This document shows positions 1-64,000 of a DNA stretch of 64,000 nt, piece after piece. Position 1 is the stretch's first letter. The number at the start of each line of letters is the position of its first letter. The notes beneath the pieces are model-generated. The model searched no databases. It was not told where the DNA came from and saw nothing but the letters and a program-made list of their open reading frames with translations. The translations under genes and the position numbers were made by a program. Source of the stretch: Akkermansia sp. N21116 (GTDB lineage Bacteria; Verrucomicrobiota; Verrucomicrobiia; Verrucomicrobiales; Akkermansiaceae). The stretch covers positions 1,798,001 to 1,862,000 of the forward strand of contig NZ_CP139035.1 of assembly GCF_029854705.2 (NCBI RefSeq), written 5' to 3'.

Positions 1-1
1 G

Positions 2-118
2 ATTCACTATGTTTCTCCTTCACCGCGTGTCTCGCAGAATGCGATTAAAAATTCGTTGCAGTGCCTGTTTTATTATACCTTCCGCAGGTGGTCGGGTAAA
101 AAAGACATCATCCGATAA
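2..118 (+). CDS. C-terminal end of an unidentified protein (5' truncated by the window)
   Basis: An open frame with no stop runs in from the left edge and ends at TAA 116-118, giving 38 residues that finish in a basic tail (RRWSGKKDIIR). It ends 6 bases before the next gene on the same strand, so the two are probably co-transcribed. The composition, with aromatic residues followed by a basic C-terminus, would suit a cytoplasmic tail of an envelope or glycosyltransferase protein. Too little is visible to name a family, and the function is unknown. Confidence 0.45.
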   Translation: MHYVSPSPRVSQNAIKNSLQCLFYYTFRRWSGKKDIIR

Positions 119-124
119 TTAGTT

Positions 125-2122
125 ATGTTCGACTATTTGAAAAAACATGGGTTTCAGGCGAAAGCTATTGTTTTGTTTTCGTTTCTGGCTGCATTTTTGC
201 CTCTAAGTTCCTATTCCCTATTTTTGCCGTGGATTATTATAGGAGTTATTTTTGTTTATAGGACGTCTTTTGTAGAGGATTCTTTGAACTATTTTTCAGG
301 CGAAAGAAAAGAATTATGGATCATCATATGCCTGGCTTTGATTGGCTCTGGTTTGTATGGTATTGATATATACGGTCGATTTTTTTACCTACCTCTGAAT
401 AACGCTGGTGAAGGAAGTAGGATTGGGATTAGGATGCTTTCCCTGCTTCCAGATTCAATATCAATCCGTATGCTAATTTCGAAGCTCTTCTCTCTTGGAT
501 TGGGGGCTTGCTCCGTACCTGTTGCCATTGTCATAGCAAGTATTTTTGAAGGTATACTACAGGGGAGATATTGTAATCGTGCACCAATGGGGCAGAATAT
601 TTTTGCCCGGAGGAATGGATTTGCCATTCAGACGAGTATTTTTATTGCGGCTGTTGTTTGCATTGTTTCCTTTTCCTATTTATTTGGATATAGAATCAGT
701 CCTGATTCTTGCGGATATTTGCGCGAGGCACAGACTTTGGTTGATGGGCATGGCATGCACAATGATTTTGCAGCCGGGGATCCCGATTCCTGGTTTACAT
801 GGTGGCCAGTGGGTTATCCTGCTTTAATCGCGTTCTGCTCATTATTGTTCCGGGTACCGGTGTTACTTGCATCTGTCATTCTTTCTCTCGTGATTCTTGG
901 GTGTATTTTCCTTCTATATTGGAAGAGATTTAGAGATGCTTCATGGGCTTTTTGCCTTTTGTTTGTAACTCCTTTTTCTTTAATGATATTTTCTCAAACA
1001 TGGTCGGAACAGCCGTTTATTCTGGGATTGGTATCATTCTGTTTTATTTTCTCCGATATTATGGAATGCTGGACGCTCGAAGTACGTAAATTTGTTCTTT
1101 TGACTTTATCAGCCTCCCTAGTCATTTTATCGCGCTATATCGGATGTTTTATTACCGGTGTTTTGTGGATGGGTGTTGCGCTACAGTTTTTGATTTATAT
1201 TAAAGGAAAGAAGAAAAATAATGCCAAAGCAACCATAGGGCTCTTTCTATCAGCAATAGCGACGAGTATTCTGGCTTTCGGGTATATGTTACTCAATGTT
1301 GTGAAGTGCGGTTATGCGACAGGGCTGGAGAGATTCCCGGCGCCGGAATCTATTTTTACTCTTTTTAAAATGCTATTGTATTCCACATTGGCTGAATTCC
1401 AGAATAATTTATATATTTCATCCAGTGCGATTATCTTGCCAGTCTTGTTTTTATGTGCATGGGAAATTGCAAAGAGATCCCGCAAGGTGACTTATGAGAA
1501 ATTGATCAGTTTTGCCGAAGAAAATGTTCTGTCCCTGTGCTTTTGTTGTGTCGGTTTGATCTATTATGCTTTGATCGTTTATTCTCGTTTTACAACGTAT
1601 TTTGATACTTTAGGTTTCAGACTTTTACAACCGGCTACCATTCTTGTCGCATCCGGAGTTTTGTCTTACCTTATCAAGACGAATGCTGGCAGGAATATAT
1701 GCGATACTGTCGTGAATCATAAAAAATATACAATTGCCGTAATTTTGTTTTTTATCTGTTCTATAATTGATCCTGTCCAATTATTCAGATCCGTTCGCAC
1801 TGGAACATCCTATGCGAAAATGGAACATGGTTTCTTGTTAAAATATCAGGATATTTCCTCCGGATCTTGTGTCTTATGGGCTCCTGACTATATCAAATTT
1901 ATCCGTCCGGATTTATATGTTTCTAAACCTCAATATTCTCCATTTTTCCCTTATCCTCAAAATCTATCCGAGTTCGAGAAATCTTGTAAGAAATATAAGG
2001 CTGTGTATGTGGATGTGGAGACAGCCAAGAAAAGTATGAATAATAATTATCATCCATCCGTGCAGGAACATTTCAAGATGTTCCTCAAGGATGACGAAAC
2101 CGGATTGAAGCGGTGGAAATGA
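125..2122 (+). CDS. Multi-pass membrane protein, GT-C glycosyltransferase-like
   Basis: The 665-residue protein has about 12 hydrophobic segments spread over residues 15-560 and a soluble C-terminal part of roughly 100 residues. After an early membrane segment, residues 192-200 read SPDSCGYLR. An acidic residue in the first external loop is the usual catalytic position of lipid-phospho-sugar-dependent GT-C enzymes (ArnT/PMT type), followed here by the aromatic stretch WFTWWPVGYP. From this I infer transfer of a sugar from a polyprenyl-phosphate donor on the outer face of the inner membrane; the acceptor is unknown. The gene is clearly AT-rich beside its neighbours, with many TTT, ATT and TAT codons, which often marks surface-polysaccharide genes acquired by transfer. 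The start has no obvious ribosome binding site. A polymerase or flippase-like protein is the alternative. Confidence 0.6.
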   Translation: MFDYLKKHGFQAKAIVLFSFLAAFLPLSSYSLFLPWIIIGVIFVYRTSFVEDSLNYFSGERKELWIIICLALIGSGLYGIDIYGRFFYLPLNNAGEGSRIGIRMLSLLPDSISIRMLISKLFSLGLGACSVPVAIVIASIFEGILQGRYCNRAPMGQNIFARRNGFAIQTSIFIAAVVCIVSFSYLFGYRISPDSCGYLREAQTLVDGHGMHNDFAAGDPDSWFTWWPVGYPALIAFCSLLFRVPVLLASVILSLVILGCIFLLYWKRFRDASWAFCLLFVTPFSLMIFSQTWSEQPFILGLVSFCFIFSDIMECWTLEVRKFVLLTLSASLVILSRYIGCFITGVLWMGVALQFLIYIKGKKKNNAKATIGLFLSAIATSILAFGYMLLNVVKCGYATGLERFPAPESIFTLFKMLLYSTLAEFQNNLYISSSAIILPVLFLCAWEIAKRSRKVTYEKLISFAEENVLSLCFCCVGLIYYALIVYSRFTTYFDTLGFRLLQPATILVASGVLSYLIKTNAGRNICDTVVNHKKYTIAVILFFICSIIDPVQLFRSVRTGTSYAKMEHGFLLKYQDISSGSCVLWAPDYIKFIRPDLYVSKPQYSPFFPYPQNLSEFEKSCKKYKAVYVDVETAKKSMNNNYHPSVQEHFKMFLKDDETGLKRWK

Positions 2123-2146
2123 TGAAACTTTCCCCAACCGCCTCTG

Positions 2147-3763
2147 TCAATAGTAGGCAGGTTGCGTATCGTCTGGAGACTGGAAGTCGTTTTGGAGGCC
2201 GGACCGGTCGGAGTGCATGGTTTCGATCTTGTTGAGCATTTTGATGGTGGCCTTGATGGCTGCTTCCGTTTGATCGGGGTCGAGCCCGCGCGTGCGGAAG
2301 GCTTCTCCCCTGTATTCCCATGAGATGAAGGTTTGGACGATGGCGTTGGTTCTCCCGCCTGGCGGGATATTGACTGAGTAGTTGGTGAGGCGGGGGAAAT
2401 CTCGCTTGAGCTGGTTTTTGTAGATCCGTTTGAGGGCCTGGACGAATGCGTTGTACTGACCGTCGCCGGAGGAGGTTTCCTGATATTCGCAACCGTTGAT
2501 GAGGATTTTGATGGTGGCGACGGGTTTGAGTCCTTGGGCTAGGGAGAGACTGTAGTTGAGGATGCGGACTTGTTCTTCCTCGCGATCCTGCTTGAGAACA
2601 TCGGCGATGATGTAGGGGAGGTCTTCGGCGGTGACGACTTCTTTTTTGTCGCCGAGTTCGATGATTCTGTCCGTGACTCGACGCATGGAATCTTCGTCCA
2701 GCTGGATGGAGAGGGCCTCCAGGTTTTTACGGATATTGGCTTTGCCGGAGAGTTTTCCGAGTGCATATTCGCGGACGCGGCCGAAACGTTCCGGGAGGAG
2801 GTCGTTGCAGTAGAGGTTGTTTTTGCTGTCTCCATCGGCATGGATGCCGGCGCACTGGGTGAATACGTTGGCGCCGATGACGGGCTTATTGGAAGGGATG
2901 CGGATGCCGGAGCAGCTTTCCACGATGCGGCTGATGTGGTTAATCTTTTTCTCCACGGCACGGCAGGAAACGTGCAGTTGATCTTTTAATACGGGCAGGA
3001 TGCTGGAGAGAGGAGCATTTCCCGCGCGTTCTCCCAAGCCGTTGATCGTGGTATGGAGGCCGCTGATACCAGCCTTGACGGCGGCGGCGGCGTTGGCGAC
3101 GGCCAGGTCGTAGTCGTTGTGCGGATGAAAGTCGAAGTGCAATCCGGGGAAGGAGGCTACGATTTCTGCGCAGAAGTCATAGGTGTTCCACGGGTTGAGT
3201 ACGCCGAGGGTATCCGGCAGCATGAAACGGCGGATGGGGCTGTCCTTCAAGGATTCCAGCATGCCGTGGACGTATCCGGGTGAATTCAGCATGCCGTTGG
3301 ACCAGTCTTCGAGGTAAATGTTGACGGCGATACCCATGCGTTCCGCCATGTCGATGTTGCGGCGGATGTCGTCCCAGTGTTCTTCCGGTGTTTTCTTCAG
3401 TTGGCCTTCGCAATGTTTCAGGGAACCTTTTGTGAGCAGGTTGACCGTGCGGCAACCGGAGTTGAGGATCCAGGCGAGGGAGATGCCGCCGTCGACGAAA
3501 CCGAGGATTTCCATGCGATCCAGACAGCCGAATTTATCTGCCCAGGCGGTGATTTCACGGGCGCCTTCCATCTCTCCCTGAGAGACGCGGGCGGATGCGA
3601 TTTCCAGGCGGTCGACGTTCAATTCCTTGACCAGCAGACGGGCAATACTCAACTTTTCCTTCGAGGAAAAGGATGTGCCCGATGTTTGTTCTCCATCGCG
3701 CAAGGTGGTGTCCATGATCTCAATGACGCGTTCGCCTTGGGGCATATTGGATAAATCCGGCAT
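2147..3763 (-). CDS. 2-isopropylmalate / citramalate synthase family protein (LeuA/CimA type)
   Basis: The 538-residue protein belongs to the acetyl-CoA-dependent DRE-TIM aldolases. Residues 18-27 hold the DTTLRDGEQT motif with the catalytic Arg22 and metal ligand Asp23. The metal-binding HPH is at 213-215 and NGLGERAGNA at 241-250. Residues of about 390-515 resemble the LeuA allosteric dimerisation domain, including a GDGQYNAFVQAL stretch. It should condense acetyl-CoA with a 2-oxo acid: 2-oxoisovalerate in leucine synthesis, or pyruvate if it is a citramalate synthase feeding isoleucine. The HADGDSKNNLY region resembles the second LeuA-like enzyme of Bacteroidota leu clusters (recalled similarity). 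No leuB, leuC or leuD is nearby, so the substrate cannot be fixed from context. It converges on the upstream membrane protein gene with a 24-base gap. Confidence 0.8.
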   Translation of the reverse strand: MPDLSNMPQGERVIEIMDTTLRDGEQTSGTSFSSKEKLSIARLLVKELNVDRLEIASARVSQGEMEGAREITAWADKFGCLDRMEILGFVDGGISLAWILNSGCRTVNLLTKGSLKHCEGQLKKTPEEHWDDIRRNIDMAERMGIAVNIYLEDWSNGMLNSPGYVHGMLESLKDSPIRRFMLPDTLGVLNPWNTYDFCAEIVASFPGLHFDFHPHNDYDLAVANAAAAVKAGISGLHTTINGLGERAGNAPLSSILPVLKDQLHVSCRAVEKKINHISRIVESCSGIRIPSNKPVIGANVFTQCAGIHADGDSKNNLYCNDLLPERFGRVREYALGKLSGKANIRKNLEALSIQLDEDSMRRVTDRIIELGDKKEVVTAEDLPYIIADVLKQDREEEQVRILNYSLSLAQGLKPVATIKILINGCEYQETSSGDGQYNAFVQALKRIYKNQLKRDFPRLTNYSVNIPPGGRTNAIVQTFISWEYRGEAFRTRGLDPDQTEAAIKATIKMLNKIETMHSDRSGLQNDFQSPDDTQPAYY

Positions 3764-3911
3764 AGCACACGCAATTTCTCAGGACTTTTCCTTGAGCGCA
3801 AGACCAATTACCGTGCATGATGGGAAGAATGGCGGTAGCGGGTGGAGGGCTGACCGATATGTACGCTTTTCCAAGGGCCTCATCGAAGGAGGAACGTTCT
3901 GCAAAGAATGT

Positions 3912-6083
3912 TCAAACTCCTTCGTGCTCTGCGATGAGTTCGAGGAAATCGTCGAGGTATTTGTCCGCCTTGCCGGCGCCGATGCCGTGGATGTTCATAG
4001 CTCCTTCGCGCGTAGTGGGTTTGAGTCGTGCGAGGGCTTCCAACGTGCTGTTGTGGAAAACCATGTAGGGGCGGAGGTGGTATTCTTCCGCCAATTCGCG
4101 ACGGAGATCCTTGAGTTTCCCGAACAGTTCTTCGTCGAATACCCCGAAGTCGGGACGCGCATTGTTGAAGCGCGGGCGGGTGGGGCCTCCTCGCGTAGAG
4201 GTCACAGACGGAGCAAGAACCCGGGCGGGCGTTTTGCGCGCCAGAGGCCAGATCATGCGGACGGGTTCCCGCCCCATCATGGCATCATGGCCTCGTTTGC
4301 TGATGGTGAGCATGGGGCGTTCCGCCCCGCAGGTGCGGAGGTAACCGGCTAATTTCAGTGATTGGAAGAGTTGTTTGAGGGCGTCTTCCGTCATGTCGGA
4401 GAGGATGCCGTAGGTACTCAGGCGGGGCAGGGATGTTTTGAGAATATCCTGGGTTTTGGCGCCCTTGAGCATTTGAATGATCTTCACCTTGCCCCAGCGT
4501 CCCTCCCATTGACCATCCCGGTTGCGGTAGGATGCCCGGGCGATACCGCTGAGAGCTTTACGGACGATTTCCGTCTCCTGCGGCCCCAGTTCCTCTGCGG
4601 TATAGCCGTCCATGCCGGCACATTGGTCGCAATGGCCGCAAGGTTCGGAGTCTCCTTCGCCGAAGTATTGGAGAATCCATTGCTGGCGGCAGCCGTCGGA
4701 GTAGGCGTAGGAGGTCATGGCCTTGAGTTTGTCGCGGTCACGGTTCTCCTTTTCAATAATAGCCTGGGCGTCGATATTGATGTGCTGGGCACCCCATTCC
4801 GGATGGAGGATACGCGTGCCGCGGATGCGTTGTCCTGGGACATCGAAGCGTTCGATGGCTCCGGCCCGGGCGAGAGCCGCCAGAGCGGAACCGACGGACA
4901 TTTCGTTCTTGCACTGCATTTTGGTGGCGATTTCCTCCATGCTCCACAAAAGCTCGTGAGTTTGGGCGTCGCAGAACTTGCGGAGCATTTCGTACAGGTC
5001 GACGATGAAGACGAATCCGGGGTTGGCCCCTTCGATGAAGAATTCCTGTGTTCTCAGATCGGCGTGGTTGAACAGCAGGTCGCAACTGGCATCGTCTCCG
5101 TCACGTCCCGCCCGTCCTGCTTCCTGATAGTAGGCTTCAACACTGCCGGGAATTTCAAAATGGGCGACGAAACGGACGTCGTCGCGGTCGATTCCCATTC
5201 CGAAGGCGTTGGTGGCGACGGCAACATCGGCTTCTTTGGATATGAATTTGTTCTGAGCCTCCTCCCGGGCATTGTCATCCATGCCGGCGTGGTAGGCAAT
5301 GGCATTGATTCCAAGGTTACAGAGTTCCTCATAGACGAGTTCCACTTTCTTGCGGGTGGTGCAATATACGATACCCGTCTTGCCGGTGCGGACGATTTCG
5401 TGGAGTTTTTTGAATTTCTCCTTGTTCGTATCGCAGGGTGTGATGTGGAAATGGAGATTTTCGCGAGCGAACCCGCGTACAATCACTTCGGGATCGTGCA
5501 TCGGGAGATGGGAAAGGATGTCCTCGCGGACTTTCGGAGTAGCCGTAGCTGTTAGGGCAAGCAGCTGGGGATTACCCAGTTCGTTCATGGCGTAGCCCAG
5601 TTTTAAATAATCGGGGCGGAAGTCATGTCCCCATTGGGAGAGACAGTGGGCTTCGTCGATGGCGACAAGATCGATTTCCACTTCCGCCAGCGCACGCCTG
5701 AATCCCGGTTGTCCGAACCGTTCCGGAGCCACATACACCAGTTTGTAGAGTCCTTCCCGCATTTTGTGGAGGCGTTCCCGTTGTTCCTGCATGGAGAGGG
5801 AACTGTTGATCATGGTGGCGGGTATCCCTTTTTGCTCCAGGGCATCCACTTGATCCTTCATCAATGCAATCAACGGGCTGACGACCAGAGTTACTCCTTC
5901 CCGGCAGATGGCAGGCAATTGATAGCAAAGGGATTTCCCTCCACCCGTCGGCATCACGACCAGGGCATCTTTGCCCTCCAGAACAGCCTGGACAACCTGA
6001 TCCTGGCCTTCTCGCAACCCGGAAAAACCGAAATAGGTTTCCAGGGCAAGCAGGGGATCTCGGAGAACGCGGAACTCATTCAT
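3912..6083 (-). CDS. recQ: ATP-dependent DNA helicase RecQ
   Basis: RecQ is a 3'-5' superfamily 2 helicase used in recombinational repair and restart of stalled forks. Counted from the ATG at 6083, the protein has Walker A (TGGGKS) at about residues 46-51 and the DEAH box at 143-146 within DEAHCLSQWGHDFRPDY. It also has the helicase C-terminal motif EAGRAGRDG, a zinc-binding Cys set (CRQQW, CGHCDQC), an RQC winged helix and a C-terminal HRDC domain of about 70 residues. The full 723-residue length is slightly longer than E. coli RecQ, mostly through the RQC-HRDC linker. A GTG at 6095 gives four more residues, but it lies inside the Shine-Dalgarno sequence AGGTGGGA that is well placed for the ATG at 6083, so I take the ATG. 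Confidence 0.95.
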   Translation of the reverse strand: MNEFRVLRDPLLALETYFGFSGLREGQDQVVQAVLEGKDALVVMPTGGGKSLCYQLPAICREGVTLVVSPLIALMKDQVDALEQKGIPATMINSSLSMQEQRERLHKMREGLYKLVYVAPERFGQPGFRRALAEVEIDLVAIDEAHCLSQWGHDFRPDYLKLGYAMNELGNPQLLALTATATPKVREDILSHLPMHDPEVIVRGFARENLHFHITPCDTNKEKFKKLHEIVRTGKTGIVYCTTRKKVELVYEELCNLGINAIAYHAGMDDNAREEAQNKFISKEADVAVATNAFGMGIDRDDVRFVAHFEIPGSVEAYYQEAGRAGRDGDDASCDLLFNHADLRTQEFFIEGANPGFVFIVDLYEMLRKFCDAQTHELLWSMEEIATKMQCKNEMSVGSALAALARAGAIERFDVPGQRIRGTRILHPEWGAQHINIDAQAIIEKENRDRDKLKAMTSYAYSDGCRQQWILQYFGEGDSEPCGHCDQCAGMDGYTAEELGPQETEIVRKALSGIARASYRNRDGQWEGRWGKVKIIQMLKGAKTQDILKTSLPRLSTYGILSDMTEDALKQLFQSLKLAGYLRTCGAERPMLTISKRGHDAMMGREPVRMIWPLARKTPARVLAPSVTSTRGGPTRPRFNNARPDFGVFDEELFGKLKDLRRELAEEYHLRPYMVFHNSTLEALARLKPTTREGAMNIHGIGAGKADKYLDDFLELIAEHEGV

Positions 6084-6208
6084 AATACGTCCCACCTAAT
6101 TTGCCATATCCTCGGAAAACATGGAAGTCGAAACCCCTTCGCCTTGCGCCATCAAGGAGGAAATAAGGAAAAAGATGAGAATTTCTAATAATTTTTTCCG
6201 TTTACTGC

Positions 6209-6236
6209 TTGACGAAAATCAAGAACCGTGTATATT
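6209..6236 (+). promoter_or_regulatory. Sigma-70-like promoter of the tRNA-Arg gene
   Basis: TTGACG at 6209-6214 and TATATT at 6231-6236 are separated by 16 bases. They stand about 40 bases upstream of the tRNA-Arg gene in an AT-rich gap, as expected for a strong stable-RNA promoter. The same transcript may continue into the tmRNA. Confidence 0.65.
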
Positions 6237-6276
6237 CCTCTCACCGCTTCGGTGGTACATGATGCAAATCATAAAA

Positions 6277-6353
<77 letters not shown>

Positions 6354-6376
6354 TTTGCACCATGAAGACACGGAAT

Positions 6377-6421
6377 CCTGCCTTACGGACAAAGAAGTTC
6401 GAACAAAGGGCAGGTTTTTTT
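6377..6421 (+). terminator. Possible terminator between tRNA-Arg and tmRNA
   Basis: CCTGCC at 6377-6382 pairs with GGCAGG at 6409-6414 and is followed by seven T. The stem is short and the loop long, so partial read-through into the tmRNA is possible. Confidence 0.5.
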
Positions 6422-6440
6422 GTCTCAACATACATAACGT

Positions 6441-6802
6441 GGGGGCGCCTTGGTTTCGACTGGAAGTTTGAGGTGCCGGCTGCATGTGAAGGTTGATCAG
6501 TTGGCCTTCTAAAAAGCTGATCAAAAAAATAAATGCAGACTCTAACGAGCTCGCACTGGCTGCCTAATTAACGCGGCCTCGTCCGATCACCAACGCCTGC
6601 TAGGTGGGAAGACGTCATAATCAGCAGGCTGGTGCAAAGCGGGGTTGCCGCGCCGCGCACGAGATTTCCACAGGCAACTGGCGAGCCTCATAGCTGACGC
6701 ATGGCGGAGAGGACGCGAGATTGCAGCAATATGCGTCTGAACATGGAGATGCCAGCACCAACGGCATTCAGGACAGGGGTTCGATTCCCCTCGCCTCCAC
6801 CA
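6441..6802 (+). ncRNA. ssrA: Transfer-messenger RNA (tmRNA)
   Basis: tmRNA rescues ribosomes stalled on broken mRNAs by acting first as alanyl-tRNA and then as a short message that adds a degradation tag. The tRNA-like ends are clear. GGGGGCG at 6441-6447 pairs with CGCCTCC at 6792-6798, followed by the discriminator A and CCA, and the T-arm GGTTCGATTCC lies just before. The tag frame starts at the GCA resume codon 6535-6537 and stops at TAA 6565-6567, giving ADSNELALAA. This has the expected Ala-rich, hydrophobic end recognised by ClpXP-type proteases. The 362-nt length is normal for a one-piece tmRNA. It is followed by a strong terminator. Confidence 0.97.
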
Positions 6803-6813
6803 CTCCTTTCATG

Positions 6814-6849
6814 CCGCAAGTCTTTGAAATATAGGGCTTGCGGTTTTTC
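6814..6849 (+). terminator. Rho-independent terminator of the tmRNA gene
   Basis: CCGCAAG at 6814-6820 pairs with CTTGCGG at 6837-6843 and is followed by TTTTT. It lies 12 bases after the tmRNA CCA end. Confidence 0.75.
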
Positions 6850-6861
6850 ATTTTGGTAAAC

Positions 6862-6882
6862 TGCAGTACAAAGTGCAGTACA
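6862..6882. repeat. Two 9-bp direct repeats TGCAGTACA
   Basis: TGCAGTACA occurs at 6862-6870 and again at 6874-6882, spaced 12 bases start to start, just beyond the tmRNA terminator. It could be a protein-binding site. It might also be a scar of integration at ssrA, a common attachment site, but no integrase or duplicated tmRNA end is visible. The rest of the gap up to 7021 shows no gene. Confidence 0.5.
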
Positions 6883-7021
6883 TTATAATGGATTTTAGAA
6901 ACAATGTGCTGTGGGTATGAAAAAGTTCTGTGAGAGAGAAGCCGACGAAGTGATTGTATTTTCTGTCGTCCTCTATGTGGAGGGAGCGAGGCGTCAGGAA
7001 AAGAATGATGATTGATAGATA

Positions 7022-7050
7022 TTGACTTGAATAATTTTCAATAGTATTTT
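7022..7050 (+). promoter_or_regulatory. Promoter of the DUF2089/membrane-protein pair
   Basis: TTGACT at 7022-7027 and TATTTT at 7045-7050 have a 17-base spacer. They stand 30 bases upstream of the ATG at 7081, which also has a well-placed GGAAG ribosome binding site. Confidence 0.6.
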
Positions 7051-7080
7051 AACATTATTAAATCAAATAAGGAAGATTTC

Positions 7081-7380
7081 ATGCATATAATGTCGGATTG
7101 GTTCACGCATCTTGAGAATGAAGACATGAACTTCATCAAGCGGTTTGTTCTGTCTTCAGGATCATTGAAGGCTGTGGCGCAGCAATACGGGGTTACATAT
7201 CCGACGGTGAGGTTGCGTCTGGATAGGTTGATTCAAAAAATCGAAGAGGCAGACACAGTTGAAATGAGAGATCCTTTCGTGATGCACATCAAGCAGCTAG
7301 CTTTGAATGAAAAGATCAGTTTGGAGGCAGCCAAGTCTCTGATCAATGAATATCATAAACATAAAACGAGAAAGGAATAA
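7081..7380 (+). CDS. DUF2089-family helix-turn-helix protein
   Basis: The 99-residue protein carries the pattern of the DUF2089 C-terminal domain. Residues 18-50 read as a helix-turn-helix (FVLSSGSLKAVAQQYGVTYP, then a TVRLRLDRLI recognition helix), followed by an acidic linker and a helical tail with a KHKTRKE end. Zinc-finger cysteines found at the N-terminus of longer DUF2089 members are missing, so this is the short form. It is probably a transcriptional regulator of the following membrane protein gene, which starts 3 bases after its stop; such pairing is common for this family. The start is supported by a GGAAG sequence 6 bases upstream. Confidence 0.8.
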   Translation: MHIMSDWFTHLENEDMNFIKRFVLSSGSLKAVAQQYGVTYPTVRLRLDRLIQKIEEADTVEMRDPFVMHIKQLALNEKISLEAAKSLINEYHKHKTRKE

Positions 7381-7383
7381 AAT

Positions 7384-7725
7384 ATGTGGTTCAATGAGAC
7401 AACGGGGCATTTGATTGCCAATATTCTTGGAGTGTCGATCGGCCTTTTCGGTGGAATTTGGGGGACGATGACCGGAGTACTTGCTCCCAAAGGCAGGGGG
7501 CGAAGTTTTGTCCTGGGGGCGGCAAAGTTTTTTTTCACTGTCGGCGTCATGTTGTTGCTTGCCGGCGGTGTCGCATTGTTGACGGGACAACCTTATCATG
7601 TATGGTTTCCGTTTTTTATCTGTGGCTTTGTACCTGTTGTAGCGGTATCGTATACTTACCGGATTCTCAAAAAGAGATATACGCAATTGGAATTGAATAA
7701 GATGTATATTGATGACATGAAGTAA
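7384..7725 (+). CDS. Small membrane protein paired with DUF2089 regulator
   Basis: The 113-residue protein has three predicted membrane segments: about residues 12-32, the hydrophobic stretch at 46-66, and 76-94. They are joined by a basic loop (PKGRGRS). The C-terminal tail of about 20 residues is charged and probably cytoplasmic. No catalytic motif is visible. It starts 3 bases after the DUF2089 gene and is surely co-transcribed with it from the promoter at 7022-7050. Regulator/membrane-protein pairs of this kind often sense envelope or membrane stress, but the function here is not known. Confidence 0.75.
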   Translation: MWFNETTGHLIANILGVSIGLFGGIWGTMTGVLAPKGRGRSFVLGAAKFFFTVGVMLLLAGGVALLTGQPYHVWFPFFICGFVPVVAVSYTYRILKKRYTQLELNKMYIDDMK

Positions 7726-7781
7726 TTTCCGTCTTGGGGACGATGAGGAAAAGAAATTTATCCCGGGACCGGGAATCCGGA

Positions 7782-9236
7782 TCAGGATATGATGCCGAGA
7801 GGTTTTGTGGTTTTCCAGCCGTTTCGCGTGAAATCCGGGAACCGGACGGGCATGCCTCCGTTCTCGACGGATTGCGCGGATAGAGGGCCGACGGCAGACC
7901 AGAATGCTCCTTCGTAGACGTTTTGATCCATGGGGGCTCCCTGACGGAGGCATTCGATGATACGGAACATCATGACGAAGTCCATGCCGCCGTGTCCTCC
8001 CATTTTTTGAGCCAGGTCGCCAACTCGTTTCCAGAGAGGGTGTTCGTATTGTTCGTAAATGGCATCCATGTCTTTACCCTGGATCCATTCATGATAGTTG
8101 CCCGATCCGAGTTTTTCTCCGGCGACGCGAGTCGGAAACCCGGCAAGGGTGCCTGCAGTTCCCTGAATGAGGTTGAGACGGGAATAGGGGCGGGGAGTGG
8201 TTTCGTCCCATTGGATGAGGACGGTACGTCCTAGGCCGGTTTGGACGATGGTGCTGTTCATGTCTCCGCAGATGAATTTGCCGGCATTCCATTTGTGATC
8301 CGGGGGGAGTTTTTTTCGGGCGAATTCGGCACGCCCGCGAGCTGGCGAAGAGAGGGAGACAAGGTGGCTGAAGGTGTCTTCTCCACGGGAAAGATTCATG
8401 TATTGGGCGACGGGGCCGAGTCCGTGGGTGGGGTAGAGGTTGCCGTTGGTCAGTTCCATGTAGGCGGTGCGCCATGATCCTTCTCCCCGGTCAGTTTGGA
8501 GGAGTTGGTCGCGCAGGTTGTGGATGTAGGCGGCTTCTCCGTGCAGGAGTTCTCCGATGAGTCCCTGGCGTACTATGTTGAGGAACAGGAGTTCTTCTCG
8601 TCCGTAGTTGACGTTTTCCATCATCATGCAGTGCTTTTGCGTGGCTTCACTCGTGTCGATGAGTTGCCAGAGTTCAGCAACGGATGGGGAAAAGGGGACT
8701 TCCACGAAAGTGTGGGCGCCTCGCTTCATGCAATTACAGGCGATGGGAACGTGGGAGGCCCAGTCCGTGCTGATGACGACAGCGTCCGGTTTGCACTCCT
8801 GCATCATGTTGAGGTAGGCTTCCGGTCCCTGTGCGTATTGCCGGGGAGTTTTGCCGGTTTTTTGCCGGACATGGTTGGCGGCATGGTCGACGAGATCCTG
8901 GTGAAGGTCGCATACGGCGACAATGTCCGTTCCTTCGATGGCACATGAACTGGCAAGATGGGTGAAACCGCGGCTGAGGCCGATGAAGGCAATTTTGACG
9001 ATGTCCAGTCGGGGTGCGCGGAAGTCTCCCATGTAGATGGAGCCATTTGGCCGGGGGGTGGATGCGGGTCCTACGGATGGAGCCGAGCTTGTCGAAGTGA
9101 CTCGGGCATGGGACGCAGGACTCAGGGCAAAGGCACTGGAGGCAAGCCCCAGAATTTGTAAGAAATGTCTTCTGGATGACGGTTTCATCATGGTGCTATT
9201 CATTGATATACGTGAGTTGCTGAAGGTGTCTTTCAT
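7782..9236 (-). CDS. Tat-exported alpha-N-acetylgalactosaminidase, GH109 family (Gfo/Idh/MocA fold)
   Basis: GH109 enzymes remove terminal alpha-linked GalNAc (blood-group A antigen, mucin O-glycans) by an NAD-dependent oxidation-elimination mechanism. The 484-residue protein has a Tat-type signal, SRRHFLQ at 21-27, then a hydrophobic segment and an ASHA cleavage site. Next comes a Rossmann NAD-binding region (VKIAFIGLSRGFTH) and the Gfo/Idh/MocA catalytic domain. The stretch YPTHGLGPVAQYMNLSRGE matches a hallmark of characterised GH109 members (recalled comparison). The Tat signal suits a cofactor-bearing enzyme folded before export. The start is uncertain: ATG 9236 has no clear ribosome binding site and later ATGs at 9200 or 9191/9188 would still keep the Tat motif. 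A generic Gfo/Idh/MocA oxidoreductase is the alternative, but the signal peptide and motif favour GH109. Confidence 0.82.
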   Translation of the reverse strand: MKDTFSNSRISMNSTMMKPSSRRHFLQILGLASSAFALSPASHARVTSTSSAPSVGPASTPRPNGSIYMGDFRAPRLDIVKIAFIGLSRGFTHLASSCAIEGTDIVAVCDLHQDLVDHAANHVRQKTGKTPRQYAQGPEAYLNMMQECKPDAVVISTDWASHVPIACNCMKRGAHTFVEVPFSPSVAELWQLIDTSEATQKHCMMMENVNYGREELLFLNIVRQGLIGELLHGEAAYIHNLRDQLLQTDRGEGSWRTAYMELTNGNLYPTHGLGPVAQYMNLSRGEDTFSHLVSLSSPARGRAEFARKKLPPDHKWNAGKFICGDMNSTIVQTGLGRTVLIQWDETTPRPYSRLNLIQGTAGTLAGFPTRVAGEKLGSGNYHEWIQGKDMDAIYEQYEHPLWKRVGDLAQKMGGHGGMDFVMMFRIIECLRQGAPMDQNVYEGAFWSAVGPLSAQSVENGGMPVRFPDFTRNGWKTTKPLGIIS

Positions 9237-9403
9237 TTGTGAACAAAGAAAATTTCAGTAAGACGTAAAACGTTGGAAATATAGTCACTTAAGAAGACTT
9301 CCTCTTGACACGAGTCGGTAAAGCAAGGATCATTAATGAAATGTGGGAGCAGGGTATCCGTTCCCGGAAGTTTTCAGGATGAGCATTACGAGAGAGTAGA
9401 CCA

Positions 9404-10477
9404 ATGAACGGAAAAACGAGAGAAAGGACGATTGGAGGATGTGTTGCCGCCATGTTGCTGATATGTGCATGTTCTTCCTGCAGCTGGGTGACTCCGCATG
9501 TCAAGGAAACGACGATTCGCAGCGAAACATATAAACCCCGGCCGTTTGATCAGTTGGATGGTTTTTTCAACAACGGTTTGATACCCGGGGATACGGTCAA
9601 GTGGCAGGATAATCCTTCTGCTCCGGGAGAACCGGAGATTGTGATCGATAAAAAGAAGCAGATGGGATATTTCTATCGAGGTGATCAGTTGATGGGATAT
9701 TTTCCTGTGAGTACGGGCAAACACTCGGTGAGTACGCCGGAGGGCGAGTTTAAGGTGCTTCTCAAGAATTCGGAACACCATTCCTGCTATGGGCAGTTTG
9801 TTTCGAAAGAAACGGGTAAGGTGATGAATGACAACGCCGATATCCGTGTTCATGCCGTTCCCGAAGGTCAGCGTTTCGTTCCGGCCGAGATGCCGTTTTT
9901 CATGCGGATCAAGGATACGGTGGGCATCCATCAGGGGTATCTTCCCGGGAAACCCGCATCGCACGGTTGTATCCGTGTGCCGGATCTCGTTGCGGCGAAG
10001 TTGTTTAATGCGACCCCGGTCGGTACCCGCGTACTGATCAAGGGGGATCTGGGTAAGGATTTCTTTGTCAAGAGGGATGCCCAGAAGGCGGCTAAGGCTT
10101 TAGCAGCGAAACAAAAGGCGGCTTCCCTTGCTGCTGACGGGCAGAAGACTGTGACTGGGGCGGGCGGCGCTGCAAATCAGGAGAAAGGAGGCGCCGATTC
10201 TCCTGCATCCGCCAGCCAGACTCCGCCTGCGACTGTTTCTGCCAATTCTTCCTCTTCGTCCCAGGATGTTCAGGTCCCCGCTGTTTCTCCTGCTCCGTCT
10301 CAGGATGTCCCGGCTCCGTCACTGGAGGAACAGAAGGTCCAGGCGCCCGCCGAGTCGGACAAACCTGTTCGGGTCGTGGTGCCAGTGTCGGCATCGGAGG
10401 CCGATGAACCGGCTTCATCCGGTACCCCCCAGCCTCTTTCCGCTCCGGCAGTTTCTCTTCCCCAAGCGGAGCCTTGA
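9404..10477 (+). CDS. L,D-transpeptidase (YkuD domain) lipoprotein with Pro/Ala/Ser-rich tail
   Basis: L,D-transpeptidases form 3-3 cross-links in peptidoglycan or anchor proteins to it through a catalytic cysteine. The 357-residue protein starts with a lipoprotein-type signal (a hydrophobic stretch to residue 20, then Cys21/Cys23). A YkuD domain follows at about residues 77-214, with the catalytic motif SHGCIRV at 186-192 (Cys189) and the upstream His150. Residues 222-357 are a low-complexity Ala/Pro/Ser/Val tail, unusual for the family. It may span the periplasm or cell wall. The gene stands alone, facing away from the GH109 gene and converging on mdh with a shared terminator. Confidence 0.9.
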   Translation: MNGKTRERTIGGCVAAMLLICACSSCSWVTPHVKETTIRSETYKPRPFDQLDGFFNNGLIPGDTVKWQDNPSAPGEPEIVIDKKKQMGYFYRGDQLMGYFPVSTGKHSVSTPEGEFKVLLKNSEHHSCYGQFVSKETGKVMNDNADIRVHAVPEGQRFVPAEMPFFMRIKDTVGIHQGYLPGKPASHGCIRVPDLVAAKLFNATPVGTRVLIKGDLGKDFFVKRDAQKAAKALAAKQKAASLAADGQKTVTGAGGAANQEKGGADSPASASQTPPATVSANSSSSSQDVQVPAVSPAPSQDVPAPSLEEQKVQAPAESDKPVRVVVPVSASEADEPASSGTPQPLSAPAVSLPQAEP

Positions 10478-10618
10478 TGGAGAAACGGAAATAGACATGC
10501 AAGGAATCGGGCGTGGCAGGGAATATTCGTCTCGCCATGCCCTTTTTTCGGTCAAGAGAAGGAAGGGGTACCCCCCATTTTCTATCAAGAATGAGATTGG
10601 ATCTCATATCGACATCAG

Positions 10619-10660
10619 AAAAGAGGCCTTCCCGCCGTTGTGTAGCGGAAGGCCTCTTTT
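10619..10660. terminator. Bidirectional terminator between the L,D-transpeptidase gene and mdh
   Basis: GAGGCCTTCC at 10623-10632 pairs with GGAAGGCCTC at 10647-10656. The stem is flanked by AAAA on the left and TTTT on the right, so it can serve the two convergent genes. Confidence 0.9.
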
Positions 10661-10692
10661 GAGATATTGATTAGAAAAAACGAGGGTGTTTT

Positions 10693-11682
10693 TTACAGGA
10701 TGCCGAGTTCGCGAACGGCGTCGCGTTCTTCCTTGAGTTCGGCTTCGGTAGCGGCAATCTTTTCCTTGGAGAAGGCATCGATGTTGAGACCTTGAACGAT
10801 TTCCCAGGAACCGTCGGCTTTGGTGCGGATCGGGAAGGAGAACATGAGTCCCTTTTCGATACCGTAGGAACCGTCGGAACAGACGGCAACGGAGTACCAG
10901 TCTCCTTCGGGGGTGGGGGTGACGAGGCTGCGAACGGTGTCAACGGCGGCGGAGGCGGCGGAGGCGGCGGAGGAAGCTCCGCGGGCTTTGATGATGGCGG
11001 CGCCGCGCTGCTGGACGGTGGTGATGAAGTCATTCTGGAGCCATTCGGTGTCGGTGATGACTTCCGTGACGGGCTTGCCGTTGATCTTGGCGTGGGTGAA
11101 ATCCGGATACTGGGTGGAGGAGTGGTTACCCCAGATAGCGAGGTTGGTGACGTCGGTGACATGAACTCCGGCCTTGTCGGCAAGCTGGCTCTTGGCGCGA
11201 TTTTCGTCAAGACGGGTCATGGCGAAGAAACGGTTTTCGGGGATGCCGGCGGCGCTGGCTTTGGCGATGAGGGAGTTGGTGTTGCAGGGGTTGCCTACGA
11301 CGAACACCCGGACATCGGGAGCGGCATTGGCGGCGATAGCCTTGCCTTGTCCGACGAATACCTTGCCGTTAATCCCGAGGAGGTCTTTGCGTTCCATACC
11401 GGCTTTGCGGGGGACGGAACCGACGAGAATGCACCAGTTGGCTCCCTTGAAGCCTTCGGCGGGATCGCAAGTGGCAACGATATCATTGATGAGGGGGAAT
11501 GCAGCGTCACGCAGTTCCATCACAACGCCTTGGAGGGCGTTCATGGCCGGTTCAATTTCCAACAGGCGGAGATTGACGGGCTGCTCGGGCCCGAACATGG
11601 AGCCGGAACCGATACGGAAAAGGAGGGAGTATGCAATCTGGCCGGCTGCACCGGTTACTGTGACAGTAATAGGAGTTTTCAT
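10693..11682 (-). CDS. mdh: Malate dehydrogenase
   Basis: The enzyme interconverts malate and oxaloacetate with NAD(P)H in the TCA cycle. The 329-residue protein is of the cytosolic/NADP type II malate dehydrogenase group. It has the Rossmann motif [12 protein letters not shown] near residues 10-21, the substrate-binding [13 protein letters not shown], and catalytic His in IWGNHSS. The Ala-rich helix [13 protein letters not shown] is normal for the family although its DNA looks like a GGC-GGA microsatellite. The frame stays open upstream to 11928, but that extension has no family similarity and overlaps the divergent gene. ATG 11682 gives the canonical [11 protein letters not shown] start. 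Confidence 0.95.
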
Positions 11683-11910
11683 GATCTTTGGAAATTTGAT
11701 GGAGAATTCCACCTGATGCCTATGTCTGTAGCATGGAAATCCCGACGGGTCAATCGTGCAAAATGGCTTCTGCCCGATGAAGTGCCCGAGGGGTAGGAAT
11801 GTATTCAAATGCTTGATTGAGTGGGGGATTTTATGGTAATTACGACTCCGCAGGAGAGGGGGATGTACCTTCTTTTCTGACAGGATTGATTTTTGCTCTC
11901 TGAAACTAAC

Positions 11911-12693
11911 ATGCCGGATTCTTCTCAAACTGCGTCCCGTTCGTCTTCCTCGTGGTGGGGGATTTTAATGAGTGTTTTGATTCCGGTAGCAGTCCTGGAA
12001 TATTGCAGCGAGGGAGCTATTGATCCCTGGATCCGCATGCCGGGACAAAGGGTTTGGGAGATCGGGCCGTTGTGGGCGATGGTAATTGCCCTGGCGTTTC
12101 CGATCGGGTACGGACTCCATTCCCGTTTCCGCGATGGGAAGTTTGATTTGATGTCTGCCGTGGGGATGACGGGGGTGATTTTGACGGGAGTAATCAGCTT
12201 GTTTGTCATAGCTCCCGACGGTTCGGTGCATTTTTGCACACCGTGGTTATTTGGGGTAAAGGAGGCGTTGATTCCTCTCTTTCTGGGGGTAGTTGTCGTG
12301 GTGTCTTCTCGGACGAATGCTCCTTTGTTGAAGACTTTTATTTATAAGGACGATGTTTTTGACGTACGGTTGATTGAACGTGAAATCCGGTCGAGGGGGC
12401 ATGAAACTGCCTATGATTCCTTGTTGGCGCGCGTGACCTGGATTCTTGCAGGTGCTTTTATGCTTTCAGCCTTTGCGAACTTTGCTGTGTCGTATGGCTT
12501 CATGTCTCCGGTTGTTCTGCTTCCCGTGTCCGAGCAGCAGGTTGCTTATAATGTGGCTATAGGGAAGATTACCTGGTGGGGATTTCTGATTATCGGGGTT
12601 CCTCTTCTGGCGGCGCTGGGGGTGATCATTGTGCACTTGATCAACAGCCTGGAACGATTGACGGGGCTGGGGAAAAAGCAGTTAATGAAATAA
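11911..12693 (+). CDS. Integral membrane protein, VC0807-like
   Basis: The 260-residue protein has six or seven hydrophobic segments (roughly residues 16-34, 51-69, 82-103, 110-132, 170-195, 220-243). Short conserved-looking loops such as LEYCSEGA and [10 protein letters not shown] recall the VC0807/septation-protein-A-like family, whose role is unknown. The ATG at 11911 is preferred to the in-frame TTG at 11893, since it begins just before the first charged cytoplasmic stretch. Divergent from mdh, with about 230 bases between starts. The following esterase gene begins about 100 bases after its stop, on the same strand. No function can be assigned. Confidence 0.7.
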
Positions 12694-12791
12694 ACCATCC
12701 TGTGGTTGACAAGAAGTTGGCCTCTTGGGTGGGCTGCTCCGCTTTCCGAGGTTGCGGTACAGTCGGGGATATGTTACAGAGTTGTCCTCCC

Positions 12792-14327
12792 ATGAAAAAA
12801 ATCTCCCTAGTATTTGGTATTTTATTGACGGCGGCATGTTCGGTATGGGCTGCCGCGCCACAATTTGACCGTGTTTTCGGCAGTCATATGGTGCTGCCTT
12901 ATGGCAAGCCCGTATCTGTATCGGGGACAGCAGATCCGGGGAAGTCCGTGGTTGTTTCCTTCGGCAACAATAAAGTGAAGGGTAAGACTGACGCTCAAGG
13001 CAGGTGGATGGTGTCTCTCCCTGCCATGAAACCGGATTCTACCGGCAAAGTTCTGGCGGTGGAGCAGGGGAAGGAGAAAACCGAATTGGAGGATATTCTC
13101 GTTGGCGTTGTCTGGGTTGCCTCCGGACAATCCAATATGGCATGGAGAATGAACCAGACGCCTTCCGGAAAGGATGAAATCCCCTCGTCGGCCAATCCCA
13201 TGCTGCGGCTTATGCATAACGAACCTCAGGCGGGGACATCCGGCCGCAAGTATGGTGAACATGAATTTTCCGTGTTGACTCCGGAAGGTTTTTTCAAGGG
13301 TGAATGGAAGGTGGCTTCCCCGGAAAGCGTGGCTCCGTGTTCTGCTGTCGGGTACTATTTTGCGCGCGATTTGCAGAAGTCGCTCGGGATGCCGGTTGGG
13401 TTGATTCATTCCTCGTTGGGCGGTTCGGAAATGGCTGCCTGGCTGCCTTCAGAAATCATTGCAAAACGTAGGGAATACGCATCTTGCCGGGGAAATGAAT
13501 GGCTGGGATCTCCCTTCATTTCAGCCTGGGTACGAGGGCGAGCCAAATTAAATATTTCTGACCGTTTGGAGAAAGGGGAAACGCCGGAGCATCCTTTCAA
13601 ACCGGCGTTTTTGTATGAGAGCGGAATTGAATGGTTGGCCGGATTGCCGGTACACGGGATCCTTTGGTACCAAGGCGAATCCGATGCCGAAATCAATGAT
13701 TCTAGGCAAAACAGGAAGTTGTTGATGGATTTGATCCAGTCCTGGCGCGCTGGGTGGAAGAATCCGGAACTGCCGTTTGTCATGATCCAGTTGCCGCGTA
13801 TCAACGATCACAGTCCTTTGCGCATTCACTGGCCTGAGTTCCGAGAGGTGCAGAGTGATGTCGCCGGTGAATTGAAGAACGTAGAATTCGTCAATACGAT
13901 CGATTTGGGATCGGCAGACAGTAATGTCCACCCTCCGGAAAAGATCGAGGTGGGCAAACGTGCCGCTAATGTGGCCTTGAACCGGTTTTACGGGAGCAAA
14001 GGACAGGCCTTTGGCCCGGAACTGAAGGATTGGGAAATCAAGGGAGGGCATGTATTCCTGCAATTCAAGTACTCGGAAGGATTGGTGACGACGGATGGTC
14101 AGACACCGAAGTGCTTTGAACTGGCTGGTGACGACGGTGTGTTTTATTCCGTAGAAGCAGTGATGAATTGCGGCAATGGCGGCGTTATGGTGATTCTTTC
14201 GTCTCCCGATGTTCGCAAGCCTGTGTCAGCCCGGTATTGCTGGGACAGTTTTGTTGAACCAAACCTCGTGAACGGAGCTGGTCTCCCGGCGGTCCCCTTC
14301 CGTACGGACGGCGATGAGGAAGAATGA
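12792..14327 (+). CDS. Secreted sialate O-acetylesterase
   Basis: The enzyme removes O-acetyl groups from sialic acids, which otherwise block sialidases on mucins. The 511-residue protein begins with a Sec signal (MKKISLVFGILLTAACSVWA) and a beta-rich N-terminal domain. The SASA/DUF303 hydrolase domain carries the nucleophile in SGQSNM (Ser114), the block WYQGESD near 292, and a C-terminal catalytic His near residue 380 in NVHPPEK. The open frame extends upstream to 12576 inside the previous gene, but the signal peptide fixes the start at ATG 12792. It is followed 30 bases later by an SGNH esterase gene, and both probably work on the same host glycans. Confidence 0.9.
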   Translation: MKKISLVFGILLTAACSVWAAAPQFDRVFGSHMVLPYGKPVSVSGTADPGKSVVVSFGNNKVKGKTDAQGRWMVSLPAMKPDSTGKVLAVEQGKEKTELEDILVGVVWVASGQSNMAWRMNQTPSGKDEIPSSANPMLRLMHNEPQAGTSGRKYGEHEFSVLTPEGFFKGEWKVASPESVAPCSAVGYYFARDLQKSLGMPVGLIHSSLGGSEMAAWLPSEIIAKRREYASCRGNEWLGSPFISAWVRGRAKLNISDRLEKGETPEHPFKPAFLYESGIEWLAGLPVHGILWYQGESDAEINDSRQNRKLLMDLIQSWRAGWKNPELPFVMIQLPRINDHSPLRIHWPEFREVQSDVAGELKNVEFVNTIDLGSADSNVHPPEKIEVGKRAANVALNRFYGSKGQAFGPELKDWEIKGGHVFLQFKYSEGLVTTDGQTPKCFELAGDDGVFYSVEAVMNCGNGGVMVILSSPDVRKPVSARYCWDSFVEPNLVNGAGLPAVPFRTDGDEEE

Positions 14328-14357
14328 AGACAGCTTTTATTCCAACGATATAAAGCG

Positions 14358-15401
14358 ATGAACATGAAGATCGAAAAATGGATAGGACGCGCTATTTGCC
14401 TTCTGCTGGCTAGTTCTGCGTTACAAGTTTGGGCGGAGACAACGAAAGTTGCTTGCGTGGGCGATAGTATTACCTTCGGTTACGGTATTGGCGCCCGGGA
14501 GACTATGGGATATCCCGCCGTTCTCGGCAAGTTGCTGGGGCCCGGTTATGAAGTCAAAAACTTCGGCAACTCGGGCAAGACGGCCGGAGATTACCCTTCC
14601 CAGAAGAAGAATGGACGCTGGTATGGGGATACTCCCCAGTACAAGGATTCCGTCGCGTATGCGGCCGATGTTTATATTTGTAATCTCGGCATTAATGATA
14701 CGGGTTCGTGGTGGGATGCCCGATTGTTTGAACAAGGCTACGACAAGTTGTTGACAGCATGGCACAAGGCCAACCCCAAAGCTCATTTGCTGGCATGGGG
14801 AAAATTGGGCCCGGATTTTCGTGGACCGGCCGGCAAGAAGGCTTTTCCCGGAAATGTCTTTGCTCCGGATTATAAGTTCTCCGGGACAGACAATGGCTCA
14901 TCCGCCAGACGGGGCGATGCCGAGAAGCTGATTAGCCGGGTGGGTGGAAAACATAAAGTAAAACTCTTTGATGCGTATACGGCCATGGCTTCCAAGCCGC
15001 AGTGGTATGGGGACGGCTTGCATCCGAATGCATCCGGAGCCAGGCGCTTGGCCGAGATTACTTTCGCCAAGCTTGTTCCCGTGTTAAAGATCAAACAGCC
15101 TGTACCTGTCATGAAAAAGGAGGATGATCAGTTGGTTATTTCCAATTCCGGGGAAACCGGTATTTTGATGGAAATGTATGCTATTTCCGGCCCCGGAAGG
15201 GCGGTGTTTGTTTTTGGAAAAGATACTGTCCTGCATCCCGGTGAGGAGATCGGGATCACTCTTGGTGAGAAAACGGCCAATGATCCGACGGAGAAACTTT
15301 GCTGGAAGGTATCTGGAACTCAGGAAACTGATTTCCAATTACGCCCTTTGAAAAAACCATTTCCTTCGGAAAATAAAGTACCGGGACAGGGAAGAGATTG
15401 A
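14358..15401 (+). CDS. Secreted SGNH/GDSL hydrolase (probable glycan esterase)
   Basis: The 347-residue protein has a signal peptide ending near residue 26 (LQVWAE) and a complete SGNH fold. Block I is GDSIT with nucleophile Ser37, block III is LGIND near residue 114, and block V is DGLHPN with Asp219 and His222. About 100 C-terminal residues after the hydrolase domain look beta-rich. The family deacetylates sugars or lipids, and placement right behind a sialate O-acetylesterase suggests carbohydrate ester substrates from mucin. ATG 14364, two codons in, is equally possible as the start. No terminator separates the two esterase genes, so they likely share a transcript. Confidence 0.82.
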   Translation: MNMKIEKWIGRAICLLLASSALQVWAETTKVACVGDSITFGYGIGARETMGYPAVLGKLLGPGYEVKNFGNSGKTAGDYPSQKKNGRWYGDTPQYKDSVAYAADVYICNLGINDTGSWWDARLFEQGYDKLLTAWHKANPKAHLLAWGKLGPDFRGPAGKKAFPGNVFAPDYKFSGTDNGSSARRGDAEKLISRVGGKHKVKLFDAYTAMASKPQWYGDGLHPNASGARRLAEITFAKLVPVLKIKQPVPVMKKEDDQLVISNSGETGILMEMYAISGPGRAVFVFGKDTVLHPGEEIGITLGEKTANDPTEKLCWKVSGTQETDFQLRPLKKPFPSENKVPGQGRD

Positions 15402-15488
15402 CTCATCCATGTCGTGTGGGTATAAAGAACCGGTTCCATCGATTCTGTATTAAGCCTTTTCGATGAATGATACCTCACACAAACGAAT

Positions 15489-15953
15489 ATGAGAACATCC
15501 CCATTTATTTTGACTGCCGCCGGCATTTGCATGGTTTCCGCTTCGGTACAGGCAGCGGAAACCATGAAATCGGTTCTTTCCGAATTGGCTGATACGCTTG
15601 CTGCCCTGAATACGCAGTTGGATACTATCAAAGATAAGGATTCCGCGACGGCTGCTGCCCCGGAGATTGAAAAGATCGCTACCAAATTCGCCGCTCTGAC
15701 GGTGAAGGTGATGAAGCCTGATAACCTGACCCCGCCTGCTCCCGAAGAAAGTGCCGATTTGCAGGCCCTCCAGAAGAGGATGATGGACATCAATACGAAG
15801 TTCCAAGCCAATCTCTCTCGCATCGGACAGGGTGGTTTCATTACCCCGGAACTTGCGAAGGCGTTTCAAGCTTTGCAACCCAAGGATCCGTCCGCAGCTC
15901 CTTCTCCCGCTCCTGCTGCCGGAGATAAGGAGGAAGAGAAGAGCGAGAAGTAA
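15489..15953 (+). CDS. Small exported helical protein of unknown function
   Basis: The 154-residue protein has a signal peptide of about 22 residues (ending SVQAA). Two amphipathic helical regions follow, about residues 25-75 and 95-130, and then an Ala/Pro/Ser-rich tail that ends in charged residues (GDKEEEKSEK). There are no cysteines in the mature part and no recognisable catalytic motif. It resembles small periplasmic helical proteins. It lies 87 bases after the SGNH esterase gene and is followed directly by a strong terminator, so it may be the last gene of that transcript. Function unknown. Confidence 0.7.
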   Translation: MRTSPFILTAAGICMVSASVQAAETMKSVLSELADTLAALNTQLDTIKDKDSATAAAPEIEKIATKFAALTVKVMKPDNLTPPAPEESADLQALQKRMMDINTKFQANLSRIGQGGFITPELAKAFQALQPKDPSAAPSPAPAAGDKEEEKSEK

Positions 15954-15978
15954 GTACGGGTTTATTCCAATCTTTTCC

Positions 15979-16012
15979 GAAGGCCTTCCGGCGTTATGTC
16001 GGAGGGCCTTTA
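15979..16012 (+). terminator. Rho-independent terminator
   Basis: AAGGCCTTCC starting at 15980 pairs with GGAGGGCCTT at 16001-16010 (one G-T pair) around a GGCGTTATGTC loop, followed by a short T stretch. It closes the esterase/small-protein transcript. Confidence 0.7.
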
Positions 16013-16045
16013 CCGTTGCCGGAGGGAGAGAAAAAATGTATTTTA

Positions 16046-16074
16046 TTGATAAGTTATTTAATGGCAAATAATAT
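16046..16074 (+). promoter_or_regulatory. Candidate promoter of pnp
   Basis: TTGATA at 16046-16051 and TAATAT at 16069-16074 are separated by 17 bases in an AT-rich stretch. Transcription would begin near 16081, leaving a leader of about 355 nt before the pnp start. Confidence 0.6.
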
Positions 16075-16080
16075 ATATTC

Positions 16081-16437
16081 CCCATGAAGATAGGGGAATC
16101 TCGTAGCCTTGCAACTATTTGCTTGCATTATCCTTGTAACCTCTTATTGTGTAGGGCAACGTTCGTGGATTGTGTCCATGGCCGTTTTTTCGTCGGGCAT
16201 GCCTTGAGAAATTTTAAAATTTTATCCAAGGCCGAAACAATCGGCGGGAGTTGGATTAGACGTTTGATTCGTAGGAATGTACGCCTGGTCACGTTTTCGG
16301 AACCCTTCTGGTTTTCCCGGAGATGGAAAAGATTCTTCCTGAGGCACTGCCCGTACCTGACCATCACCTGCGCAATGCCCACCCCTGGCCGGCGCGTGTG
16401 ATTAGCTGCGGCCGAGGGTGATTGAAAAACAAGAAAT
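16081..16437 (+). promoter_or_regulatory. Long untranslated leader of pnp
   Basis: This 357-base stretch separates the candidate promoter from the PNPase start. It has no convincing gene: the ATG frame at 16084-16401 has an odd composition with many Arg, Phe and Cys and no family resemblance. Base composition is richer in G and C near its end, with several potential stems such as CCTGGCCGGCGCG. In many bacteria pnp controls its own mRNA through a structured leader cut by RNase III, and rpsO usually stands before it; here rpsO is absent. A regulatory leader or a small RNA is an inference. Confidence 0.4.
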
Positions 16438-18582
16438 ATGAGTATACATTCGATTGAATGCAATGTCGGTACAAGCCCCATCATCATTGAAACCGGCAAA
16501 ATGGCCCGTCTGGCTGACGGCGCTGTAACCGTGCGTAGCGGCGACACCATCGTACTGGTGACGGTCGTCAGTGCCACGAAGATCAAGGAAGGCCAGACCT
16601 TCTTCCCCCTGTCTGTGGAATACAAGGAAAAGGCTGCCGCTGCCGGGATGTTCCCGGGAGGTTACTTCAAGCGCGAAGGCCGTCCCACAGAAAAAGAAAT
16701 CCTGACTTGCCGCATGACGGACCGCCCGTTGCGTCCCATGTTCCCGAAGGGTTATTTCTACGATACCCAGGTGATTTCCCTTCTTCTTTCCGCAGATGGT
16801 GAGAATGAGCCGGACATTTTGAGCATCAACGGCGCTTCTGCGGCTTGCGTGATTTCCGACCTTCCGTTTGCCGAACCTGTCGGAGCTGTGCGCGTTGGTC
16901 GAGTCAATGGTGAATTCGTCATCAACCCCGGCAACAGCCTCCGCGAAGAAAGCGATCTTGACCTTGTCTTCGCTGGTACGAAGGATCAGGTGATCATGAT
17001 CGAAGGTTCTGCGAAAGAACTCTCCGAAGACGATTTTATCGCTTCCCTTCACCTCGCCCAGGAAAACGTGCGGATCATCTGTGAAAAGCAGGAGGAACTT
17101 CGCGCTCTTTGCGGCAAGGAAAAGCGCTCCTACGAACTCTGCCTTGCCAAACCGGAATTGCTTGAAATCGGTTACGAAATTGCCGGAGACCGCATTGAAG
17201 ATGCTATTTATGCCGATTCCAAGATTGAACGGCAGAAGAAGGTGGGCGCCCTCCGCAACGAAGTGGAAACCGCTATTAAGGAACGCCATCCTGAAGCGAC
17301 GGATTTTGATGTGGAACAGGTGTTCGAATACATCCAGAAGAAGGCTTTCCGCATTTCCATCATGGAGAAAGACAAGCGTGCTGATGGTCGTGGCATCAAG
17401 GAACTGCGTCCGTTGACCGCAGAAATCAATGTCCTGCCTCCCGTAGTGCACGGTTCCGCCTTGTTCGCTCGCGGTGAAACGATGTCCGTCTGTTTGGCGA
17501 CTCTTGCTCCGGTGGAAGACAAGCAGTATGTGGATAACTATACGGGCAGCTCCAATGAAAAACGTTTTATTCTTCACTACAATTTCCCCCCGTTTTCCGT
17601 GGGTGACACGGGGCGTTTCGGAGGACAGAACCGCCGTGAAATCGGTCATGGCGCTCTTGCCGAACGTTCGATTGCTCCCGTGGTGCCGAGTGCTGAAGAA
17701 TTCCCGTATGCGATTCGGATTTCCTCTGAAATCATGGAATCCAACGGTTCTACCTCGATGGCTTCCGTGTGTGCCGGCGTGATGTCCCTTCTGGCAGCCG
17801 GTGTGCCGCTGAAGCGTCCGGTGGCCGGTATTTCCGTCGGTTTGGTGACGGAACAGAACGACCAGCATGAGATCACCAGCTACAAGACCCTTCTGGACAT
17901 TATCGGATCCGAAGACTTCTACGGTGATATGGACTTCAAACTTTGCGGTACGGAAGTTGGCGTGACCGGTTACCAGCTCGACTTGAAGCTGCCCGGTATC
18001 CCGCTCTCCATTTTGGAAGAAGCTATCCGCCTTGCCAAGCAGGGCCGCATGCAGATTCTGGAAACGATGAACGCTTCCATTTCTTCTCCCGCACCGATGA
18101 GTCCGAATGCTCCCCGCATTGAATCCACGAAGATTCCTGCCGACCGCATTGGCGAACTTATTGGTCCGGGCGGTAAGAATATCAAGGCGATCCAGGCTGA
18201 ATCCGGAGCCGACATCAACATTGAAGATGACGGTACGGTACATATTTATGCTTCCAAACAGGAAGGCCTCGACCGGGCCATGTACCTGGTCAAGCGCATG
18301 TTCCAGGAAATCGAAGTGGGTGAACTCTATTCGGGTAAAATCGTTTCCACGACCGCGTTTGGTGCGTTCATGGAAGTGTTGCCCGGCAAAGACGGTCTCA
18401 TCCATATTTCCGAACTTGCCGATGGCCGCACCGCCAAGACGGAAGATGTGGTCAATGTCGGTGATATGGTAACTGCCAAGTGCATCGGTATTGATGACAA
18501 GGGGCGCGTGAAAATGTCCATCAAGGCCGCGATTCGCGAACAGAAAGCGAAGGAAGCCGCAGACCGGGGCATCACGGAATAA
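16438..18582 (+). CDS. pnp: Polyribonucleotide nucleotidyltransferase (PNPase)
   Basis: PNPase degrades RNA 3' to 5' with phosphate, and can also add tails, as part of the degradosome. The 714-residue protein has the full order: first RNase PH domain (about 12-145), an all-helical linker, and a second RNase PH domain (about 310-455) with the active-site stretch NGSTSMASVCAGVMSLLAAG. A KH domain follows near 560-620 (IGPGGKNIKAIQ), then an S1 domain near 625-700 (FGAFMEVLPGKDGLIHIS). The length and domain order match the family exactly. It is transcribed alone, from its own promoter to a strong terminator, and is not preceded by rpsO as in many bacteria. Confidence 0.97.
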   Translation: MSIHSIECNVGTSPIIIETGKMARLADGAVTVRSGDTIVLVTVVSATKIKEGQTFFPLSVEYKEKAAAAGMFPGGYFKREGRPTEKEILTCRMTDRPLRPMFPKGYFYDTQVISLLLSADGENEPDILSINGASAACVISDLPFAEPVGAVRVGRVNGEFVINPGNSLREESDLDLVFAGTKDQVIMIEGSAKELSEDDFIASLHLAQENVRIICEKQEELRALCGKEKRSYELCLAKPELLEIGYEIAGDRIEDAIYADSKIERQKKVGALRNEVETAIKERHPEATDFDVEQVFEYIQKKAFRISIMEKDKRADGRGIKELRPLTAEINVLPPVVHGSALFARGETMSVCLATLAPVEDKQYVDNYTGSSNEKRFILHYNFPPFSVGDTGRFGGQNRREIGHGALAERSIAPVVPSAEEFPYAIRISSEIMESNGSTSMASVCAGVMSLLAAGVPLKRPVAGISVGLVTEQNDQHEITSYKTLLDIIGSEDFYGDMDFKLCGTEVGVTGYQLDLKLPGIPLSILEEAIRLAKQGRMQILETMNASISSPAPMSPNAPRIESTKIPADRIGELIGPGGKNIKAIQAESGADINIEDDGTVHIYASKQEGLDRAMYLVKRMFQEIEVGELYSGKIVSTTAFGAFMEVLPGKDGLIHISELADGRTAKTEDVVNVGDMVTAKCIGIDDKGRVKMSIKAAIREQKAKEAADRGITE

Positions 18583-18615
18583 TTTTCCCCGGTAATTCTA
18601 TTTTATGCTTTTTCA

Positions 18616-18648
18616 GCCCTTTCCGGTTTGCCCGGAAGGGGCTTTTTT
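18616..18648 (+). terminator. Rho-independent terminator of pnp
   Basis: GCCCTTTCCGG at 18616-18626 pairs with CCGGAAGGGGC at 18632-18642, followed by TTTTTT. Confidence 0.9.
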
Positions 18649-18732
18649 GTCATCATCCCTCCAGCAGGAAACTTGCATGGTGCCGGGATGCTGCTCATTG
18701 ATCCGGCGTAAGCCGGGAAGTTATTGACTGTG

Positions 18733-20994
18733 ATGGAAACAGAAAAAAAATCCTCTCGTTTGTCGTGGATCATCTGGATGGTCTGTGGTGCGGCAGTGCT
18801 CTTGGGTATCGGTTCGGCTTTGTTGTGGTGGAACCGTTTGAAGACTGATGCAGTCCGACAGGATAGGCCGATTTATCAAGGAGCTAGCGCCCATTGGGAC
18901 CAAAGCGAGGTGCCGGTTTCCTTGCAATGTGCGGCTTGTCATCCGGAGGAATTTCGTCAGTGGAGTAATTCCGATCACGCCTGGGCCTTCCGCAAGCTGG
19001 ATCCCCAGCTTGACGCCGAAGCTTTCCATGGCAACAAATTGAAGGCTCATGGGAGTACGCTTGTATTTTCGACAGGGAAGGATGGTGAGAGATCGGTGTC
19101 GGATGAGAAGTCTGGTAAAACATGGAAAGTTGCCTGGGCTACCGGTCGTACGCCGTTGGTGCAGTATCTGCTGCCGGCGTCCGATGAAGGTTATCATACG
19201 ATGAGCGCCGCGTGGGATGTGAACCATAAAGAATGGTTCGATATTTTCGGAAAGGAAGAACGTTCCTCCAACGATTGGGGACATTGGCTCGGTCGCGGGA
19301 TGAATTGGAACTCCCAGTGCGCATGGTGCCACATGAGTGATTTCCGTAAGAATTACGACCCTGCTGCCGACCGTTATCATTCCACATGGAAAGAACCCGG
19401 TGTGAGTTGTATTCAGTGTCATGGCCCCTTGCTTAACAAACCTGAGGACAAGACCGGTTGCATGATTTCCACCGTACGGAAGCCAACTCTGGAAGAGAAC
19501 CACGACAATTGTGCTGCATGCCATGCCAGACGGGATGAGTTTGACCATGAATTCTCCATTGGCAAAAAATTTGATGACCACTTTCAATTGGTTTTGCCCG
19601 TTCAGCCCGGTGTCTTTTGGCCCAACGGTATGCAACGCGATGAAGACTATTGCGAGACGGGGCTCCGTCTCAGCAGGATGGGTAAGGCGGGGGTGACCTG
19701 CCTGGATTGCCATGATCCCCATTCCGGCCTGCTCAAGTTGCCTCAGGAAAACAATGCCCTGTGTATGCGTTGTCATGCTACGGGTGAGAAAGTCAACGGA
19801 GTGGCGGCTCCGGTGATCGACATGGCGAAGCATACGCCGTGTCCGCCGGATTCCATGGGGGGACGCTGTGTCGAGTGCCACATGCCGGAGAGCCCTTATA
19901 TGGCGCGTGATCCTCGCCGGGACCATTCGTTCAATTCTCCCGATCCGGCCATGAGCCTGGAATTGAAAATTCCCAATGCCTGTACGATGTGCCATAAGGA
20001 CAAGGATGACCAATGGGCCGCCCGTGTCGTGGAGCAGTATTATGGCAAGACTCCTAAAATGGCCCGTTACCGGGATCGTACCCGGGCAGTTCAATGGGCC
20101 TACGATGGTGATTCACGTGCTCTGGACGCTTTGCTGAAAGCGTATGGACGTGAAGAGAACGATACATGGAAGGCAACACTGATGGAGTTGCTGGATTCCT
20201 GGTCTGATGAGCAGCGTGTCCAGTCTTACGCACTGCAGGGGATGAAGTCGCCAACACCTTTGTTGCGGGCGGCGGCGGCCAAAGTTCTCGGCAGGACAGA
20301 TCCCCAGGCGTTGAAACCTTTGCTCCAGGATTCTTCGCGCGTTGTCCGCCTGCAGGCGGAATGGGCTCTTCGGGATGAACTGCCCCAGGAGAGTGCCGGA
20401 TTTCTGGAATTGGGCAGGGCAGCCATGCACCAAGCCGACCAGCCGTCCGGTGCCATGAAACTTGCCCAATTGGAAGCTGGACGAGGTAATGATGAAGCGG
20501 CCCGCGAGTGGTTCGAGAAAGCTCTACGCTGGGATGCCACATCTCCTGTCGTTCGTCGTGATTATGCCGTTTATCTCTCCGGTAAAGGGAAAATTAATGA
20601 AGCGGTAGCTCTTATGACAGACGCTGTCAAACTTTCTCCCCAAGATGCTTCCCTATGGTATCTTTTGGGGCTGGGACAGGTTGAAATTGGACAAAATCAA
20701 CAAGCTTTGACGTCTTTTGAAAAAGCAGTTGAAATTGATGAATTTTTCTCACGTGCCCGTTATAATATGGCATTACTTTACAATAGTTTGGGTAACCATG
20801 AAATCGCTATTCGCGAATTGAAAAAATGCATGAAATTTGAACCGGAAAACGCAGATTATCCCTACGCGATAGCCACAATTTATTCCCAAATAGGAAATAA
20901 AGAAAAATCAAAGAAATATGCCGAACAATCCTTAAAGATTAATTCAAATCATCATGGATCTTGGAGAATTCTGGAACGCTCGTCTAGACAATGA
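18733..20994 (+). CDS. Membrane-anchored multihaem cytochrome c with C-terminal TPRs
   Basis: The 753-residue protein has a short basic N-terminus and one membrane segment (about residues 11-33, a signal anchor). A periplasmic part with eight CXXCH haem motifs follows: CAACH (Cys66), CAWCH, CIQCH, a second CAACH, CLDCH, CMRCH, CVECH and CTMCH. Residues of about 450-560 look like HEAT-type helical repeats, and 580-753 hold three to four tetratricopeptide repeats. The haem part resembles the cytochrome c554/NrfA-donor type seen in anaerobic electron transfer, and the TPRs suggest docking to a partner. The last 400 bases are more AT-rich than the rest. ATG 18733 is preferred over the TTG at 18724. 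No other cytochrome or maturation gene is near, so substrate and partner are unknown. Confidence 0.85.
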   Translation: METEKKSSRLSWIIWMVCGAAVLLGIGSALLWWNRLKTDAVRQDRPIYQGASAHWDQSEVPVSLQCAACHPEEFRQWSNSDHAWAFRKLDPQLDAEAFHGNKLKAHGSTLVFSTGKDGERSVSDEKSGKTWKVAWATGRTPLVQYLLPASDEGYHTMSAAWDVNHKEWFDIFGKEERSSNDWGHWLGRGMNWNSQCAWCHMSDFRKNYDPAADRYHSTWKEPGVSCIQCHGPLLNKPEDKTGCMISTVRKPTLEENHDNCAACHARRDEFDHEFSIGKKFDDHFQLVLPVQPGVFWPNGMQRDEDYCETGLRLSRMGKAGVTCLDCHDPHSGLLKLPQENNALCMRCHATGEKVNGVAAPVIDMAKHTPCPPDSMGGRCVECHMPESPYMARDPRRDHSFNSPDPAMSLELKIPNACTMCHKDKDDQWAARVVEQYYGKTPKMARYRDRTRAVQWAYDGDSRALDALLKAYGREENDTWKATLMELLDSWSDEQRVQSYALQGMKSPTPLLRAAAAKVLGRTDPQALKPLLQDSSRVVRLQAEWALRDELPQESAGFLELGRAAMHQADQPSGAMKLAQLEAGRGNDEAAREWFEKALRWDATSPVVRRDYAVYLSGKGKINEAVALMTDAVKLSPQDASLWYLLGLGQVEIGQNQQALTSFEKAVEIDEFFSRARYNMALLYNSLGNHEIAIRELKKCMKFEPENADYPYAIATIYSQIGNKEKSKKYAEQSLKINSNHHGSWRILERSSRQ

Positions 20995-21034
20995 AGAAAA
21001 AATGAGATAAAGTCCCGCAAGGCATATTCAAAGA

Positions 21035-21709
21035 ATGGCGCCCATCATCCAAAACCAGATCTCTATGACAGACATACGACGCAAACAGGCTGAACGGTCC
21101 GCAGAAACGAGTACTCGGATTCTTGACGGAGCTCAGAAATTGTTTTCCAATAATGGATTTGAAGGTGTTTCCATGCGTGCTATTGCAGCGGAAGCACAGG
21201 TGAACCTTGCTTCTATTGTCTATTACTTCGAGAGCAAAGAAGGCCTGTATTTTGCTGTCATCGACCGTTATGCGGAAGATATTCTTGAGCTTCGCCGCAG
21301 AGCCGTGGCAAAAGCAGACAAGAACCCGTCTTTAGAGGGATATGTTCGTGCTTTTATGGAACCTGCGTTTCAGATTCTTTTGGATTCCAAATACGGAGGT
21401 TGTGAATTTGCCAGACTTTTGTGGCGTCTTCCCCATGAACCCAAATTTATTCAAGAGAGAATGACTCCAAAATACGTTACTCCGATTTATGAGTTGTATG
21501 TGACGTGTATCAAAAAACTTTACCCTGATGTTTCTATCATCTACATCCAGTTTATTATGCATATTGCCAGGTCACTCTTCTTTTCTACGCTGGGGCGTAG
21601 CGCCAGTAGCAACATCTGGCCTTGCGAGGCCTTGAGCAGCGATTACGAAGAGGTGCTGAATCGCATGGTGAAATCCCTTTGTTCCGCATTGGAATCAATG
21701 CTGAAATAA
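21035..21709 (+). CDS. TetR/AcrR family transcriptional regulator
   Basis: The 224-residue protein has a TetR-type DNA-binding domain at about residues 20-70, with FEGVSMRAIAAEAQVNLASI and the family signature VYYFESKEGLY. The C-terminal ligand-binding helices resemble the CecR/YbiH group. Regulators of this sort usually repress export or detoxification genes and release on binding a small hydrophobic ligand. It starts 40 bases after the multihaem cytochrome gene and may share its transcript. An alternative ATG at 21065 would remove 10 residues with no loss of the DNA-binding domain. Neither start has a good ribosome binding site. The target is unknown. Confidence 0.85.
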   Translation: MAPIIQNQISMTDIRRKQAERSAETSTRILDGAQKLFSNNGFEGVSMRAIAAEAQVNLASIVYYFESKEGLYFAVIDRYAEDILELRRRAVAKADKNPSLEGYVRAFMEPAFQILLDSKYGGCEFARLLWRLPHEPKFIQERMTPKYVTPIYELYVTCIKKLYPDVSIIYIQFIMHIARSLFFSTLGRSASSNIWPCEALSSDYEEVLNRMVKSLCSALESMLK

Positions 21710-21795
21710 AAAGGCCTGGATTTGCCTGGTTATGTGGATTTACAGGTGGATTAGGCGTGCATTCTTCGCTTGCCAGTGGTAAAATAGGAGCAGAT

Positions 21796-23220
21796 ATGAG
21801 TGTCATTCCCAATGTTTTAGCGGAGAGGTACGCTTCTTCCGCGATGAAGTCCATTTGGTCGGCCGAAGGCCGTATTGTTCTCGAACGTGAATTCTGGATT
21901 GCCGTGATGAAGGCGCAGAAGGATCTGGGCCTGGATATTCCGGACGGTGTGATTGAAGCCTATGAACAGGTCAAGGATCAGGTCAATATGGATTCCATCA
22001 ATGCCCGGGAACGTATTACGCGGCACGACGTCAAGGCTCGCATTGAAGAATTTTGCGATTTAGCTGGATGTGAACATATTCATAAGGGAATGACTTCCAG
22101 GGATTTGACGGAAAATGTCGAACAACTTCAGGTTTGGCGTTCCATGCAAATCATTCGCGACAAGGCCGTCGCGGTTCTCGTCCGCATGAGTACTCGTGCC
22201 GGGCAGTGGAAGGATGTACCTCTTGCAGCCAGGACGCATAACGTAGCGGCTCAGACGACGACAGTAGGGAAAAGGATAGCTATGTTTGGCGAGGAAATCG
22301 TCCATGCTCTTTCTTCCTGGATTTCAACGATGGATCGCTATGCTGTCCGTGGCCTTAAAGGAGCTGTCGGAACCCAGTTGGATCAGTTGTCTCTGTTCCA
22401 GCAGGACAAGGTTCGCGTGATTGAATTGGAAAACCGTGTGTGCGCCCATCTCGGCATTCCCTCCAAGTTGATGAACGTCGGGCAGGTGTATCCGCGTTCT
22501 CTGGACTTTTCCGTCGTTTCCGGCTTGGTAGAACTTACCTCCGGTTGTTCTTCCTTTGCCAAGACATTGCGCCTGATGGCCGGCCATGAACTGGCGACGG
22601 AAGGATTTGCCAAGGGACAGACGGGTTCCAGCGCCATGCCTCACAAGATGAACGCCCGTTCCTGTGAGCGTGTTAATGGTTTCCATATCATCCTCAAGGG
22701 ATTGCTGACCATGATCGGCGGACTTGCCGGTGATCAGTGGAATGAAGGGGACGTTTCCTGCTCAGTGGTACGGCGCGTTGTGTTGCCCGATTCTTTCTTT
22801 GCTGCCGATGGATTGTTTGAGACCTTCCTGACGGTTTTAGACCAAATGGGAATTTACGAACCCGTTGTCGAAGCGGAACTGCGTCGTTATCTGCCCTTCC
22901 TGATGACGACGACTATTCTCATGGAAGCCGTCAAGCGTGGTGTTGGCCGTGAAACCGCCCACGAAGTCATCAAGGAACATGCTGTGGCGGTTTCCAATGA
23001 TCTCCGTAAGGGCTCAATCACATCCAATGACTTGTTGGATCGTCTTGGTGCCGATTCACGTCTCGGCATGACGCGGGCGGAACTTCAGGAAATTTTCGAC
23101 CATAATTCCCGGACAACGGGCATGGCCGCCTCGCAGGTGGATTATTTCCGTGATTCTGTGGAAGCTCTTGTAGCGGAGTACCCGGCTGGTGCTTCTTACA
23201 AACCGGGGGCTATCCTGTAA
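21796..23220 (+). CDS. purB: Adenylosuccinate lyase
   Basis: PurB catalyses two steps of purine synthesis: fumarate release from SAICAR and from adenylosuccinate. The 474-residue protein is of the fumarase/aspartase superfamily. It has catalytic His in the TSRDLTEN region and the family signature GSSAMPHKMN (about residues 277-286). Its length and C-terminal domain match the longer PurB group, which includes the human type. The frame remains open upstream to 21622, but ATG 21796 has the ribosome binding site ATAGGAG five bases before it and starts at the family N-terminus (MSVIPNVLAERY). It is followed by a strong terminator and is probably transcribed alone. Confidence 0.95.
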   Translation: MSVIPNVLAERYASSAMKSIWSAEGRIVLEREFWIAVMKAQKDLGLDIPDGVIEAYEQVKDQVNMDSINARERITRHDVKARIEEFCDLAGCEHIHKGMTSRDLTENVEQLQVWRSMQIIRDKAVAVLVRMSTRAGQWKDVPLAARTHNVAAQTTTVGKRIAMFGEEIVHALSSWISTMDRYAVRGLKGAVGTQLDQLSLFQQDKVRVIELENRVCAHLGIPSKLMNVGQVYPRSLDFSVVSGLVELTSGCSSFAKTLRLMAGHELATEGFAKGQTGSSAMPHKMNARSCERVNGFHIILKGLLTMIGGLAGDQWNEGDVSCSVVRRVVLPDSFFAADGLFETFLTVLDQMGIYEPVVEAELRRYLPFLMTTTILMEAVKRGVGRETAHEVIKEHAVAVSNDLRKGSITSNDLLDRLGADSRLGMTRAELQEIFDHNSRTTGMAASQVDYFRDSVEALVAEYPAGASYKPGAIL

Positions 23221-23265
23221 ATTCAAGAGCTGTCGGTATGGCTGTACCGGCTGCATGATAAATAT

Positions 23266-23312
23266 CCGGGCTGTTTCTGCCGTGATGTGCAGAGAACAGC
23301 CCGGATTTTTTT
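23266..23312 (+). terminator. Rho-independent terminator of purB
   Basis: CCGGGCTGTT at 23266-23275 pairs with AACAGCCCGG at 23295-23304, followed by seven T. Confidence 0.88.
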
Positions 23313-23326
23313 GGGAAGGGAGACAC

Positions 23327-24475
23327 TCAGGCTTTTTTCAGGCGAAGAATGACGATTTCGGACGGTACTCCGAGACGTATTGGAAAGCCGTTCCAAATCC
23401 CTGATCCGTTTGAGATAAACAATACCATGTCGCCGACATGGTATGAACCGGAGACGTAACCGGCATTGAATCCGGCTACAATACGGTTTACTCCGACGAT
23501 CATTCCCCCATGGGTATGTCCTGAAATTTGCAGGTCCACTCCGTTTCGGGAAGCCTCGGGTGCTAGTCGGGGCTGATGGGAGAGAAGGATTCTGGTCATA
23601 TAGTGCGGTGCGTCGTTCAACGCCTGTTCGATGGAAGGCTGTGGATGTCCTGTACGACCTGCTGTAGGGTCGGTAACGCCCGCCAGTACAATTCCGGCCT
23701 TACCCGTACCGACGAGTACATGCTCATTCGGAAGCATTTTGATACCCAAACAGGAGAGAAAATCCATCCATTGATCGTATCCTGAATAATATTCGTGATT
23801 GCCCGGAACGCCGTATACACCATACCGAGCGGAAAGATTCTGAAGGGGGAGAAGATCCCTGCCACGGATATTGACCGGTCCGTCTACAAAGTCTCCGACA
23901 ATGACGGTCAGATCCGGTTTGCAAGCATTGGCTCGATCGACGATAGACTGGATGCGGTCGGCTCGGGTTATACTGTCCGCATGCAGATCGGCCAGTACGG
24001 CAATAGTCATGCCCTCCGCTTCCAGGGGCAGATGCTTGAGGAAGACCGTTTCTTCCCGGACATTAGGCACGCTGGTACCATTGATGATGCCGAATGTTGC
24101 CAGGATGAGAGATAGGATCAGCAGCACCAGATTGACATGGTTACTGGCAAATGGGAACTTGGCCTTTCCTCTGCGGCGGAAACAAAGACGCAACAAGTGA
24201 CAACATCCGTTGAGAATATTAGCTGCCAGAAGCAGGAAAAAAAAGATGAACAAGGTGGCAAACAACCAGGTTGTGATCATCAGAAAACTTTTGGGAAGAT
24301 CCGGCGCAAAAAACATAGGACCACCGATAAGACCAAGTAGATAGAATTTGAAAGCTACGGCGGCTAGTACCAAAAGGAGTCCTGTTTTCCAGATTCTTTT
24401 GATTTTCAACGGCATGATTCCTCTCCAAAAAACATAGAGAGTCAGTACTGCTCCAAAAATAATCATAGCATTCAT
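23327..24475 (-). CDS. Membrane-anchored metallophosphoesterase (YkuE/YaeI-like)
   Basis: The 382-residue protein has four predicted membrane helices in residues 1-135, followed by a calcineurin-type phosphoesterase domain. All metal-binding blocks are present: DLHAD, GDFVDG, GNHEYY, the HQP block and GHTHGG. Members of this membrane-linked family act on phospholipid head groups or on UDP-sugar/undecaprenyl-type substrates at the outer face of the inner membrane, but the substrate cannot be told here. The gene is convergent with purB. Its AT-rich upstream region to 24694 holds only the tRNA-Thr terminator. Confidence 0.88.
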   Translation of the reverse strand: MNAMIIFGAVLTLYVFWRGIMPLKIKRIWKTGLLLVLAAVAFKFYLLGLIGGPMFFAPDLPKSFLMITTWLFATLFIFFFLLLAANILNGCCHLLRLCFRRRGKAKFPFASNHVNLVLLILSLILATFGIINGTSVPNVREETVFLKHLPLEAEGMTIAVLADLHADSITRADRIQSIVDRANACKPDLTVIVGDFVDGPVNIRGRDLLPLQNLSARYGVYGVPGNHEYYSGYDQWMDFLSCLGIKMLPNEHVLVGTGKAGIVLAGVTDPTAGRTGHPQPSIEQALNDAPHYMTRILLSHQPRLAPEASRNGVDLQISGHTHGGMIVGVNRIVAGFNAGYVSGSYHVGDMVLFISNGSGIWNGFPIRLGVPSEIVILRLKKA

Positions 24476-24649
24476 TCAAGGTTGTTTATAAATGCAGAAG
24501 ATATGTTCGGCAAGAGAGCTTCCCGTTTTATTTGTCTCCTTCCTTTCCTCTTGTTGTGTTGAGAAGTTGAGAAAAAGTCTGCGGATGGTTTCAGGTGTTC
24601 TAGAACTAGTCTGATTCTGAAAGTGAGACAATATTTACCAAGTGAAATC

Positions 24650-24686
24650 AAAAAAGAAATCCTCATAAGCGTTTGTGCTTATGAGG
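24650..24686 (-). terminator. Terminator of tRNA-Thr(TGT)
   Basis: CCTCATAAGC at 24661-24670 pairs with GCTTATGAGG at 24677-24686. On the minus strand the stem is followed by ATTTCTTTTTT. It begins about 8 bases after the end of the tRNA gene. Confidence 0.8.
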
Positions 24687-24694
24687 GTTATAAA

Positions 24695-24769
24695 TGGAGC
24701 CGATTGTCGGATTTGAACCGACGACCGTCCGCTTACAAGGCGGGTGCTCTACCCCTGAGCTAAATCGGC
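24695..24769 (-). tRNA. tRNA-Thr(TGT)
   Basis: The 75-nt cloverleaf has acceptor GCCGATT/AATCGGC, D-arm TAGCTCAG, anticodon stem CCGCC/AGCGG region with loop CTTGTAA (anticodon TGT), T-loop GGTTCAAATCC and an encoded CCA (TGG on the plus strand at 24695-24697). It decodes ACA and other threonine codons by wobble. Confidence 0.96.
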
Positions 24770-24833
24770 ATGACTTATGTGGGAAACAATATAGTGGCTG
24801 TAATTAGTTTGGCAAGGGAATTCGTTGTCAAAA

Positions 24834-26951
24834 TCAGAAGAGAGATCCCTGTGTCATGGGGGGAGATGTATCCTGAGAAGAATCTTCGGGATGTTCTTCC
24901 GACGAAGATGCGGAGGGAGGAGGGATTTGCGATTGAGCAGGGACTGGGGAAGCGGGAGTTGCCGGGCTGTCTTCCTGTTGTTTGGATGGCGCCATGATGC
25001 GAGAGACTCGGTCTACCTGGTGTTTGATGACGATGTTGCCTTGCGCATTACGGTTTTTGATGCGGAGTTCGCCGAAAGAATAGGACCGGACGAGGTTGCG
25101 CAGTTTGAGAACGGCTTTTAGATAGACGTTGACGCTGATGGCGGCACTGTCTTCTTCCGTGGCGTGTACGCTGAAGTGAAAGATACGCGTACCTTTGGTC
25201 CCTTTGGTTAAAGGGTATTCCTTGTCACGGGTAAATCCTCCGATCTTGAAGCGTTTGGCGTACAGGGGACCGTTACGACCATCCCGGTACATGAGGTTGA
25301 AGACGGGATCGTCGTCTTTGCGAAGGATATTGATGTAGAGCGGGTTTTTCCCGGCAAAGAATTTTTCCTGAATGCGGACTACTTTCAGAACGCAATCGGC
25401 ATCAATGATGAGGACATCATCAAGGGATGAGCACTTGCAAATGGGTTCGCCTTTTTTGACGCCGAATCCGGCGAAACCTTCTTCGTCGAGGTAGAGAGTT
25501 TCCAATGCGGCGGCAACTTGGGCGCGGTCGACGGTACCGAATGCTTCCAGACGGGTTTTTCTGGGGAAGGCGGCTCCGTATTTTTTACGGATGTTCTCGA
25601 ACCAGCGAATGGTGTAGCGGGTGAGGTTGGCGAGGTTTTTTTCAGTTTTGGCGATGTCTTCTTCAAGGTGGAGGAGGTTTTTCTCCGCCTTGTCGGCATC
25701 GTATTTGGAAATGCGTTTGATTTTGATCTCGGTTAAGGCAATGATGTCGTCGCGTGTAACGGGGAGCTTGAGGTGGGAGATGAAGGGTTGGAGGGCGTTG
25801 TCGATGGTGTCGAGGACGCTTTCCCAGGTTTCGCAATCTTCGATTGTCAGATAGATGCGGTTTTCGATGAAGATACGTTCCAGACTGCAACGGTGCCATT
25901 CCTGATTGAGCTCCTGGAGCTGGATTTCAAGTTCCTGCCGGAGAATGCTCCGGGTGTTGTCCGTGTTGTATTTGAGGATTTCACTGACCCCCATGAAGTA
26001 GGGTTTATTGTCGCGTATGACGCAGGCATTGGGGGAGATGCTGACTTCGCAGTCGGTGAAGGCGTAGAGGGCCTGGCGCATCTGTTCGGCATCGCTACCG
26101 GGGGGGAGGTGGACGAGGATGTCGGCATGTTGTGCCGTGTTGTCTTCGACTTTTTGAATTTTGATTTTCCCTTTGTCGGCAGCTGCGACGATGGATTCTA
26201 TCAATTTATCGGTAGTGACACCGAAGGGAACTTCCGTGATCCGGAGGATTTTTTTGCTTTCTATTTCAACTCTGGCACGCACGCGGACTCTTCCGGTACC
26301 ACGGTCTCCATCACGATAGTCCGTGGCATCCATGATGCCTCCTGTAGGGAAGTCGGGTAGGAGGGTGAACTCTTCTCCCCGAAGGTGGGCAATGGAGGCG
26401 TCGATGAGTTCGTTGAAGTTGTGAGGAAGGATTTTGCAGGAAAGTCCAACGGCAATACCTTCTGCTCCCTGGGCTAGAAGGAGGGGGAATTTGACTGGCA
26501 GTGTAACCGGCTCCTTGTTGCGTCCGTCGTATGAGAGTTGCCATTCGGTGACTTTGGGGCTGTAGACGACTTCTTTGGCGAAGTGCGTGAGGCGCGCTTC
26601 TATGTATCGTGAAGCAGCGGCAGGATCTCCTGTGAGGATGTTGCCCCAGTTTCCCTGTGTGTCGATGAGTAATCCTTTTTGTCCTAGGGTAACGAGGGCG
26701 TCTCCGATGGAGGCGTCGCCGTGGGGATGGTATTTCATGGTGTCGCCGACGATGTTGGCGACTTTGTTGAAGCGTCCGTCGTCCATCCGCTCCATGGAGT
26801 GCAGGATACGTCTCTGGACGGGTTTGAATCCATCGTTGATGTGCGGAACGGCGCGTTCCAGAATGACATAGGAGGCATAGTCCATGAAGTAGTCGGCATA
26901 CATGCCTTCCACTGTCCGGCGGGGTGGAATTATGTCGGGTGGGTTACTCAC
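24834..26951 (-). CDS. parC: DNA topoisomerase IV subunit A (ParC/GyrA family)
   Basis: The protein is the DNA-breaking subunit of a type IIA topoisomerase that decatenates chromosomes. The 705-residue sequence has the winged-helix domain with the PHINDGFKPVQRRIL block, the quinolone-determining region YHPHGDASI (74-82), and the catalytic Arg115-Tyr116 in ASRYIEAR. A tower, a coiled-coil hinge, and a C-terminal half with degenerate beta-pinwheel blades complete it. The tail of about 45 residues is Pro/Ser/Glu-rich and disordered. The length and short pinwheel fit ParC of the Bacteroidota type rather than GyrA. The ATPase subunit gene (parE) is not in the window. A GyrA assignment is less likely but not excluded. 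Confidence 0.9.
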   Translation of the reverse strand: MSNPPDIIPPRRTVEGMYADYFMDYASYVILERAVPHINDGFKPVQRRILHSMERMDDGRFNKVANIVGDTMKYHPHGDASIGDALVTLGQKGLLIDTQGNWGNILTGDPAAASRYIEARLTHFAKEVVYSPKVTEWQLSYDGRNKEPVTLPVKFPLLLAQGAEGIAVGLSCKILPHNFNELIDASIAHLRGEEFTLLPDFPTGGIMDATDYRDGDRGTGRVRVRARVEIESKKILRITEVPFGVTTDKLIESIVAAADKGKIKIQKVEDNTAQHADILVHLPPGSDAEQMRQALYAFTDCEVSISPNACVIRDNKPYFMGVSEILKYNTDNTRSILRQELEIQLQELNQEWHRCSLERIFIENRIYLTIEDCETWESVLDTIDNALQPFISHLKLPVTRDDIIALTEIKIKRISKYDADKAEKNLLHLEEDIAKTEKNLANLTRYTIRWFENIRKKYGAAFPRKTRLEAFGTVDRAQVAAALETLYLDEEGFAGFGVKKGEPICKCSSLDDVLIIDADCVLKVVRIQEKFFAGKNPLYINILRKDDDPVFNLMYRDGRNGPLYAKRFKIGGFTRDKEYPLTKGTKGTRIFHFSVHATEEDSAAISVNVYLKAVLKLRNLVRSYSFGELRIKNRNAQGNIVIKHQVDRVSRIMAPSKQQEDSPATPASPVPAQSQIPPPSASSSEEHPEDSSQDTSPPMTQGSLF

Positions 26952-27069
26952 GTGTGATTAATTATAGGGAAGTGCTTTTCGAAGGGCAAGCGGGATTCCC
27001 GTACGGGAGGGATGTAAAATGCATGTGTTGCTACCATATTCCCAAGGTTGAAAGGGATCGGCAGACATA

Positions 27070-27110
27070 AAAAAACTTCCCTTTGCCGTAGTTGCAAAGG
27101 GAAGTTTTAA
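27070..27110 (-). terminator. Terminator of the HTH/AT-hook-like gene
   Basis: ACTTCCCTTTGC at 27075-27086 pairs with GCAAAGGGAAGT at 27094-27105. On the minus strand it is followed by a run of seven T, which suits the minus-strand gene ending at 27134. Confidence 0.85.
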
Positions 27111-27133
27111 ATTGTCATCCGATCGGATGGGAA

Positions 27134-27499
27134 TTATCCAACGAACTTGGCTCGAAGGGCGTCGGCTTCTTCACGAAGCGCGGTAAGTTTTTCGACAAGG
27201 GATTCGAGTTCCGCGATTTCTTCCATAACAGCCGCGAGACGGCGGAGGTCATCAGGATTGGTGACAACGATCATTTTTTTGGAACGCTCGGTTGTATTTT
27301 TAGAACCGGGCTTGCGGCCACGCCTTTTCTTGGCTGCCTTAGTCCAATTGGAGATGGTTACTGCGCTGACTCCGAATTTTTCAGCAGCTGCCTTCTGTGC
27401 GCCACGTCCCGTGAAATTAGCAATGAAATCAAGGATTTCTGCTTTTTCCGTTTCTGTGTAGCGCTTGGCCTTAGTGGTTTGATTGCTCTCGTTTTCCAT
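27134..27499 (-). CDS. Small HTH protein with AT-hook-like motif and coiled coil
   Basis: I do not recognise the family. The 121-residue protein has three visible parts. Residues 14-54 are a helix-turn-helix of the kind found in transposase/Fis-like proteins (AAAEKFGVSAVTISNWTKAA). Residues 58-66 are a basic AT-hook-like segment, KRRGRKPGS. Residues 82-118 are a heptad-rich coiled coil with alternating Glu, Leu and Ala. It could be a DNA-bending or nucleoid-associated protein, or a regulator that dimerises through the coil. The HTH resembles IS3-type OrfA, but there is no OrfB or inverted repeat. ATG 27499 is chosen over the upstream open frame to 27550. It has its own promoter and terminator and so is a single-gene unit. 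Confidence 0.75.
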   Translation of the reverse strand: MENESNQTTKAKRYTETEKAEILDFIANFTGRGAQKAAAEKFGVSAVTISNWTKAAKKRRGRKPGSKNTTERSKKMIVVTNPDDLRRLAAVMEEIAELESLVEKLTALREEADALRAKFVG

Positions 27500-27522
27500 A
27501 ACAAATTGTTTGAGATGAGAAA

Positions 27523-27550
27523 AATATATAAAATTGAGTGAAGGATGCAA
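27523..27550 (-). promoter_or_regulatory. Candidate promoter of the HTH/AT-hook-like gene
   Basis: On the minus strand TTGCAT (27550-27545) and TATATT (27528-27523) are spaced by 16 bases. Transcription would start close to 27516, leaving a leader of under 20 bases. Confidence 0.5.
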
Positions 27551-27616
27551 GTAAAAATTACGGATTGGAACTATGTTTTTTCAATATCGTATCATGGCTT
27601 CAAAAAATTGCTCTCT

Positions 27617-28396
27617 TCATGCCTCCATGTTGGCACTCGTGTTTTTTTGGGTTTGTTTTGTTGCATAATTAATTTGTCTGGAACGTATTATATGAAATGG
27701 AATGTCTAGCAAAAAAATAATAATGAATCCAGGAATTTGCATGACGACAAGATACCATGGCCAAGGGCCGAAGAGAGAAAGGATGGAATCCGATTCGGGA
27801 ATATGGAGGACAAATCCAAAATTGGTATTCAATAATATATTAATAGGTTAAATTGCAATGAGATAGCATATGCCGAAGAGTTGCGCCAAAAATTTTCCGG
27901 ATGACTTCGGAACCCATTTAAAAACAAGGGGGATGAATAAGGCACACAGGATGACGAGCGAGTGGCTGGTAAAAAATGAAAAATAGAGGGGAGTTGGATA
28001 ATCATACTCCAGAGAAGGAGTTATCAGTGCCTGGGCTGTGGCGGCCAGGGAACAGAAGTAGGTACAGTTTGAGATGGGAGAGTATGGCTTGAACATGGAC
28101 CAGGCGCAGCAGACGAGCATGATATCGCAGAAATGAAGGGGGAGAAGTTCCTCCCATGGGGTAGACGGAACTGTGAAGTGTGTCGCCAGGACTCCTCCGG
28201 GGATAACGGCTAGGCAAAGCCATCCGAGGATTCGGGCGGTACGGTGTTTTTCGGCTTGGTTTTGCTTTCCGGCATGCCGGATAACCCATGTGCCCAGGAT
28301 GGCAGCAACGGCTAATGCTGCGAAATGGGAGAGGCTGTATTGGGTAAATAAGGGAAGGAGTGTGCCTTCTGCAGACGTTTCGATAGGGTGAGGCAT
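27617..28396 (-). pseudogene. YwaF-like (TIGR02206-type) membrane protein split by an in-frame TAA stop
   Basis: Two open frames in the same phase, 28396-27848 and 27832-27617, are separated only by TAA at 27850-27848 and five sense codons. Together they make one protein of about 260 codons that fits the YwaF/TIGR02206 family. Before the stop it has the LHFCD motif in a membrane helix and the YFFSLAATAQA-like helix (here YFCSLAATAQA) with LITPSLEYDYP. After the stop come the NTNFGF, LFGPWPWY and final helix that members normally have. The stop follows GICYLIAI. No base is inserted or lost, so this is a nonsense change, a sequencing error, or a truncated but used protein. The region is AT-rich. 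An alternative start is ATG 28435, which overlaps the divergent thioredoxin gene region. Confidence 0.75.
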
Positions 28397-28472
28397 GGAT
28401 GCTTTATGCCTGAATTGGGCGGTGATTCGAGTCATTTCTTGCTTTTCATGCTGCTTTGTATTGACCATATTC

Positions 28473-28988
28473 ATGCGCATGAAACAGTGGCTGGCAGCTT
28501 GTGTGAGCGCGGTAGTGATCGCCGGATTGTGCGGATGCGACGATTCGGAGGAGCGCCGTGCCAGGTATTCTGAGAAAAAACCGGCCCCCAAGCCTTTGGA
28601 GAGAACATTTACTCCCCCTCCCGCGCCAATGATCGGAGATCACAAGGAAGAGAAAGTGGTTGTGATGAGCGAGTACGTGGGAGATGACCTGAATCAGATA
28701 ACCGGGATGTCGGGGCGTAATGTGTTGCTTGTGTTCTATGCTCCATGGTGTCCCCAATGTGCCCAGTATCGGACATCGTTGATGAATTACGCCAAATCTC
28801 AGAAAGGGCGTTGTTTTGTACTGACGGTGGATGCGGACAAGTACCCTCAGATTGCCCAGGAGTACGGGGTGGATGCCGTTCCAAAAACTGTACTTTACGT
28901 GGAGGGGATGCGCTTGCGCGACATGGTGGGGAATGTGAGTGCCGAACGTCTTGGCGAGTTGATCGATGATACGTTGAAGACGGAATGA
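28473..28988 (+). CDS. Thioredoxin-fold lipoprotein
   Basis: This exported thiol-disulfide protein has 171 residues from ATG 28473; ATG 28479 is equally likely. From 28479 the signal is MKQWLAACVSAVVIAGLCGC, with a lipobox-like LCGC and acylated Cys20. A Pro-rich linker (PKPLERTFTPPPAP) follows. The thioredoxin domain has the active site APWCPQC (Cys91, Cys94) and the cis-Pro in DAVPKTVLY. It would act in the periplasm, attached to a membrane, in disulfide reduction or isomerisation. Its stop overlaps the ATG of the next gene (ATGA), so it is translationally coupled to a TetR-type regulator, an unusual pairing. Confidence 0.85.
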   Translation: MRMKQWLAACVSAVVIAGLCGCDDSEERRARYSEKKPAPKPLERTFTPPPAPMIGDHKEEKVVVMSEYVGDDLNQITGMSGRNVLLVFYAPWCPQCAQYRTSLMNYAKSQKGRCFVLTVDADKYPQIAQEYGVDAVPKTVLYVEGMRLRDMVGNVSAERLGELIDDTLKTE

Positions 28989-29911
28989 GAATTTTTGATG
29001 CCTATTCCCAAGAAGATATGCCAATCAGGAGTGACGGAGAAGAGACGAGAAGCAGGATTCTCAGGGCGGCCGGAGAGGAATTCGGACGGAGAGGGTTCTA
29101 CCATGTAACGAACCAGGATATTAGTGTAAAGAGCGGGGCTAATAGTGCCGCAATCAGCTATTATTTCCGGGATAAGGCGGGATTGTACCGGGAGGTCTGG
29201 TCTTTTCTGCAGGCGCGGTCGGCAGAGATCCATCTGTATTGGATGCTTCACGATTGTGCGGATGTGGCAGCTATGGCTCCTGCGGAATTAAAGGAACGTT
29301 TTGTTCAGTTGGCGGGAAGTCTTCTGGACTGGATACTCGACGGCGATTCCTGGGATAGCGAGATCATGGCGTATGAACGTGAAGCTTCTACGGGATTAAT
29401 TGATGTGGATTGCGATGCCGTGTGTTCTCCCCTGAAGAAAGAATTGTGCCGTGTCTGGTCTGCTGCGTATTCGCAGGAGGAGGGAGATTCTGCCGCCGCT
29501 CTCAGGATCGAGATGCTGGAAGCTGATATCAGGATATGTTGCCGCAAGGGGCGTGAGTGGAATTTGCACTGGGATCGCGATGCTATTTTTGATTGTGCGG
29601 TGGGTTCCTATTTGAAGGATTTTCCGGAAGAGAGCAAGTGGGGAGGGGATGAGGAGCCCCCCGTTCGCAGGAAATCGGTTCGTCGTACCCAGGCATCCAG
29701 GGACGATGTGTCGCAGTTGGAGCTCGGTGTGACGGATGAGGTGGATCCCTTTGAGTTGAAACCCGTGACATTGGAAGACTTATCGCACATGGCACGTTTG
29801 CAGGAAGCAGCTCGCCAAAAGGAGAAGGAGGAGAGGATGATTGAAGAAGATGCGCCTCCGATTGTACGAACGGATTCCGACCATTCGTTTTTCCAGACGG
29901 AATTGTTTTAA
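28985..29911 (+). CDS. TetR/AcrR family regulator with long acidic C-terminal tail
   Basis: The 308-residue protein has a TetR DNA-binding domain at about residues 18-68 (ILRAAGEEFGRRGFYHVTNQ, then ISYYFRDKAGLYREV) and a helical ligand-binding domain to about residue 220. The remaining roughly 85 residues are charged, with a basic cluster (RRKSVRRTQ) and several acidic blocks. They look disordered, and such an extension is not normal for the family. The gene starts inside the stop of the thioredoxin lipoprotein gene (4-base overlap). It may autoregulate the pair. An alternative start at the internal MPIRSDGEETR (29018) would shorten the N-terminus by 11 residues. Confidence 0.85.
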   Translation: MRIFDAYSQEDMPIRSDGEETRSRILRAAGEEFGRRGFYHVTNQDISVKSGANSAAISYYFRDKAGLYREVWSFLQARSAEIHLYWMLHDCADVAAMAPAELKERFVQLAGSLLDWILDGDSWDSEIMAYEREASTGLIDVDCDAVCSPLKKELCRVWSAAYSQEEGDSAAALRIEMLEADIRICCRKGREWNLHWDRDAIFDCAVGSYLKDFPEESKWGGDEEPPVRRKSVRRTQASRDDVSQLELGVTDEVDPFELKPVTLEDLSHMARLQEAARQKEKEERMIEEDAPPIVRTDSDHSFFQTELF

Positions 29912-30073
29912 TGCTTCTCCGTGTTACCGGGATGACACGGTACCTCTGCTGGAGGATGAACGTATTGCCTTCCGGTTGTGTCCAACCCATATCAGTTGGA
30001 TAATCCCGGAGGAAGGAGAGAGCTTTCGGGGTTTTGGAAGAGATTGAACTGATTCATAGGTAGAAAGTTGGAA

Positions 30074-30109
30074 AAACGCCCGCATGTGAAAATCGCATGC
30101 GGGCGTTTC
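30074..30109 (+). terminator. Rho-independent terminator after the thioredoxin/TetR pair
   Basis: AACGCCCGCATG at 30075-30086 pairs with CATGCGGGCGTT at 30096-30107 and is followed by a short T-rich stretch. The remaining sequence between 29912 and 30206 shows no gene. Confidence 0.75.
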
Positions 30110-30206
30110 TCTGGTAACCGGTTCGTGTTGCCAGGGGCGCATTTCCTTTGTTTTCCGTGAAGAAGTCTTGAATTGCGGCTCTGTATTGTATTGAATAGCG
30201 ACTGTT

Positions 30207-30662
30207 ATGAGTAAGATGTCCGAACAGATTATCTCTGGGATGAAAGATGCCATGAAGGCCAAGGATTCCATTGGATTGAACACGCTAAGGAGTTTGAAGG
30301 CTGCTTTGACGAATGCTGCGATTGAAAAAGGTAGTTTGACGACCGTTCTGGATGCTCCGGAGGAATTGGCCGTTGTCCGGAAGCAGATCAAGCAACGCGA
30401 GGATTCCGTGGAACAATATGAAAAGGCCGGACGTTCCGACTTGTCCGAAAAGGAAAAGGCCGAAATTGCCATTTTACAGCAATTTCTTCCTCCTGCCATG
30501 AGCGAGGCAGAAGTTACTGCTCTTCTGGATGCCGTGATTGCGGAAACGGGAGCTTCATCCAAGAAGGATATGGGCCAGGTAATGAAACTGATGAAAGAAC
30601 GTACGGAAGGCAGAGTGGATGGGAAGACTCTTTCCAGCCTCATCGGGGCCAGACTTTCCTGA
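30207..30662 (+). CDS. GatB/YqeY domain protein
   Basis: The 151-residue protein is a typical stand-alone YqeY protein. The N-terminal helical half holds NTLRSLKAALTNAAIEKG and the KQIKQREDSVEQYEKAGR stretch conserved in the family. The C-terminal half has LQQFLPPAMSEAE, and the end DGKTLSSLIGARL resembles the tail domain of GatB. The tail domain contacts tRNA in GatCAB amidotransferase, but free YqeY proteins have no proven role beyond possible tRNA binding. No gat gene is nearby. ATG 30216 is an alternative start three codons in. Confidence 0.92.
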   Translation: MSKMSEQIISGMKDAMKAKDSIGLNTLRSLKAALTNAAIEKGSLTTVLDAPEELAVVRKQIKQREDSVEQYEKAGRSDLSEKEKAEIAILQQFLPPAMSEAEVTALLDAVIAETGASSKKDMGQVMKLMKERTEGRVDGKTLSSLIGARLS

Positions 30663-30718
30663 GCAATCCCTGTTTTTGCACTGAACAGAAATGACTTTCC
30701 GAAGGTCTAAACTATCCC

Positions 30719-31393
30719 GTGATTGATTGTTCCGCTATTATTGTAGCTGCAGGCAGTTCTCGCAGAGCTGGGTTTGACAAGCTCATGGCTCTGTTGGACG
30801 GTACTTGCGTATTGCGCCGGAGCCTGGAGGTTTTTCTGGAGTGTCCGCTCATTCGCGAGGTTGTGCTTGTTTGCCCGGAGGATCGTTTTGTACGGGTGAT
30901 GGAGGGAGAACGGCCCGGCGTGCCGGTGAGGCGTGTGGATGGAGGACGCGAACGTTGTTTTTCCGTGCTTGCCGGTTTGTCTGCTTTGCAGGGGGAATCT
31001 CCTTTGGTTGCTATCCACGATGGCGCCAGGCCGTTGCTTCGTCAGGAACATTTGATGAATTGCATTGAGGCAGCTTCGGTACATGGGGCTGCGGCCAGCG
31101 CTCATCCTGTTGTCGATACGTTGAAACGTGCCGACGACGCGCATTTTTCACAGGCAGAGTTTATTGACAGGGAACATCTGTGGGCGATGGAGACTCCGCA
31201 GGTATTTGATGTGGCACTGATTCGCGAGGCGTATCGGCATGTTCTTGAAACGGGTGATTTAGTGACGGATGAAGTGTCCGCATTGGAACATATGGGACGG
31301 GCGACCTTTTTGGTTCAGAATCCCTGGCCCAATCCGAAAATTACATTGCCGGGAGACTTGGCAATGGCGACGGCTCTGCGAGCCATGATCTGA
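30719..31393 (+). CDS. ispD: 2-C-methyl-D-erythritol 4-phosphate cytidylyltransferase
   Basis: IspD transfers CMP from CTP to methylerythritol phosphate in the non-mevalonate route to isoprenoids. The 224-residue protein has the CTP-binding loop AAGSSRRAGFDK at about residues 10-21, a GGRERCFSVLAGLSAL block, IHDGARPLL (usually VHDAARP), and the conserved TPQVFD and TDEVSALE segments. The start is GTG 30719. It is the first of four closely packed genes (ispD, SDR, rhodanese, exported protein), with a 15-base gap to the next. Other MEP pathway genes are not in the window. Confidence 0.93.
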   Translation: MIDCSAIIVAAGSSRRAGFDKLMALLDGTCVLRRSLEVFLECPLIREVVLVCPEDRFVRVMEGERPGVPVRRVDGGRERCFSVLAGLSALQGESPLVAIHDGARPLLRQEHLMNCIEAASVHGAAASAHPVVDTLKRADDAHFSQAEFIDREHLWAMETPQVFDVALIREAYRHVLETGDLVTDEVSALEHMGRATFLVQNPWPNPKITLPGDLAMATALRAMI

Positions 31394-31408
31394 CCTACTG
31401 ATACAGCC

Positions 31409-32302
31409 ATGAATATTTCCCCAGTTCCAAAAAATAGCGTACTTGTGATTGGCACCGGATATTTGGGCTCTTCGCTTGCTCTTGAATTGAGGGAAAGAGA
31501 CCATTGTGTCGTGACGGCGGATCTTCAAGGAGAACGGGCGGATTATAAGGCTGATGTCCGGAATCCTGTTGAATTGCAACGATTGAAAAATGAATTGCAG
31601 GGAAAGGGCTTCTCTCCGTCATGGATTGTGTACAGCGTTAGTACTCGGGGCGGGAGTGTCGATGAGTACCGGAGGATTTACGTGGAAGGTGTGTCGAATT
31701 TGGTGCGGTTGTTTCCGGAGGCCCGGTTGTTTTTCTGTTCCAGTACGGCTGTGTACGGAGTTGCGGATGGAGCGTGGGTGACGGAGGAGCATTCCGCAAA
31801 TCCCGTGCGTCCGCAGTCCCGCGTTCTGCTGGACGGTGAGTTGATCGTCCGCAAGGCGGGCGGAGTAGTTGGCCGGTTGTCGGCCTTATATGGTCCCGGT
31901 CGTTGTGTGCTTGTGGAGAAGTATATGCTCCAGGGGGAAGCTTTGCCGGGAGACCCGGATAGGTGGGTGAACTATGTTCACCGGGATGATGCCGTGTCTG
32001 CGATGATTCATTTGATGGATGCAGCCATTCCCGGAGGGTGTTTCAATATTACTGATATGACTCCGATGCGTTTGCGGGAGGTTTATGCCTTCCTGAGCCG
32101 TTTGGTTGACAGGCCGATGCCTCGTTTTACGGAGGCTCATCCCTCGTCGCGGAGAGGGATGACTAATCAAAGAATTTCCTGTTCTCTTTTAATGTCTCAG
32201 GGCTGGGAACCCCTGTACCTGAGCGTAGTAGATGGAGTACACAATGTCCTTGAGGATTTGGAAATGAAAAACGACGATCTTTTCCCGGTGAGATCATGCT
32301 AG
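31409..32302 (+). CDS. NAD(P)-dependent epimerase/dehydratase family protein (extended SDR)
   Basis: The 297-residue protein has the N-terminal dinucleotide-binding motif VLVIGTGYLGSSLA (residues 11-24) and a short-chain dehydrogenase core. The usual catalytic YxxxK is not evident: the expected site reads SSTAVYG followed by an LLDGELIV stretch, so it is an atypical SDR like the YeeZ group. A sugar-nucleotide or quinone-like substrate cannot be deduced. It sits 15 bases after ispD and overlaps the following rhodanese-domain gene by 7 bases, so it is clearly part of the operon. Confidence 0.78.
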   Translation: MNISPVPKNSVLVIGTGYLGSSLALELRERDHCVVTADLQGERADYKADVRNPVELQRLKNELQGKGFSPSWIVYSVSTRGGSVDEYRRIYVEGVSNLVRLFPEARLFFCSSTAVYGVADGAWVTEEHSANPVRPQSRVLLDGELIVRKAGGVVGRLSALYGPGRCVLVEKYMLQGEALPGDPDRWVNYVHRDDAVSAMIHLMDAAIPGGCFNITDMTPMRLREVYAFLSRLVDRPMPRFTEAHPSSRRGMTNQRISCSLLMSQGWEPLYLSVVDGVHNVLEDLEMKNDDLFPVRSC

Positions 32303-32748
32303 AAAAAAAGCTCTATATTTCCCCTTATCTGATCATGGTCGTTGTTTTGTCGATCGTGTTTATTTGGAGCAAGGAGGAAGAACGTTCCAAGACGAATGGC
32401 GAAATTACGGAGATTGATAAAATTGTTCGTTCGCAGATTAAGGATGAATTTGCAGACGAAGGGTTTTTGCTGGTCGATGTGCGGACGGGGGGGGAATTCA
32501 ATGCCAGCCATTGTGATGGGGCGATTAATATTTCCTGTGAATCCGTGGGTAATATATTTCCCATGATGATGCCTCGCAAGGATTACCCGGTGTTTGTCTA
32601 TTGCAAGACTGGCAAACGAGCGGAACTTGCCCGGGAGAATTTACTGAAACTGGGGTACAAAAAGGTCACCAACCTTAACAAACTCAAACAGTCCCTTCAG
32701 GAAAAAGAAGAGTTGTCCGAACCCGAACGCCCTCCAATTCAGAGATGA
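32296..32748 (+). CDS. Membrane-anchored rhodanese-domain protein
   Basis: The 150-residue protein begins with a membrane segment (about residues 8-25), so the domain is held at the membrane, probably outside the cytoplasm. A rhodanese fold follows, with the LLVDVRTGGEF strand-loop at 58-68 and the active-site loop YCKTGKRA at 102-109 (Cys103). Rhodaneses carry persulfide sulfur or sense redox state. The six-residue loop is of the sulfurtransferase size. Both neighbours overlap it (7 bases before, 4 bases after), which indicates translational coupling within the ispD operon. Confidence 0.88.
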   Translation: MLEKKLYISPYLIMVVVLSIVFIWSKEEERSKTNGEITEIDKIVRSQIKDEFADEGFLLVDVRTGGEFNASHCDGAINISCESVGNIFPMMMPRKDYPVFVYCKTGKRAELARENLLKLGYKKVTNLNKLKQSLQEKEELSEPERPPIQR

Positions 32749-33443
32749 ATATCTTGTTTGTCAAAAACGCCGTATTTTATGTCGGCGGTTATACTTTGGT
32801 CAGGAATACCCTGTTGACCGGAGGTCTGGCTCTGGCTTTAGCTCTTCTATCAATGGCTGCCGGGGAGGAAACGTCCGACGGAAAGACTGAAGCAGGTGTG
32901 GCGGCTTCTCCCGAGCAGATGATGGCTTTGCAGAGATGTATGAACGATGCTGTTTTCGAATCGATTCGTTATCGCCTGACTCTTCATTGCGAAACCTCAG
33001 AGGAAGAGGGTATTCCCGGTCCGTACTCGGAACGCATGTTGGAAATGGAAGTGAATGCCATGGCTTCGTTGAATATGGAAGGCGTACCGGACGATGTTCT
33101 CAAGAACCATATCAAGGATTTGAAGATTACACGGCAGCTTTTGGAGGCTGTGCGCGGCAATGTTCCGCGGAAAACCCTGGAGCGTTTGAAGACGGAAAAA
33201 GAGAAGGCTTCTGCAGAAGGGGATGACCTTCTGATTAAGTACGGGTTTACGGAGGATGTCGTCTCCGGAATTTTCAAGAAATACTACGCGTTGATTTTGG
33301 AGAGGATCGACCAAGTGATGCCCCAGGCGATGAAGGAACTGGGCTATACCGACGATAATCCCCCTCAGACCGAAGACGAATTGGAACGCATAGGTCAGAA
33401 GGCGGCTCTGATGATTCTGGAGAGCCCGGATTTCAAACGCTGA
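32745..33443 (+). CDS. Exported helical protein of unknown function
   Basis: The 232-residue protein has a hydrophobic signal region (about residues 18-40), an acidic linker and then an almost wholly helical domain with many charged residues. It has two cysteines (in LQRCMND and LHCETS) and no recognised motif. I do not recognise the family. The ATG overlaps the stop of the rhodanese gene by 4 bases, making it the last gene of the ispD-SDR-rhodanese operon. It could be a periplasmic partner of the rhodanese domain, but that is only contextual. Confidence 0.7.
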   Translation: MNILFVKNAVFYVGGYTLVRNTLLTGGLALALALLSMAAGEETSDGKTEAGVAASPEQMMALQRCMNDAVFESIRYRLTLHCETSEEEGIPGPYSERMLEMEVNAMASLNMEGVPDDVLKNHIKDLKITRQLLEAVRGNVPRKTLERLKTEKEKASAEGDDLLIKYGFTEDVVSGIFKKYYALILERIDQVMPQAMKELGYTDDNPPQTEDELERIGQKAALMILESPDFKR

Positions 33444-33460
33444 GTTCTTGTTTCCGTCTG

Positions 33461-34924
33461 TTAATCGGGCTTGTACGTGATCGTAGAGCGAAGCGGCTTG
33501 GAATCCTGGGCGACGGTCTTTCCTTCGATGTAGTCGATGATGGCCTGCCGGACGGTGATTTTTACTGGTCGTGCCTCCTTTTTGTTTGGAATGCTATAGG
33601 TAGACAGGAGGTAATTTGATACGGCTACCTGGTAGGAACGGGGTGTGTTGTCGGGGGACTTGCCGGAAGGCAGACGAAGGGTGATGGAGGGGGGAGTCTC
33701 ATTGGTGATGTGGTAGGAGAGCCCGGAACAATAGAGGTCGATTCTGGGTGAAAGGGGAAAGCGTTGCCGATCAATGGCAAGTCGGTTGAGGATCATGTCT
33801 CTGATCTCCTCTTCCGTCATGGTACAAAGGAAGATTGTATTATGGAAAGGTTCTGCCGCATAGATGTGGTGGGCGGTGATAGATCCCTTGGGGATTTCAT
33901 TAATGCGAATACCCCGGATGTTATAAAAAGCTATGTCGGCTCCCGTTGCCTCTTTCATAGCATCGCAGGTGAGTTCCGCAAGGTGTGGAGGATCCTGTCT
34001 GGTCGCCGCCGTGGCAATTTCTCGTTGGGTGTTGTTGGCTTGTTTGATGGAGTCGACCAGGGTCTGAAAGTGTTTGTCCTTTGCCGGATAGGTGGCGAGT
34101 TCGGTAAGGCTGTTTGATATTTCTCCCTGAGGGGAGATTGTTGTGACGCCTGCGTACTTCAAATTGCAACCCGTCTGGGTGATGACGACACCGTTTTCAA
34201 TGAGGGGGGCGAGAAGGGCCGTATGCGTGTGCGCTCCGATGATGAGGTCGATTTCCGGAAAATGTCGGGCGATTTCAGTGTCTTTGTTGACTCCCATATG
34301 ACTGACAAGAATAAGAAGATCGACGTTATGATTTTTTTTGAAATTGCGAATCCAGGAGTCGGAAGGCATGTGGAAGGAAGTTCCTCCGAGTTTTTCTCGG
34401 GAACAGCTTTCCGCGTTCGTCAGGCCGATAATACCGATGTTGATCCCTCCCAGTGGAAAGAGGATATAAGGCTGGTACAGATCCCGGAGTGTTCGTCTTC
34501 CTTGCATGTCTGAGCTCAGGAAATGAAGGGACGGGTACTGGTGTGCCGCCTGGCGGCAGATGGCTTCGAATTGGTCGCAGCCGTAGTCGAAAGCATGGTT
34601 GCCGGGGACCATGACGTTGTAGCCCAGTTCTCCCATTAATTGCATGATCGGCCATCCGGGGGAAGGCGCATCGTCAATACAGGGATCTCCCGAAAATTTG
34701 TCGCCGGCATCAATCAGAAGAACGTTTTTATGCTGGTTCCTGATATTCTGGACGAGAGATGCCAGTTGAGGAAAATTGTCGATAGAGGCGTGGATGTCGT
34801 TGGTAGAGACGATTGTAATGGGTTCCCGGGGTTGGGTGGATGCATATCCGGAGGTATGAAGAACGGCGAAGAGGAACGCCAGAAAGAACAGGAACCTGAA
34901 CTTATATAAAAAACGAGAGGACAT
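33461..34924 (-). CDS. Secreted 5'-nucleotidase/metallophosphatase
   Basis: This exported UshA-type enzyme removes phosphate from nucleotides outside the cytoplasm. The 487-residue protein has a signal peptide ending near residue 28 (SGYAS). Its N-terminal metallophosphoesterase domain has the metal-binding blocks STNDIHAS, DAGDKFSGD, PGNHAFDYG, SHMGVNKD and GAHTH. The C-terminal 5'-nucleotidase domain (about residues 315-480) is also present, with the substrate-pocket stretch near NIRGIRINE. Length and order match the family. It is the last gene of a minus-strand operon, 20 bases after aat. Confidence 0.9.
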   Translation of the reverse strand: MSSRFLYKFRFLFFLAFLFAVLHTSGYASTQPREPITIVSTNDIHASIDNFPQLASLVQNIRNQHKNVLLIDAGDKFSGDPCIDDAPSPGWPIMQLMGELGYNVMVPGNHAFDYGCDQFEAICRQAAHQYPSLHFLSSDMQGRRTLRDLYQPYILFPLGGINIGIIGLTNAESCSREKLGGTSFHMPSDSWIRNFKKNHNVDLLILVSHMGVNKDTEIARHFPEIDLIIGAHTHTALLAPLIENGVVITQTGCNLKYAGVTTISPQGEISNSLTELATYPAKDKHFQTLVDSIKQANNTQREIATAATRQDPPHLAELTCDAMKEATGADIAFYNIRGIRINEIPKGSITAHHIYAAEPFHNTIFLCTMTEEEIRDMILNRLAIDRQRFPLSPRIDLYCSGLSYHITNETPPSITLRLPSGKSPDNTPRSYQVAVSNYLLSTYSIPNKKEARPVKITVRQAIIDYIEGKTVAQDSKPLRSTITYKPD

Positions 34925-34943
34925 ATTGGTTTAGGGGGGAAAA

Positions 34944-35537
34944 TTAGATGTTGTTGTCTATAATGGCTGCGTGCAGGAGGCGGAGGTATTTTCTTCTGGG
35001 TATTTCAAGAGTTCCGAAGGTGGCTAGGTGAGGTGTTGTCCACTGGGTGTCGAGCAGGGTAAAATTGTTGGATCTCAGGAAACGGACGAGGGCAACCAGT
35101 GCAATTTTACTGGCATCTGTTTTGCGGTGAAACATGCTTTCCCCGAAAAAGGCCCTGCCGATAGCGACTCCGTAAAGGCCGCCTTGGAGTCCTTCGGCAT
35201 CCCAGCATTCCACGGAGTGGGCGAAGCCGAGTTCGTGGAGTCGGCAGTAGGCTTGGTTGATTCGGGAATCGATCCATTGCTCCTCCGGTGTGTCGGCGCG
35301 GGCGCATGCGGAGATGACGCTGGGGAAGTCGGTGTCCATGCGGATTTCGAAGGTTTTTTTCTTCAAGGTGCGGCGAAGACCGTGCGGGATGTGGAAACGT
35401 TCGTCAAGCGGGATGATTGCCCGGGGATCCGGAGAGAAAAATTCAATGGGAGAAGCCGGCCCGGCAGTCGGGTTGGCCATGGGGAAGTACCCTTCGCAGT
35501 AGGCGGAGAGCAGGGTTTCCGGGGAGAGGGAATCCAT
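34944..35537 (-). CDS. aat: Leucyl/phenylalanyl-tRNA--protein transferase
   Basis: Aat adds Leu or Phe from aminoacyl-tRNA to proteins with N-terminal Lys or Arg, marking them for ClpAP (bacterial N-end rule). The 197-residue protein has the family blocks YCEGYFPMAN, SPDPRAIIPL, ARADTPEEQWID, GFAHSVECW, GLYGVAIGRAFFGESMF and LLDTQWTTPHLATFG. It is slightly shorter than E. coli Aat at the N-terminus. It lies between an unknown gene (33-base gap) and the 5'-nucleotidase gene (20-base gap), all on the minus strand, so the three are probably one operon. ATG 35537 has no clear ribosome binding site. Confidence 0.94.
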   Translation of the reverse strand: MDSLSPETLLSAYCEGYFPMANPTAGPASPIEFFSPDPRAIIPLDERFHIPHGLRRTLKKKTFEIRMDTDFPSVISACARADTPEEQWIDSRINQAYCRLHELGFAHSVECWDAEGLQGGLYGVAIGRAFFGESMFHRKTDASKIALVALVRFLRSNNFTLLDTQWTTPHLATFGTLEIPRRKYLRLLHAAIIDNNI

Positions 35538-35569
35538 GGTGAGCGGAGAAGAGGAAATGGGAAGAAGCT

Positions 35570-36064
35570 TCAGGTCTCGTCCGAAAAATTGAGGTTATCC
35601 TTGATTTCTTCTTCGAGGAAGGCGAGGGCATCGCGGCGGTCCAGCGTGATTTGTTTTCCCCCATCCAGAATTGCCAGCAGGCCGGGGCGGAGAGAAAGAA
35701 GGGCGTGCATCATGGTAAAGACATGACCGAGAGCACAATCGTCTTCCATGGTAAAGATCAGCATCTGGGTATATGAGCCGATGGATTGGAGGGCACGGCG
35801 GTCTTTTTTGAAAGCTTTGCGGGCATCTACGATCTGGACTTCCCACCAGACGTCGAATCCGGATGCTCCTTGTTCGTCAAGGCATTCCCCTTCGATGATA
35901 CCGTCCGGGAGGGTTTCCAGTTTTCCGGATGATTTGAGACGGGCACATGAGTCCATCGTAAACATATCGTCCTGAAGTTCATCCAAAGTAGGAAGTGCTC
36001 CGGGTTCTGTAAAAATCCAGAATTCGGGGAGGTCGTCGGTATCGATATCCGGGTGTGGCTGCAT
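35570..36064 (-). CDS. Conserved-looking acidic cytoplasmic protein, unknown
   Basis: The 164-residue protein has no signal peptide or membrane segment and is strongly acidic. An alpha/beta pattern is suggested by strands such as FWIFTEPG, VWWEVQIV and QMLIFTMED, but no catalytic motif is visible. The C-terminal LDRRDALAFLEEEI is helical. It is the first gene of the minus-strand operon with aat and the 5'-nucleotidase, 33 bases before aat. I do not recognise the family and no role can be given beyond its genetic link. Confidence 0.65.
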   Translation of the reverse strand: MQPHPDIDTDDLPEFWIFTEPGALPTLDELQDDMFTMDSCARLKSSGKLETLPDGIIEGECLDEQGASGFDVWWEVQIVDARKAFKKDRRALQSIGSYTQMLIFTMEDDCALGHVFTMMHALLSLRPGLLAILDGGKQITLDRRDALAFLEEEIKDNLNFSDET

Positions 36065-36156
36065 GTTGCCTTGACGATACCATGAATGGTTTGATTGTCC
36101 ACGGTGTGGAATTGTTTTTTTGATGCATTCCCGGAAAAATATGATAGAAGGAAAGT

Positions 36157-36966
36157 ATGGACAATTATTCTCAGCACGTACTTGATGCTCCTCCTGTTAT
36201 TCTGACGGTGGCGGGGTCCGATTGCTCTGCCGGGGCCGGGTTGCAGGCGGATCTCAAAACGGCGCACACCCTGGGGGTGCATGCGTTGACGGCAGTGACC
36301 TGCGTTGTATCCGAAGTGCCTGGACAGGTGCATGGTATCCAAGAAATGGAGACGAGCATGGTGGCCGACCAGGTGCGTTTGTGTCTGTCTTCTTTTCCGG
36401 TGAAGGCGATCAAGACGGGAATGCTGTATTCCCCCCAGATTGTCAGTGTTCTTGCCGCGGAATTGTATGAATGGAAGTTGCCGCTGGTGGTTGATCCGGT
36501 CATGATTGCTACGGCAGGTAGCCCGCTAATGATGCAGGAGGCCATCGAAGTGTATGAAGCGGAGTTGATGCCTTTGGCGACGCTTTTAACTCCCAATCTT
36601 GATGAGGCGGCGGCCTTGCTGGGGTCTTCTCCCATTACCGAGCCTGACCAGCTCAAGGATGCCGCCAGTGAGATGGCATACCGTTACAAATGCGCCATTT
36701 TGTTGAAGGGCGGTCATTTGGAAGGAGAATGTATCGACGTTCTTGTTGGCCAAGACAGCCGTGTTTACGAATGGAAGCATCCCAGGATTTCGGATGTAAG
36801 TACGCACGGTACGGGATGTACTCTTTCAGCTGCGATTACGGCATCCCTGGCCAAAGGCATGCCTCTTCCTATGGCGGTGGAAACGGGGCTTGATTTCGTG
36901 TACAATGCGATCGCCGACTATTACCGCTGGATGTTGCCGCGCCAGGTTGATGCCCTGAAGGTTTGA
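36157..36966 (+). CDS. thiD: Hydroxymethylpyrimidine/phosphomethylpyrimidine kinase
   Basis: ThiD phosphorylates HMP and HMP-phosphate for thiamine synthesis. The 269-residue ribokinase-type protein has the substrate-binding GSDCSAGAGLQADLKT block at about residues 20-35, DPVMIATAG near 112, LLTPNLDEAAAL near 143, LLKGGH near 185 and the anion-hole motif THGTGCTLSAAI near 213. The ATG has a ribosome binding site AGAAGGA at good spacing. No other thiamine gene and no TPP riboswitch were seen in the 92-base upstream gap, so it may act in salvage. Confidence 0.93.
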   Translation: MDNYSQHVLDAPPVILTVAGSDCSAGAGLQADLKTAHTLGVHALTAVTCVVSEVPGQVHGIQEMETSMVADQVRLCLSSFPVKAIKTGMLYSPQIVSVLAAELYEWKLPLVVDPVMIATAGSPLMMQEAIEVYEAELMPLATLLTPNLDEAAALLGSSPITEPDQLKDAASEMAYRYKCAILLKGGHLEGECIDVLVGQDSRVYEWKHPRISDVSTHGTGCTLSAAITASLAKGMPLPMAVETGLDFVYNAIADYYRWMLPRQVDALKV

Positions 36967-37016
36967 CAACGTTGCCTTGGGTAGGTCTTGTTCAATCCTA
37001 TGAGAATTATCTAAAG

Positions 37017-37056
37017 AAAATCCCCCTTCGGTCTGAAACAGAGCGAAGGGAGATTT
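37017..37056 (-). terminator. Terminator for the tRNA-Lys genes
   Basis: AAATCCCCCTTCG at 37018-37030 pairs with CGAAGGGAGATTT at 37044-37056, with one or two mismatched or wobble pairs. Read on the minus strand it ends in TTTTCTTT, so it mainly serves the minus-strand tRNA genes. It could also stop thiD transcripts. Confidence 0.7.
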
Positions 37057-37064
37057 GAGAAATC

Positions 37065-37140
37065 TGGTACCCCCTCACGGGTTCGAACCGTGGACAAACT
37101 GATTAAGAGTCAGCTGCTCTACCAACTGAGCTAAGGAGGC
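37065..37140 (-). tRNA. tRNA-Lys(CTT), copy 1
   Basis: The 76-nt gene has acceptor GCCTCCT/AGGGGGT, D-arm TAGCTCAGTTGG, anticodon stem CTGA/TCAG with loop CTCTTAA (anticodon CTT), T-loop GGTTCGAACCC and an encoded CCA. It reads AAG. It is identical to the next copy. Confidence 0.95.
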
Positions 37141-37163
37141 GTTGATGGTTACGGATCGGCGGA

Positions 37164-37239
37164 TGGTACCCCCTCACGGGTTCGAACCGTGGACAAACTG
37201 ATTAAGAGTCAGCTGCTCTACCAACTGAGCTAAGGAGGC
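37164..37239 (-). tRNA. tRNA-Lys(CTT), copy 2
   Basis: This is a second 76-nt gene with the same sequence as the one at 37065-37140, separated from it by 23 bases. It has an encoded CCA and anticodon CTT. The pair is most simply a tandem duplication. Confidence 0.95.
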
Positions 37240-37275
37240 ATGTATCCGCCGGTCTCACGACCGGGTTGCACTTCA

Positions 37276-37350
37276 TGGAGCCACTGGTCAGGATTGAACT
37301 GACGACCCACGCATTACGAATGCGTTGCTCTACCGCTGAGCTACAGTGGC
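37276..37350 (-). tRNA. tRNA-Thr(CGT)
   Basis: The 75-nt cloverleaf has acceptor GCCACTG/CAGTGGC, D-arm TAGCTCAG, anticodon stem CGCAT/ATGCG with loop TCGTAA-type (anticodon CGT), T-loop AGTTCAATCCT and an encoded CCA. It reads ACG. It lies upstream of both tRNA-Lys genes on the minus strand and may be co-transcribed with them. Confidence 0.95.
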
Positions 37351-37532
37351 GTCTGGCGTGAAGCGTGGCAGGAATTAACCACAGCACCCCAACCGATGCA
37401 AGACTTTTTTTTGCTGGCATTGTAAAAAAATTGATCGACAAGATTGTGAAAATGGGCAAAATAACCTACTGCCCTAAAAAGATGAGTTACTTAAGTATGC
37501 AGGCCGGAAGGAATGTGTGATTTGTATGTTTT

Positions 37533-38126
37533 TTGGGTGTGACATTAGATTTGCTGGACAGGGCGGGGGATGTTAGTGTTTATGTCGATAATTACGAACG
37601 ACCCCTTTACTACTTACTCGACAAACAGATGAAGGCTTATTACATTTTCCAGCAGGCAGACGAAGCAACGATTAGTGACATTCTGGATTGGATGCGCAAT
37701 CGGGAACGCGCCATTTACCGCGCTGCCGTGCGTGAACTGGGTGCCCTGAAGAAGTTGCGCCCCCAGTATATTCAGCAAAAGCCTCTTCAGGAGCAGTTCC
37801 TTTTCTTGAAAAAAATGCTTTCCTGGAAGCCCAGCGAGGAAATTGGCGACCACCTTCTTCAGGTGTGGCTGCTTCGCAAGCATGAATCCATGCTTGTAGA
37901 TTTCTTGAACACTCTTGGCATTGAGCACAACGGTCATGGTGTCGTGGATGTCTTGCCGGATACGTTGGATCAGGAGAAACTTCAAAAGGCGGTGGATCAG
38001 TTGTTTGAAAAATACCCTGCCGGGGTTGCTTCAGTGTATCTTCAGATGTTCCAGTTGCAGACGGAGGAAGGTTGGGACGAATTGGCTGATGTTCTGGCGA
38101 ACGATCCCCGCGTGACCATTCGCTGA
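37533..38126 (+). CDS. Helical cytoplasmic protein of unknown function
   Basis: The 197-residue protein has no signal or membrane segment. It is mostly helical with Leu, Gln and charged residues, beginning with a short beta-like stretch (VSVYVDNYERPLYYLLDKQ). No known motif is seen. The frame has no ATG near the start: TTG 37533, GTG 37539 and TTG 37551 are the candidates, with a stop at 37518. No good ribosome binding site helps choose, so the N-terminus is uncertain. It is preceded by the tRNA cluster on the other strand and followed by a strong terminator, so it is a single-gene unit. Function unknown. Confidence 0.65.
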   Translation: MGVTLDLLDRAGDVSVYVDNYERPLYYLLDKQMKAYYIFQQADEATISDILDWMRNRERAIYRAAVRELGALKKLRPQYIQQKPLQEQFLFLKKMLSWKPSEEIGDHLLQVWLLRKHESMLVDFLNTLGIEHNGHGVVDVLPDTLDQEKLQKAVDQLFEKYPAGVASVYLQMFQLQTEEGWDELADVLANDPRVTIR

Positions 38127-38160
38127 TTGTTTTCCTTCTTGCAAGTAATCATTGATTTAT

Positions 38161-38198
38161 GGAGCCGTTTTGCCGTGTGCGAAACGGCTCCTGTTTTT
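38161..38198 (+). terminator. Rho-independent terminator
   Basis: GGAGCCGTTTTGC at 38161-38173 pairs with GCGAAACGGCTCC at 38179-38191 (one G-T pair), followed by TGTTTTT. Confidence 0.85.
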
Positions 38199-38367
38199 AT
38201 TGGCGGAGGCGAATAGAAGGGGAACCGGGGGGCACGTATGCTTCCCTTTGTGAAATTTCAGTATTGTTCTTGCGGAAGACGAGTGAATGGCGTATGTTTT
38301 CAACGCCCTGGCGGAGGGCGGGGGTCGCTTTCCGCAAACGGGCGAATACCACCAAGCACTAAGACTT

Positions 38368-39534
38368 ATGGATATGATTTCCCCCCGCATTGCCAGCCTC
38401 ACTCCTTCTCTGACTTTGAAGGTGACCAACCGTGCCAAAGCCATGAAGGCTGCGGGAGAAGAGGTTTATGGACTGGCAGGTGGCGAACCCGAAATGGACA
38501 CGCCTGAATTTATTAAGCAGGCTGCCATTGATGCCCTGAACAACGGCCAGACCAAGTATACTCCTTCGTCGGGCCTCCTCGCTCTTCGCGAAGCCATTTC
38601 CGAAAAACTCCAGAAGGAGAACGGTCTGACATACGAGCCCACGCAGATTGTTGTCAGCTGCGGAGCCAAGCATGCTTGTTTCAACGCAATTAACGCTCTG
38701 GTAAGCGAAGGAGATGAAGTGATCATTCCCGCTCCCTACTGGGTGAGTTATCCGGAAATGGTGCGCATGGTCGGCGGCATCCCCGTGATTGTTGAAACGA
38801 CGCCGGAAACCGGATGGAAGATGACGGTCGAACAGTTCGAAGAAGCGATGACTCCCCGTACCAAGATGGTGATCGTCAACACGCCGACCAATCCGACGGG
38901 GGCCGTCTATACTGAGGAAGAGCTTAAGGCTATTGGCGAACTTGCCGCCAGCGAAGACATCCTCATTCTTTCCGACGAAATTTACGAGCACCTCGTGTAC
39001 GGAGATGCCAAGCATGTCAGCATTGCTTCCCTTAGTCCGGAAATCTATGACTTGACGGTAACGGTCAACGGATTTTCCAAGGGATATTCCATGACCGGTT
39101 GGCGGCTTGGCTACACGGCGGCTCCCAAGGAAATTTCCAAGGCGATTCAAACGATTCAGGATCACACGACATCCAATGCCTGTACATTCGCCCAGTACGG
39201 CGGTATTGCTGCCTTGAAGGGCGATCAGAGTTTCATCTCCGACATGCGGGACGAATATGATATGCGCCGCCAGTATGTTTATGAACGCCTGAAGGCCATT
39301 CCGAACATCAGCGTCGTGGAACCTCAGGGGGCATTCTACTTCCTCGTTGATACGAGCAAGATCGGTTTGACCTCCCTGAATCTGTGCGACAAACTTCTGG
39401 AACGCTACAAAGTGGCTGCCATACCGGGTGTTGCCTTCGGTAATGACAAGAGCCTCCGCATTAGCTATTGCACCACGCTGGACATTCTCAAAGAAGGTCT
39501 TGACCGCTTTGAAGAATTCTGCAGGGCGCACTAA
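38368..39534 (+). CDS. Class I PLP-dependent aminotransferase (aspartate aminotransferase type)
   Basis: The 388-residue protein belongs to the Ib aspartate aminotransferase group. It has AGGEPEMDTPEFI near the start, TPSSGLLALREAI, the PLP-contacting NTPTNPTG block near 170-177 and LSDEIYEHLVYG. The cofactor lysine is in NGFSKGYSMTGWRLGY and the C-terminal carboxylate-binding Arg is in SLRISYC. It probably exchanges amino groups between aspartate or similar acids and 2-oxoglutarate. The frame is open upstream to 38287 but the family N-terminus begins at ATG 38368; ATG 38374 is two codons later. A strong terminator follows. The exact substrate is not fixed by sequence. Confidence 0.9.
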   Translation: MDMISPRIASLTPSLTLKVTNRAKAMKAAGEEVYGLAGGEPEMDTPEFIKQAAIDALNNGQTKYTPSSGLLALREAISEKLQKENGLTYEPTQIVVSCGAKHACFNAINALVSEGDEVIIPAPYWVSYPEMVRMVGGIPVIVETTPETGWKMTVEQFEEAMTPRTKMVIVNTPTNPTGAVYTEEELKAIGELAASEDILILSDEIYEHLVYGDAKHVSIASLSPEIYDLTVTVNGFSKGYSMTGWRLGYTAAPKEISKAIQTIQDHTTSNACTFAQYGGIAALKGDQSFISDMRDEYDMRRQYVYERLKAIPNISVVEPQGAFYFLVDTSKIGLTSLNLCDKLLERYKVAAIPGVAFGNDKSLRISYCTTLDILKEGLDRFEEFCRAH

Positions 39535-39555
39535 GGTTGCCGGATATGATTTTCC

Positions 39556-39591
39556 AAGAGCCTTTCCCGTGGGGGGAGGGCTCTTTTTTAT
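39556..39591 (+). terminator. Rho-independent terminator of the aminotransferase gene
   Basis: GAGCCTTTCCC at 39558-39568 pairs with GGGAGGGCTC ending at 39583 (one G-T pair), followed by TTTTTTA. Confidence 0.85.
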
Positions 39592-39750
39592 TTTTAAAAA
39601 TATTTGATTTTCTCTTGAATCGGCAATATCTCGTTTTTGTCGATGAAGCCCTTTGACCGGACTCAGTAATATTTTTGTGTTGTGTCATCTTCGCAGACAA
39701 GACGCGGAAAGTGTGGTAACTATGTGTTATCCCCGTACCCCATCAACATT

Positions 39751-40821
39751 ATGAGAAAGAAATTATATATCCCCGGACCTACCGAAGTGGCCGAAGATGT
39801 GCTGGCTAGCCTTGCCGGCCCTATGATTGGACATCGTTCCAAAGCGGCTTCCGAGCTGCAGAGGGGTATTTCCGACAAACTTCGCAAGGTTTTTCTGACA
39901 GAGAATGAGATTCTTCTTTCCACTTCCTCTGGTAGCGGATTGATGGAAGGCGCCGTCCGTTCCTGCACGGCGAAAAAAGCGGCTGTTTTTTCAGTGGGGG
40001 CGTTTGGAGACCGCTGGTACAAGATGGCTGTAGCCAATGGCGTACCGGCCGATATTTTCAAGAGCGAACTTGGCCGGGCCACGACTCCCGAGATGGTAGA
40101 CAAAGCTTTGGCGACCGGCCAATACGATACGATCTGCGTGACGCACAATGAAACGGCTACCGGTATCATGAACCCGGTGGAAGAAATCGCGGAAGTTATG
40201 AAGAAGTATCCCGATGTGGTCTGGTGTGTCGATGCGGTGAGTTCTGCTGCCGGAACCCGGATTGATACCGACAAACTTGGTATCGACATTCTGATTACGT
40301 CCACGCAAAAGGCTTTGGCTTTGCCTCCCGGCATGGCGGCTTGCACTCTTTCCTCCAAGGCGTATGAACGGACGGCACAGGTGCCGTGCCGCGGCTTGTA
40401 TTTCGATCTTCGTGAACTCTACGATTTTATCCAGAAGAAGGATTACCAGTACCCGTCCACTCCGAGTCTTCCTTTGATGTATGCGATGAATTACCAGTTG
40501 GAACGCATCATGAAAGAAGGTGTGGAAAACCGCTGGGCTCGTCATATGGCTATGGCTGATTTTACCCGTTCCTGGGCTGACGAGTACTTTTCCGTGTTCC
40601 CGGACCGCCGTTATCTTTCCAATACATTGACGGTGATTACCAATACGCGCGATATCAATGTAGGTGACCTGAACAAGGCTCTCGGAGAACGCGGCCTGCA
40701 AATCGGCAACGGGTATGGTGCTTTGAAGGACAAGACGTTCCGTATTGCTCACATGGGTGAACTGACTATGGATGACATGAAGGAAGTGACGTCTGCCATT
40801 GCGGACATTCTGCATCTGTAA
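39751..40821 (+). CDS. Class V PLP-dependent aminotransferase (alanine-glyoxylate / serine type)
   Basis: The 356-residue protein starts at ATG 39751 with MRKKLYIPGPTEV, the typical opening of the group. It has GSGLMEGAVRSC, THNETATGIMNPV, CVDAVSSAAG and the PLP lysine in TSTQKALALPPGMA. The family includes alanine-glyoxylate, serine-pyruvate and some phosphoserine transaminases. The next gene, 30 bases on, is a DUF1015 protein. In several Bacteroidota DUF1015 stands beside serC and serA (recalled), so a role in serine metabolism is a reasonable inference. The open frame extends upstream to 39682 without family support. Confidence 0.85.
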   Translation: MRKKLYIPGPTEVAEDVLASLAGPMIGHRSKAASELQRGISDKLRKVFLTENEILLSTSSGSGLMEGAVRSCTAKKAAVFSVGAFGDRWYKMAVANGVPADIFKSELGRATTPEMVDKALATGQYDTICVTHNETATGIMNPVEEIAEVMKKYPDVVWCVDAVSSAAGTRIDTDKLGIDILITSTQKALALPPGMAACTLSSKAYERTAQVPCRGLYFDLRELYDFIQKKDYQYPSTPSLPLMYAMNYQLERIMKEGVENRWARHMAMADFTRSWADEYFSVFPDRRYLSNTLTVITNTRDINVGDLNKALGERGLQIGNGYGALKDKTFRIAHMGELTMDDMKEVTSAIADILHL

Positions 40822-40851
40822 TTCCGGGCAAAGCCTTTCATTTATTTGCGT

Positions 40852-42105
40852 ATGGCTACGATACGTCCCTTTGCCGCGTTGCGGCCTCCGACAGATATGG
40901 CGGAGCAGGTGTCCTGCCTGCCCTACGATGTAATGAATCATCGTGAGGCTGTTGCCATGGCGGCCGGGAGGCCGACGTCGTTTTTGCATGTCTGCCGCCC
41001 GGATGTGGATCTGGCAGACGAGTCCCTGATCCATGCTCCGGAAGCCTATGCCTTGGGACGCGATCATTTGCAGCGTTTTGTACGGGAAGGTATTTTGGTC
41101 CGCGATGCCAAGCCCTGTTTTTATATCTACCGCCAGATCATGAACGGGCGGGTGCAGACAGGTATTGTCGGTTGTGCCTCCGTGGACGAATATTTGTCCG
41201 GAACGATCAAAAAGCATGAATTGACCCGCCACGAGAAGGAATTGGATCGCATTTGCCATTTCGATGCCTGTTCGGCCCAGACGGAACCCGTTTTTCTTGC
41301 TTACCGAAAACATGAGGGGATTTCCGCTTCCGTGCGGGAATGGATCAAATTCCACAAACCGGATTACCAGTTTACTTCCGGAGACGGGGTTACGCATATT
41401 CTGTGGCCCGTCGATGATGATGCGGTGATCGAAGCGATCCGGCGGGGATTTGAAGAAGTCGGTGAACTCTATATTGCCGATGGTCACCACCGGACGGCTT
41501 CCAGTGCGGCGGTTTCCGCCAAGAGGCGGCAGAGTCATCCTGACTATTCGGGGCAGGAGGAGTTCAATTACCTGATGGCGGTGGTGTTCTGCGACGAAGA
41601 CCTCTTCATCATGGATTACAACCGTGTGGTCAAAGATCTTGCCGGTCTGGACAAGGAGGCTTTTCTTGAACGTCTCTCCGATGTGGCCGATGTTCGCCTC
41701 GAGGAATCGCCCTCCGGATATGCTCCGTCGTCCAAGCACGAATTCGGCATGTACCTGGACGGTTCCTGGTATTCTCTGAAGATCAAACCGGAACTGGTAG
41801 ACGAAAGCGATCCTATCGAGAGCCTGGACTGTGCCATCCTGCAACAGCTGGTATTGCGGCCTATCCTCGGTATTGACGACCCTCGCACGGATGAACGCAT
41901 CGATTTTATCGGCGGTATCCGTGGGTTGGAGGAATTGGAACGCCGTTGCCAGTCTGGGGAAATGCGTGTAGCTTTTTCTTTGTATCCGGTGACGATGGAG
42001 GATCTGTTCCGCGTGGCGGATTCCGGCATGATCATGCCTCCGAAATCGACGTGGTTCGAGCCGAAGCTGCGCAGCGGCCTGTTTGTTCACGAGTTCGAAG
42101 ACTGA
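40852..42105 (+). CDS. DUF1015 family protein
   Basis: The 417-residue protein matches DUF1015: it begins ATIRPFAALRPP, then has SCLPYDVMN, KHELTRHEKELDR, a DGHHRTASS block near residue 212, a MAVVFCDEDLFIMDYNR segment and a C-terminal IDFIGG. The DGHHR motif looks catalytic or metal-binding, but the reaction is not established. It follows the class V aminotransferase gene by 30 bases and is probably co-transcribed with it. Such linkage to serine-type aminotransferases recurs, which suggests work on a related metabolite. The start is ATG 40852 rather than the TTG at 40846. Confidence 0.85.
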   Translation: MATIRPFAALRPPTDMAEQVSCLPYDVMNHREAVAMAAGRPTSFLHVCRPDVDLADESLIHAPEAYALGRDHLQRFVREGILVRDAKPCFYIYRQIMNGRVQTGIVGCASVDEYLSGTIKKHELTRHEKELDRICHFDACSAQTEPVFLAYRKHEGISASVREWIKFHKPDYQFTSGDGVTHILWPVDDDAVIEAIRRGFEEVGELYIADGHHRTASSAAVSAKRRQSHPDYSGQEEFNYLMAVVFCDEDLFIMDYNRVVKDLAGLDKEAFLERLSDVADVRLEESPSGYAPSSKHEFGMYLDGSWYSLKIKPELVDESDPIESLDCAILQQLVLRPILGIDDPRTDERIDFIGGIRGLEELERRCQSGEMRVAFSLYPVTMEDLFRVADSGMIMPPKSTWFEPKLRSGLFVHEFED

Positions 42106-42147
42106 ACGCTTCTTTTTCCTGAAAGAAGATTGTCCGTTTTTTGAGAT

Positions 42148-42192
42148 GCCGGACGGAGGACTGGAGTTCTGCCGTCCGGCTCTTGTTTTTTT
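42148..42192 (+). terminator. Rho-independent terminator after the DUF1015 gene
   Basis: GCCGGACGG at 42148-42156 pairs with CCGTCCGGC at 42172-42180, with a further inner pairing, followed by TCTTGTTTTTTT. Confidence 0.85.
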
Positions 42193-42268
42193 GAAGAGGA
42201 TGCATCCTCACGTCATCCGGGATTTTGGGCTTTTTTCCCTGAACGGGATCGGGTAGGTTCCTCCGCGT

Positions 42269-43391
42269 ATGGATACGACACCACACGCTGCTGATCTCTC
42301 GGCGCTCGACACGGCTGCTTTACGCAGTCGTCTTTCCGAGCTCGGGAGCTATCTTTGACTTGGATGGCATTAAACAACAGGTTGCGGAACTCGATGAAAA
42401 AATGAGCGCTCCCGATTTCTGGGATAACCCGGAAGCGGCACGGGCTCTGATGGCTCGGGTGAATCCTTTGAAAAGAAGGCTGGAAGCATTCCAGGGGCTG
42501 GAAAGCAAACTGGACGACGTTGATGTCATGATCGAATTTGCCCATGAGGATGAAAACGATCATTCTCTGACGGAAGAAGCCGTACGCGAATATGCGGCAT
42601 GGCAGAAGGCTCTCGCCGATTTCGAACTGCTGACTTTGCTCAACGGAGAACATGACCAGGCTGGTTCCTACATCACGATCCATGCCGGGGCGGGTGGTAC
42701 CGAAGCCTGCGACTGGGCCAGTATGTTGCTCCGTATGTATATGCGCTGGTGTGAACGCAGGGGGTATGAAGTTACTGTGATGGAAAGTACGGATGGAGAC
42801 GATGCCGGTATCCGTTCCGTCACTCTGAAAATCGATGGAGACTACGCGTACGGCTACTTGAAGAACGAACGAGGCATTCACCGTCTGGTACGTATTTCCC
42901 CGTTCGACTCTGCCGGTAAGCGTCACACTTCATTTGCATCGCTGGATGCTACCCCGATTGTTGACGACACGGTCAACATTGAAATTCTTGACCGCGACAT
43001 CAAGCTGGATACTTACCGTTCCGGCGGCAAGGGTGGTCAGAATGTCAATAAGGTGGAAACCGCCGTTCGCATTACGCACATTCCGACGGGCATTATCGTT
43101 GCCTGCCAGAACGAACGCAGCCAGCTTCGCAATAGGGAAGAAGCCATGAACATGTTGAAGGCCAAACTGATTCAGCTGGAGGAAGATCGCAAGCGTTCCG
43201 AAGCCGACCGCCAGTACAGCGAGAAGGGCGACATTGCCTGGGGAAACCAGATCCGTTCCTACGTCTTCCAGCCCTACCAGATGGTCAAGGATTTACGCAC
43301 GGGTGAGGAATCCGGCAATATTCAGGATGTGATGGACGGCAATCTCGACCCCTTCATCGAGGCGATGCTGCGCGGTCAGAAACGCGGTTAA
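42269..43391 (+). CDS. prfB: Peptide chain release factor 2, made by programmed +1 frameshift
   Basis: RF2 ends translation at UGA and UAA. The first frame starts at ATG 42269 and encodes 29 codons ([11 protein letters not shown] to GSYL) before an in-frame TGA at 42356-42358. Reading slips by one base (42356 is skipped) and goes on from GAC 42357 to the stop at 43391. The joined protein has 373 residues, close to the usual 365. It contains the anticodon-like SPF tripeptide ([12 protein letters not shown]) that marks RF2 and the catalytic GGQ in [11 protein letters not shown]. The slip site and the upstream GGGAG are listed separately. Without the frameshift the product would lack its N-terminal helix. 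It is followed by trmD, 52 bases downstream. Confidence 0.95.
42344..42359 (+). promoter_or_regulatory. RF2 autoregulatory frameshift site
   Basis: The slippery CTTTGAC is at 42353-42359 and is preceded by a Shine-Dalgarno-like GGGAG at 42344-42348. Low RF2 lets the ribosome pause on UGA and shift +1, so RF2 controls its own synthesis. The layout matches the classical prfB element, with the internal Shine-Dalgarno set slightly further upstream than in E. coli. Confidence 0.93.
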
Positions 43392-43443
43392 TTCTTCCTG
43401 GGCAACCAACGATTCAAATATTAACCAATCATCCTTTTCCGCC

Positions 43444-44163
43444 GTGGCTGAACCATCTCTTCAAATCGATGTGCTGACCCTGTTTCCCGAGATGGTGGAA
43501 GCGCCTCTTGGTGAGAGTATTCTGGGCCGAGCCCGGCAGAAAGGGCTGATTGAGATCCAGGCGCACAATATCCGCGACTGGACGACCGACAAGCACCGCA
43601 AGACGGACGATTACCTGTGTGGCGGAGGGCAGGGCATGCTGATGAAGCCCGAACCGATTTTCGCCGCTGTTGAAGCATTGCGTCGCGCGAACACGCGTGT
43701 GGTGCTGATGACGCCGCAGGGCAGGGTGTTCAACCAGGGAATTGCCCGAGAGCTTTCCGTGGAGGGAGGTCACTTGATTATTCTTTGTGGTCATTACGAA
43801 GGAGTCGATCATCGGGTGGTCGAGCAACTGGTGGACATTGAGCTTTCTATCGGCGATTATATTTTAACCAATGGCGCTATTGCTGCTGTGATCGTTATTG
43901 ACGCTGTAGCGCGCCTGATACCCGGGGCTTTGGGTGATGAGCGCTCTCCCGTGGACGAGTCTTTTGCAGACGGTCTTTTGGAAGCCCCGGCTTACACCAA
44001 GCCCAATGTGTTCCGCGACATGGCTGTGCCGGATATCCTCCTGGGAGGCAACCACCCTGCCATTGAAAAATGGAAGCATGCGATGTCATTGGAGCGGACG
44101 CGTACGAATCGTCCGGATCTTTATGAGGCATGGGTGAAGAACCACGGTGGTGAGGCTAGATAG
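43444..44163 (+). CDS. trmD: tRNA (guanine-N1)-methyltransferase
   Basis: TrmD makes m1G37 in tRNAs with G36 and prevents frameshifting. The 239-residue SPOUT enzyme has the family N-terminus IDVLTLFPEMV, the DDYLCGGGQGMLMKPEP loop, and the knotted SAM site ILCGHYEGVDHRV and SIGDYILTNGAIAA. The last reads TNGA where most bacteria have TGGE, a variant within the cofactor loop. The conserved ERSPVDESF follows. The start is GTG 43444. It is not in the usual rpsP-rimM-trmD-rplS operon but stands after prfB. Confidence 0.93.
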   Translation: MAEPSLQIDVLTLFPEMVEAPLGESILGRARQKGLIEIQAHNIRDWTTDKHRKTDDYLCGGGQGMLMKPEPIFAAVEALRRANTRVVLMTPQGRVFNQGIARELSVEGGHLIILCGHYEGVDHRVVEQLVDIELSIGDYILTNGAIAAVIVIDAVARLIPGALGDERSPVDESFADGLLEAPAYTKPNVFRDMAVPDILLGGNHPAIEKWKHAMSLERTRTNRPDLYEAWVKNHGGEAR

Positions 44164-44232
44164 ATAACCCCGGATTGCGTTACGCAGAGAAATCTTGGAA
44201 TGGCCGTGGTTTTGGTGTAGGGAGGCATGGAT

Positions 44233-45471
44233 ATGAGTTCTGTTGTAAAGCGTTTTTTGAATTATGTACGGATTGATACGCAATCCGTTCCCAATGCAGG
44301 AGTGATTCCCAGTAGTGAGAAGCAGAAGAATCTCGCATTCCTGCTTGCGGATGAGTTGAAGGAACTGGGGGTTGTCACCGTTTCCGTTGATGAGTCCGGT
44401 ACCGTTTATGCGTCGATTCCTGCCTCGGCGGGTATTGAGAATCTGCCCTCAATCGGATTTATAGCGCACATGGATACTTCTCCCGCCGTATCCGGCAAGG
44501 ATGTCCGGGCTCGCATTGTTTCGAACTACGACGGTGGTGACATTGTGCTGAATGAAGCACAGAGGATTGTGCTTTCTCCGGTGGATTATCCGGAAATGCT
44601 CCAGTACAAGGGACAGGATTTGATTGTCACGGATGGTACGACCTTGCTGGGAGCGGACGATAAAGCGGGCATTGCCGAGATTATGACTATGGTGGAGACT
44701 CTGATGAACCGCCCGGAACTCTCTCACGGCGAAATCAAGATTGCCTTTACCCCTGATGAAGAGGTCGGGCATGGTACTGATGCTTTTGACGTAAAGCGTT
44801 TTGGTGCGGATTTTGCCTATACGGTCGATGGCGGTCAGCTGGGTGAGATCGAGTATGAAAATTTTAATGCCGCCAGTGTTAATCTAACGATTTCCGGGAA
44901 AAACATTCATCCCGGCTATGCCAAGGGCAAGATGAAAAATGCCTTGTTGATGGCGATGGAATTCCAGCAAATGCTGCCCGTGTTTGACAATCCCTCTTTT
45001 ACAGAGGGTTACGAAGGCTTTTTTCATTTGGAAGCCCTGTCTGGTACGGTGGAACAGGCCCGGGCGGAGTACATCATCCGGGATCATGACCGCAATTCGT
45101 TTGAAACCCGGAAGGAATGCATCCGTTCCATTTGCTCTTATCTTAACGACAAGTATGGCGAAGGTGCGTTTACCGCGGAAATTGAGGATAGTTACTACAA
45201 TATGAAGGAGAAGGTTGCCCCCTATCCCTTCCTGATGGATCATGCCAGGCAGGCTATGATAAATCTTGGCGTTGAAGCGTCCATTGTCCCTATTCGCGGC
45301 GGTACGGACGGAGCCCGGCTTTCCTTCATGGGACTTCCCTGCCCGAACCTGTGTGCCGGCGGACATAACTTCCACGGACGCTTTGAATACGTTCCCGTCC
45401 AGTCCTTGGAAAAAATTTCCGATATTCTTGTGGAAATAGTCCGTCTCTTTGGCACGGCGGGTGGTGTTTGA
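44233..45471 (+). CDS. pepT: Peptidase T (tripeptide aminopeptidase)
   Basis: PepT is a cytoplasmic M20-type zinc enzyme that removes the N-terminal residue from tripeptides. The 412-residue protein has the metal-binding HMDTSP, the bridging Asp in [16 protein letters not shown], the catalytic Glu pair in [26 protein letters not shown], and a late His in [10 protein letters not shown] dimerisation (lid) domain lies between. ATG 44227 is in frame, but the AGGGAGG at 44219-44225 is seven bases before ATG 44233, which I take as the start. Convergent with the next gene through a shared terminator. Confidence 0.94.
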
Positions 45472-45501
45472 TTCCTTTTTTAAAAGCCGTAAATACCTTG
45501 C

Positions 45502-45538
45502 AAAAGGGCGTATCCGGAAATCCCGGATACGCCCTTTT
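45502..45538. terminator. Bidirectional terminator between pepT and the saccharopine dehydrogenase-like gene
   Basis: GGGCGTATCCGG at 45506-45517 pairs with CCGGATACGCCC at 45523-45534. It is flanked by AAAA and TTTT and serves both convergent genes. Confidence 0.9.
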
Positions 45539-45559
45539 CCTTTGGGGTTGGTTGAATTT

Positions 45560-46786
45560 TTACTTGGTGACGGTGAGGGATTTTGCCTGTTCCTCCGTCA
45601 GTTCGATGCAAGTCCAGGGAAGTCCCCGGAGGTTGAGTTCCTCCATGAAGGGATCGGGATCGTTCTGTTCCATGTTGAAGACACCCTTGCCGCCCCACTT
45701 GCCCTCGAGGATCATGCGGGCTCCAATAGCGGCGGGTACTCCGGTCGTGTAGGAAATAGCCTGGGAACCGACTTCGCGGAAGCATTCCTCGTGGTCGCAG
45801 ATGTTGTAAATGTAAACGGCTTTGAATTGACCGTCCTTGATACCGGTGATGACCGTGCCGATACAGGTTTTGCCGTGCGTCGTTTTGCCCAGGTCTCCCG
45901 GATTGGGGAGAACGGCCTTCAAAAACTGAAGAGGGACGATTTCCACGCCGTTGTACACGACCGGGTCGATACGGGTCATGCCGACATTCTGCAGGACCTC
46001 AAGATGCTTGAGATAGTTCGGAGAAAAGGACATCCAGAACTGAGCCCGGCGGATAGTGGGGATGTGCTTCACGAGGCTTTCCATTTCCTCATGGTACATA
46101 CGGTAGATTTCGTAAGTACCGACGCCGTCCGGACAGGAGAATGTCTGGTGGAGACTCATCGGAGGGGTGGTTGTGAAATTACCGTTTTCCCAGTGGCGGC
46201 ATTCGGCTGTGACTTCGCGGATATTAATCTCCGGATTGAAGTTGGTGGCAAAAGCCTGTCCATGATCTCCGCCGTTGACATCAATGATATCCAGCGTGTG
46301 GATTTCGTCGAAATGGTGTTTGAGAGCCCAAGCCGTGAAGACATTTGTTACGCCCGGATCGAAACCGGAACCGAGCAGGGCGTAAAGCCCGGCATCGCGG
46401 AAGCGATCCTGGTAGGCCCACTGCCAGGAGTATTCGAATTTGGCGACATCAAGCGGTTCATAGTTGGCCGTGTCCATGTAGTGGACACCTGCCTGGAGGC
46501 ACGCTTCCATGAGGTTCAGGTCCTGATAGGGCAGGGCGACGTTGATGAGCAGCTTGGGTTTGACCGTCCGAAGAAGGGCTGTCGTTGCTTCGACATCGTC
46601 CGCATCAATGGCGTGCGTGGTGATGTCACGGCCGGTGCGAGCCTTGACGTCCTCTGCAATGGCGTCGCATTTGGCAAGAGTTCTGGATGCCAGATGGATT
46701 TCATGGAAGACGTCGGAAAGCTGGGCACATTTATTGGCGACGACATGGCCGACTCCGCCGGCTCCGATGATCAGAACGGTATTCAT
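45560..46786 (-). CDS. Carboxynorspermidine dehydrogenase-like (saccharopine dehydrogenase family)
   Basis: The 408-residue protein starts MNTVLIIGAGGVGHVVANK, a Rossmann NAD(P) site. It keeps segments typical of carboxynorspermidine/carboxyspermidine dehydrogenase: IHLASRTLAKCDAI, LINVALPYQDLNLMEACL, an EPLDVAKFEYSWQWAYQ block and GFDPGVTNVF. The enzyme condenses aspartate semialdehyde with a diamine in the alternative polyamine pathway; the product is then decarboxylated by NspC. No nspC is in the window. The open frame extends upstream to 46855 but the family N-terminus is at ATG 46786. A lysine-pathway saccharopine dehydrogenase is less likely from these motifs. Confidence 0.88.
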   Translation of the reverse strand: MNTVLIIGAGGVGHVVANKCAQLSDVFHEIHLASRTLAKCDAIAEDVKARTGRDITTHAIDADDVEATTALLRTVKPKLLINVALPYQDLNLMEACLQAGVHYMDTANYEPLDVAKFEYSWQWAYQDRFRDAGLYALLGSGFDPGVTNVFTAWALKHHFDEIHTLDIIDVNGGDHGQAFATNFNPEINIREVTAECRHWENGNFTTTPPMSLHQTFSCPDGVGTYEIYRMYHEEMESLVKHIPTIRRAQFWMSFSPNYLKHLEVLQNVGMTRIDPVVYNGVEIVPLQFLKAVLPNPGDLGKTTHGKTCIGTVITGIKDGQFKAVYIYNICDHEECFREVGSQAISYTTGVPAAIGARMILEGKWGGKGVFNMEQNDPDPFMEELNLRGLPWTCIELTEEQAKSLTVTK

Positions 46787-46925
46787 GTTGGATGGATAGA
46801 TCAGAAATAACGGGTATGCGGGGCATCCCCCAGCCGGAGGAGTTCCTGCGAACACGCACCCAACAAAAAGGAAAATCCCGGTAATTGCAATACAAGAATT
46901 GTCGACATAGTGTCACAGAGGGAAA

Positions 46926-46988
46926 GGCCCCGTCTTCCCATCTTCTTCCGGAAGGACTCCGGAAAACGAATTTTCATTCTCCGGGGCC
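46926..46988. repeat. Branched inverted repeat before the pseudopilin operon
   Basis: GGCCCCG at 46926-46932 pairs with CGGGGCC at 46982-46988. Inside, TTCCGG and CCGGAA form a second small stem. It lies between two divergent units and has no T run for a terminator, so it may be a structured leader or a binding site. Confidence 0.45.
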
Positions 46989-47065
46989 ACTTTACGTAAA
47001 AAATGATTGCGGGATTGCCCTTGGATTAGTAGCATGAATGAAATCTGACCTTTTTGCTATTCCCT

Positions 47066-47815
47066 ATGTTCTCTAAAAAAAATCTCCCCCGTTTGTCACG
47101 TTGTGGTTTTACGTTGGTGGAACTCATTGTCGTTGTGGCGATCATAGCCATTATGCTTTCTCTTGGAGGCAACATGTTAAAAAATGTCGGGCAGGGGCAG
47201 GGACTCGAAGCATCTGTTCAGATGCTGCAGGATACGGTGCGTGAAGCGCGTCTGGAAGCCATCGGCAAGACGACATGGTCGCGAGTGGTTCTTGTCAGCA
47301 ATCCGGACGACGATTCTCCGAAGACGAAGAATCTGCACTATCTGATCGTCATGTACAAGGAACCGATGCGTATGACTCAGGCGACTTCCATCGACGACGG
47401 AGAATGGAAGATGTCCGGACGCGGTCGGTATTTGCCGAGCGGATTTTTTGTCAGCCCTAAATACAGTACTCTCCTGAAGACGGAGAAAAACGTCAATGAT
47501 GCCATGTTCCGCAATAACAAGGAATTCAAGGATTTGACGGACAATATGCGCATTTCTAACAAGGGTAATTCAGAGATTTTTTATCTCGAATTCGATCCGC
47601 AAGGCCGTTTGACGGAGCCTGCCCGTCCGACTCGTCTGGTGGTTATCGGCGGAGCTCCGGACAAGAACGCCAGTTCCGACAACTTTGGCATTCGTCCCTA
47701 TCCCGTTAATCCCAAGACCAAGCTGCCGACCTCGGCTGCCGGTATTGTGGTATGGCCCAAGGGCAACATCAGCATGTTGCGTACGCCGGAACAGATGTTT
47801 GCCGATTTCAAGTAA
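47066..47815 (+). CDS. Pseudopilin, Verru_Chthon cassette protein D-like
   Basis: The 249-residue protein has a type IV prepilin signal: a basic leader MFSKKNLPRLSRCG, then FTLVELIVVVAIIAIML with Glu5 after the G|F cleavage site and one hydrophobic helix. The rest is a beta-rich globular domain of the GspH type, which fits the D-type cassette proteins described in Verrucomicrobium and Chthoniobacter (recalled family). Prepilin peptidase would cut it and methylate the new N-terminus. It is the first of three pseudopilin genes, with gaps of 80 and 59 bases. ATG 47066 is preferred over the TTG at 47054. Confidence 0.85.
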   Translation: MFSKKNLPRLSRCGFTLVELIVVVAIIAIMLSLGGNMLKNVGQGQGLEASVQMLQDTVREARLEAIGKTTWSRVVLVSNPDDDSPKTKNLHYLIVMYKEPMRMTQATSIDDGEWKMSGRGRYLPSGFFVSPKYSTLLKTEKNVNDAMFRNNKEFKDLTDNMRISNKGNSEIFYLEFDPQGRLTEPARPTRLVVIGGAPDKNASSDNFGIRPYPVNPKTKLPTSAAGIVVWPKGNISMLRTPEQMFADFK

Positions 47816-47895
47816 TTATCGGATTGGACACGGTTAAAAACTGAAATTATACTACCTTGAAATTCCCGCCTCCTTCTCTCAACTATTATTTCCAT

Positions 47896-48669
47896 ATGAA
47901 GCCGAAATCACACAAAGGGTTCACTTTGACGGAAACCGTTTTAGCAATCGGTATCGTCGGGGTTTTGCTTGTCGTCTTTGTTGCCATGTTCTTTCCGGCG
48001 CGCAGGTCTGTCCAGGCTGCGCTGACCATTCAGGAATCAGACCGTATCGTCAAGACTCTGACGTCGGAACTGAATACGGTTCGTCCCGACGAGCGTGCGG
48101 CGAGCAATGTTCGTATTTCCACGCGCTACAAATACACCAGTGCGTTCGACAAGGCTTTCTATTGGATGTTGTTTACGTCCAAGCCCGAGACGACAATCCT
48201 GATTTACAATTACCGTGGGGATTTGAACAAGCCCCTCCGTGAAGACGGCACCTACCAGCCGGCTGCCAACGGCGTCGGTGTTCCCGGTTCCAATACGGTT
48301 TTGATCCCTGCTTGTACGCTTGCTTCCAATAAATTGCGTTGGGAAGACTTCCGTGCGACAGTGGGACCGGTATTTGCCGTGAGGATGACACAGCTTGTCG
48401 TCGATCAACGCGGTACCCAGTTCCAGTATATGCTGAACTCCAAGCCCGGCGTTATCAGCAATCCCTATGACTACAAGAGAGTGATCAACAAGCCGGAGGA
48501 TTATGTCTATGAGCCGGGCAATAAACGCTATCCTGCCTGGGGAGCGGAAGTGATGTATTACGCCGAGTTCTTCCAGCTCAACTCTCCGTCTCCTGAACGC
48601 ATGGTCGGCATGAACTGGGGACAGTTGAAGAATCCCGTGTTTTCCCGGAATCTCGTTTTCAGACGATAA
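47896..48669 (+). CDS. Pseudopilin, Verru_Chthon cassette protein B-like
   Basis: The 257-residue protein has a short basic leader MKPKSHKG and the prepilin motif FTLTETVLAIGIVGVLLVVFV, with Glu at mature position 5. The remaining globular part is polar and carries no known enzyme motif. It resembles the second cassette type (B) by its place and by the TLTETVLAIGI helix, which is more like GspI/GspJ minor pseudopilins than major pilins. The signal peptide sets the start at ATG 47896 rather than 47857. It is co-transcribed with the genes on both sides, so it is likely part of the same surface or secretion apparatus. Confidence 0.85.
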   Translation: MKPKSHKGFTLTETVLAIGIVGVLLVVFVAMFFPARRSVQAALTIQESDRIVKTLTSELNTVRPDERAASNVRISTRYKYTSAFDKAFYWMLFTSKPETTILIYNYRGDLNKPLREDGTYQPAANGVGVPGSNTVLIPACTLASNKLRWEDFRATVGPVFAVRMTQLVVDQRGTQFQYMLNSKPGVISNPYDYKRVINKPEDYVYEPGNKRYPAWGAEVMYYAEFFQLNSPSPERMVGMNWGQLKNPVFSRNLVFRR

Positions 48670-48728
48670 TGGTTGTGAAGTCATCGACGAAAAGAACGTA
48701 TTAAGATTGTTTTTTGCTCCTATAACCT

Positions 48729-49754
48729 ATGAAAAATATTATTTTCAAGAGTGTCCGCCGAGGTTTTACTTTGGTCGAACTGATGGCAGCCATGGCCATT
48801 ACCAGTATCCTGATTGTGGTGATTGTTTCTCTGACGGCACGCGGGATTGATATCTGGCGCATGGTCATTCAGGATGTCCGTACGACGGGCCAGGCAAGAA
48901 TGGCTATGGATACCATGATGCAGGATTTGGAATCCATGCAGGTGCGAGCCGGTAATAATTATCAGTGGCTGGATGTGCAGAGAGATGATACTCTGGGTAC
49001 CAAATCTCTGAAAATGGGTCCCAAGGGAGCTCAGTTTTCCAATGCTGCTCGTTTGATTTTCTTCACGACGGCTATGGATCGCAATGCGGCCATGTTGAGT
49101 GGAGAAGCCCGGGTTTACAATTCCCGAATGGCCTCCCATCGGCAGACGGTGGGCGATGTCAACTGCGTGGCATACAAGCTGGAATACCGTGACCAGATTC
49201 TGAACCGTGATGCCGAAGAAGGGAAGGGCGTTCCCGGATTCCCCGTGTATGCCCTGTACCGTAATCTCGTGCCTGCGTACAAGACTTTTGACGATCTGCT
49301 GGGCAAGACGGATCTGTACCAAGCTTATAGGAGGTATCAGGCCGACGAAGCGAGGCCGATGAACTTCCTCGTGGAAAATATTGTCGAAATGACGTTGATT
49401 TTCGATGTTGAATACCGGGACCGCCAGGAAAGTGGTCAGCAGAACAGCACGGCTTGGATTGAAGTCCAGCCCGTACCGATCATCGCTACCGGCGTTGCCA
49501 AGAGCGGATCTTACCGCGAGCTTGAGATTTTCGGTAATCGTATCAATGCCGAAAGTGTCGGCGGTCGCAACAGCAAAATGCTTTATGGTACGGTGATCGG
49601 TGTGACGATCAATCTGACGGTTGTGACGGATGAAGGTATGGTTCTTGTGGATCAAGTGCGCCAGGGAAACCGCGCCCTTCCCAAACCGGAGGATTTCTTC
49701 CGTCGTTATACGCGTTCGTTCAGCCAGAAGGTTGAAATCCCCAAACCCAACTGA
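48729..49754 (+). CDS. Pseudopilin, Verru_Chthon cassette protein C-like
   Basis: The 341-residue protein has leader MKNIIFKSVRRG and the prepilin motif FTLVELMAAMAITSILIVVIV with Glu5. A long globular domain resembles GspJ-type minor pseudopilins, with an RQARMAMDTMMQDLESM-like helix (here GQARMAMDTMMQDLE) common to them. It fits the C-type cassette protein. The stop TGA overlaps the ATG of the lipoate-ligase-like gene (TGATG), so the two are translationally coupled. The large A-type cassette protein usually found with B, C and D is not present beside them. No prepilin peptidase or secretion ATPase is in the window. Confidence 0.85.
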   Translation: MKNIIFKSVRRGFTLVELMAAMAITSILIVVIVSLTARGIDIWRMVIQDVRTTGQARMAMDTMMQDLESMQVRAGNNYQWLDVQRDDTLGTKSLKMGPKGAQFSNAARLIFFTTAMDRNAAMLSGEARVYNSRMASHRQTVGDVNCVAYKLEYRDQILNRDAEEGKGVPGFPVYALYRNLVPAYKTFDDLLGKTDLYQAYRRYQADEARPMNFLVENIVEMTLIFDVEYRDRQESGQQNSTAWIEVQPVPIIATGVAKSGSYRELEIFGNRINAESVGGRNSKMLYGTVIGVTINLTVVTDEGMVLVDQVRQGNRALPKPEDFFRRYTRSFSQKVEIPKPN

Positions 49755-50503
49755 TGCATTTGAGCGGAACTATATTTTCAGGTCCGGGGGAGGCTGTTAA
49801 TTTGCCTCCCGTGGACCTTTTGCTTCTGTGGCGCGATCCCGTTGCCCGCACAGGGGAGGAAGCAATGGCGGCCGACGAGGTCCTGCTGGAATGGGATGAA
49901 TATTCCGTCATGCGGGTCTATGAATGGAAAGAACCGACGGTGACCTACGGCTTCTTCGACAGTGAAGAAGAAGCTTCCCGTATTTTTCCAGATCCCGGAC
50001 TTCATTTTGTGAGACGCTGGACGGGCGGAGGGATTGTCGATCATCGTGCCGATATTCCTTTTACCCTTGCTTTGCGTTCCTGCGACCGAGAAGGACGTCC
50101 GCAAAGTGCTGCTTTGTACCGATGGATCCACGGTGGTCTTGCACGGGTACTGAGGAGTTGCGGCGTGGAATGCGTGTTGCTTGATGGAGATGCTCCCGAT
50201 GGGGGACGGGCTTGTTTTTCCAGTCCGGTGACCAGCGATTTGGTGTTGCCCGACGGTTCCAAACTTGCAGGAGGTGGCCAGAGGCGTGCCAAATGCGGTG
50301 TTTTGCATCAGGGGAGTATCCAGAATTGTACCTTGCCGGAAGGATGGGATTTGCAGTTGGCTGAGCGTCTTTCCCTGGATGTGAAGCTGTTATCCTCAAT
50401 TGAACCTTTCCCTGGTTTTCAGGACAAGGTTGACGAGCTTGTCCGTACCAAATATGCCACGGAAGCATGGAGGTATGGAGGACATCGCAGGCCTCATCAT
50501 TAG
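49754..50503 (+). CDS. Lipoate--protein ligase A-like (BPL/LplA domain) protein
   Basis: The 249-residue protein has the fold and motifs of lipoate/octanoyl ligases. These are RRWTGGGIVDH at 87-97 (usually RRxSGGGAVYHD), the catalytic-lysine block DGSKLAGGGQRRAK with Lys170, and VLHQGSI at 183-189. It would attach lipoyl or octanoyl groups to 2-oxo acid dehydrogenases or the glycine cleavage H protein. None of those targets is nearby. Instead it overlaps the stop of the third pseudopilin by TGATG and so depends on that operon for expression, an unexpected context. It is followed by a strong terminator. Confidence 0.82.
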   Translation: MHLSGTIFSGPGEAVNLPPVDLLLLWRDPVARTGEEAMAADEVLLEWDEYSVMRVYEWKEPTVTYGFFDSEEEASRIFPDPGLHFVRRWTGGGIVDHRADIPFTLALRSCDREGRPQSAALYRWIHGGLARVLRSCGVECVLLDGDAPDGGRACFSSPVTSDLVLPDGSKLAGGGQRRAKCGVLHQGSIQNCTLPEGWDLQLAERLSLDVKLLSSIEPFPGFQDKVDELVRTKYATEAWRYGGHRRPHH

Positions 50504-50568
50504 TATTGTCGCGTTTGGGCCGAGATAGCCAGTAAAAGGAGATTTGCATCTCAGAGAAGGCCCGTAAA

Positions 50569-50618
50569 CACACAAGGACCGTTCCGACGTTTGTTGAGGA
50601 ACGGTCCTTGTGTGTTTT
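50569..50618. terminator. Terminator between the pseudopilin operon and the peptidase gene
   Basis: CACACAAGGACCGTTCC at 50569-50585 pairs with GGAACGGTCCTTGTGTG at 50598-50614, followed by TTTT. AAA precedes it, so it can act in both directions. Confidence 0.88.
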
Positions 50619-50637
50619 GGGTGATGGATTTCCGGGA

Positions 50638-52101
50638 TTAGTTTGTTTGGAACTGAACCTTGTCCCGGCTTACGGGCATGCCGTGTTCGCAAAACCAGGG
50701 GAAGAGGTCCTTGCCGGCAGCAATGCTCATGATGGCGACTGCATCGTCCAGAGAATAGCCGTGTTTCAGTTTGGCAGGTACATATTTGCGCTTGGCCTGG
50801 AAGTATTTGGCGAGGAAGTCGGGATTGTCCTTGCGGAGCTGCTCAAAGACCCAGAAGGATTTACCCCAATTGACGGCTCGTTGTTGTCCCGGATCCAGTT
50901 TTGGTACACTGTCCGGTCCGTTGCCGTTCAAATCGTACAATTTCATTTCGGGATCCACTGCGAGAGCAGGCTTGATAGTGTTGGCGATGCGTTTGGCTGC
51001 TTCCTCGGGATATCCCTGATCTCCCATGACGAGGTCTCCGACATAAGTGGCAATGGGTTCATTCCAATAAGGTTCCGCATGAGGGTGTACCCAGGAGTGG
51101 ACATTTTCATGGGTAATAAATTCGATCATGCTATCTTCCCTTTCCGGGAAACCTCCCCAGAAGACGGCTAGTCCGATATGGCGACCATTGGAATACCCTC
51201 CTCCTCCCGTTGCGAGCAGGCCCACTTCGCTTGACATGCCGGGAGAGAGTGGAACACCCATGAATTTCTCAATACTCGGACGGCATCGGGTATCCATTTT
51301 GATCATAGCTTCTGCGCTGGGGGCCAGATAGTCGCTCCAGTGATAGACGAGTGAACCGACTTGCCGGGAATTGTCCGTACGGACAAGATCTCCTCCATCC
51401 ACTTTTTGATCCAGGTTGACTTGGCGGCCTGAACCCAGCCGGACGAGAAGTCCGTTGATCCATTCATTGTTGATAGATCCTTCTTTTTTCTGAGAACGTT
51501 GGCCGAAGAGAGTGGATGATGCGGCCAGGACTTTCCCATGGCCTACTTTTTTTTCTGCCAGGACGGGAACTCCATCGGCATTGACAACGAGAGGTTGCCA
51601 CTCTTCCGGCTTGCTGAATGTGAGAGTAAATCCGTTGGGTGACTCGATCTCTCCGGAAAGTCCGGAATTGGCCGTGAAACTCAGCGGTGCTTTGCCGGAG
51701 GCGCCGAATTGTACATCGAAGACGCCGGCTATGGCGTTTTGCTGTTTGCTGCCGGGGGACCCCATGATGACAAGGCCACCTCCGTTTTCGACGAATTTTT
51801 TCACGATGGCTTTGTCGTCATCGGTGTAGGGGACTTTGTCGTCACAAGCCGGGAGGATGAAGACGTTGGCATTGTCGAGTTGCAAATTTTTGAAAGATCT
51901 CCAGTTGTTGACACCGTTTTGACCGGGTTTCATGTAGTGGTGCAGAAAGGTCCCGAAACCCGTGTAGAAGGAATAGCCGTGGGTAAGGTCAACGACGACG
52001 GACAGAGGGGAAGACGATGTTCCCGTACCAGTGGTGGTAGTGCCGATTGCCGAGGTAACTGCCAGTAGGGGCAGGATGAGAGATAGAAAGAAACTTTTCA
52101 T
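50638..52101 (-). CDS. Secreted HEXXH (gluzincin-type) metallopeptidase with DUF4350-like N-terminal domain
   Basis: The 487-residue protein has a signal peptide (MKSFFLSLILPLLAVTSAIG) and a short Thr/Ser-rich linker. The N-terminal domain resembles class I amidotransferase-like DUF4350 (NVFILPACDDKVPYTDDD, then FVENGGGLVIMGS). A C-terminal peptidase domain has zinc motif HENVH at 331-335 and a downstream NEPIATY with Glu348 as the likely third ligand, the gluzincin pattern. The spacing and flanks differ from M60 enzymoglycan peptidases, so I leave the family open. In this context a host glycoprotein is a plausible substrate. AGGAG stands five bases before ATG 52101. It is divergent from the autotransporter gene. 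Confidence 0.78.
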   Translation of the reverse strand: MKSFFLSLILPLLAVTSAIGTTTTGTGTSSSPLSVVVDLTHGYSFYTGFGTFLHHYMKPGQNGVNNWRSFKNLQLDNANVFILPACDDKVPYTDDDKAIVKKFVENGGGLVIMGSPGSKQQNAIAGVFDVQFGASGKAPLSFTANSGLSGEIESPNGFTLTFSKPEEWQPLVVNADGVPVLAEKKVGHGKVLAASSTLFGQRSQKKEGSINNEWINGLLVRLGSGRQVNLDQKVDGGDLVRTDNSRQVGSLVYHWSDYLAPSAEAMIKMDTRCRPSIEKFMGVPLSPGMSSEVGLLATGGGGYSNGRHIGLAVFWGGFPEREDSMIEFITHENVHSWVHPHAEPYWNEPIATYVGDLVMGDQGYPEEAAKRIANTIKPALAVDPEMKLYDLNGNGPDSVPKLDPGQQRAVNWGKSFWVFEQLRKDNPDFLAKYFQAKRKYVPAKLKHGYSLDDAVAIMSIAAGKDLFPWFCEHGMPVSRDKVQFQTN

Positions 52102-52595
52102 GACTCTCCTACTTACGTAAGAGGAAATGGACTTCTTTCACAATCCTTTTTTCGGAGACAGACTAAGGGAAACAGGCTATTGACACGATTTTATGTGTCG
52201 GAATGACATGTAAAATAGGGGGGATGATCGGATGGGAATCTTTCAAAAAACTGTTTAAGTAATTTTTCCATCGCCAGGAATTAAAAAATATATTTCCGGT
52301 GTATTTACGTTTTTTGATTTTTTCTGGATATGTAGATGATTCGTAAATATATTAGATCACTCGTTTTTAGTATATTATTGTAATTTCAAAAACTTGATTT
52401 TTTGTTTTATTCGTTTGCTTTGATAAGTATTATTTATATTTATTCAGACAATTTTTCACGAGTGGTTTCATATATCGAAAAAATCTTTGATTTATTATGT
52501 GAAAATTTGGTGATTTGGAATGTATGTTTTTAGTCTTGTGCGACGAAAATAAATCTGTTTCGTTCTGCCTGGAATTAATATCCATTACAAAAATC
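52102..52595. other. AT-rich intergenic region between the peptidase and the autotransporter genes
   Basis: This 494-base gap has no coding frame of merit. It is very AT-rich, with many T tracts, and must hold the promoters of both divergent genes. TTGACA at 52180-52185 is one candidate -35 element on the plus strand, but the -10 is unclear. CTTACGTAAG at 52112-52121 is a perfect 10-bp palindrome just before the peptidase ribosome binding site and may be an operator. The composition suggests bent DNA or recent acquisition. Confidence 0.6.
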
Positions 52596-55500
52596 ATGAG
52601 ACCCATTCTTCCCCTTCAATTGCGACGCTGCCTGCTGGCGAGCTTCTTCCTGTCTTTTTCTTCCTCGGGTGCGGACTATACCATAGACGCTTCTCAAGCT
52701 TCCAACCCTGGACGGAATGTCTACCAAACACTGGCGGAATTGGTTTCCTCCGGAACCTTGTCCGCAGGAGACACAGTCATTCTGAATAATGACGACTTTT
52801 CTCTTGTGTCCGGTTTGTCTGTTCCCGTCAATTTCCGTTCGAATGATCCGGAGACGCCGCGCAAGGTAGATCTGACCGGATTGGGGAATACTCCTTTGTT
52901 TAAACTATCCCGGGGTGACTATATGATCGATATGAAATCCGTTGTCTTGACCAATGCTTCGGGCAGAGTAATTTATTGTTTAGATCAATCCTCCAGTTCC
53001 GGGACTGTTTCTCTGAAAGTTTCCGACGATGTCGCATTCAAGAATAATCACAGTTCTGGCGTGAATGAGTATGGAGGAGCGATTTCCTTGTATTCATACG
53101 TAGCTTCCAAATTGGCCGTAGGTGATAATACCACGTTCGAATCGAATTACGCTACCGGTAGCGGTGGTGCCATTAGTGTTCATTCATACGGGAGTAAGGA
53201 AGCTGTGCTGACTATGGGCAACAACGCCGTTTTTACTGGCAACTATGCCGGTAGCGGTAAAGACGGAGGAGCAATTCATGTATACGGCGCTGGCGGTTCT
53301 ACCGTGAGTCTCGGGGATAATATGAAATTCGTTGGTAATTATGTTCCCAATGGTTATGGTGGATCAGGCGGTGCTATTTATGTCGTTATGCCTGACAGTA
53401 CAAAATACGGTGAGAACAGCCTTTCTTTGGGTTCCAACGCTGTGTTTACCGGGAATTATGTCAATGGTCGTTACAGTTATGGGGGGGCTATTGCAATGCA
53501 TTCTGCTTCTCGATCGGAAATCTCAACATTGGTCCTGGGAACCGGAGCCGTCTTTACCGGGAATTACATTTTTTCTACAGCTGGAGCCGGTTATGACAGC
53601 TACGGCTATGGGGGGGCGATTTATGCAGCGTCAGGAAGATTTGTGAATCTCATTGTTCAGGACGGAGCCGTCTTTACCGGCAATTATGCCTGGTCAAGAG
53701 GCGGAGCTATTTATCTGCAAAGCAGCAAGGAGGGGAGTACCAGTCAGTTGCTGGCACTGAGCCGGGATGTCATTTTCAGCGGTAACAAGATTGGAGGTAC
53801 GTTTACCCAACACTCGGATGGTACCTTTTTCGTCGAAAACGGTATTGCCAATGCGGTTCATATAAGAGGCCAACAAGACATGCAACTTGCCGCTTCTGAA
53901 GGAAGGCAGGTTCGGTTCGATGATCCTCTCGTCACTTCTGCTGCCAGTGCGGGGTCTTATCCCAATTATACAGAGCTTGAAAATATCACCCTTTCCATTA
54001 ATCAATACTCAGACACCAGCGGCTCCGCTTACCAAACAGACGGTACGGTTATTTTCAGCGGGGAACTCTATCAAGGGGACTCTTCCCATCTGGTCGCGAG
54101 CCGTTATAGTGATTTCAAGGGACAAACAACTCTCTACGGGGGGACCCTCATTTTAGAACATAACGTGGTTTTTGGTAATTCCGAGTTGCGGGACGACACA
54201 TCCATGGTCCTTAAAAACGGAACCTTGGAAATCACCGGTGGCAGTACGATCAATGCTGCTTCTTTCACCGTCTCCCATGCGGACATTGTTTTGCGTCCGG
54301 GAACCAGCGCTTTCATCAATGCTAAAAACGTGGATATGTCTCAAGGCTTTGTTTTCGACATGCAGAGGCAGTTCCAAAGCTCCGCTTCCCTGGAGTTGTC
54401 TCACGGAATGTCCATCTCGGCCTCAAATTCCTTCCTGGTGGGTGGTAACATCGGCATTTTGGATAACTACGTATCCTCCGATTACTTTTATGCGGACAAC
54501 TCTTGGGCGCAAGAGCGTGTCTTCGTTGTGCTGACGGATTCGGACAAGACTCGTGACGGTGATTTTTCCGGTACTTATTCCATGGCTACTGGTTCCGAGT
54601 ATGTGGAGAGTCCCTATACTTATACGGGAGTTTGGAGTTATCAATGGCTGGATGCGGACGGGGACGGTTTCCCGGAACAGCTTCAGCTTGTCTGGACGCC
54701 CGACCGCGTAGATCCTCCCGATCCGGTGGACCCTCCCGGTCCGGTAGATCCGGTGGAGCCTGTAGATCCAACTCCTCCCGTTCCTCCAACACCTGGCATT
54801 CGGGACATTTTGCCCGAATTGGCGGGAGGACTCGCAATGAACTCCATGTGGTCTTCCGCCTCCAACGTCCTCGGTATGTCGGGAGCTGCTCTTGAGGGCC
54901 TGGATACGCTGAGATTCACTACGGGGCCGGAAAACAACTATTGGATCAAGGGGGTGGGAGATTTTCTTTACCATGCCTCCGAAGGTGTCCGGGACGGATT
55001 CGACTACAACGGCGGAGGATATGCCGTGGGGGCGGATCGCAGAGTAGCGAAGAATACGATTCTTGGCCTGGGGTTCGGCGATCTCTATGGTAGAATGTAC
55101 AGCCGTAGCTTTGTGGGTGACATCGGCCAGCAAACCGAAATCGCCATGCTTTATGGAGGATGGAACAAAAACCTCGACAGGAACAATACTCTCATCGTGA
55201 CGGGTTCCGTAGGCTATGGCTGGACGGACAACAGAATGAATTCTTTCCATACCGGCGGATGGTCTCACGGAAAATGGACTAACCGTACTTTGGGCGCTAC
55301 CCTCAATGGGAAATGGAGCCGTCGGGTGAGTGAAGCTGTGTCGATGGATTTCATACTCGGACTGGAATACACGGACGTGACGCAGGAGTCTTTTACGGAA
55401 ACGGGGTGGGATGCTCGCCGTTTTGAAAAAGGACATTTGAAGAATTTGTCCATGCCTGTAGGAGTGGGTATGACCTGTCGTAGCGAGCTGATGGGAAGGG

Positions 55501-55757
55501 AGTGGCTTAACAGCGTGGCGGTGAGTTACCTGCCCGATGTGTACCGGGAAAATCCGAGTGCATCTGCAGAACGTCTGCTCAACGGCTATCACTGGGAAGC
55601 AAAAGGTGCGACTCCCTCCCGAAACGCCGTGAGGGTGAATGTGTCCAGTGCTCTCCAGTTGAATGATCGTTGGAGGGTGTACGCAGGTTATGAGTTTGAA
55701 GGAAGGAACAAGGCCGTGGCACACCGGTTTAACGCAGGGGTGAGTTTCTCCTATTGA
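52596..55757 (+). CDS. Autotransporter with Pmp-like GGAI/FxxN repeats
   Basis: The 1053-residue protein has a signal peptide ending near residue 30 (FLSFSSSGA). The passenger contains seven GGAI motifs, each following an FxxN motif (FKNN, FESN, FTGN, FVGN and so on) at about residues 148-396. These are the hallmarks of chlamydial polymorphic membrane proteins and predict a beta-helix. A Pro/Asp/Val linker with repeated DPPDP/DPVEP units is at about 702-735. A C-terminal autotransporter beta-barrel (about 748-1053) ends in FSY, as outer-membrane proteins do. It probably displays the passenger on the cell surface as an adhesin. ATG 52596 is chosen over the open frame to 52515. A strong terminator follows. 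Confidence 0.9.
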   Translation: MRPILPLQLRRCLLASFFLSFSSSGADYTIDASQASNPGRNVYQTLAELVSSGTLSAGDTVILNNDDFSLVSGLSVPVNFRSNDPETPRKVDLTGLGNTPLFKLSRGDYMIDMKSVVLTNASGRVIYCLDQSSSSGTVSLKVSDDVAFKNNHSSGVNEYGGAISLYSYVASKLAVGDNTTFESNYATGSGGAISVHSYGSKEAVLTMGNNAVFTGNYAGSGKDGGAIHVYGAGGSTVSLGDNMKFVGNYVPNGYGGSGGAIYVVMPDSTKYGENSLSLGSNAVFTGNYVNGRYSYGGAIAMHSASRSEISTLVLGTGAVFTGNYIFSTAGAGYDSYGYGGAIYAASGRFVNLIVQDGAVFTGNYAWSRGGAIYLQSSKEGSTSQLLALSRDVIFSGNKIGGTFTQHSDGTFFVENGIANAVHIRGQQDMQLAASEGRQVRFDDPLVTSAASAGSYPNYTELENITLSINQYSDTSGSAYQTDGTVIFSGELYQGDSSHLVASRYSDFKGQTTLYGGTLILEHNVVFGNSELRDDTSMVLKNGTLEITGGSTINAASFTVSHADIVLRPGTSAFINAKNVDMSQGFVFDMQRQFQSSASLELSHGMSISASNSFLVGGNIGILDNYVSSDYFYADNSWAQERVFVVLTDSDKTRDGDFSGTYSMATGSEYVESPYTYTGVWSYQWLDADGDGFPEQLQLVWTPDRVDPPDPVDPPGPVDPVEPVDPTPPVPPTPGIRDILPELAGGLAMNSMWSSASNVLGMSGAALEGLDTLRFTTGPENNYWIKGVGDFLYHASEGVRDGFDYNGGGYAVGADRRVAKNTILGLGFGDLYGRMYSRSFVGDIGQQTEIAMLYGGWNKNLDRNNTLIVTGSVGYGWTDNRMNSFHTGGWSHGKWTNRTLGATLNGKWSRRVSEAVSMDFILGLEYTDVTQESFTETGWDARRFEKGHLKNLSMPVGVGMTCRSELMGREWLNSVAVSYLPDVYRENPSASAERLLNGYHWEAKGATPSRNAVRVNVSSALQLNDRWRVYAGYEFEGRNKAVAHRFNAGVSFSY
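54705..54795 (+). repeat. Short repeats encoding the Pro/Asp/Val linker of the autotransporter
   Basis: The units GATCCTCCCGATCCGGTGGA and variants occur four to five times and encode a DPPDPVDPPGPVDP-type linker. Such DNA can change in copy number by slippage and so alter linker length without changing the frame when whole units of 3n are gained or lost. Confidence 0.75.
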
Positions 55758-55767
55758 CGAGAGATTG

Positions 55768-55812
55768 AAAAGCTTCCCTTTTCCTCTTTTGTAGAGGGGA
55801 AGGGAAGCTTTA
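55768..55812 (+). terminator. Rho-independent terminator of the autotransporter gene
   Basis: AAAGCTTCCCTT at 55769-55780 pairs with AAGGGAAGCTTT at 55800-55811, with inner pairing of CCTC and GAGG. Confidence 0.85.
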
Positions 55813-55900
55813 CGTATTTGTTTTCCGGTTATGTCCCATGATCCTATATGTCTTTTTGTATGGCATTGGGCATTGTTGTTCTCTATAAGAGAGGTCAGGT

Positions 55901-56437
55901 ATGAGTGTTCTTCTTCATATTTGCTGCGCCCCCTGTTCCATTTCCTGTATTGAGTTGCTGAGAGGGGAGGGAATCGAACCGACTGGATTCTGGTTTAATC
56001 CGAATATTCACCCTTATAAGGAATACCAGGCCAGGAAGGATACTCTGGTCGAATATGCGGGGGAGATCGGGTTGGAACTGATTACAAGGGATGAGTACGG
56101 ACTGAGACCGTTTATCCGGGCAATTTATCCATCGCTGGAGAATCGTTGCGGAACGTGTTACCGGATGCGTTTTGAAGCAACGGCTCGTTTTGCTGCCGAA
56201 AACGGTTTCGACGGGTTTTCTTCGACTTTGTTCGTAAGTCCGTACCAGAATCATGAATTGCTGCGTGAAACGGCCGAAAAGGCTGCGGAACAATTCGGTG
56301 TCCATTTTGTCTACCGTGATTTTCGTCCCGGTTTCAGGGAAGGACAGCAAAAGGCCAGAGCCCTTCAATTATATATGCAAAAATATTGCGGATGCGTGTT
56401 TAGTGAGGAGGAACGTTACCTGCAACGGAAGAAGTAA
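55901..56437 (+). CDS. queH: Epoxyqueuosine reductase QueH
   Basis: QueH reduces epoxyqueuosine in tRNA to queuosine, the last step of the pathway, and replaces QueG. The 178-residue protein (former DUF208) has the conserved cysteine pairs CCAPC at about residues 9-13 and RCGTCY near 84-89. The FVSPYQNHELL stretch and a C-terminal YCGCVFSEEERY also match the family, whose cysteines bind iron-sulfur and a second metal. No other que gene is in the window. The ATG has a GAGGTCAGG sequence just upstream. Confidence 0.93.
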   Translation: MSVLLHICCAPCSISCIELLRGEGIEPTGFWFNPNIHPYKEYQARKDTLVEYAGEIGLELITRDEYGLRPFIRAIYPSLENRCGTCYRMRFEATARFAAENGFDGFSSTLFVSPYQNHELLRETAEKAAEQFGVHFVYRDFRPGFREGQQKARALQLYMQKYCGCVFSEEERYLQRKK

Positions 56438-56518
56438 CGTTCCCTATTGTCTATCATGCTCCGGATTTTGTCCGTCCCTTGGTCAATTAACCGGCGTTGC
56501 CGGCTTCTATGGATTGAT

Positions 56519-57565
56519 TTATCTTTCCGATGTCGCTGCTTTGTAGTCGGCATCGGAGACTGGTTCCCGCCAAGTGTTCTTGTTCGTTTGCGGATTGCAT
56601 TCGATGGCGAGGTGGGAAAACCATCTATCCGGTGCGGCTCCATGCCAATGTTCTACATTCGGCGGGATTTCCACCACGTCTCCTGCCTGTAGCTTGCGGG
56701 CTGATTTTCCGCGTTCCTGATAGTAACCGATTCCTCCGACGGCAATCAGCATTTGTCCTCCGGTATGGCTGTGCCAGTTATTGCGGCAACCCGGTTCAAA
56801 GGTAACGTTGGCGACAGGAACTCCGAGTCTCTTGTCCTGCGTCAAGGGAGCCAGCCATGACTTTCCGGAGAAATACTGAGAGTATCCCGTATTTTCTCTT
56901 CCTGTTGGAAACGGGCTGATTGAGGGAATCCCGTTATGGTCTGTTCTGGCGATGGCGACGATTGCCTTTGTCTGTTCATCGTTAAGGCCGTTGTGCTTGC
57001 CAATGGCAATGTGGCCGTTCAACTGGCTGTCCACACCGTCCATTGCGGCGAGCATGGCAATTGTGGCCACCTCACGGGTTTGCCAGTCCAGATTATCACG
57101 TCCGAAAATGTCTCCGAAGAGATGGGCTTTCAGGAACTCGTCAATAGACGGTGCAAATTCGTAGATAGCGCCTTGAACGGGTACTCCTATAAGTTTCGTC
57201 TGGTTTTCCGTCCCGAATTCAATGCTTTTCCCTGCGGGGAGAGGTCCGGGCAATTTTCCCTGCCGATCTTTGTTTCCGCGTTCCTCAAGGAGGTTTTTGA
57301 ATGTGTTCAAGGCATTGAGACTACGTGGAAATCCGCAGTAGGCGTAGACTTGTACGAGGACTTCCTTCAACTCGTTGACCGTGACTCCGGCATTCAGACC
57401 GGAAGTAAGAGCTTCCTTGAGTCCGTCTTGGTTGCCTTTGGCTGCCATGGAAGCGGCGGCGGCTATTTTCTGCTGTCTGATCGTTAGCGAATTCATGTTG
57501 GTGTCATTTCCATAAGTTACAGTACAAATTACGGCGAGAAGTGCGCCAAAAAAGAGTGATTGCAT
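56519..57565 (-). CDS. Exported carboxymuconolactone decarboxylase-cupin fusion protein
   Basis: The 348-residue protein has a signal peptide (MQSLFFGALLAVICTVTYG). Two carboxymuconolactone-decarboxylase-like helical domains follow (about 28-100 and 140-208), then a cupin at about 245-325 with metal ligands HSH at 265-267 (His265, His267), Gln271 and His in EHWHG (306 or 308). CMD-cupin fusions are widespread but poorly defined; they may be hydroperoxide or lactone enzymes. Export is unusual for a CMD protein. ATG 57565 has the ribosome binding site AAAGGAGA in front, so the open frame to 57613 is not used. It is divergent from a LysR regulator. Confidence 0.85.
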   Translation of the reverse strand: MQSLFFGALLAVICTVTYGNDTNMNSLTIRQQKIAAAASMAAKGNQDGLKEALTSGLNAGVTVNELKEVLVQVYAYCGFPRSLNALNTFKNLLEERGNKDRQGKLPGPLPAGKSIEFGTENQTKLIGVPVQGAIYEFAPSIDEFLKAHLFGDIFGRDNLDWQTREVATIAMLAAMDGVDSQLNGHIAIGKHNGLNDEQTKAIVAIARTDHNGIPSISPFPTGRENTGYSQYFSGKSWLAPLTQDKRLGVPVANVTFEPGCRNNWHSHTGGQMLIAVGGIGYYQERGKSARKLQAGDVVEIPPNVEHWHGAAPDRWFSHLAIECNPQTNKNTWREPVSDADYKAATSER

Positions 57566-57661
57566 AGTTTTTCTCCTTTGTCTCCGGTGTTTGTTTCCCA
57601 ACTGCTCCGACAAGCGTTATTTGGCCTCATGATCCGTGATACGAGTCCGTATTTCCTTTTT

Positions 57662-57722
57662 AGCATGCTTTTGCATCATAGCAAATACTTCTTTAGTATG
57701 GATTATTATGCTTGTTAGGCAT
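57662..57722. promoter_or_regulatory. Cluster of dyads between the CMD-cupin and LysR genes (likely LysR binding sites)
   Basis: Three interrupted palindromes are close together. They are TTTGC-N6-GCAAA at 57670-57685, ATACT-N5-AGTAT at 57685-57699, and ATGC-N7-GCAT at 57708-57722. AGCATGCT at 57662-57669 is a further perfect palindrome. The last two dyads have T-N11-A form and are 23 bases centre to centre, about two helical turns, as usual for LysR regulators that control a divergent gene. Confidence 0.6.
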
Positions 57723-57766
57723 AGTATATTATCTTATGGTAAAAATATAATAAGAAGGAATAATTA

Positions 57767-58681
57767 ATGGAAATCAGAGTATTACGTTATTTTTTGGCAG
57801 TAGTGAGGGAGGGGAGCATTACGAGGGCTGCAGAATCTCTGCATGTTACCCAGCCTACGCTTTCCAGGCAGTTGAAAGACTTGGAAGACGAGTTGGGTCA
57901 GAAACTTTTTATCCGGAATTATCACCATATCACCTTGACGGAGGAAGGAAGGTTGTTCAGACAGCGAGCTCAGGAGATCATGGAGATGGTCTGCAAGACC
58001 GAATCTGAATTTGCAGCCATGGGAAATACCGTTGGCGGGGACATTTATATCGGGGGGGGAGAATCTGTTGCGATGAGGTTGATTGCCCGAGTGATGAGAG
58101 AAGTACAGACCGCCTATCCGGATATCCGATTTCACCTTTACAGTGGAATTGCAGATGACATTATGGAACGCCTTGACAAAGGTATGTTGGATTTCGGTCT
58201 TCTGATTCAGCCGGCCAATACCGCTAAATACGATTGCATCGACTTGCCGGCAAAAGATACATGGGGAGTTATTATGAGGAAGGACTCTCCCCTGGCTACG
58301 AAAAAGACTATTGATCCTCAGGACTTGCTGGGGCTTCCCCTGATTTTCTCTTCCAGACAAATAGTCCGGAACCAATCCGGGATGATTGGATATCCCGAAT
58401 GGTTTGGCGGGAATTTCGACAAATTGAACGTGGTGTCTACTTACAACCTCATTTATAATGCGGCTCTCATGGTGGAGGAGGGGCTCGGTTATGTCATTGG
58501 CCTTGACCATTTGATTCATGTAACAGGGAACGGAAATCTTTGTTTTAGGCCATTGCAACCCAAATTGGAATCGGGAGTGAGCATTGTGTGGAAGAAATTC
58601 CAGGTGTTTTCGAACGCTGCTGAGATTTTCCTCGAAGCGCTTCGGCACCAATTTACCCAGCAGCAAGACTCCGGAGAATGA
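57767..58681 (+). CDS. LysR family transcriptional regulator
   Basis: The 304-residue protein has the LysR winged helix at residues 1-60 (LRYFLAVVREGSITRAAESL, VTQPTLSRQLKDLE) and a substrate-binding domain to the end, of the CynR/CbbR type. It very likely controls the divergent CMD-cupin gene through the dyads between them and usually also itself. The effector is unknown. The ATG has AGAAGGA seven bases upstream. The following MacA-like gene starts 114 bases after its stop, so it may be a separate unit. Confidence 0.93.
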   Translation: MEIRVLRYFLAVVREGSITRAAESLHVTQPTLSRQLKDLEDELGQKLFIRNYHHITLTEEGRLFRQRAQEIMEMVCKTESEFAAMGNTVGGDIYIGGGESVAMRLIARVMREVQTAYPDIRFHLYSGIADDIMERLDKGMLDFGLLIQPANTAKYDCIDLPAKDTWGVIMRKDSPLATKKTIDPQDLLGLPLIFSSRQIVRNQSGMIGYPEWFGGNFDKLNVVSTYNLIYNAALMVEEGLGYVIGLDHLIHVTGNGNLCFRPLQPKLESGVSIVWKKFQVFSNAAEIFLEALRHQFTQQQDSGE

Positions 58682-58794
58682 ATTGGAACGGGTTGATGAT
58701 TCCTCTTCTCGGAACGTGTCGGAAGCAGATCCCCAAAAATCAAACTTGAGAAAAATTATTGAAACTTTTCCTGCAAGGTGGAGTATAATTCTCC

Positions 58795-60201
58795 GTGAAC
58801 GGTTTTTTGAAAATTGGTATTGTAGTAGGCGTAGCGGCTGTCGGGTGGTGGGGCTGGTCAATGTGGAAGGCGGAGGATGGCATTCAGATTCAATTCAAAA
58901 CATCTCCTTTGGAAAAATCGGACTTTCGGTTGACTATTGATTCAACGGGAACGGTGGAACCTACGGAGCTTGTGGAAGTGAGTGCCCAGGTGACCGGGAT
59001 TATTCTAGAACTTGGCAAGGATGTGAATGGCAAGACGGTCGATTATGCCAGTGAGGTCAAGCAGGGCCAGCTTCTGGCGAGGATCGACGACGTTGTAGTG
59101 AAGAACGACATCAAGAGAGCTGAAGCCAACATTGCCCAGTCCAAGGCTAATATTGCCCAGTGCGAGGCCAATATCCTGCAAGCCGAAGCCCAGCATCGCC
59201 AGGCGAAGCGTGATCGTGCCCGTGCGGAGAAGCTGGGGCCGGGCGATGCATTGTCCCAGTCCAGTTACGATCAGTATATATCTGCGGAAGAAGTGGCGAA
59301 TGCCGCCGTGGCGTCTTCCAAAGCTTCTTTAGAGCAGGCTAAGGCCTCTTTGCTGGCCGCGGAGGCCGCCTTGGTGATTGAGAAGCGCAATCAGGAATAT
59401 ACGACGATTACTTCTCCCGTGGACGGTACGGTCATTACTCGTCTTTATAACGTCGGTTCGACAGTGGTATCCAATATGAGTGCGACGACCATGTTCTATG
59501 TGGCCAAGGATTTGAGTGAAATCCAGGTCTGGGCTGCCGTGAACGAAGCTGACATTGCCAATATCCACCCCGGTCAGAAGGTTCTCTTTTCCGTTGATGC
59601 TTATCCTGGGCGTTCCTTTAGCGGAACGGTCAACAAGATCCGTCCGAATGCGACGATGACATCTAATGTTGTGACCTATATTGTGGAGGTCGATGCCAAG
59701 AACCCCAACAAGATTCTGCGTCCCTACATGACGGCCGATGTCAATTTCATCGTGCAGGATTTGAAGGATGTATTCGTTGTGCCGAATGCGGCGTTGAGAT
59801 TTTCTCCGACGAAGGAAATGATTGATCCTGCAATCAAGGACGAATTCAAGAAGAAGAGCGAAGAAATTTATGCCAAGAGCCAGGAAGATGTCGAGCAGGC
59901 GGACGGCAGTGGCAAAGAACCGGAGAAGGAGCTTTCCCTGATCTGGGAAAAGAAAGGAAATTATGTAGCTCCCATTTGGGTGATGGCTGGTGAAACCAAT
60001 GGAATGGTAACTCCGGTTGAGTCCAAGCAGTTGAAAGAAGATATGGAGATTGTTCTCTCGGCTACGGGGCAAGACGGTTCCGCCGCCGTGGAAAGCGATG
60101 AGTCGGCGACGACGAATCCCTTCGTGCCCAAGATGCCTCCCAGACGTAAGAATCAAAACAAGAAGAGCAGTTCCAACAGTGGGCCTCCTCCTCGTCCCTG
60201 A
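58795..60201 (+). CDS. Periplasmic adaptor of a MacAB/RND-type exporter
   Basis: The 468-residue protein is a membrane-fusion protein of the MacA/HlyD type. It has one N-terminal membrane segment (residues 5-22), lipoyl-like halves around a coiled coil at about 100-195 (AEANIAQSKANIAQCEANIL and so on), and a beta-barrel domain. The C-terminal 100 residues are extra, charged and Pro/Ser/Asn-rich. The gene begins with GTG 58795. It is the first of four genes (adaptor, ATPase, permease, outer-membrane channel) that form a tripartite exporter for peptides, lipids or drugs. ATPase and permease are separate here, whereas E. coli MacB is one chain. Confidence 0.88.
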   Translation: MNGFLKIGIVVGVAAVGWWGWSMWKAEDGIQIQFKTSPLEKSDFRLTIDSTGTVEPTELVEVSAQVTGIILELGKDVNGKTVDYASEVKQGQLLARIDDVVVKNDIKRAEANIAQSKANIAQCEANILQAEAQHRQAKRDRARAEKLGPGDALSQSSYDQYISAEEVANAAVASSKASLEQAKASLLAAEAALVIEKRNQEYTTITSPVDGTVITRLYNVGSTVVSNMSATTMFYVAKDLSEIQVWAAVNEADIANIHPGQKVLFSVDAYPGRSFSGTVNKIRPNATMTSNVVTYIVEVDAKNPNKILRPYMTADVNFIVQDLKDVFVVPNAALRFSPTKEMIDPAIKDEFKKKSEEIYAKSQEDVEQADGSGKEPEKELSLIWEKKGNYVAPIWVMAGETNGMVTPVESKQLKEDMEIVLSATGQDGSAAVESDESATTNPFVPKMPPRRKNQNKKSSSNSGPPPRP

Positions 60202-60300
60202 TCCGGGAAGGCCGGCCCTTTCTCGGAGTTCCTCCGGTACGGAAGAACTCCGGGAGCGAAAGGGAAGCTGTTGTTTCATTCAAAAAAGTTTTATTCTGTT

Positions 60301-61005
60301 GTGATTACATTGCGAGACATAACCAAGGTTTACCGTCTGGGCGAGATTGATCTGGAGGTACTTAAGGGGATTTCCCTGAGTATCGGAGAAGGTGAGTTCG
60401 TCTCCCTGACCGGGGCATCCGGTTCCGGTAAATCTACCTTGATGAATATCCTGGGCTGCCTGGATCGTCCGACAGCCGGACAATACATTATCGCCGGTCA
60501 GGATGTGGCCGAGGCGAATGCCGACCAACGCGCCCTGTTGCGCAACAAGAGGATCGGATTCGTATTCCAGAACTTCAATTTGCTTTCCAGAACGTCCGCT
60601 TTGGAAAATGTGATGATGCCGGCCGCCTACTGTCATCCCCCCAGGTCGATGAAGGAAATTCGTTCCCGTGCTGAGGAATTGCTTCATATCGTCGGACTTG
60701 ACGATCGCATGGATCATTCTCCCGCCCAATTGTCCGGTGGTCAGCAACAGCGTGTGGCTATTGCCCGTTCCCTGATTAACAATCCCAGTATTCTTCTGGC
60801 AGACGAACCGACGGGTAATCTGGATTCTTCGACTTCTCGCGAAGTTCTGCACATGTTCAGGGATTTGAATCGAGAACAGGGGATTACCGTCATTTTGGTG
60901 ACGCACGATCCGAAGATTGCCTCTTTTACCGACCGAGCTATCCACATGGTGGACGGGCGTATCAGCGAAGGGGTATCCTCCATGATTAATGAGGACAAGT
61001 TATGA
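60301..61005 (+). CDS. ABC transporter ATPase of the MacB/LolD type
   Basis: The 234-residue protein has Walker A GASGSGKST at 38-46, a Q-loop (FVFQNFN), the signature LSGGQQQRVAIARSL, Walker B ILLADEPTG and the H-loop THDP. It powers the permease encoded next, with which its stop overlaps by 4 bases (ATGA). Family members drive lipoprotein release or the mechanotransmission of MacAB pumps. The start is uncertain: TTG 60271 would add ten residues, but GTG 60301 matches the family N-terminus (ITLRDITKVY). Confidence 0.93.
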   Translation: MITLRDITKVYRLGEIDLEVLKGISLSIGEGEFVSLTGASGSGKSTLMNILGCLDRPTAGQYIIAGQDVAEANADQRALLRNKRIGFVFQNFNLLSRTSALENVMMPAAYCHPPRSMKEIRSRAEELLHIVGLDDRMDHSPAQLSGGQQQRVAIARSLINNPSILLADEPTGNLDSSTSREVLHMFRDLNREQGITVILVTHDPKIASFTDRAIHMVDGRISEGVSSMINEDKL

Positions 61006-62375
61006 AATTCATTCCCCTTCTCAAAACCTGTATCCGAGCTCTCGTCCGCAATCCGATGCGGGCGTCCTTGACGATCCTCGGTATTATTATCGGTATTGCA
61101 GCCGTGATTGCGATGATGGAAATCGGACGGGGGTCGACCGAGCAAATCAAGAGCCAGATTGCTTCCATGGGGGCGAATACGCTCAATATCTTTCCCGGTT
61201 CCGTTACACGCGGCGGCGTTCGTTCCGGTGCCGGTGGGAGAGCGTCCCTGACTCCCGGAGATTGCGAGGCCATTGCCCGTGAATGCGAAACCGTTGTCCG
61301 GGCTACGCCCGTCGTGAGAACGGGCGGGCAGATTGTGTACGGCAATACAAACTGGAGCGCCGGTTCTATTGAAGGCGGTACGGTAGATTACCTCCGTATC
61401 CGCGATCTTGAAGATCTTGAATCGGGGAATCCCTATTCAGAGGCGGACGTAACAAGCGCCAGGCGGGTTTGCCTGCTGGGGCAGACGATTGTTCGGGAAT
61501 TGTTCGGAACTGAAAATCCCATAGGAAAAGATGTCCGCATCAAGAACGTATCATTCAAGGTGATCGGTGTCCTGAAAAAGAAGGGAGCCAATATGATGGG
61601 GCGCGATCAGGACGATATCATCGTCATGCCGTGGACGAGTATTTCCTCCCGTCTTCAAGGGCTGGGCGGATATGCTTCCGCTTCCTCCTCCTCCTCGGCG
61701 ACGAGTACGACGGTCAAGAATGCCCGTTCGCTTTCCTTCCCGACGACATCTGTCAATTACTATGCAACGACGGAGAAGGAACCCTACTCGGATGCTCCTC
61801 ATCCCCGTCGTTTCAAGACTATTGAAAACATCATGGTGGAAATCTCCAATCCGGCCGAATCCCAAAAGTGCATTGAGGAGATTTCCCAGGTGCTGCGGGC
61901 GCGCCACCGTCTGCAGGAAGGCGACGATGACGATTTCCGCGTCTGGGATATGGCGGAAGTATCCCGCGTGATGAGTTCCACTTCCGAGGTGATGACCAAT
62001 CTTCTCCTTGTTGTGGCTATGATCTCCTTGGTCGTCGGCGGCGTCGGTATTATGAACATCATGATGGTATCCGTAACGGAACGTACCCGTGAAATCGGTC
62101 TGCGCATGGCTGTGGGAGCCCGTCCTCGCGACATCATGCGTCAATTCCTGCTGGAAGCCGTGCTTCTTTGCCTGATCGGCGGTGCCATTGGTATTGTCTT
62201 TGGACGTACTGTGTCTCTGATTGTCAGCCATGTGCTCAAGTGGCCAACGGCAACAGCCCCGGAAGCTATGGTTCTGGCAGTAGCCGTTTCGGCGGCTATC
62301 GGTTGTATTTTTGGTTGGTATCCGGCGTGGAAGGCTTCCAAGATGGATCCTATCGACGCATTGCGCCATGAGTAA
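61002..62375 (+). CDS. ABC transporter permease of the MacB type (FtsX domain)
   Basis: The 457-residue protein has the MacB permease layout. It has a first membrane helix near residues 25-45 (NPMRASLTILGIIIGIAAVIAM) and a large periplasmic domain to about residue 325. Three C-terminal helices (about 330-355, 380-405, 425-445) follow, with the FtsX motif VGGVGIMNIMMVSVTERTREIG. It does not move substrate itself but transmits force to the adaptor and channel. It overlaps the ATPase gene by 4 bases and is followed by the channel gene after 47 bases. Its Ser-rich loop (ASASSSSSATS) is in the periplasmic domain. Confidence 0.93.
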   Translation: MKFIPLLKTCIRALVRNPMRASLTILGIIIGIAAVIAMMEIGRGSTEQIKSQIASMGANTLNIFPGSVTRGGVRSGAGGRASLTPGDCEAIARECETVVRATPVVRTGGQIVYGNTNWSAGSIEGGTVDYLRIRDLEDLESGNPYSEADVTSARRVCLLGQTIVRELFGTENPIGKDVRIKNVSFKVIGVLKKKGANMMGRDQDDIIVMPWTSISSRLQGLGGYASASSSSSATSTTVKNARSLSFPTTSVNYYATTEKEPYSDAPHPRRFKTIENIMVEISNPAESQKCIEEISQVLRARHRLQEGDDDDFRVWDMAEVSRVMSSTSEVMTNLLLVVAMISLVVGGVGIMNIMMVSVTERTREIGLRMAVGARPRDIMRQFLLEAVLLCLIGGAIGIVFGRTVSLIVSHVLKWPTATAPEAMVLAVAVSAAIGCIFGWYPAWKASKMDPIDALRHE

Positions 62376-62422
62376 ACGTAATAGTCAGTTTTTTGTCCTC
62401 TGTACCCATATCTTTTTATTCC

Positions 62423-63790
62423 ATGAGAATTGCTTCTTACATTTGCCTGTCCTCCTGCTTGCTGACCTCCTGTATGGTGGGTCCTGATTTTACAAAACCC
62501 GAGAGCAGTTTGCCTGCTTCCTGGGCGACGGCGCTTCCTCCGAAATCGAATTTGAAAGATCTGACTGCCTGGTGGACGATTTTTGGAGATCCTCAATTGA
62601 ACCGTCTTGTGGCGCAAGCCGAGTCGAACAATCCCGACATGAAAATGGCCCTGATGCGTGTTCAGGAAGCCCGTTCATCAGCCAGGATAGCGGGAGCCTC
62701 CCTGTTGCCTTCATCCAGTGCCGGCTTCGGTGCAGGCCGGGGAACATCCGACGGCTGGGGAAGATCTTCTTCCTCATCATTCTCTCTGAATGCGGATGTG
62801 TCCTGGGAATTGGACGTATTTGGCGGCAATCGCCGTACGGTGGAAGCGGCAATGGCGTCCCTGCTTTCCACGGAGGCTAATGCTTTGTCCGTGAAAACGG
62901 CGCTTATGGCAGAGGTTGCGACGACGTATTTTTCATGGATTGCATCGGTGGAGGAATTGCGCGTTGCCAGGGAACAGCTTGAACTTCAGAAAAAGACGCT
63001 GGATATCGTCACGAGACGCAAAAATGCGGAACTGGCATCTTCCCTCGACCTGGAACAGGCGAGATCCCAGGTTGCCAGTACGGAGGGCAATATTCCGGTG
63101 ATGGAGGCCAACATGAAGGAGATGGAAAATACACTGAGTGTGCTCCTCGGTTCCTATTTGAAGCAAGGACGCTTGACTACTCCTTCTCTGGAATTGACAG
63201 GTAAATTGCCGACGGTACCGATTGGCCTGCCTTCGGAGTTGCTGAGGAGGCGTCCCGACATCATCGGAGCTGAAGCGGATCTCCACGCCGCCGTAGCCAA
63301 TGTCGGTGTTGCCGTTTCCGATTTGTATCCGCGTTTCAGTTTGACGGGATCTGCCTCGTCGGGAGCCCGGTCGTTTGACGATGTGTTTCGCAGTCATTCC
63401 GCCAATTGGTCTCTCGGCAGCAATGTGAGCCAGCCCTTGTTCCGCGGCGGGGAGCTGAGGGAACGAGTCAAGATGCAGAAGGTGGCGGCCGAACGGGCTG
63501 GAGAGGCGTATCGCAAAGTCCTCATTACGGCTGTGAGCGAGGTGGAAAGCGCCTTGATTGATTATGCTTCCAGCAAGGAACGGCTCTCTTACCTGATTGA
63601 GCAGAATGAATCCAACAAGAAAGCTGCCAAGTATTCACTGGATCTGTACACGGCCGGACAGACGGATTTCCTGAATGTGGTGACGGCGCAAAGTTCGTGG
63701 TTGCAGTCGGAAGTTTCTATTGTTTCCATGCGCCAGAATATCCGTAAATCCGTTGTCAAGCTAGCCCTTGCCCTTGGCGGCGGCTGGTAA
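62423..63790 (+). CDS. Outer-membrane efflux lipoprotein, NodT/OprM type
   Basis: The 455-residue protein is a TolC-like channel subunit. It begins with the lipoprotein signal MRIASYICLSSCLLTSC, acylated Cys17, and the family's MVGPDFTKPE. Two long TolC repeats follow, with the WKNLFGDP-like WWTIFGDPQLN. The RRPDIIGAEADLHAAVANVG motif marks the family, and a second helical hairpin comes after it. It completes the exporter with the adaptor and the ABC pair before it. The open frame extends to 62393 but the lipoprotein signal gives ATG 62423. Confidence 0.92.
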   Translation: MRIASYICLSSCLLTSCMVGPDFTKPESSLPASWATALPPKSNLKDLTAWWTIFGDPQLNRLVAQAESNNPDMKMALMRVQEARSSARIAGASLLPSSSAGFGAGRGTSDGWGRSSSSSFSLNADVSWELDVFGGNRRTVEAAMASLLSTEANALSVKTALMAEVATTYFSWIASVEELRVAREQLELQKKTLDIVTRRKNAELASSLDLEQARSQVASTEGNIPVMEANMKEMENTLSVLLGSYLKQGRLTTPSLELTGKLPTVPIGLPSELLRRRPDIIGAEADLHAAVANVGVAVSDLYPRFSLTGSASSGARSFDDVFRSHSANWSLGSNVSQPLFRGGELRERVKMQKVAAERAGEAYRKVLITAVSEVESALIDYASSKERLSYLIEQNESNKKAAKYSLDLYTAGQTDFLNVVTAQSSWLQSEVSIVSMRQNIRKSVVKLALALGGGW

Positions 63791-63811
63791 ACATGAGAGA
63801 AAGCACAGTGC

Positions 63812-64000
63812 TTGTCTTGCGTTTCTGTTTCAGTTCTGCTTTGGGGAGGATTGGAGGCGGGGCATGACGGGAATGTGGTACTCAATGGCGTCGAGTTGTT
63901 TGCCGGTATCACTACGGATTTCGGAGCGGTCAGCCATGATACCTCCGCAGGATTCCGGGATGCGGCGGCTGGCGATGTTGCGTCTGTCTGCCTTATAGAT
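63812..64000 (+). CDS. Start of a secreted protein, cut by the window end
   Basis: A frame without stops runs from TTG 63812 to the right edge (63 codons). It opens with a hydrophobic signal-like stretch (LSCVSVSVLLWGGLEAG) and continues as a plausible mature chain (VVLNGVELFAGITTDFG). The start codon is not certain, as a stop in the same frame lies about 18 bases upstream of the TTG and there is no ATG. The gene is 21 bases after the channel gene and may belong to that operon. An overlapping frame (63768-63998) has poor composition and is judged a shadow. No family is identified. Confidence 0.45.
   Translation, partial: MSCVSVSVLLWGGLEAGHDGNVVLNGVELFAGITTDFGAVSHDTSAGFRDAAAGDVASVCLID

Follow-up and report, generated by a model that had tools for sequence, protein, structure and literature searches.

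The window (the whole stretch of DNA analyzed here) comprises 64,000 nucleotides of the Akkermansia sp. N21116 genome, positions 1,798,001 to 1,862,000 of a genome that forms a single contig of 3,497,179 bases. On its forward strand, positions 52596-55757 hold a gene that begins with ATG at 52596 and encodes 1053 amino acids followed by a stop codon. Based on the open reading frame, profile matches, sequence motifs, and orthologues that are 64-74% identical, we describe it as a gene for a type Va autotransporter resembling the chlamydial polymorphic membrane proteins (Pmps). Its neighbors are a lipoate-ligase-like gene, an opposite-strand gene for a secreted-looking protein, QueH, a CMD/cupin protein, and a LysR regulator, and it sits outside any autotransporter cluster. 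A terminator-like hairpin of 19 pairs lies 3' of the stop codon (55769-55811, forward strand); it comes from a consensus scan in which the total number of hairpins was not above chance. Homopolymer phase variation was also considered for this gene and set aside, as the two 7-G tracts within the coding sequence (53481 and 53610) are short and nothing speaks in its support.

The opposite-strand neighbor (50638-52101, reverse strand) encodes a secreted-looking protein with an HENVH...E motif resembling that of a zinc metallopeptidase; a profile scan matched this product to no peptidase family and to DUF7408 only below threshold. In three other genomes (G004, G036, and G267), a homologue of this neighbor, at 46-47%, is found downstream of the Pmp-like gene at a distance of about 7-8 kb. 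Between the lipoate-ligase-like and DUF7408 genes, positions 50566-50617 form an inverted repeat whose 20-bp arms match perfectly around a 12-nt loop; it is probably a two-way terminator.

The open reading frame, the profile matches, and the structural model describe the layout of a type Va autotransporter (i.e., one chain with an N-terminal passenger and a C-terminal barrel), with all segments on the forward strand. Judged by eye, residues 1-26 (MRPILPLQLRRCLLASFFLSFSSSGA; 52596-52673) have the typical look of a signal sequence, with a basic n-region, a hydrophobic core, and small residues at the end; they form a helix of low confidence in the AlphaFold2 (AF2) model. The passenger then runs through an N-terminal part (residues 27-147; 52674-53036), a region of seven GGAI/FxxN coils (residues 148-397; 53037-53786), and a distal passenger or stalk (residues 398-542; 53787-54221), which is conserved in the orthologues, contains a single isolated FxxN, and lacks GGA motifs. 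Beyond the passenger lie a segment (residues 543-702; 54222-54701) that resembles either the middle domain of chlamydial Pmps or a generic autochaperone and whose match to PF07548 is sub-threshold, and a Pro/Asp-rich linker (residues 703-734; 54702-54797), delimited by linker comparison and by alignment with the orthologues, which have a shorter one. The autotransporter beta-domain PF03797 occupies residues 783-1033 (54942-55694), scoring 101.4 bits against a cut-off of 26 (E 9.3e-29; profile positions 2-255 of 255), and the chain ends in GVSFSY.

GGAI occurs seven times in the passenger, at residues 160, 190, 224, 258, 296, 339, and 369, and FxxN ten times, at residues 80, 148, 181, 213, 245, 284, 320, 360, 394, and 412; an extra FxxN, at residue 802, is inside the barrel. 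Every GGAI has an FxxN 9-19 residues ahead of it and another behind it across a gap of 17-22 residues. Among 20000 shuffles of the passenger, none contained seven GGA[ILV] (maximum, 3) or ten FxxN (maximum, 9), and the composite GGA[ILV]-x(12,23)-FxxN, observed seven times, appeared at most once. The published chlamydial coil pattern is GGA[ILV]-x(14,18)-FxxN, with a relaxed spacing of 12-23 (PMC11166332); the strict form fits 3 of the 7 coils here and the relaxed form all 7, and in the orthologues from G016 and from A. muciniphila CSUN-56, seven coils each match the strict form. Both Pmp-repeat profiles are matched above their cut-offs (PF02415, 36.3 bits against 20.6; TIGR01376, 36 bits against 15). 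It is through such family profiles and the published coil pattern, and not through Pmp sequences directly, that the chlamydial proteins enter our comparison.

For the passenger, AF2 predicts a right-handed beta-helix spanning about residues 25-488. The model was built on four similar sequences and has a mean pLDDT of 48; residues 51-250 mostly reach 70-93 (block means in the N-terminal part are mostly 70-90 from residue 51), and strands in coil order continue to about residue 490, with moderate to low pLDDT in the distal part. VIA-align places residues 22-424 on the surface protein SRRP of L. reuteri (5ny0; Z 25.0, 306 residues, 3.6 A) and also finds the pneumococcal adhesin PfbA (3zpp; Z 22.4); the ranking includes other proteins with this fold, namely tailspikes, lyases, and epimerases, with the polysaccharide lyases/epimerases at Z 20-23. 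Foldseek matched the full AF2 model to no structure at an E value of 0.001 or below, and in the PDB sequence search, phmmer found no relative and a profile search one chance-level match (2kjr, E 0.2). The full model did not resolve the barrel or most of the region past residue 616, and a separate AF2 run on residues 492-1053 (mean pLDDT 30) again failed to resolve the barrel, so the barrel assignment stands on PF03797 by itself.

Much of what the earlier note had read from the letters is borne out by these results: the seven GGAI motifs, each after an FxxN in one passenger region, agree in position and in shuffle statistics; the C-terminal autotransporter barrel is recovered by its profile; and the Pmp-repeat and beta-helix searches that it proposed came out in its favor. 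Its broader claim, that the protein follows the recognized plan of chlamydial Pmps, holds in part. The barrel, the repeat motifs and profiles, and the predicted beta-helix conform to that plan, whereas the middle domain PF07548 scores 18.3 bits against a cut-off of 25. Because this hallmark falls below its cut-off, we assign the protein to the type Va autotransporters and call it Pmp-like, not a Pmp.

The orthologues, which share the length and plan of the whole protein, come from three genomes (G004, G036, and G016). A contig search with an alignment as query returned three records, titled Akkermansia sp., A. muciniphila CSUN-56, and Akkermansiaceae (JAJQCV010000041.1), one of which is the G036 locus; a contig search with the single protein as query returned no match, and neither did a search of viral contigs. 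Coil number varies among close relatives, the G016 orthologue carrying one more near-identical 42-aa coil than CSUN-56. One further genome (G089) has a tandem pair whose members are 79% identical to each other. In the N21116 genome itself, the nearest paralogues of the gene are 53-55% identical to it, and it belongs to no near-identical group.

Across 388 genomes of the phylum, a full-length profile matched 20 of the 23 members of the genus; outside the genus, it gave short coil-only matches plus one barrel-only match and one mid-passenger fragment, and no genus except Akkermansia combined coils, middle segment, and barrel. In the same sample, PF03797 is found in 119 genomes of 61 genera. TIGR01376 matched 73 of the 388 genomes and 40 of 198 genera, as well as the Escherichia coli control, and the repeat profile is therefore not specific to Chlamydia or to the PVC superphylum. 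Beyond Akkermansia, PF07548 gave one weak match in the 388 genomes and none in 14 controls; as the phylum sample holds no PF07548-rich group, we take Chlamydiota to lie outside the sampled genomes. The earlier note was right to place the host in Verrucomicrobiota (it is an Akkermansia, with orthologues in Akkermansia-titled records), and the survey that it suggested finds the architecture, among the 388 genomes, in this genus only. Its idea of a shared PVC-superphylum family is not supported, given repeat-profile matches in E. coli and many other genera and a full architecture seen only in Akkermansia. PVC-wide vertical inheritance was rejected as unsupported by the distributions of PF07548, TIGR01376, and the full-length profile.

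We consider it very likely that the gene encodes a classical (type Va) autotransporter with a beta-helix passenger, in which about seven coils are stacked by the GGAI/FxxN scheme as in Pmps. In this model, the signal sequence would lead the protein into the periplasm, the C-terminal barrel would insert into the outer membrane, and the passenger would be threaded outward to fold outside the cell into a right-handed parallel beta-helix. We posit that this helix stands on the middle/autochaperone-like segment and a Pro-rich hinge. Pertactin and antigen 43, which are also of type Va, have the same signal, beta-helical passenger, autochaperone-like segment, and barrel; the GGA(I,L,V)/FxxN pattern is not known to characterize their coils. 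The motifs of chlamydial Pmps face inward (PMC11166332), and we predict that GGAI and FxxN are likewise core-facing residues of the fold, with contacts made by the variable loops between an FxxN and the next GGA. We speculate that the displayed passenger binds mucus, host glycans, or other bacteria and that the Akkermansia protein functions in the manner of a Pmp. The adhesin role is suggested by analogy, and lyases and epimerases share the fold.

How, then, did the likeness to Pmps arise? We give an even chance to convergence, in which GGA(I,L,V)/FxxN would be a recurrent solution to coil packing that was joined, within the genus, to an Akkermansia autotransporter barrel. The breadth of the repeat profile, with its E. 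coli match, is consistent with such an origin, as is the published finding that PF02415 lies mostly outside Chlamydia, in many non-chlamydial proteins (PMC11166332, 2024). So are the genomes of one family of the same phylum (f26), which are rich in Pmp repeats yet have no PF03797 barrel among the matches listed, and the paralogues in the N21116 genome, which have the same barrel type and few or no repeats over the cut-off. What fits convergence less well is that the coils, the full-length sub-threshold middle-domain match, and the barrel together exceed the motif alone.

Could the protein instead be truly homologous to the chlamydial Pmps, whether inherited from a common ancestor or acquired by transfer, with coils, middle domain, and barrel all kept? 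We regard this as a serious possibility, if one falling somewhat short of even. The two share GGA(I,L,V)/FxxN motifs in one passenger, a beta-helix, a C-terminal barrel, a similar size, and several paralogues per genome; the Akkermansia protein differs in having GGAI only, with no GGAL/V, in its Pro-rich linker ahead of the barrel, and in its middle-domain score and its looser coil spacing, as given above. That middle-domain match is sub-threshold by hmmscan in the protein and in all six relatives scanned (17.6-24.3 bits in those that match; two paralogues have no match), but it aligns profile positions 2-174 of 174, and a relative in G013 reaches E 3.7e-5. The genome profile search, which scores somewhat differently from hmmscan, puts three orthologues just above the cut-off (25.1-26 bits, with neighbors in the frame) and gives 33.3 bits for a protein of G013. 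The scarcity of PF07548 outside the genus argues for homology, whereas the lack of the architecture in the other sampled genera of the phylum argues against it. The segment may also be a generic autochaperone, considering that the Pmp middle domain has been likened to that of pertactin (PMC11166332). A more elaborate version would make the Akkermansia proteins real kin of the Pmps, middle domain included, that varied by coil gain and loss while the 3' ends of other autotransporters were homogenized; we regard it as doubtful. Finally, it is improbable that the passenger is a glycan-acting enzyme of the pectin-lyase-like fold and not an adhesin: Akkermansia lives on mucin, and polysaccharide lyases/epimerases do stand beside adhesins in the VIA-align ranking, but a common fold proves no function, Pfam and NCBIfam gave no lyase or glycosidase family match in the protein, and the coil number and loop length that vary among orthologues suit a scaffold more than an active site.

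A Pmp-like protein in Akkermansia is already on record, given that the best match of the chlamydial coil HMM, a point in favor of homology, is the Akkermansia glycaniphila protein A0A1C7PBX1 (PMC11166332). By its published description, that protein shares genus, coil type, and barrel with ours, and differs in having 43 coils against about seven motif-bearing coils here. What the present analysis adds is a family of about 1050-aa Pmp-like proteins in Akkermansia. Nine barrel-domain autotransporters, of the same barrel class and genus, have been detected in the outer membrane of A. muciniphila, so outer-membrane expression of the class is documented; that paper does not report Pmp repeats in them (PMC4960237). 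For the Akkermansia ancestor, two autotransporters have been inferred, one with an adhesin passenger (PMC10540074). If the kinship with Pmps is real, an adhesin family would be common to a commensal of the gut and to pathogens that live obligately inside cells, whether by transfer or by patchy retention. As a colonizer of mucus, Akkermansia attracts wide interest, and its surface proteins are poorly known; the Pmp-like autotransporter described here is small, is conserved in several species of the genus, and offers a manageable target for adhesion tests of a GGA/FxxN beta-helix in a non-pathogen. Matches to PF02415 or TIGR01376 by themselves are no proof of kinship with Chlamydia.

The N21116 genome has 34 PF03797 barrels, against 11-20 matches, some of them partial or below cut-off, in eight other Akkermansia genomes. 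Scattered round its chromosome, outside the window, are giant paralogues of 3.2-4.1 kaa (L098-L102, L103-L106, L107/L108, and L110/L111), whose genes have 2.1-8.7 kb of 3' sequence in common, mostly at 97-99.95% identity (94% for L104/L106). L098, L101, and L102 share a 3' stretch of 5816 bp (99.95% identity), and the pairs L100/L102, L107/L108, and L110/L111 share 6996 bp (99.7%), 7947 bp (99.4%), and 8724 bp (99.8%), respectively. The 5' parts mostly differ, except in L098/L101, which are alike over 11056 bp (98.2%), nearly the whole gene. These giant autotransporters have a constant translocator and stalk and a mostly variable N-terminal part, and such near-identity at the 3' end beside unrelated 5' ends points to concerted evolution.

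A related pattern is seen between two other genomes, G165 and G080 (L134-L139). By global alignment, each of three orthologous pairs shows about 92% identity in the passenger as well as over the final 960 bp, whereas within each genome, BLAST finds that the three otherwise unrelated paralogues have only their last 960-1006 bp in common, at 97.4-99.9%. The sequences bear the pattern of concerted evolution, which would have proceeded by gene conversion. A text search of the literature found no paper on homogenization of autotransporter 3' ends in Akkermansia, which is a weak negative. Three PF03797 barrels of the N21116 chromosome (G000:C1:1886824-1887588, 2466097-2466861, and 954347-955108) belong to open frames that span 8552, 7223, and 7840 codons, respectively, which is very large for bacterial open reading frames. 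Elsewhere in the phylum, in family f26, a Pmp-type repeat lies within an open frame of 13230 codons (G350:C46).
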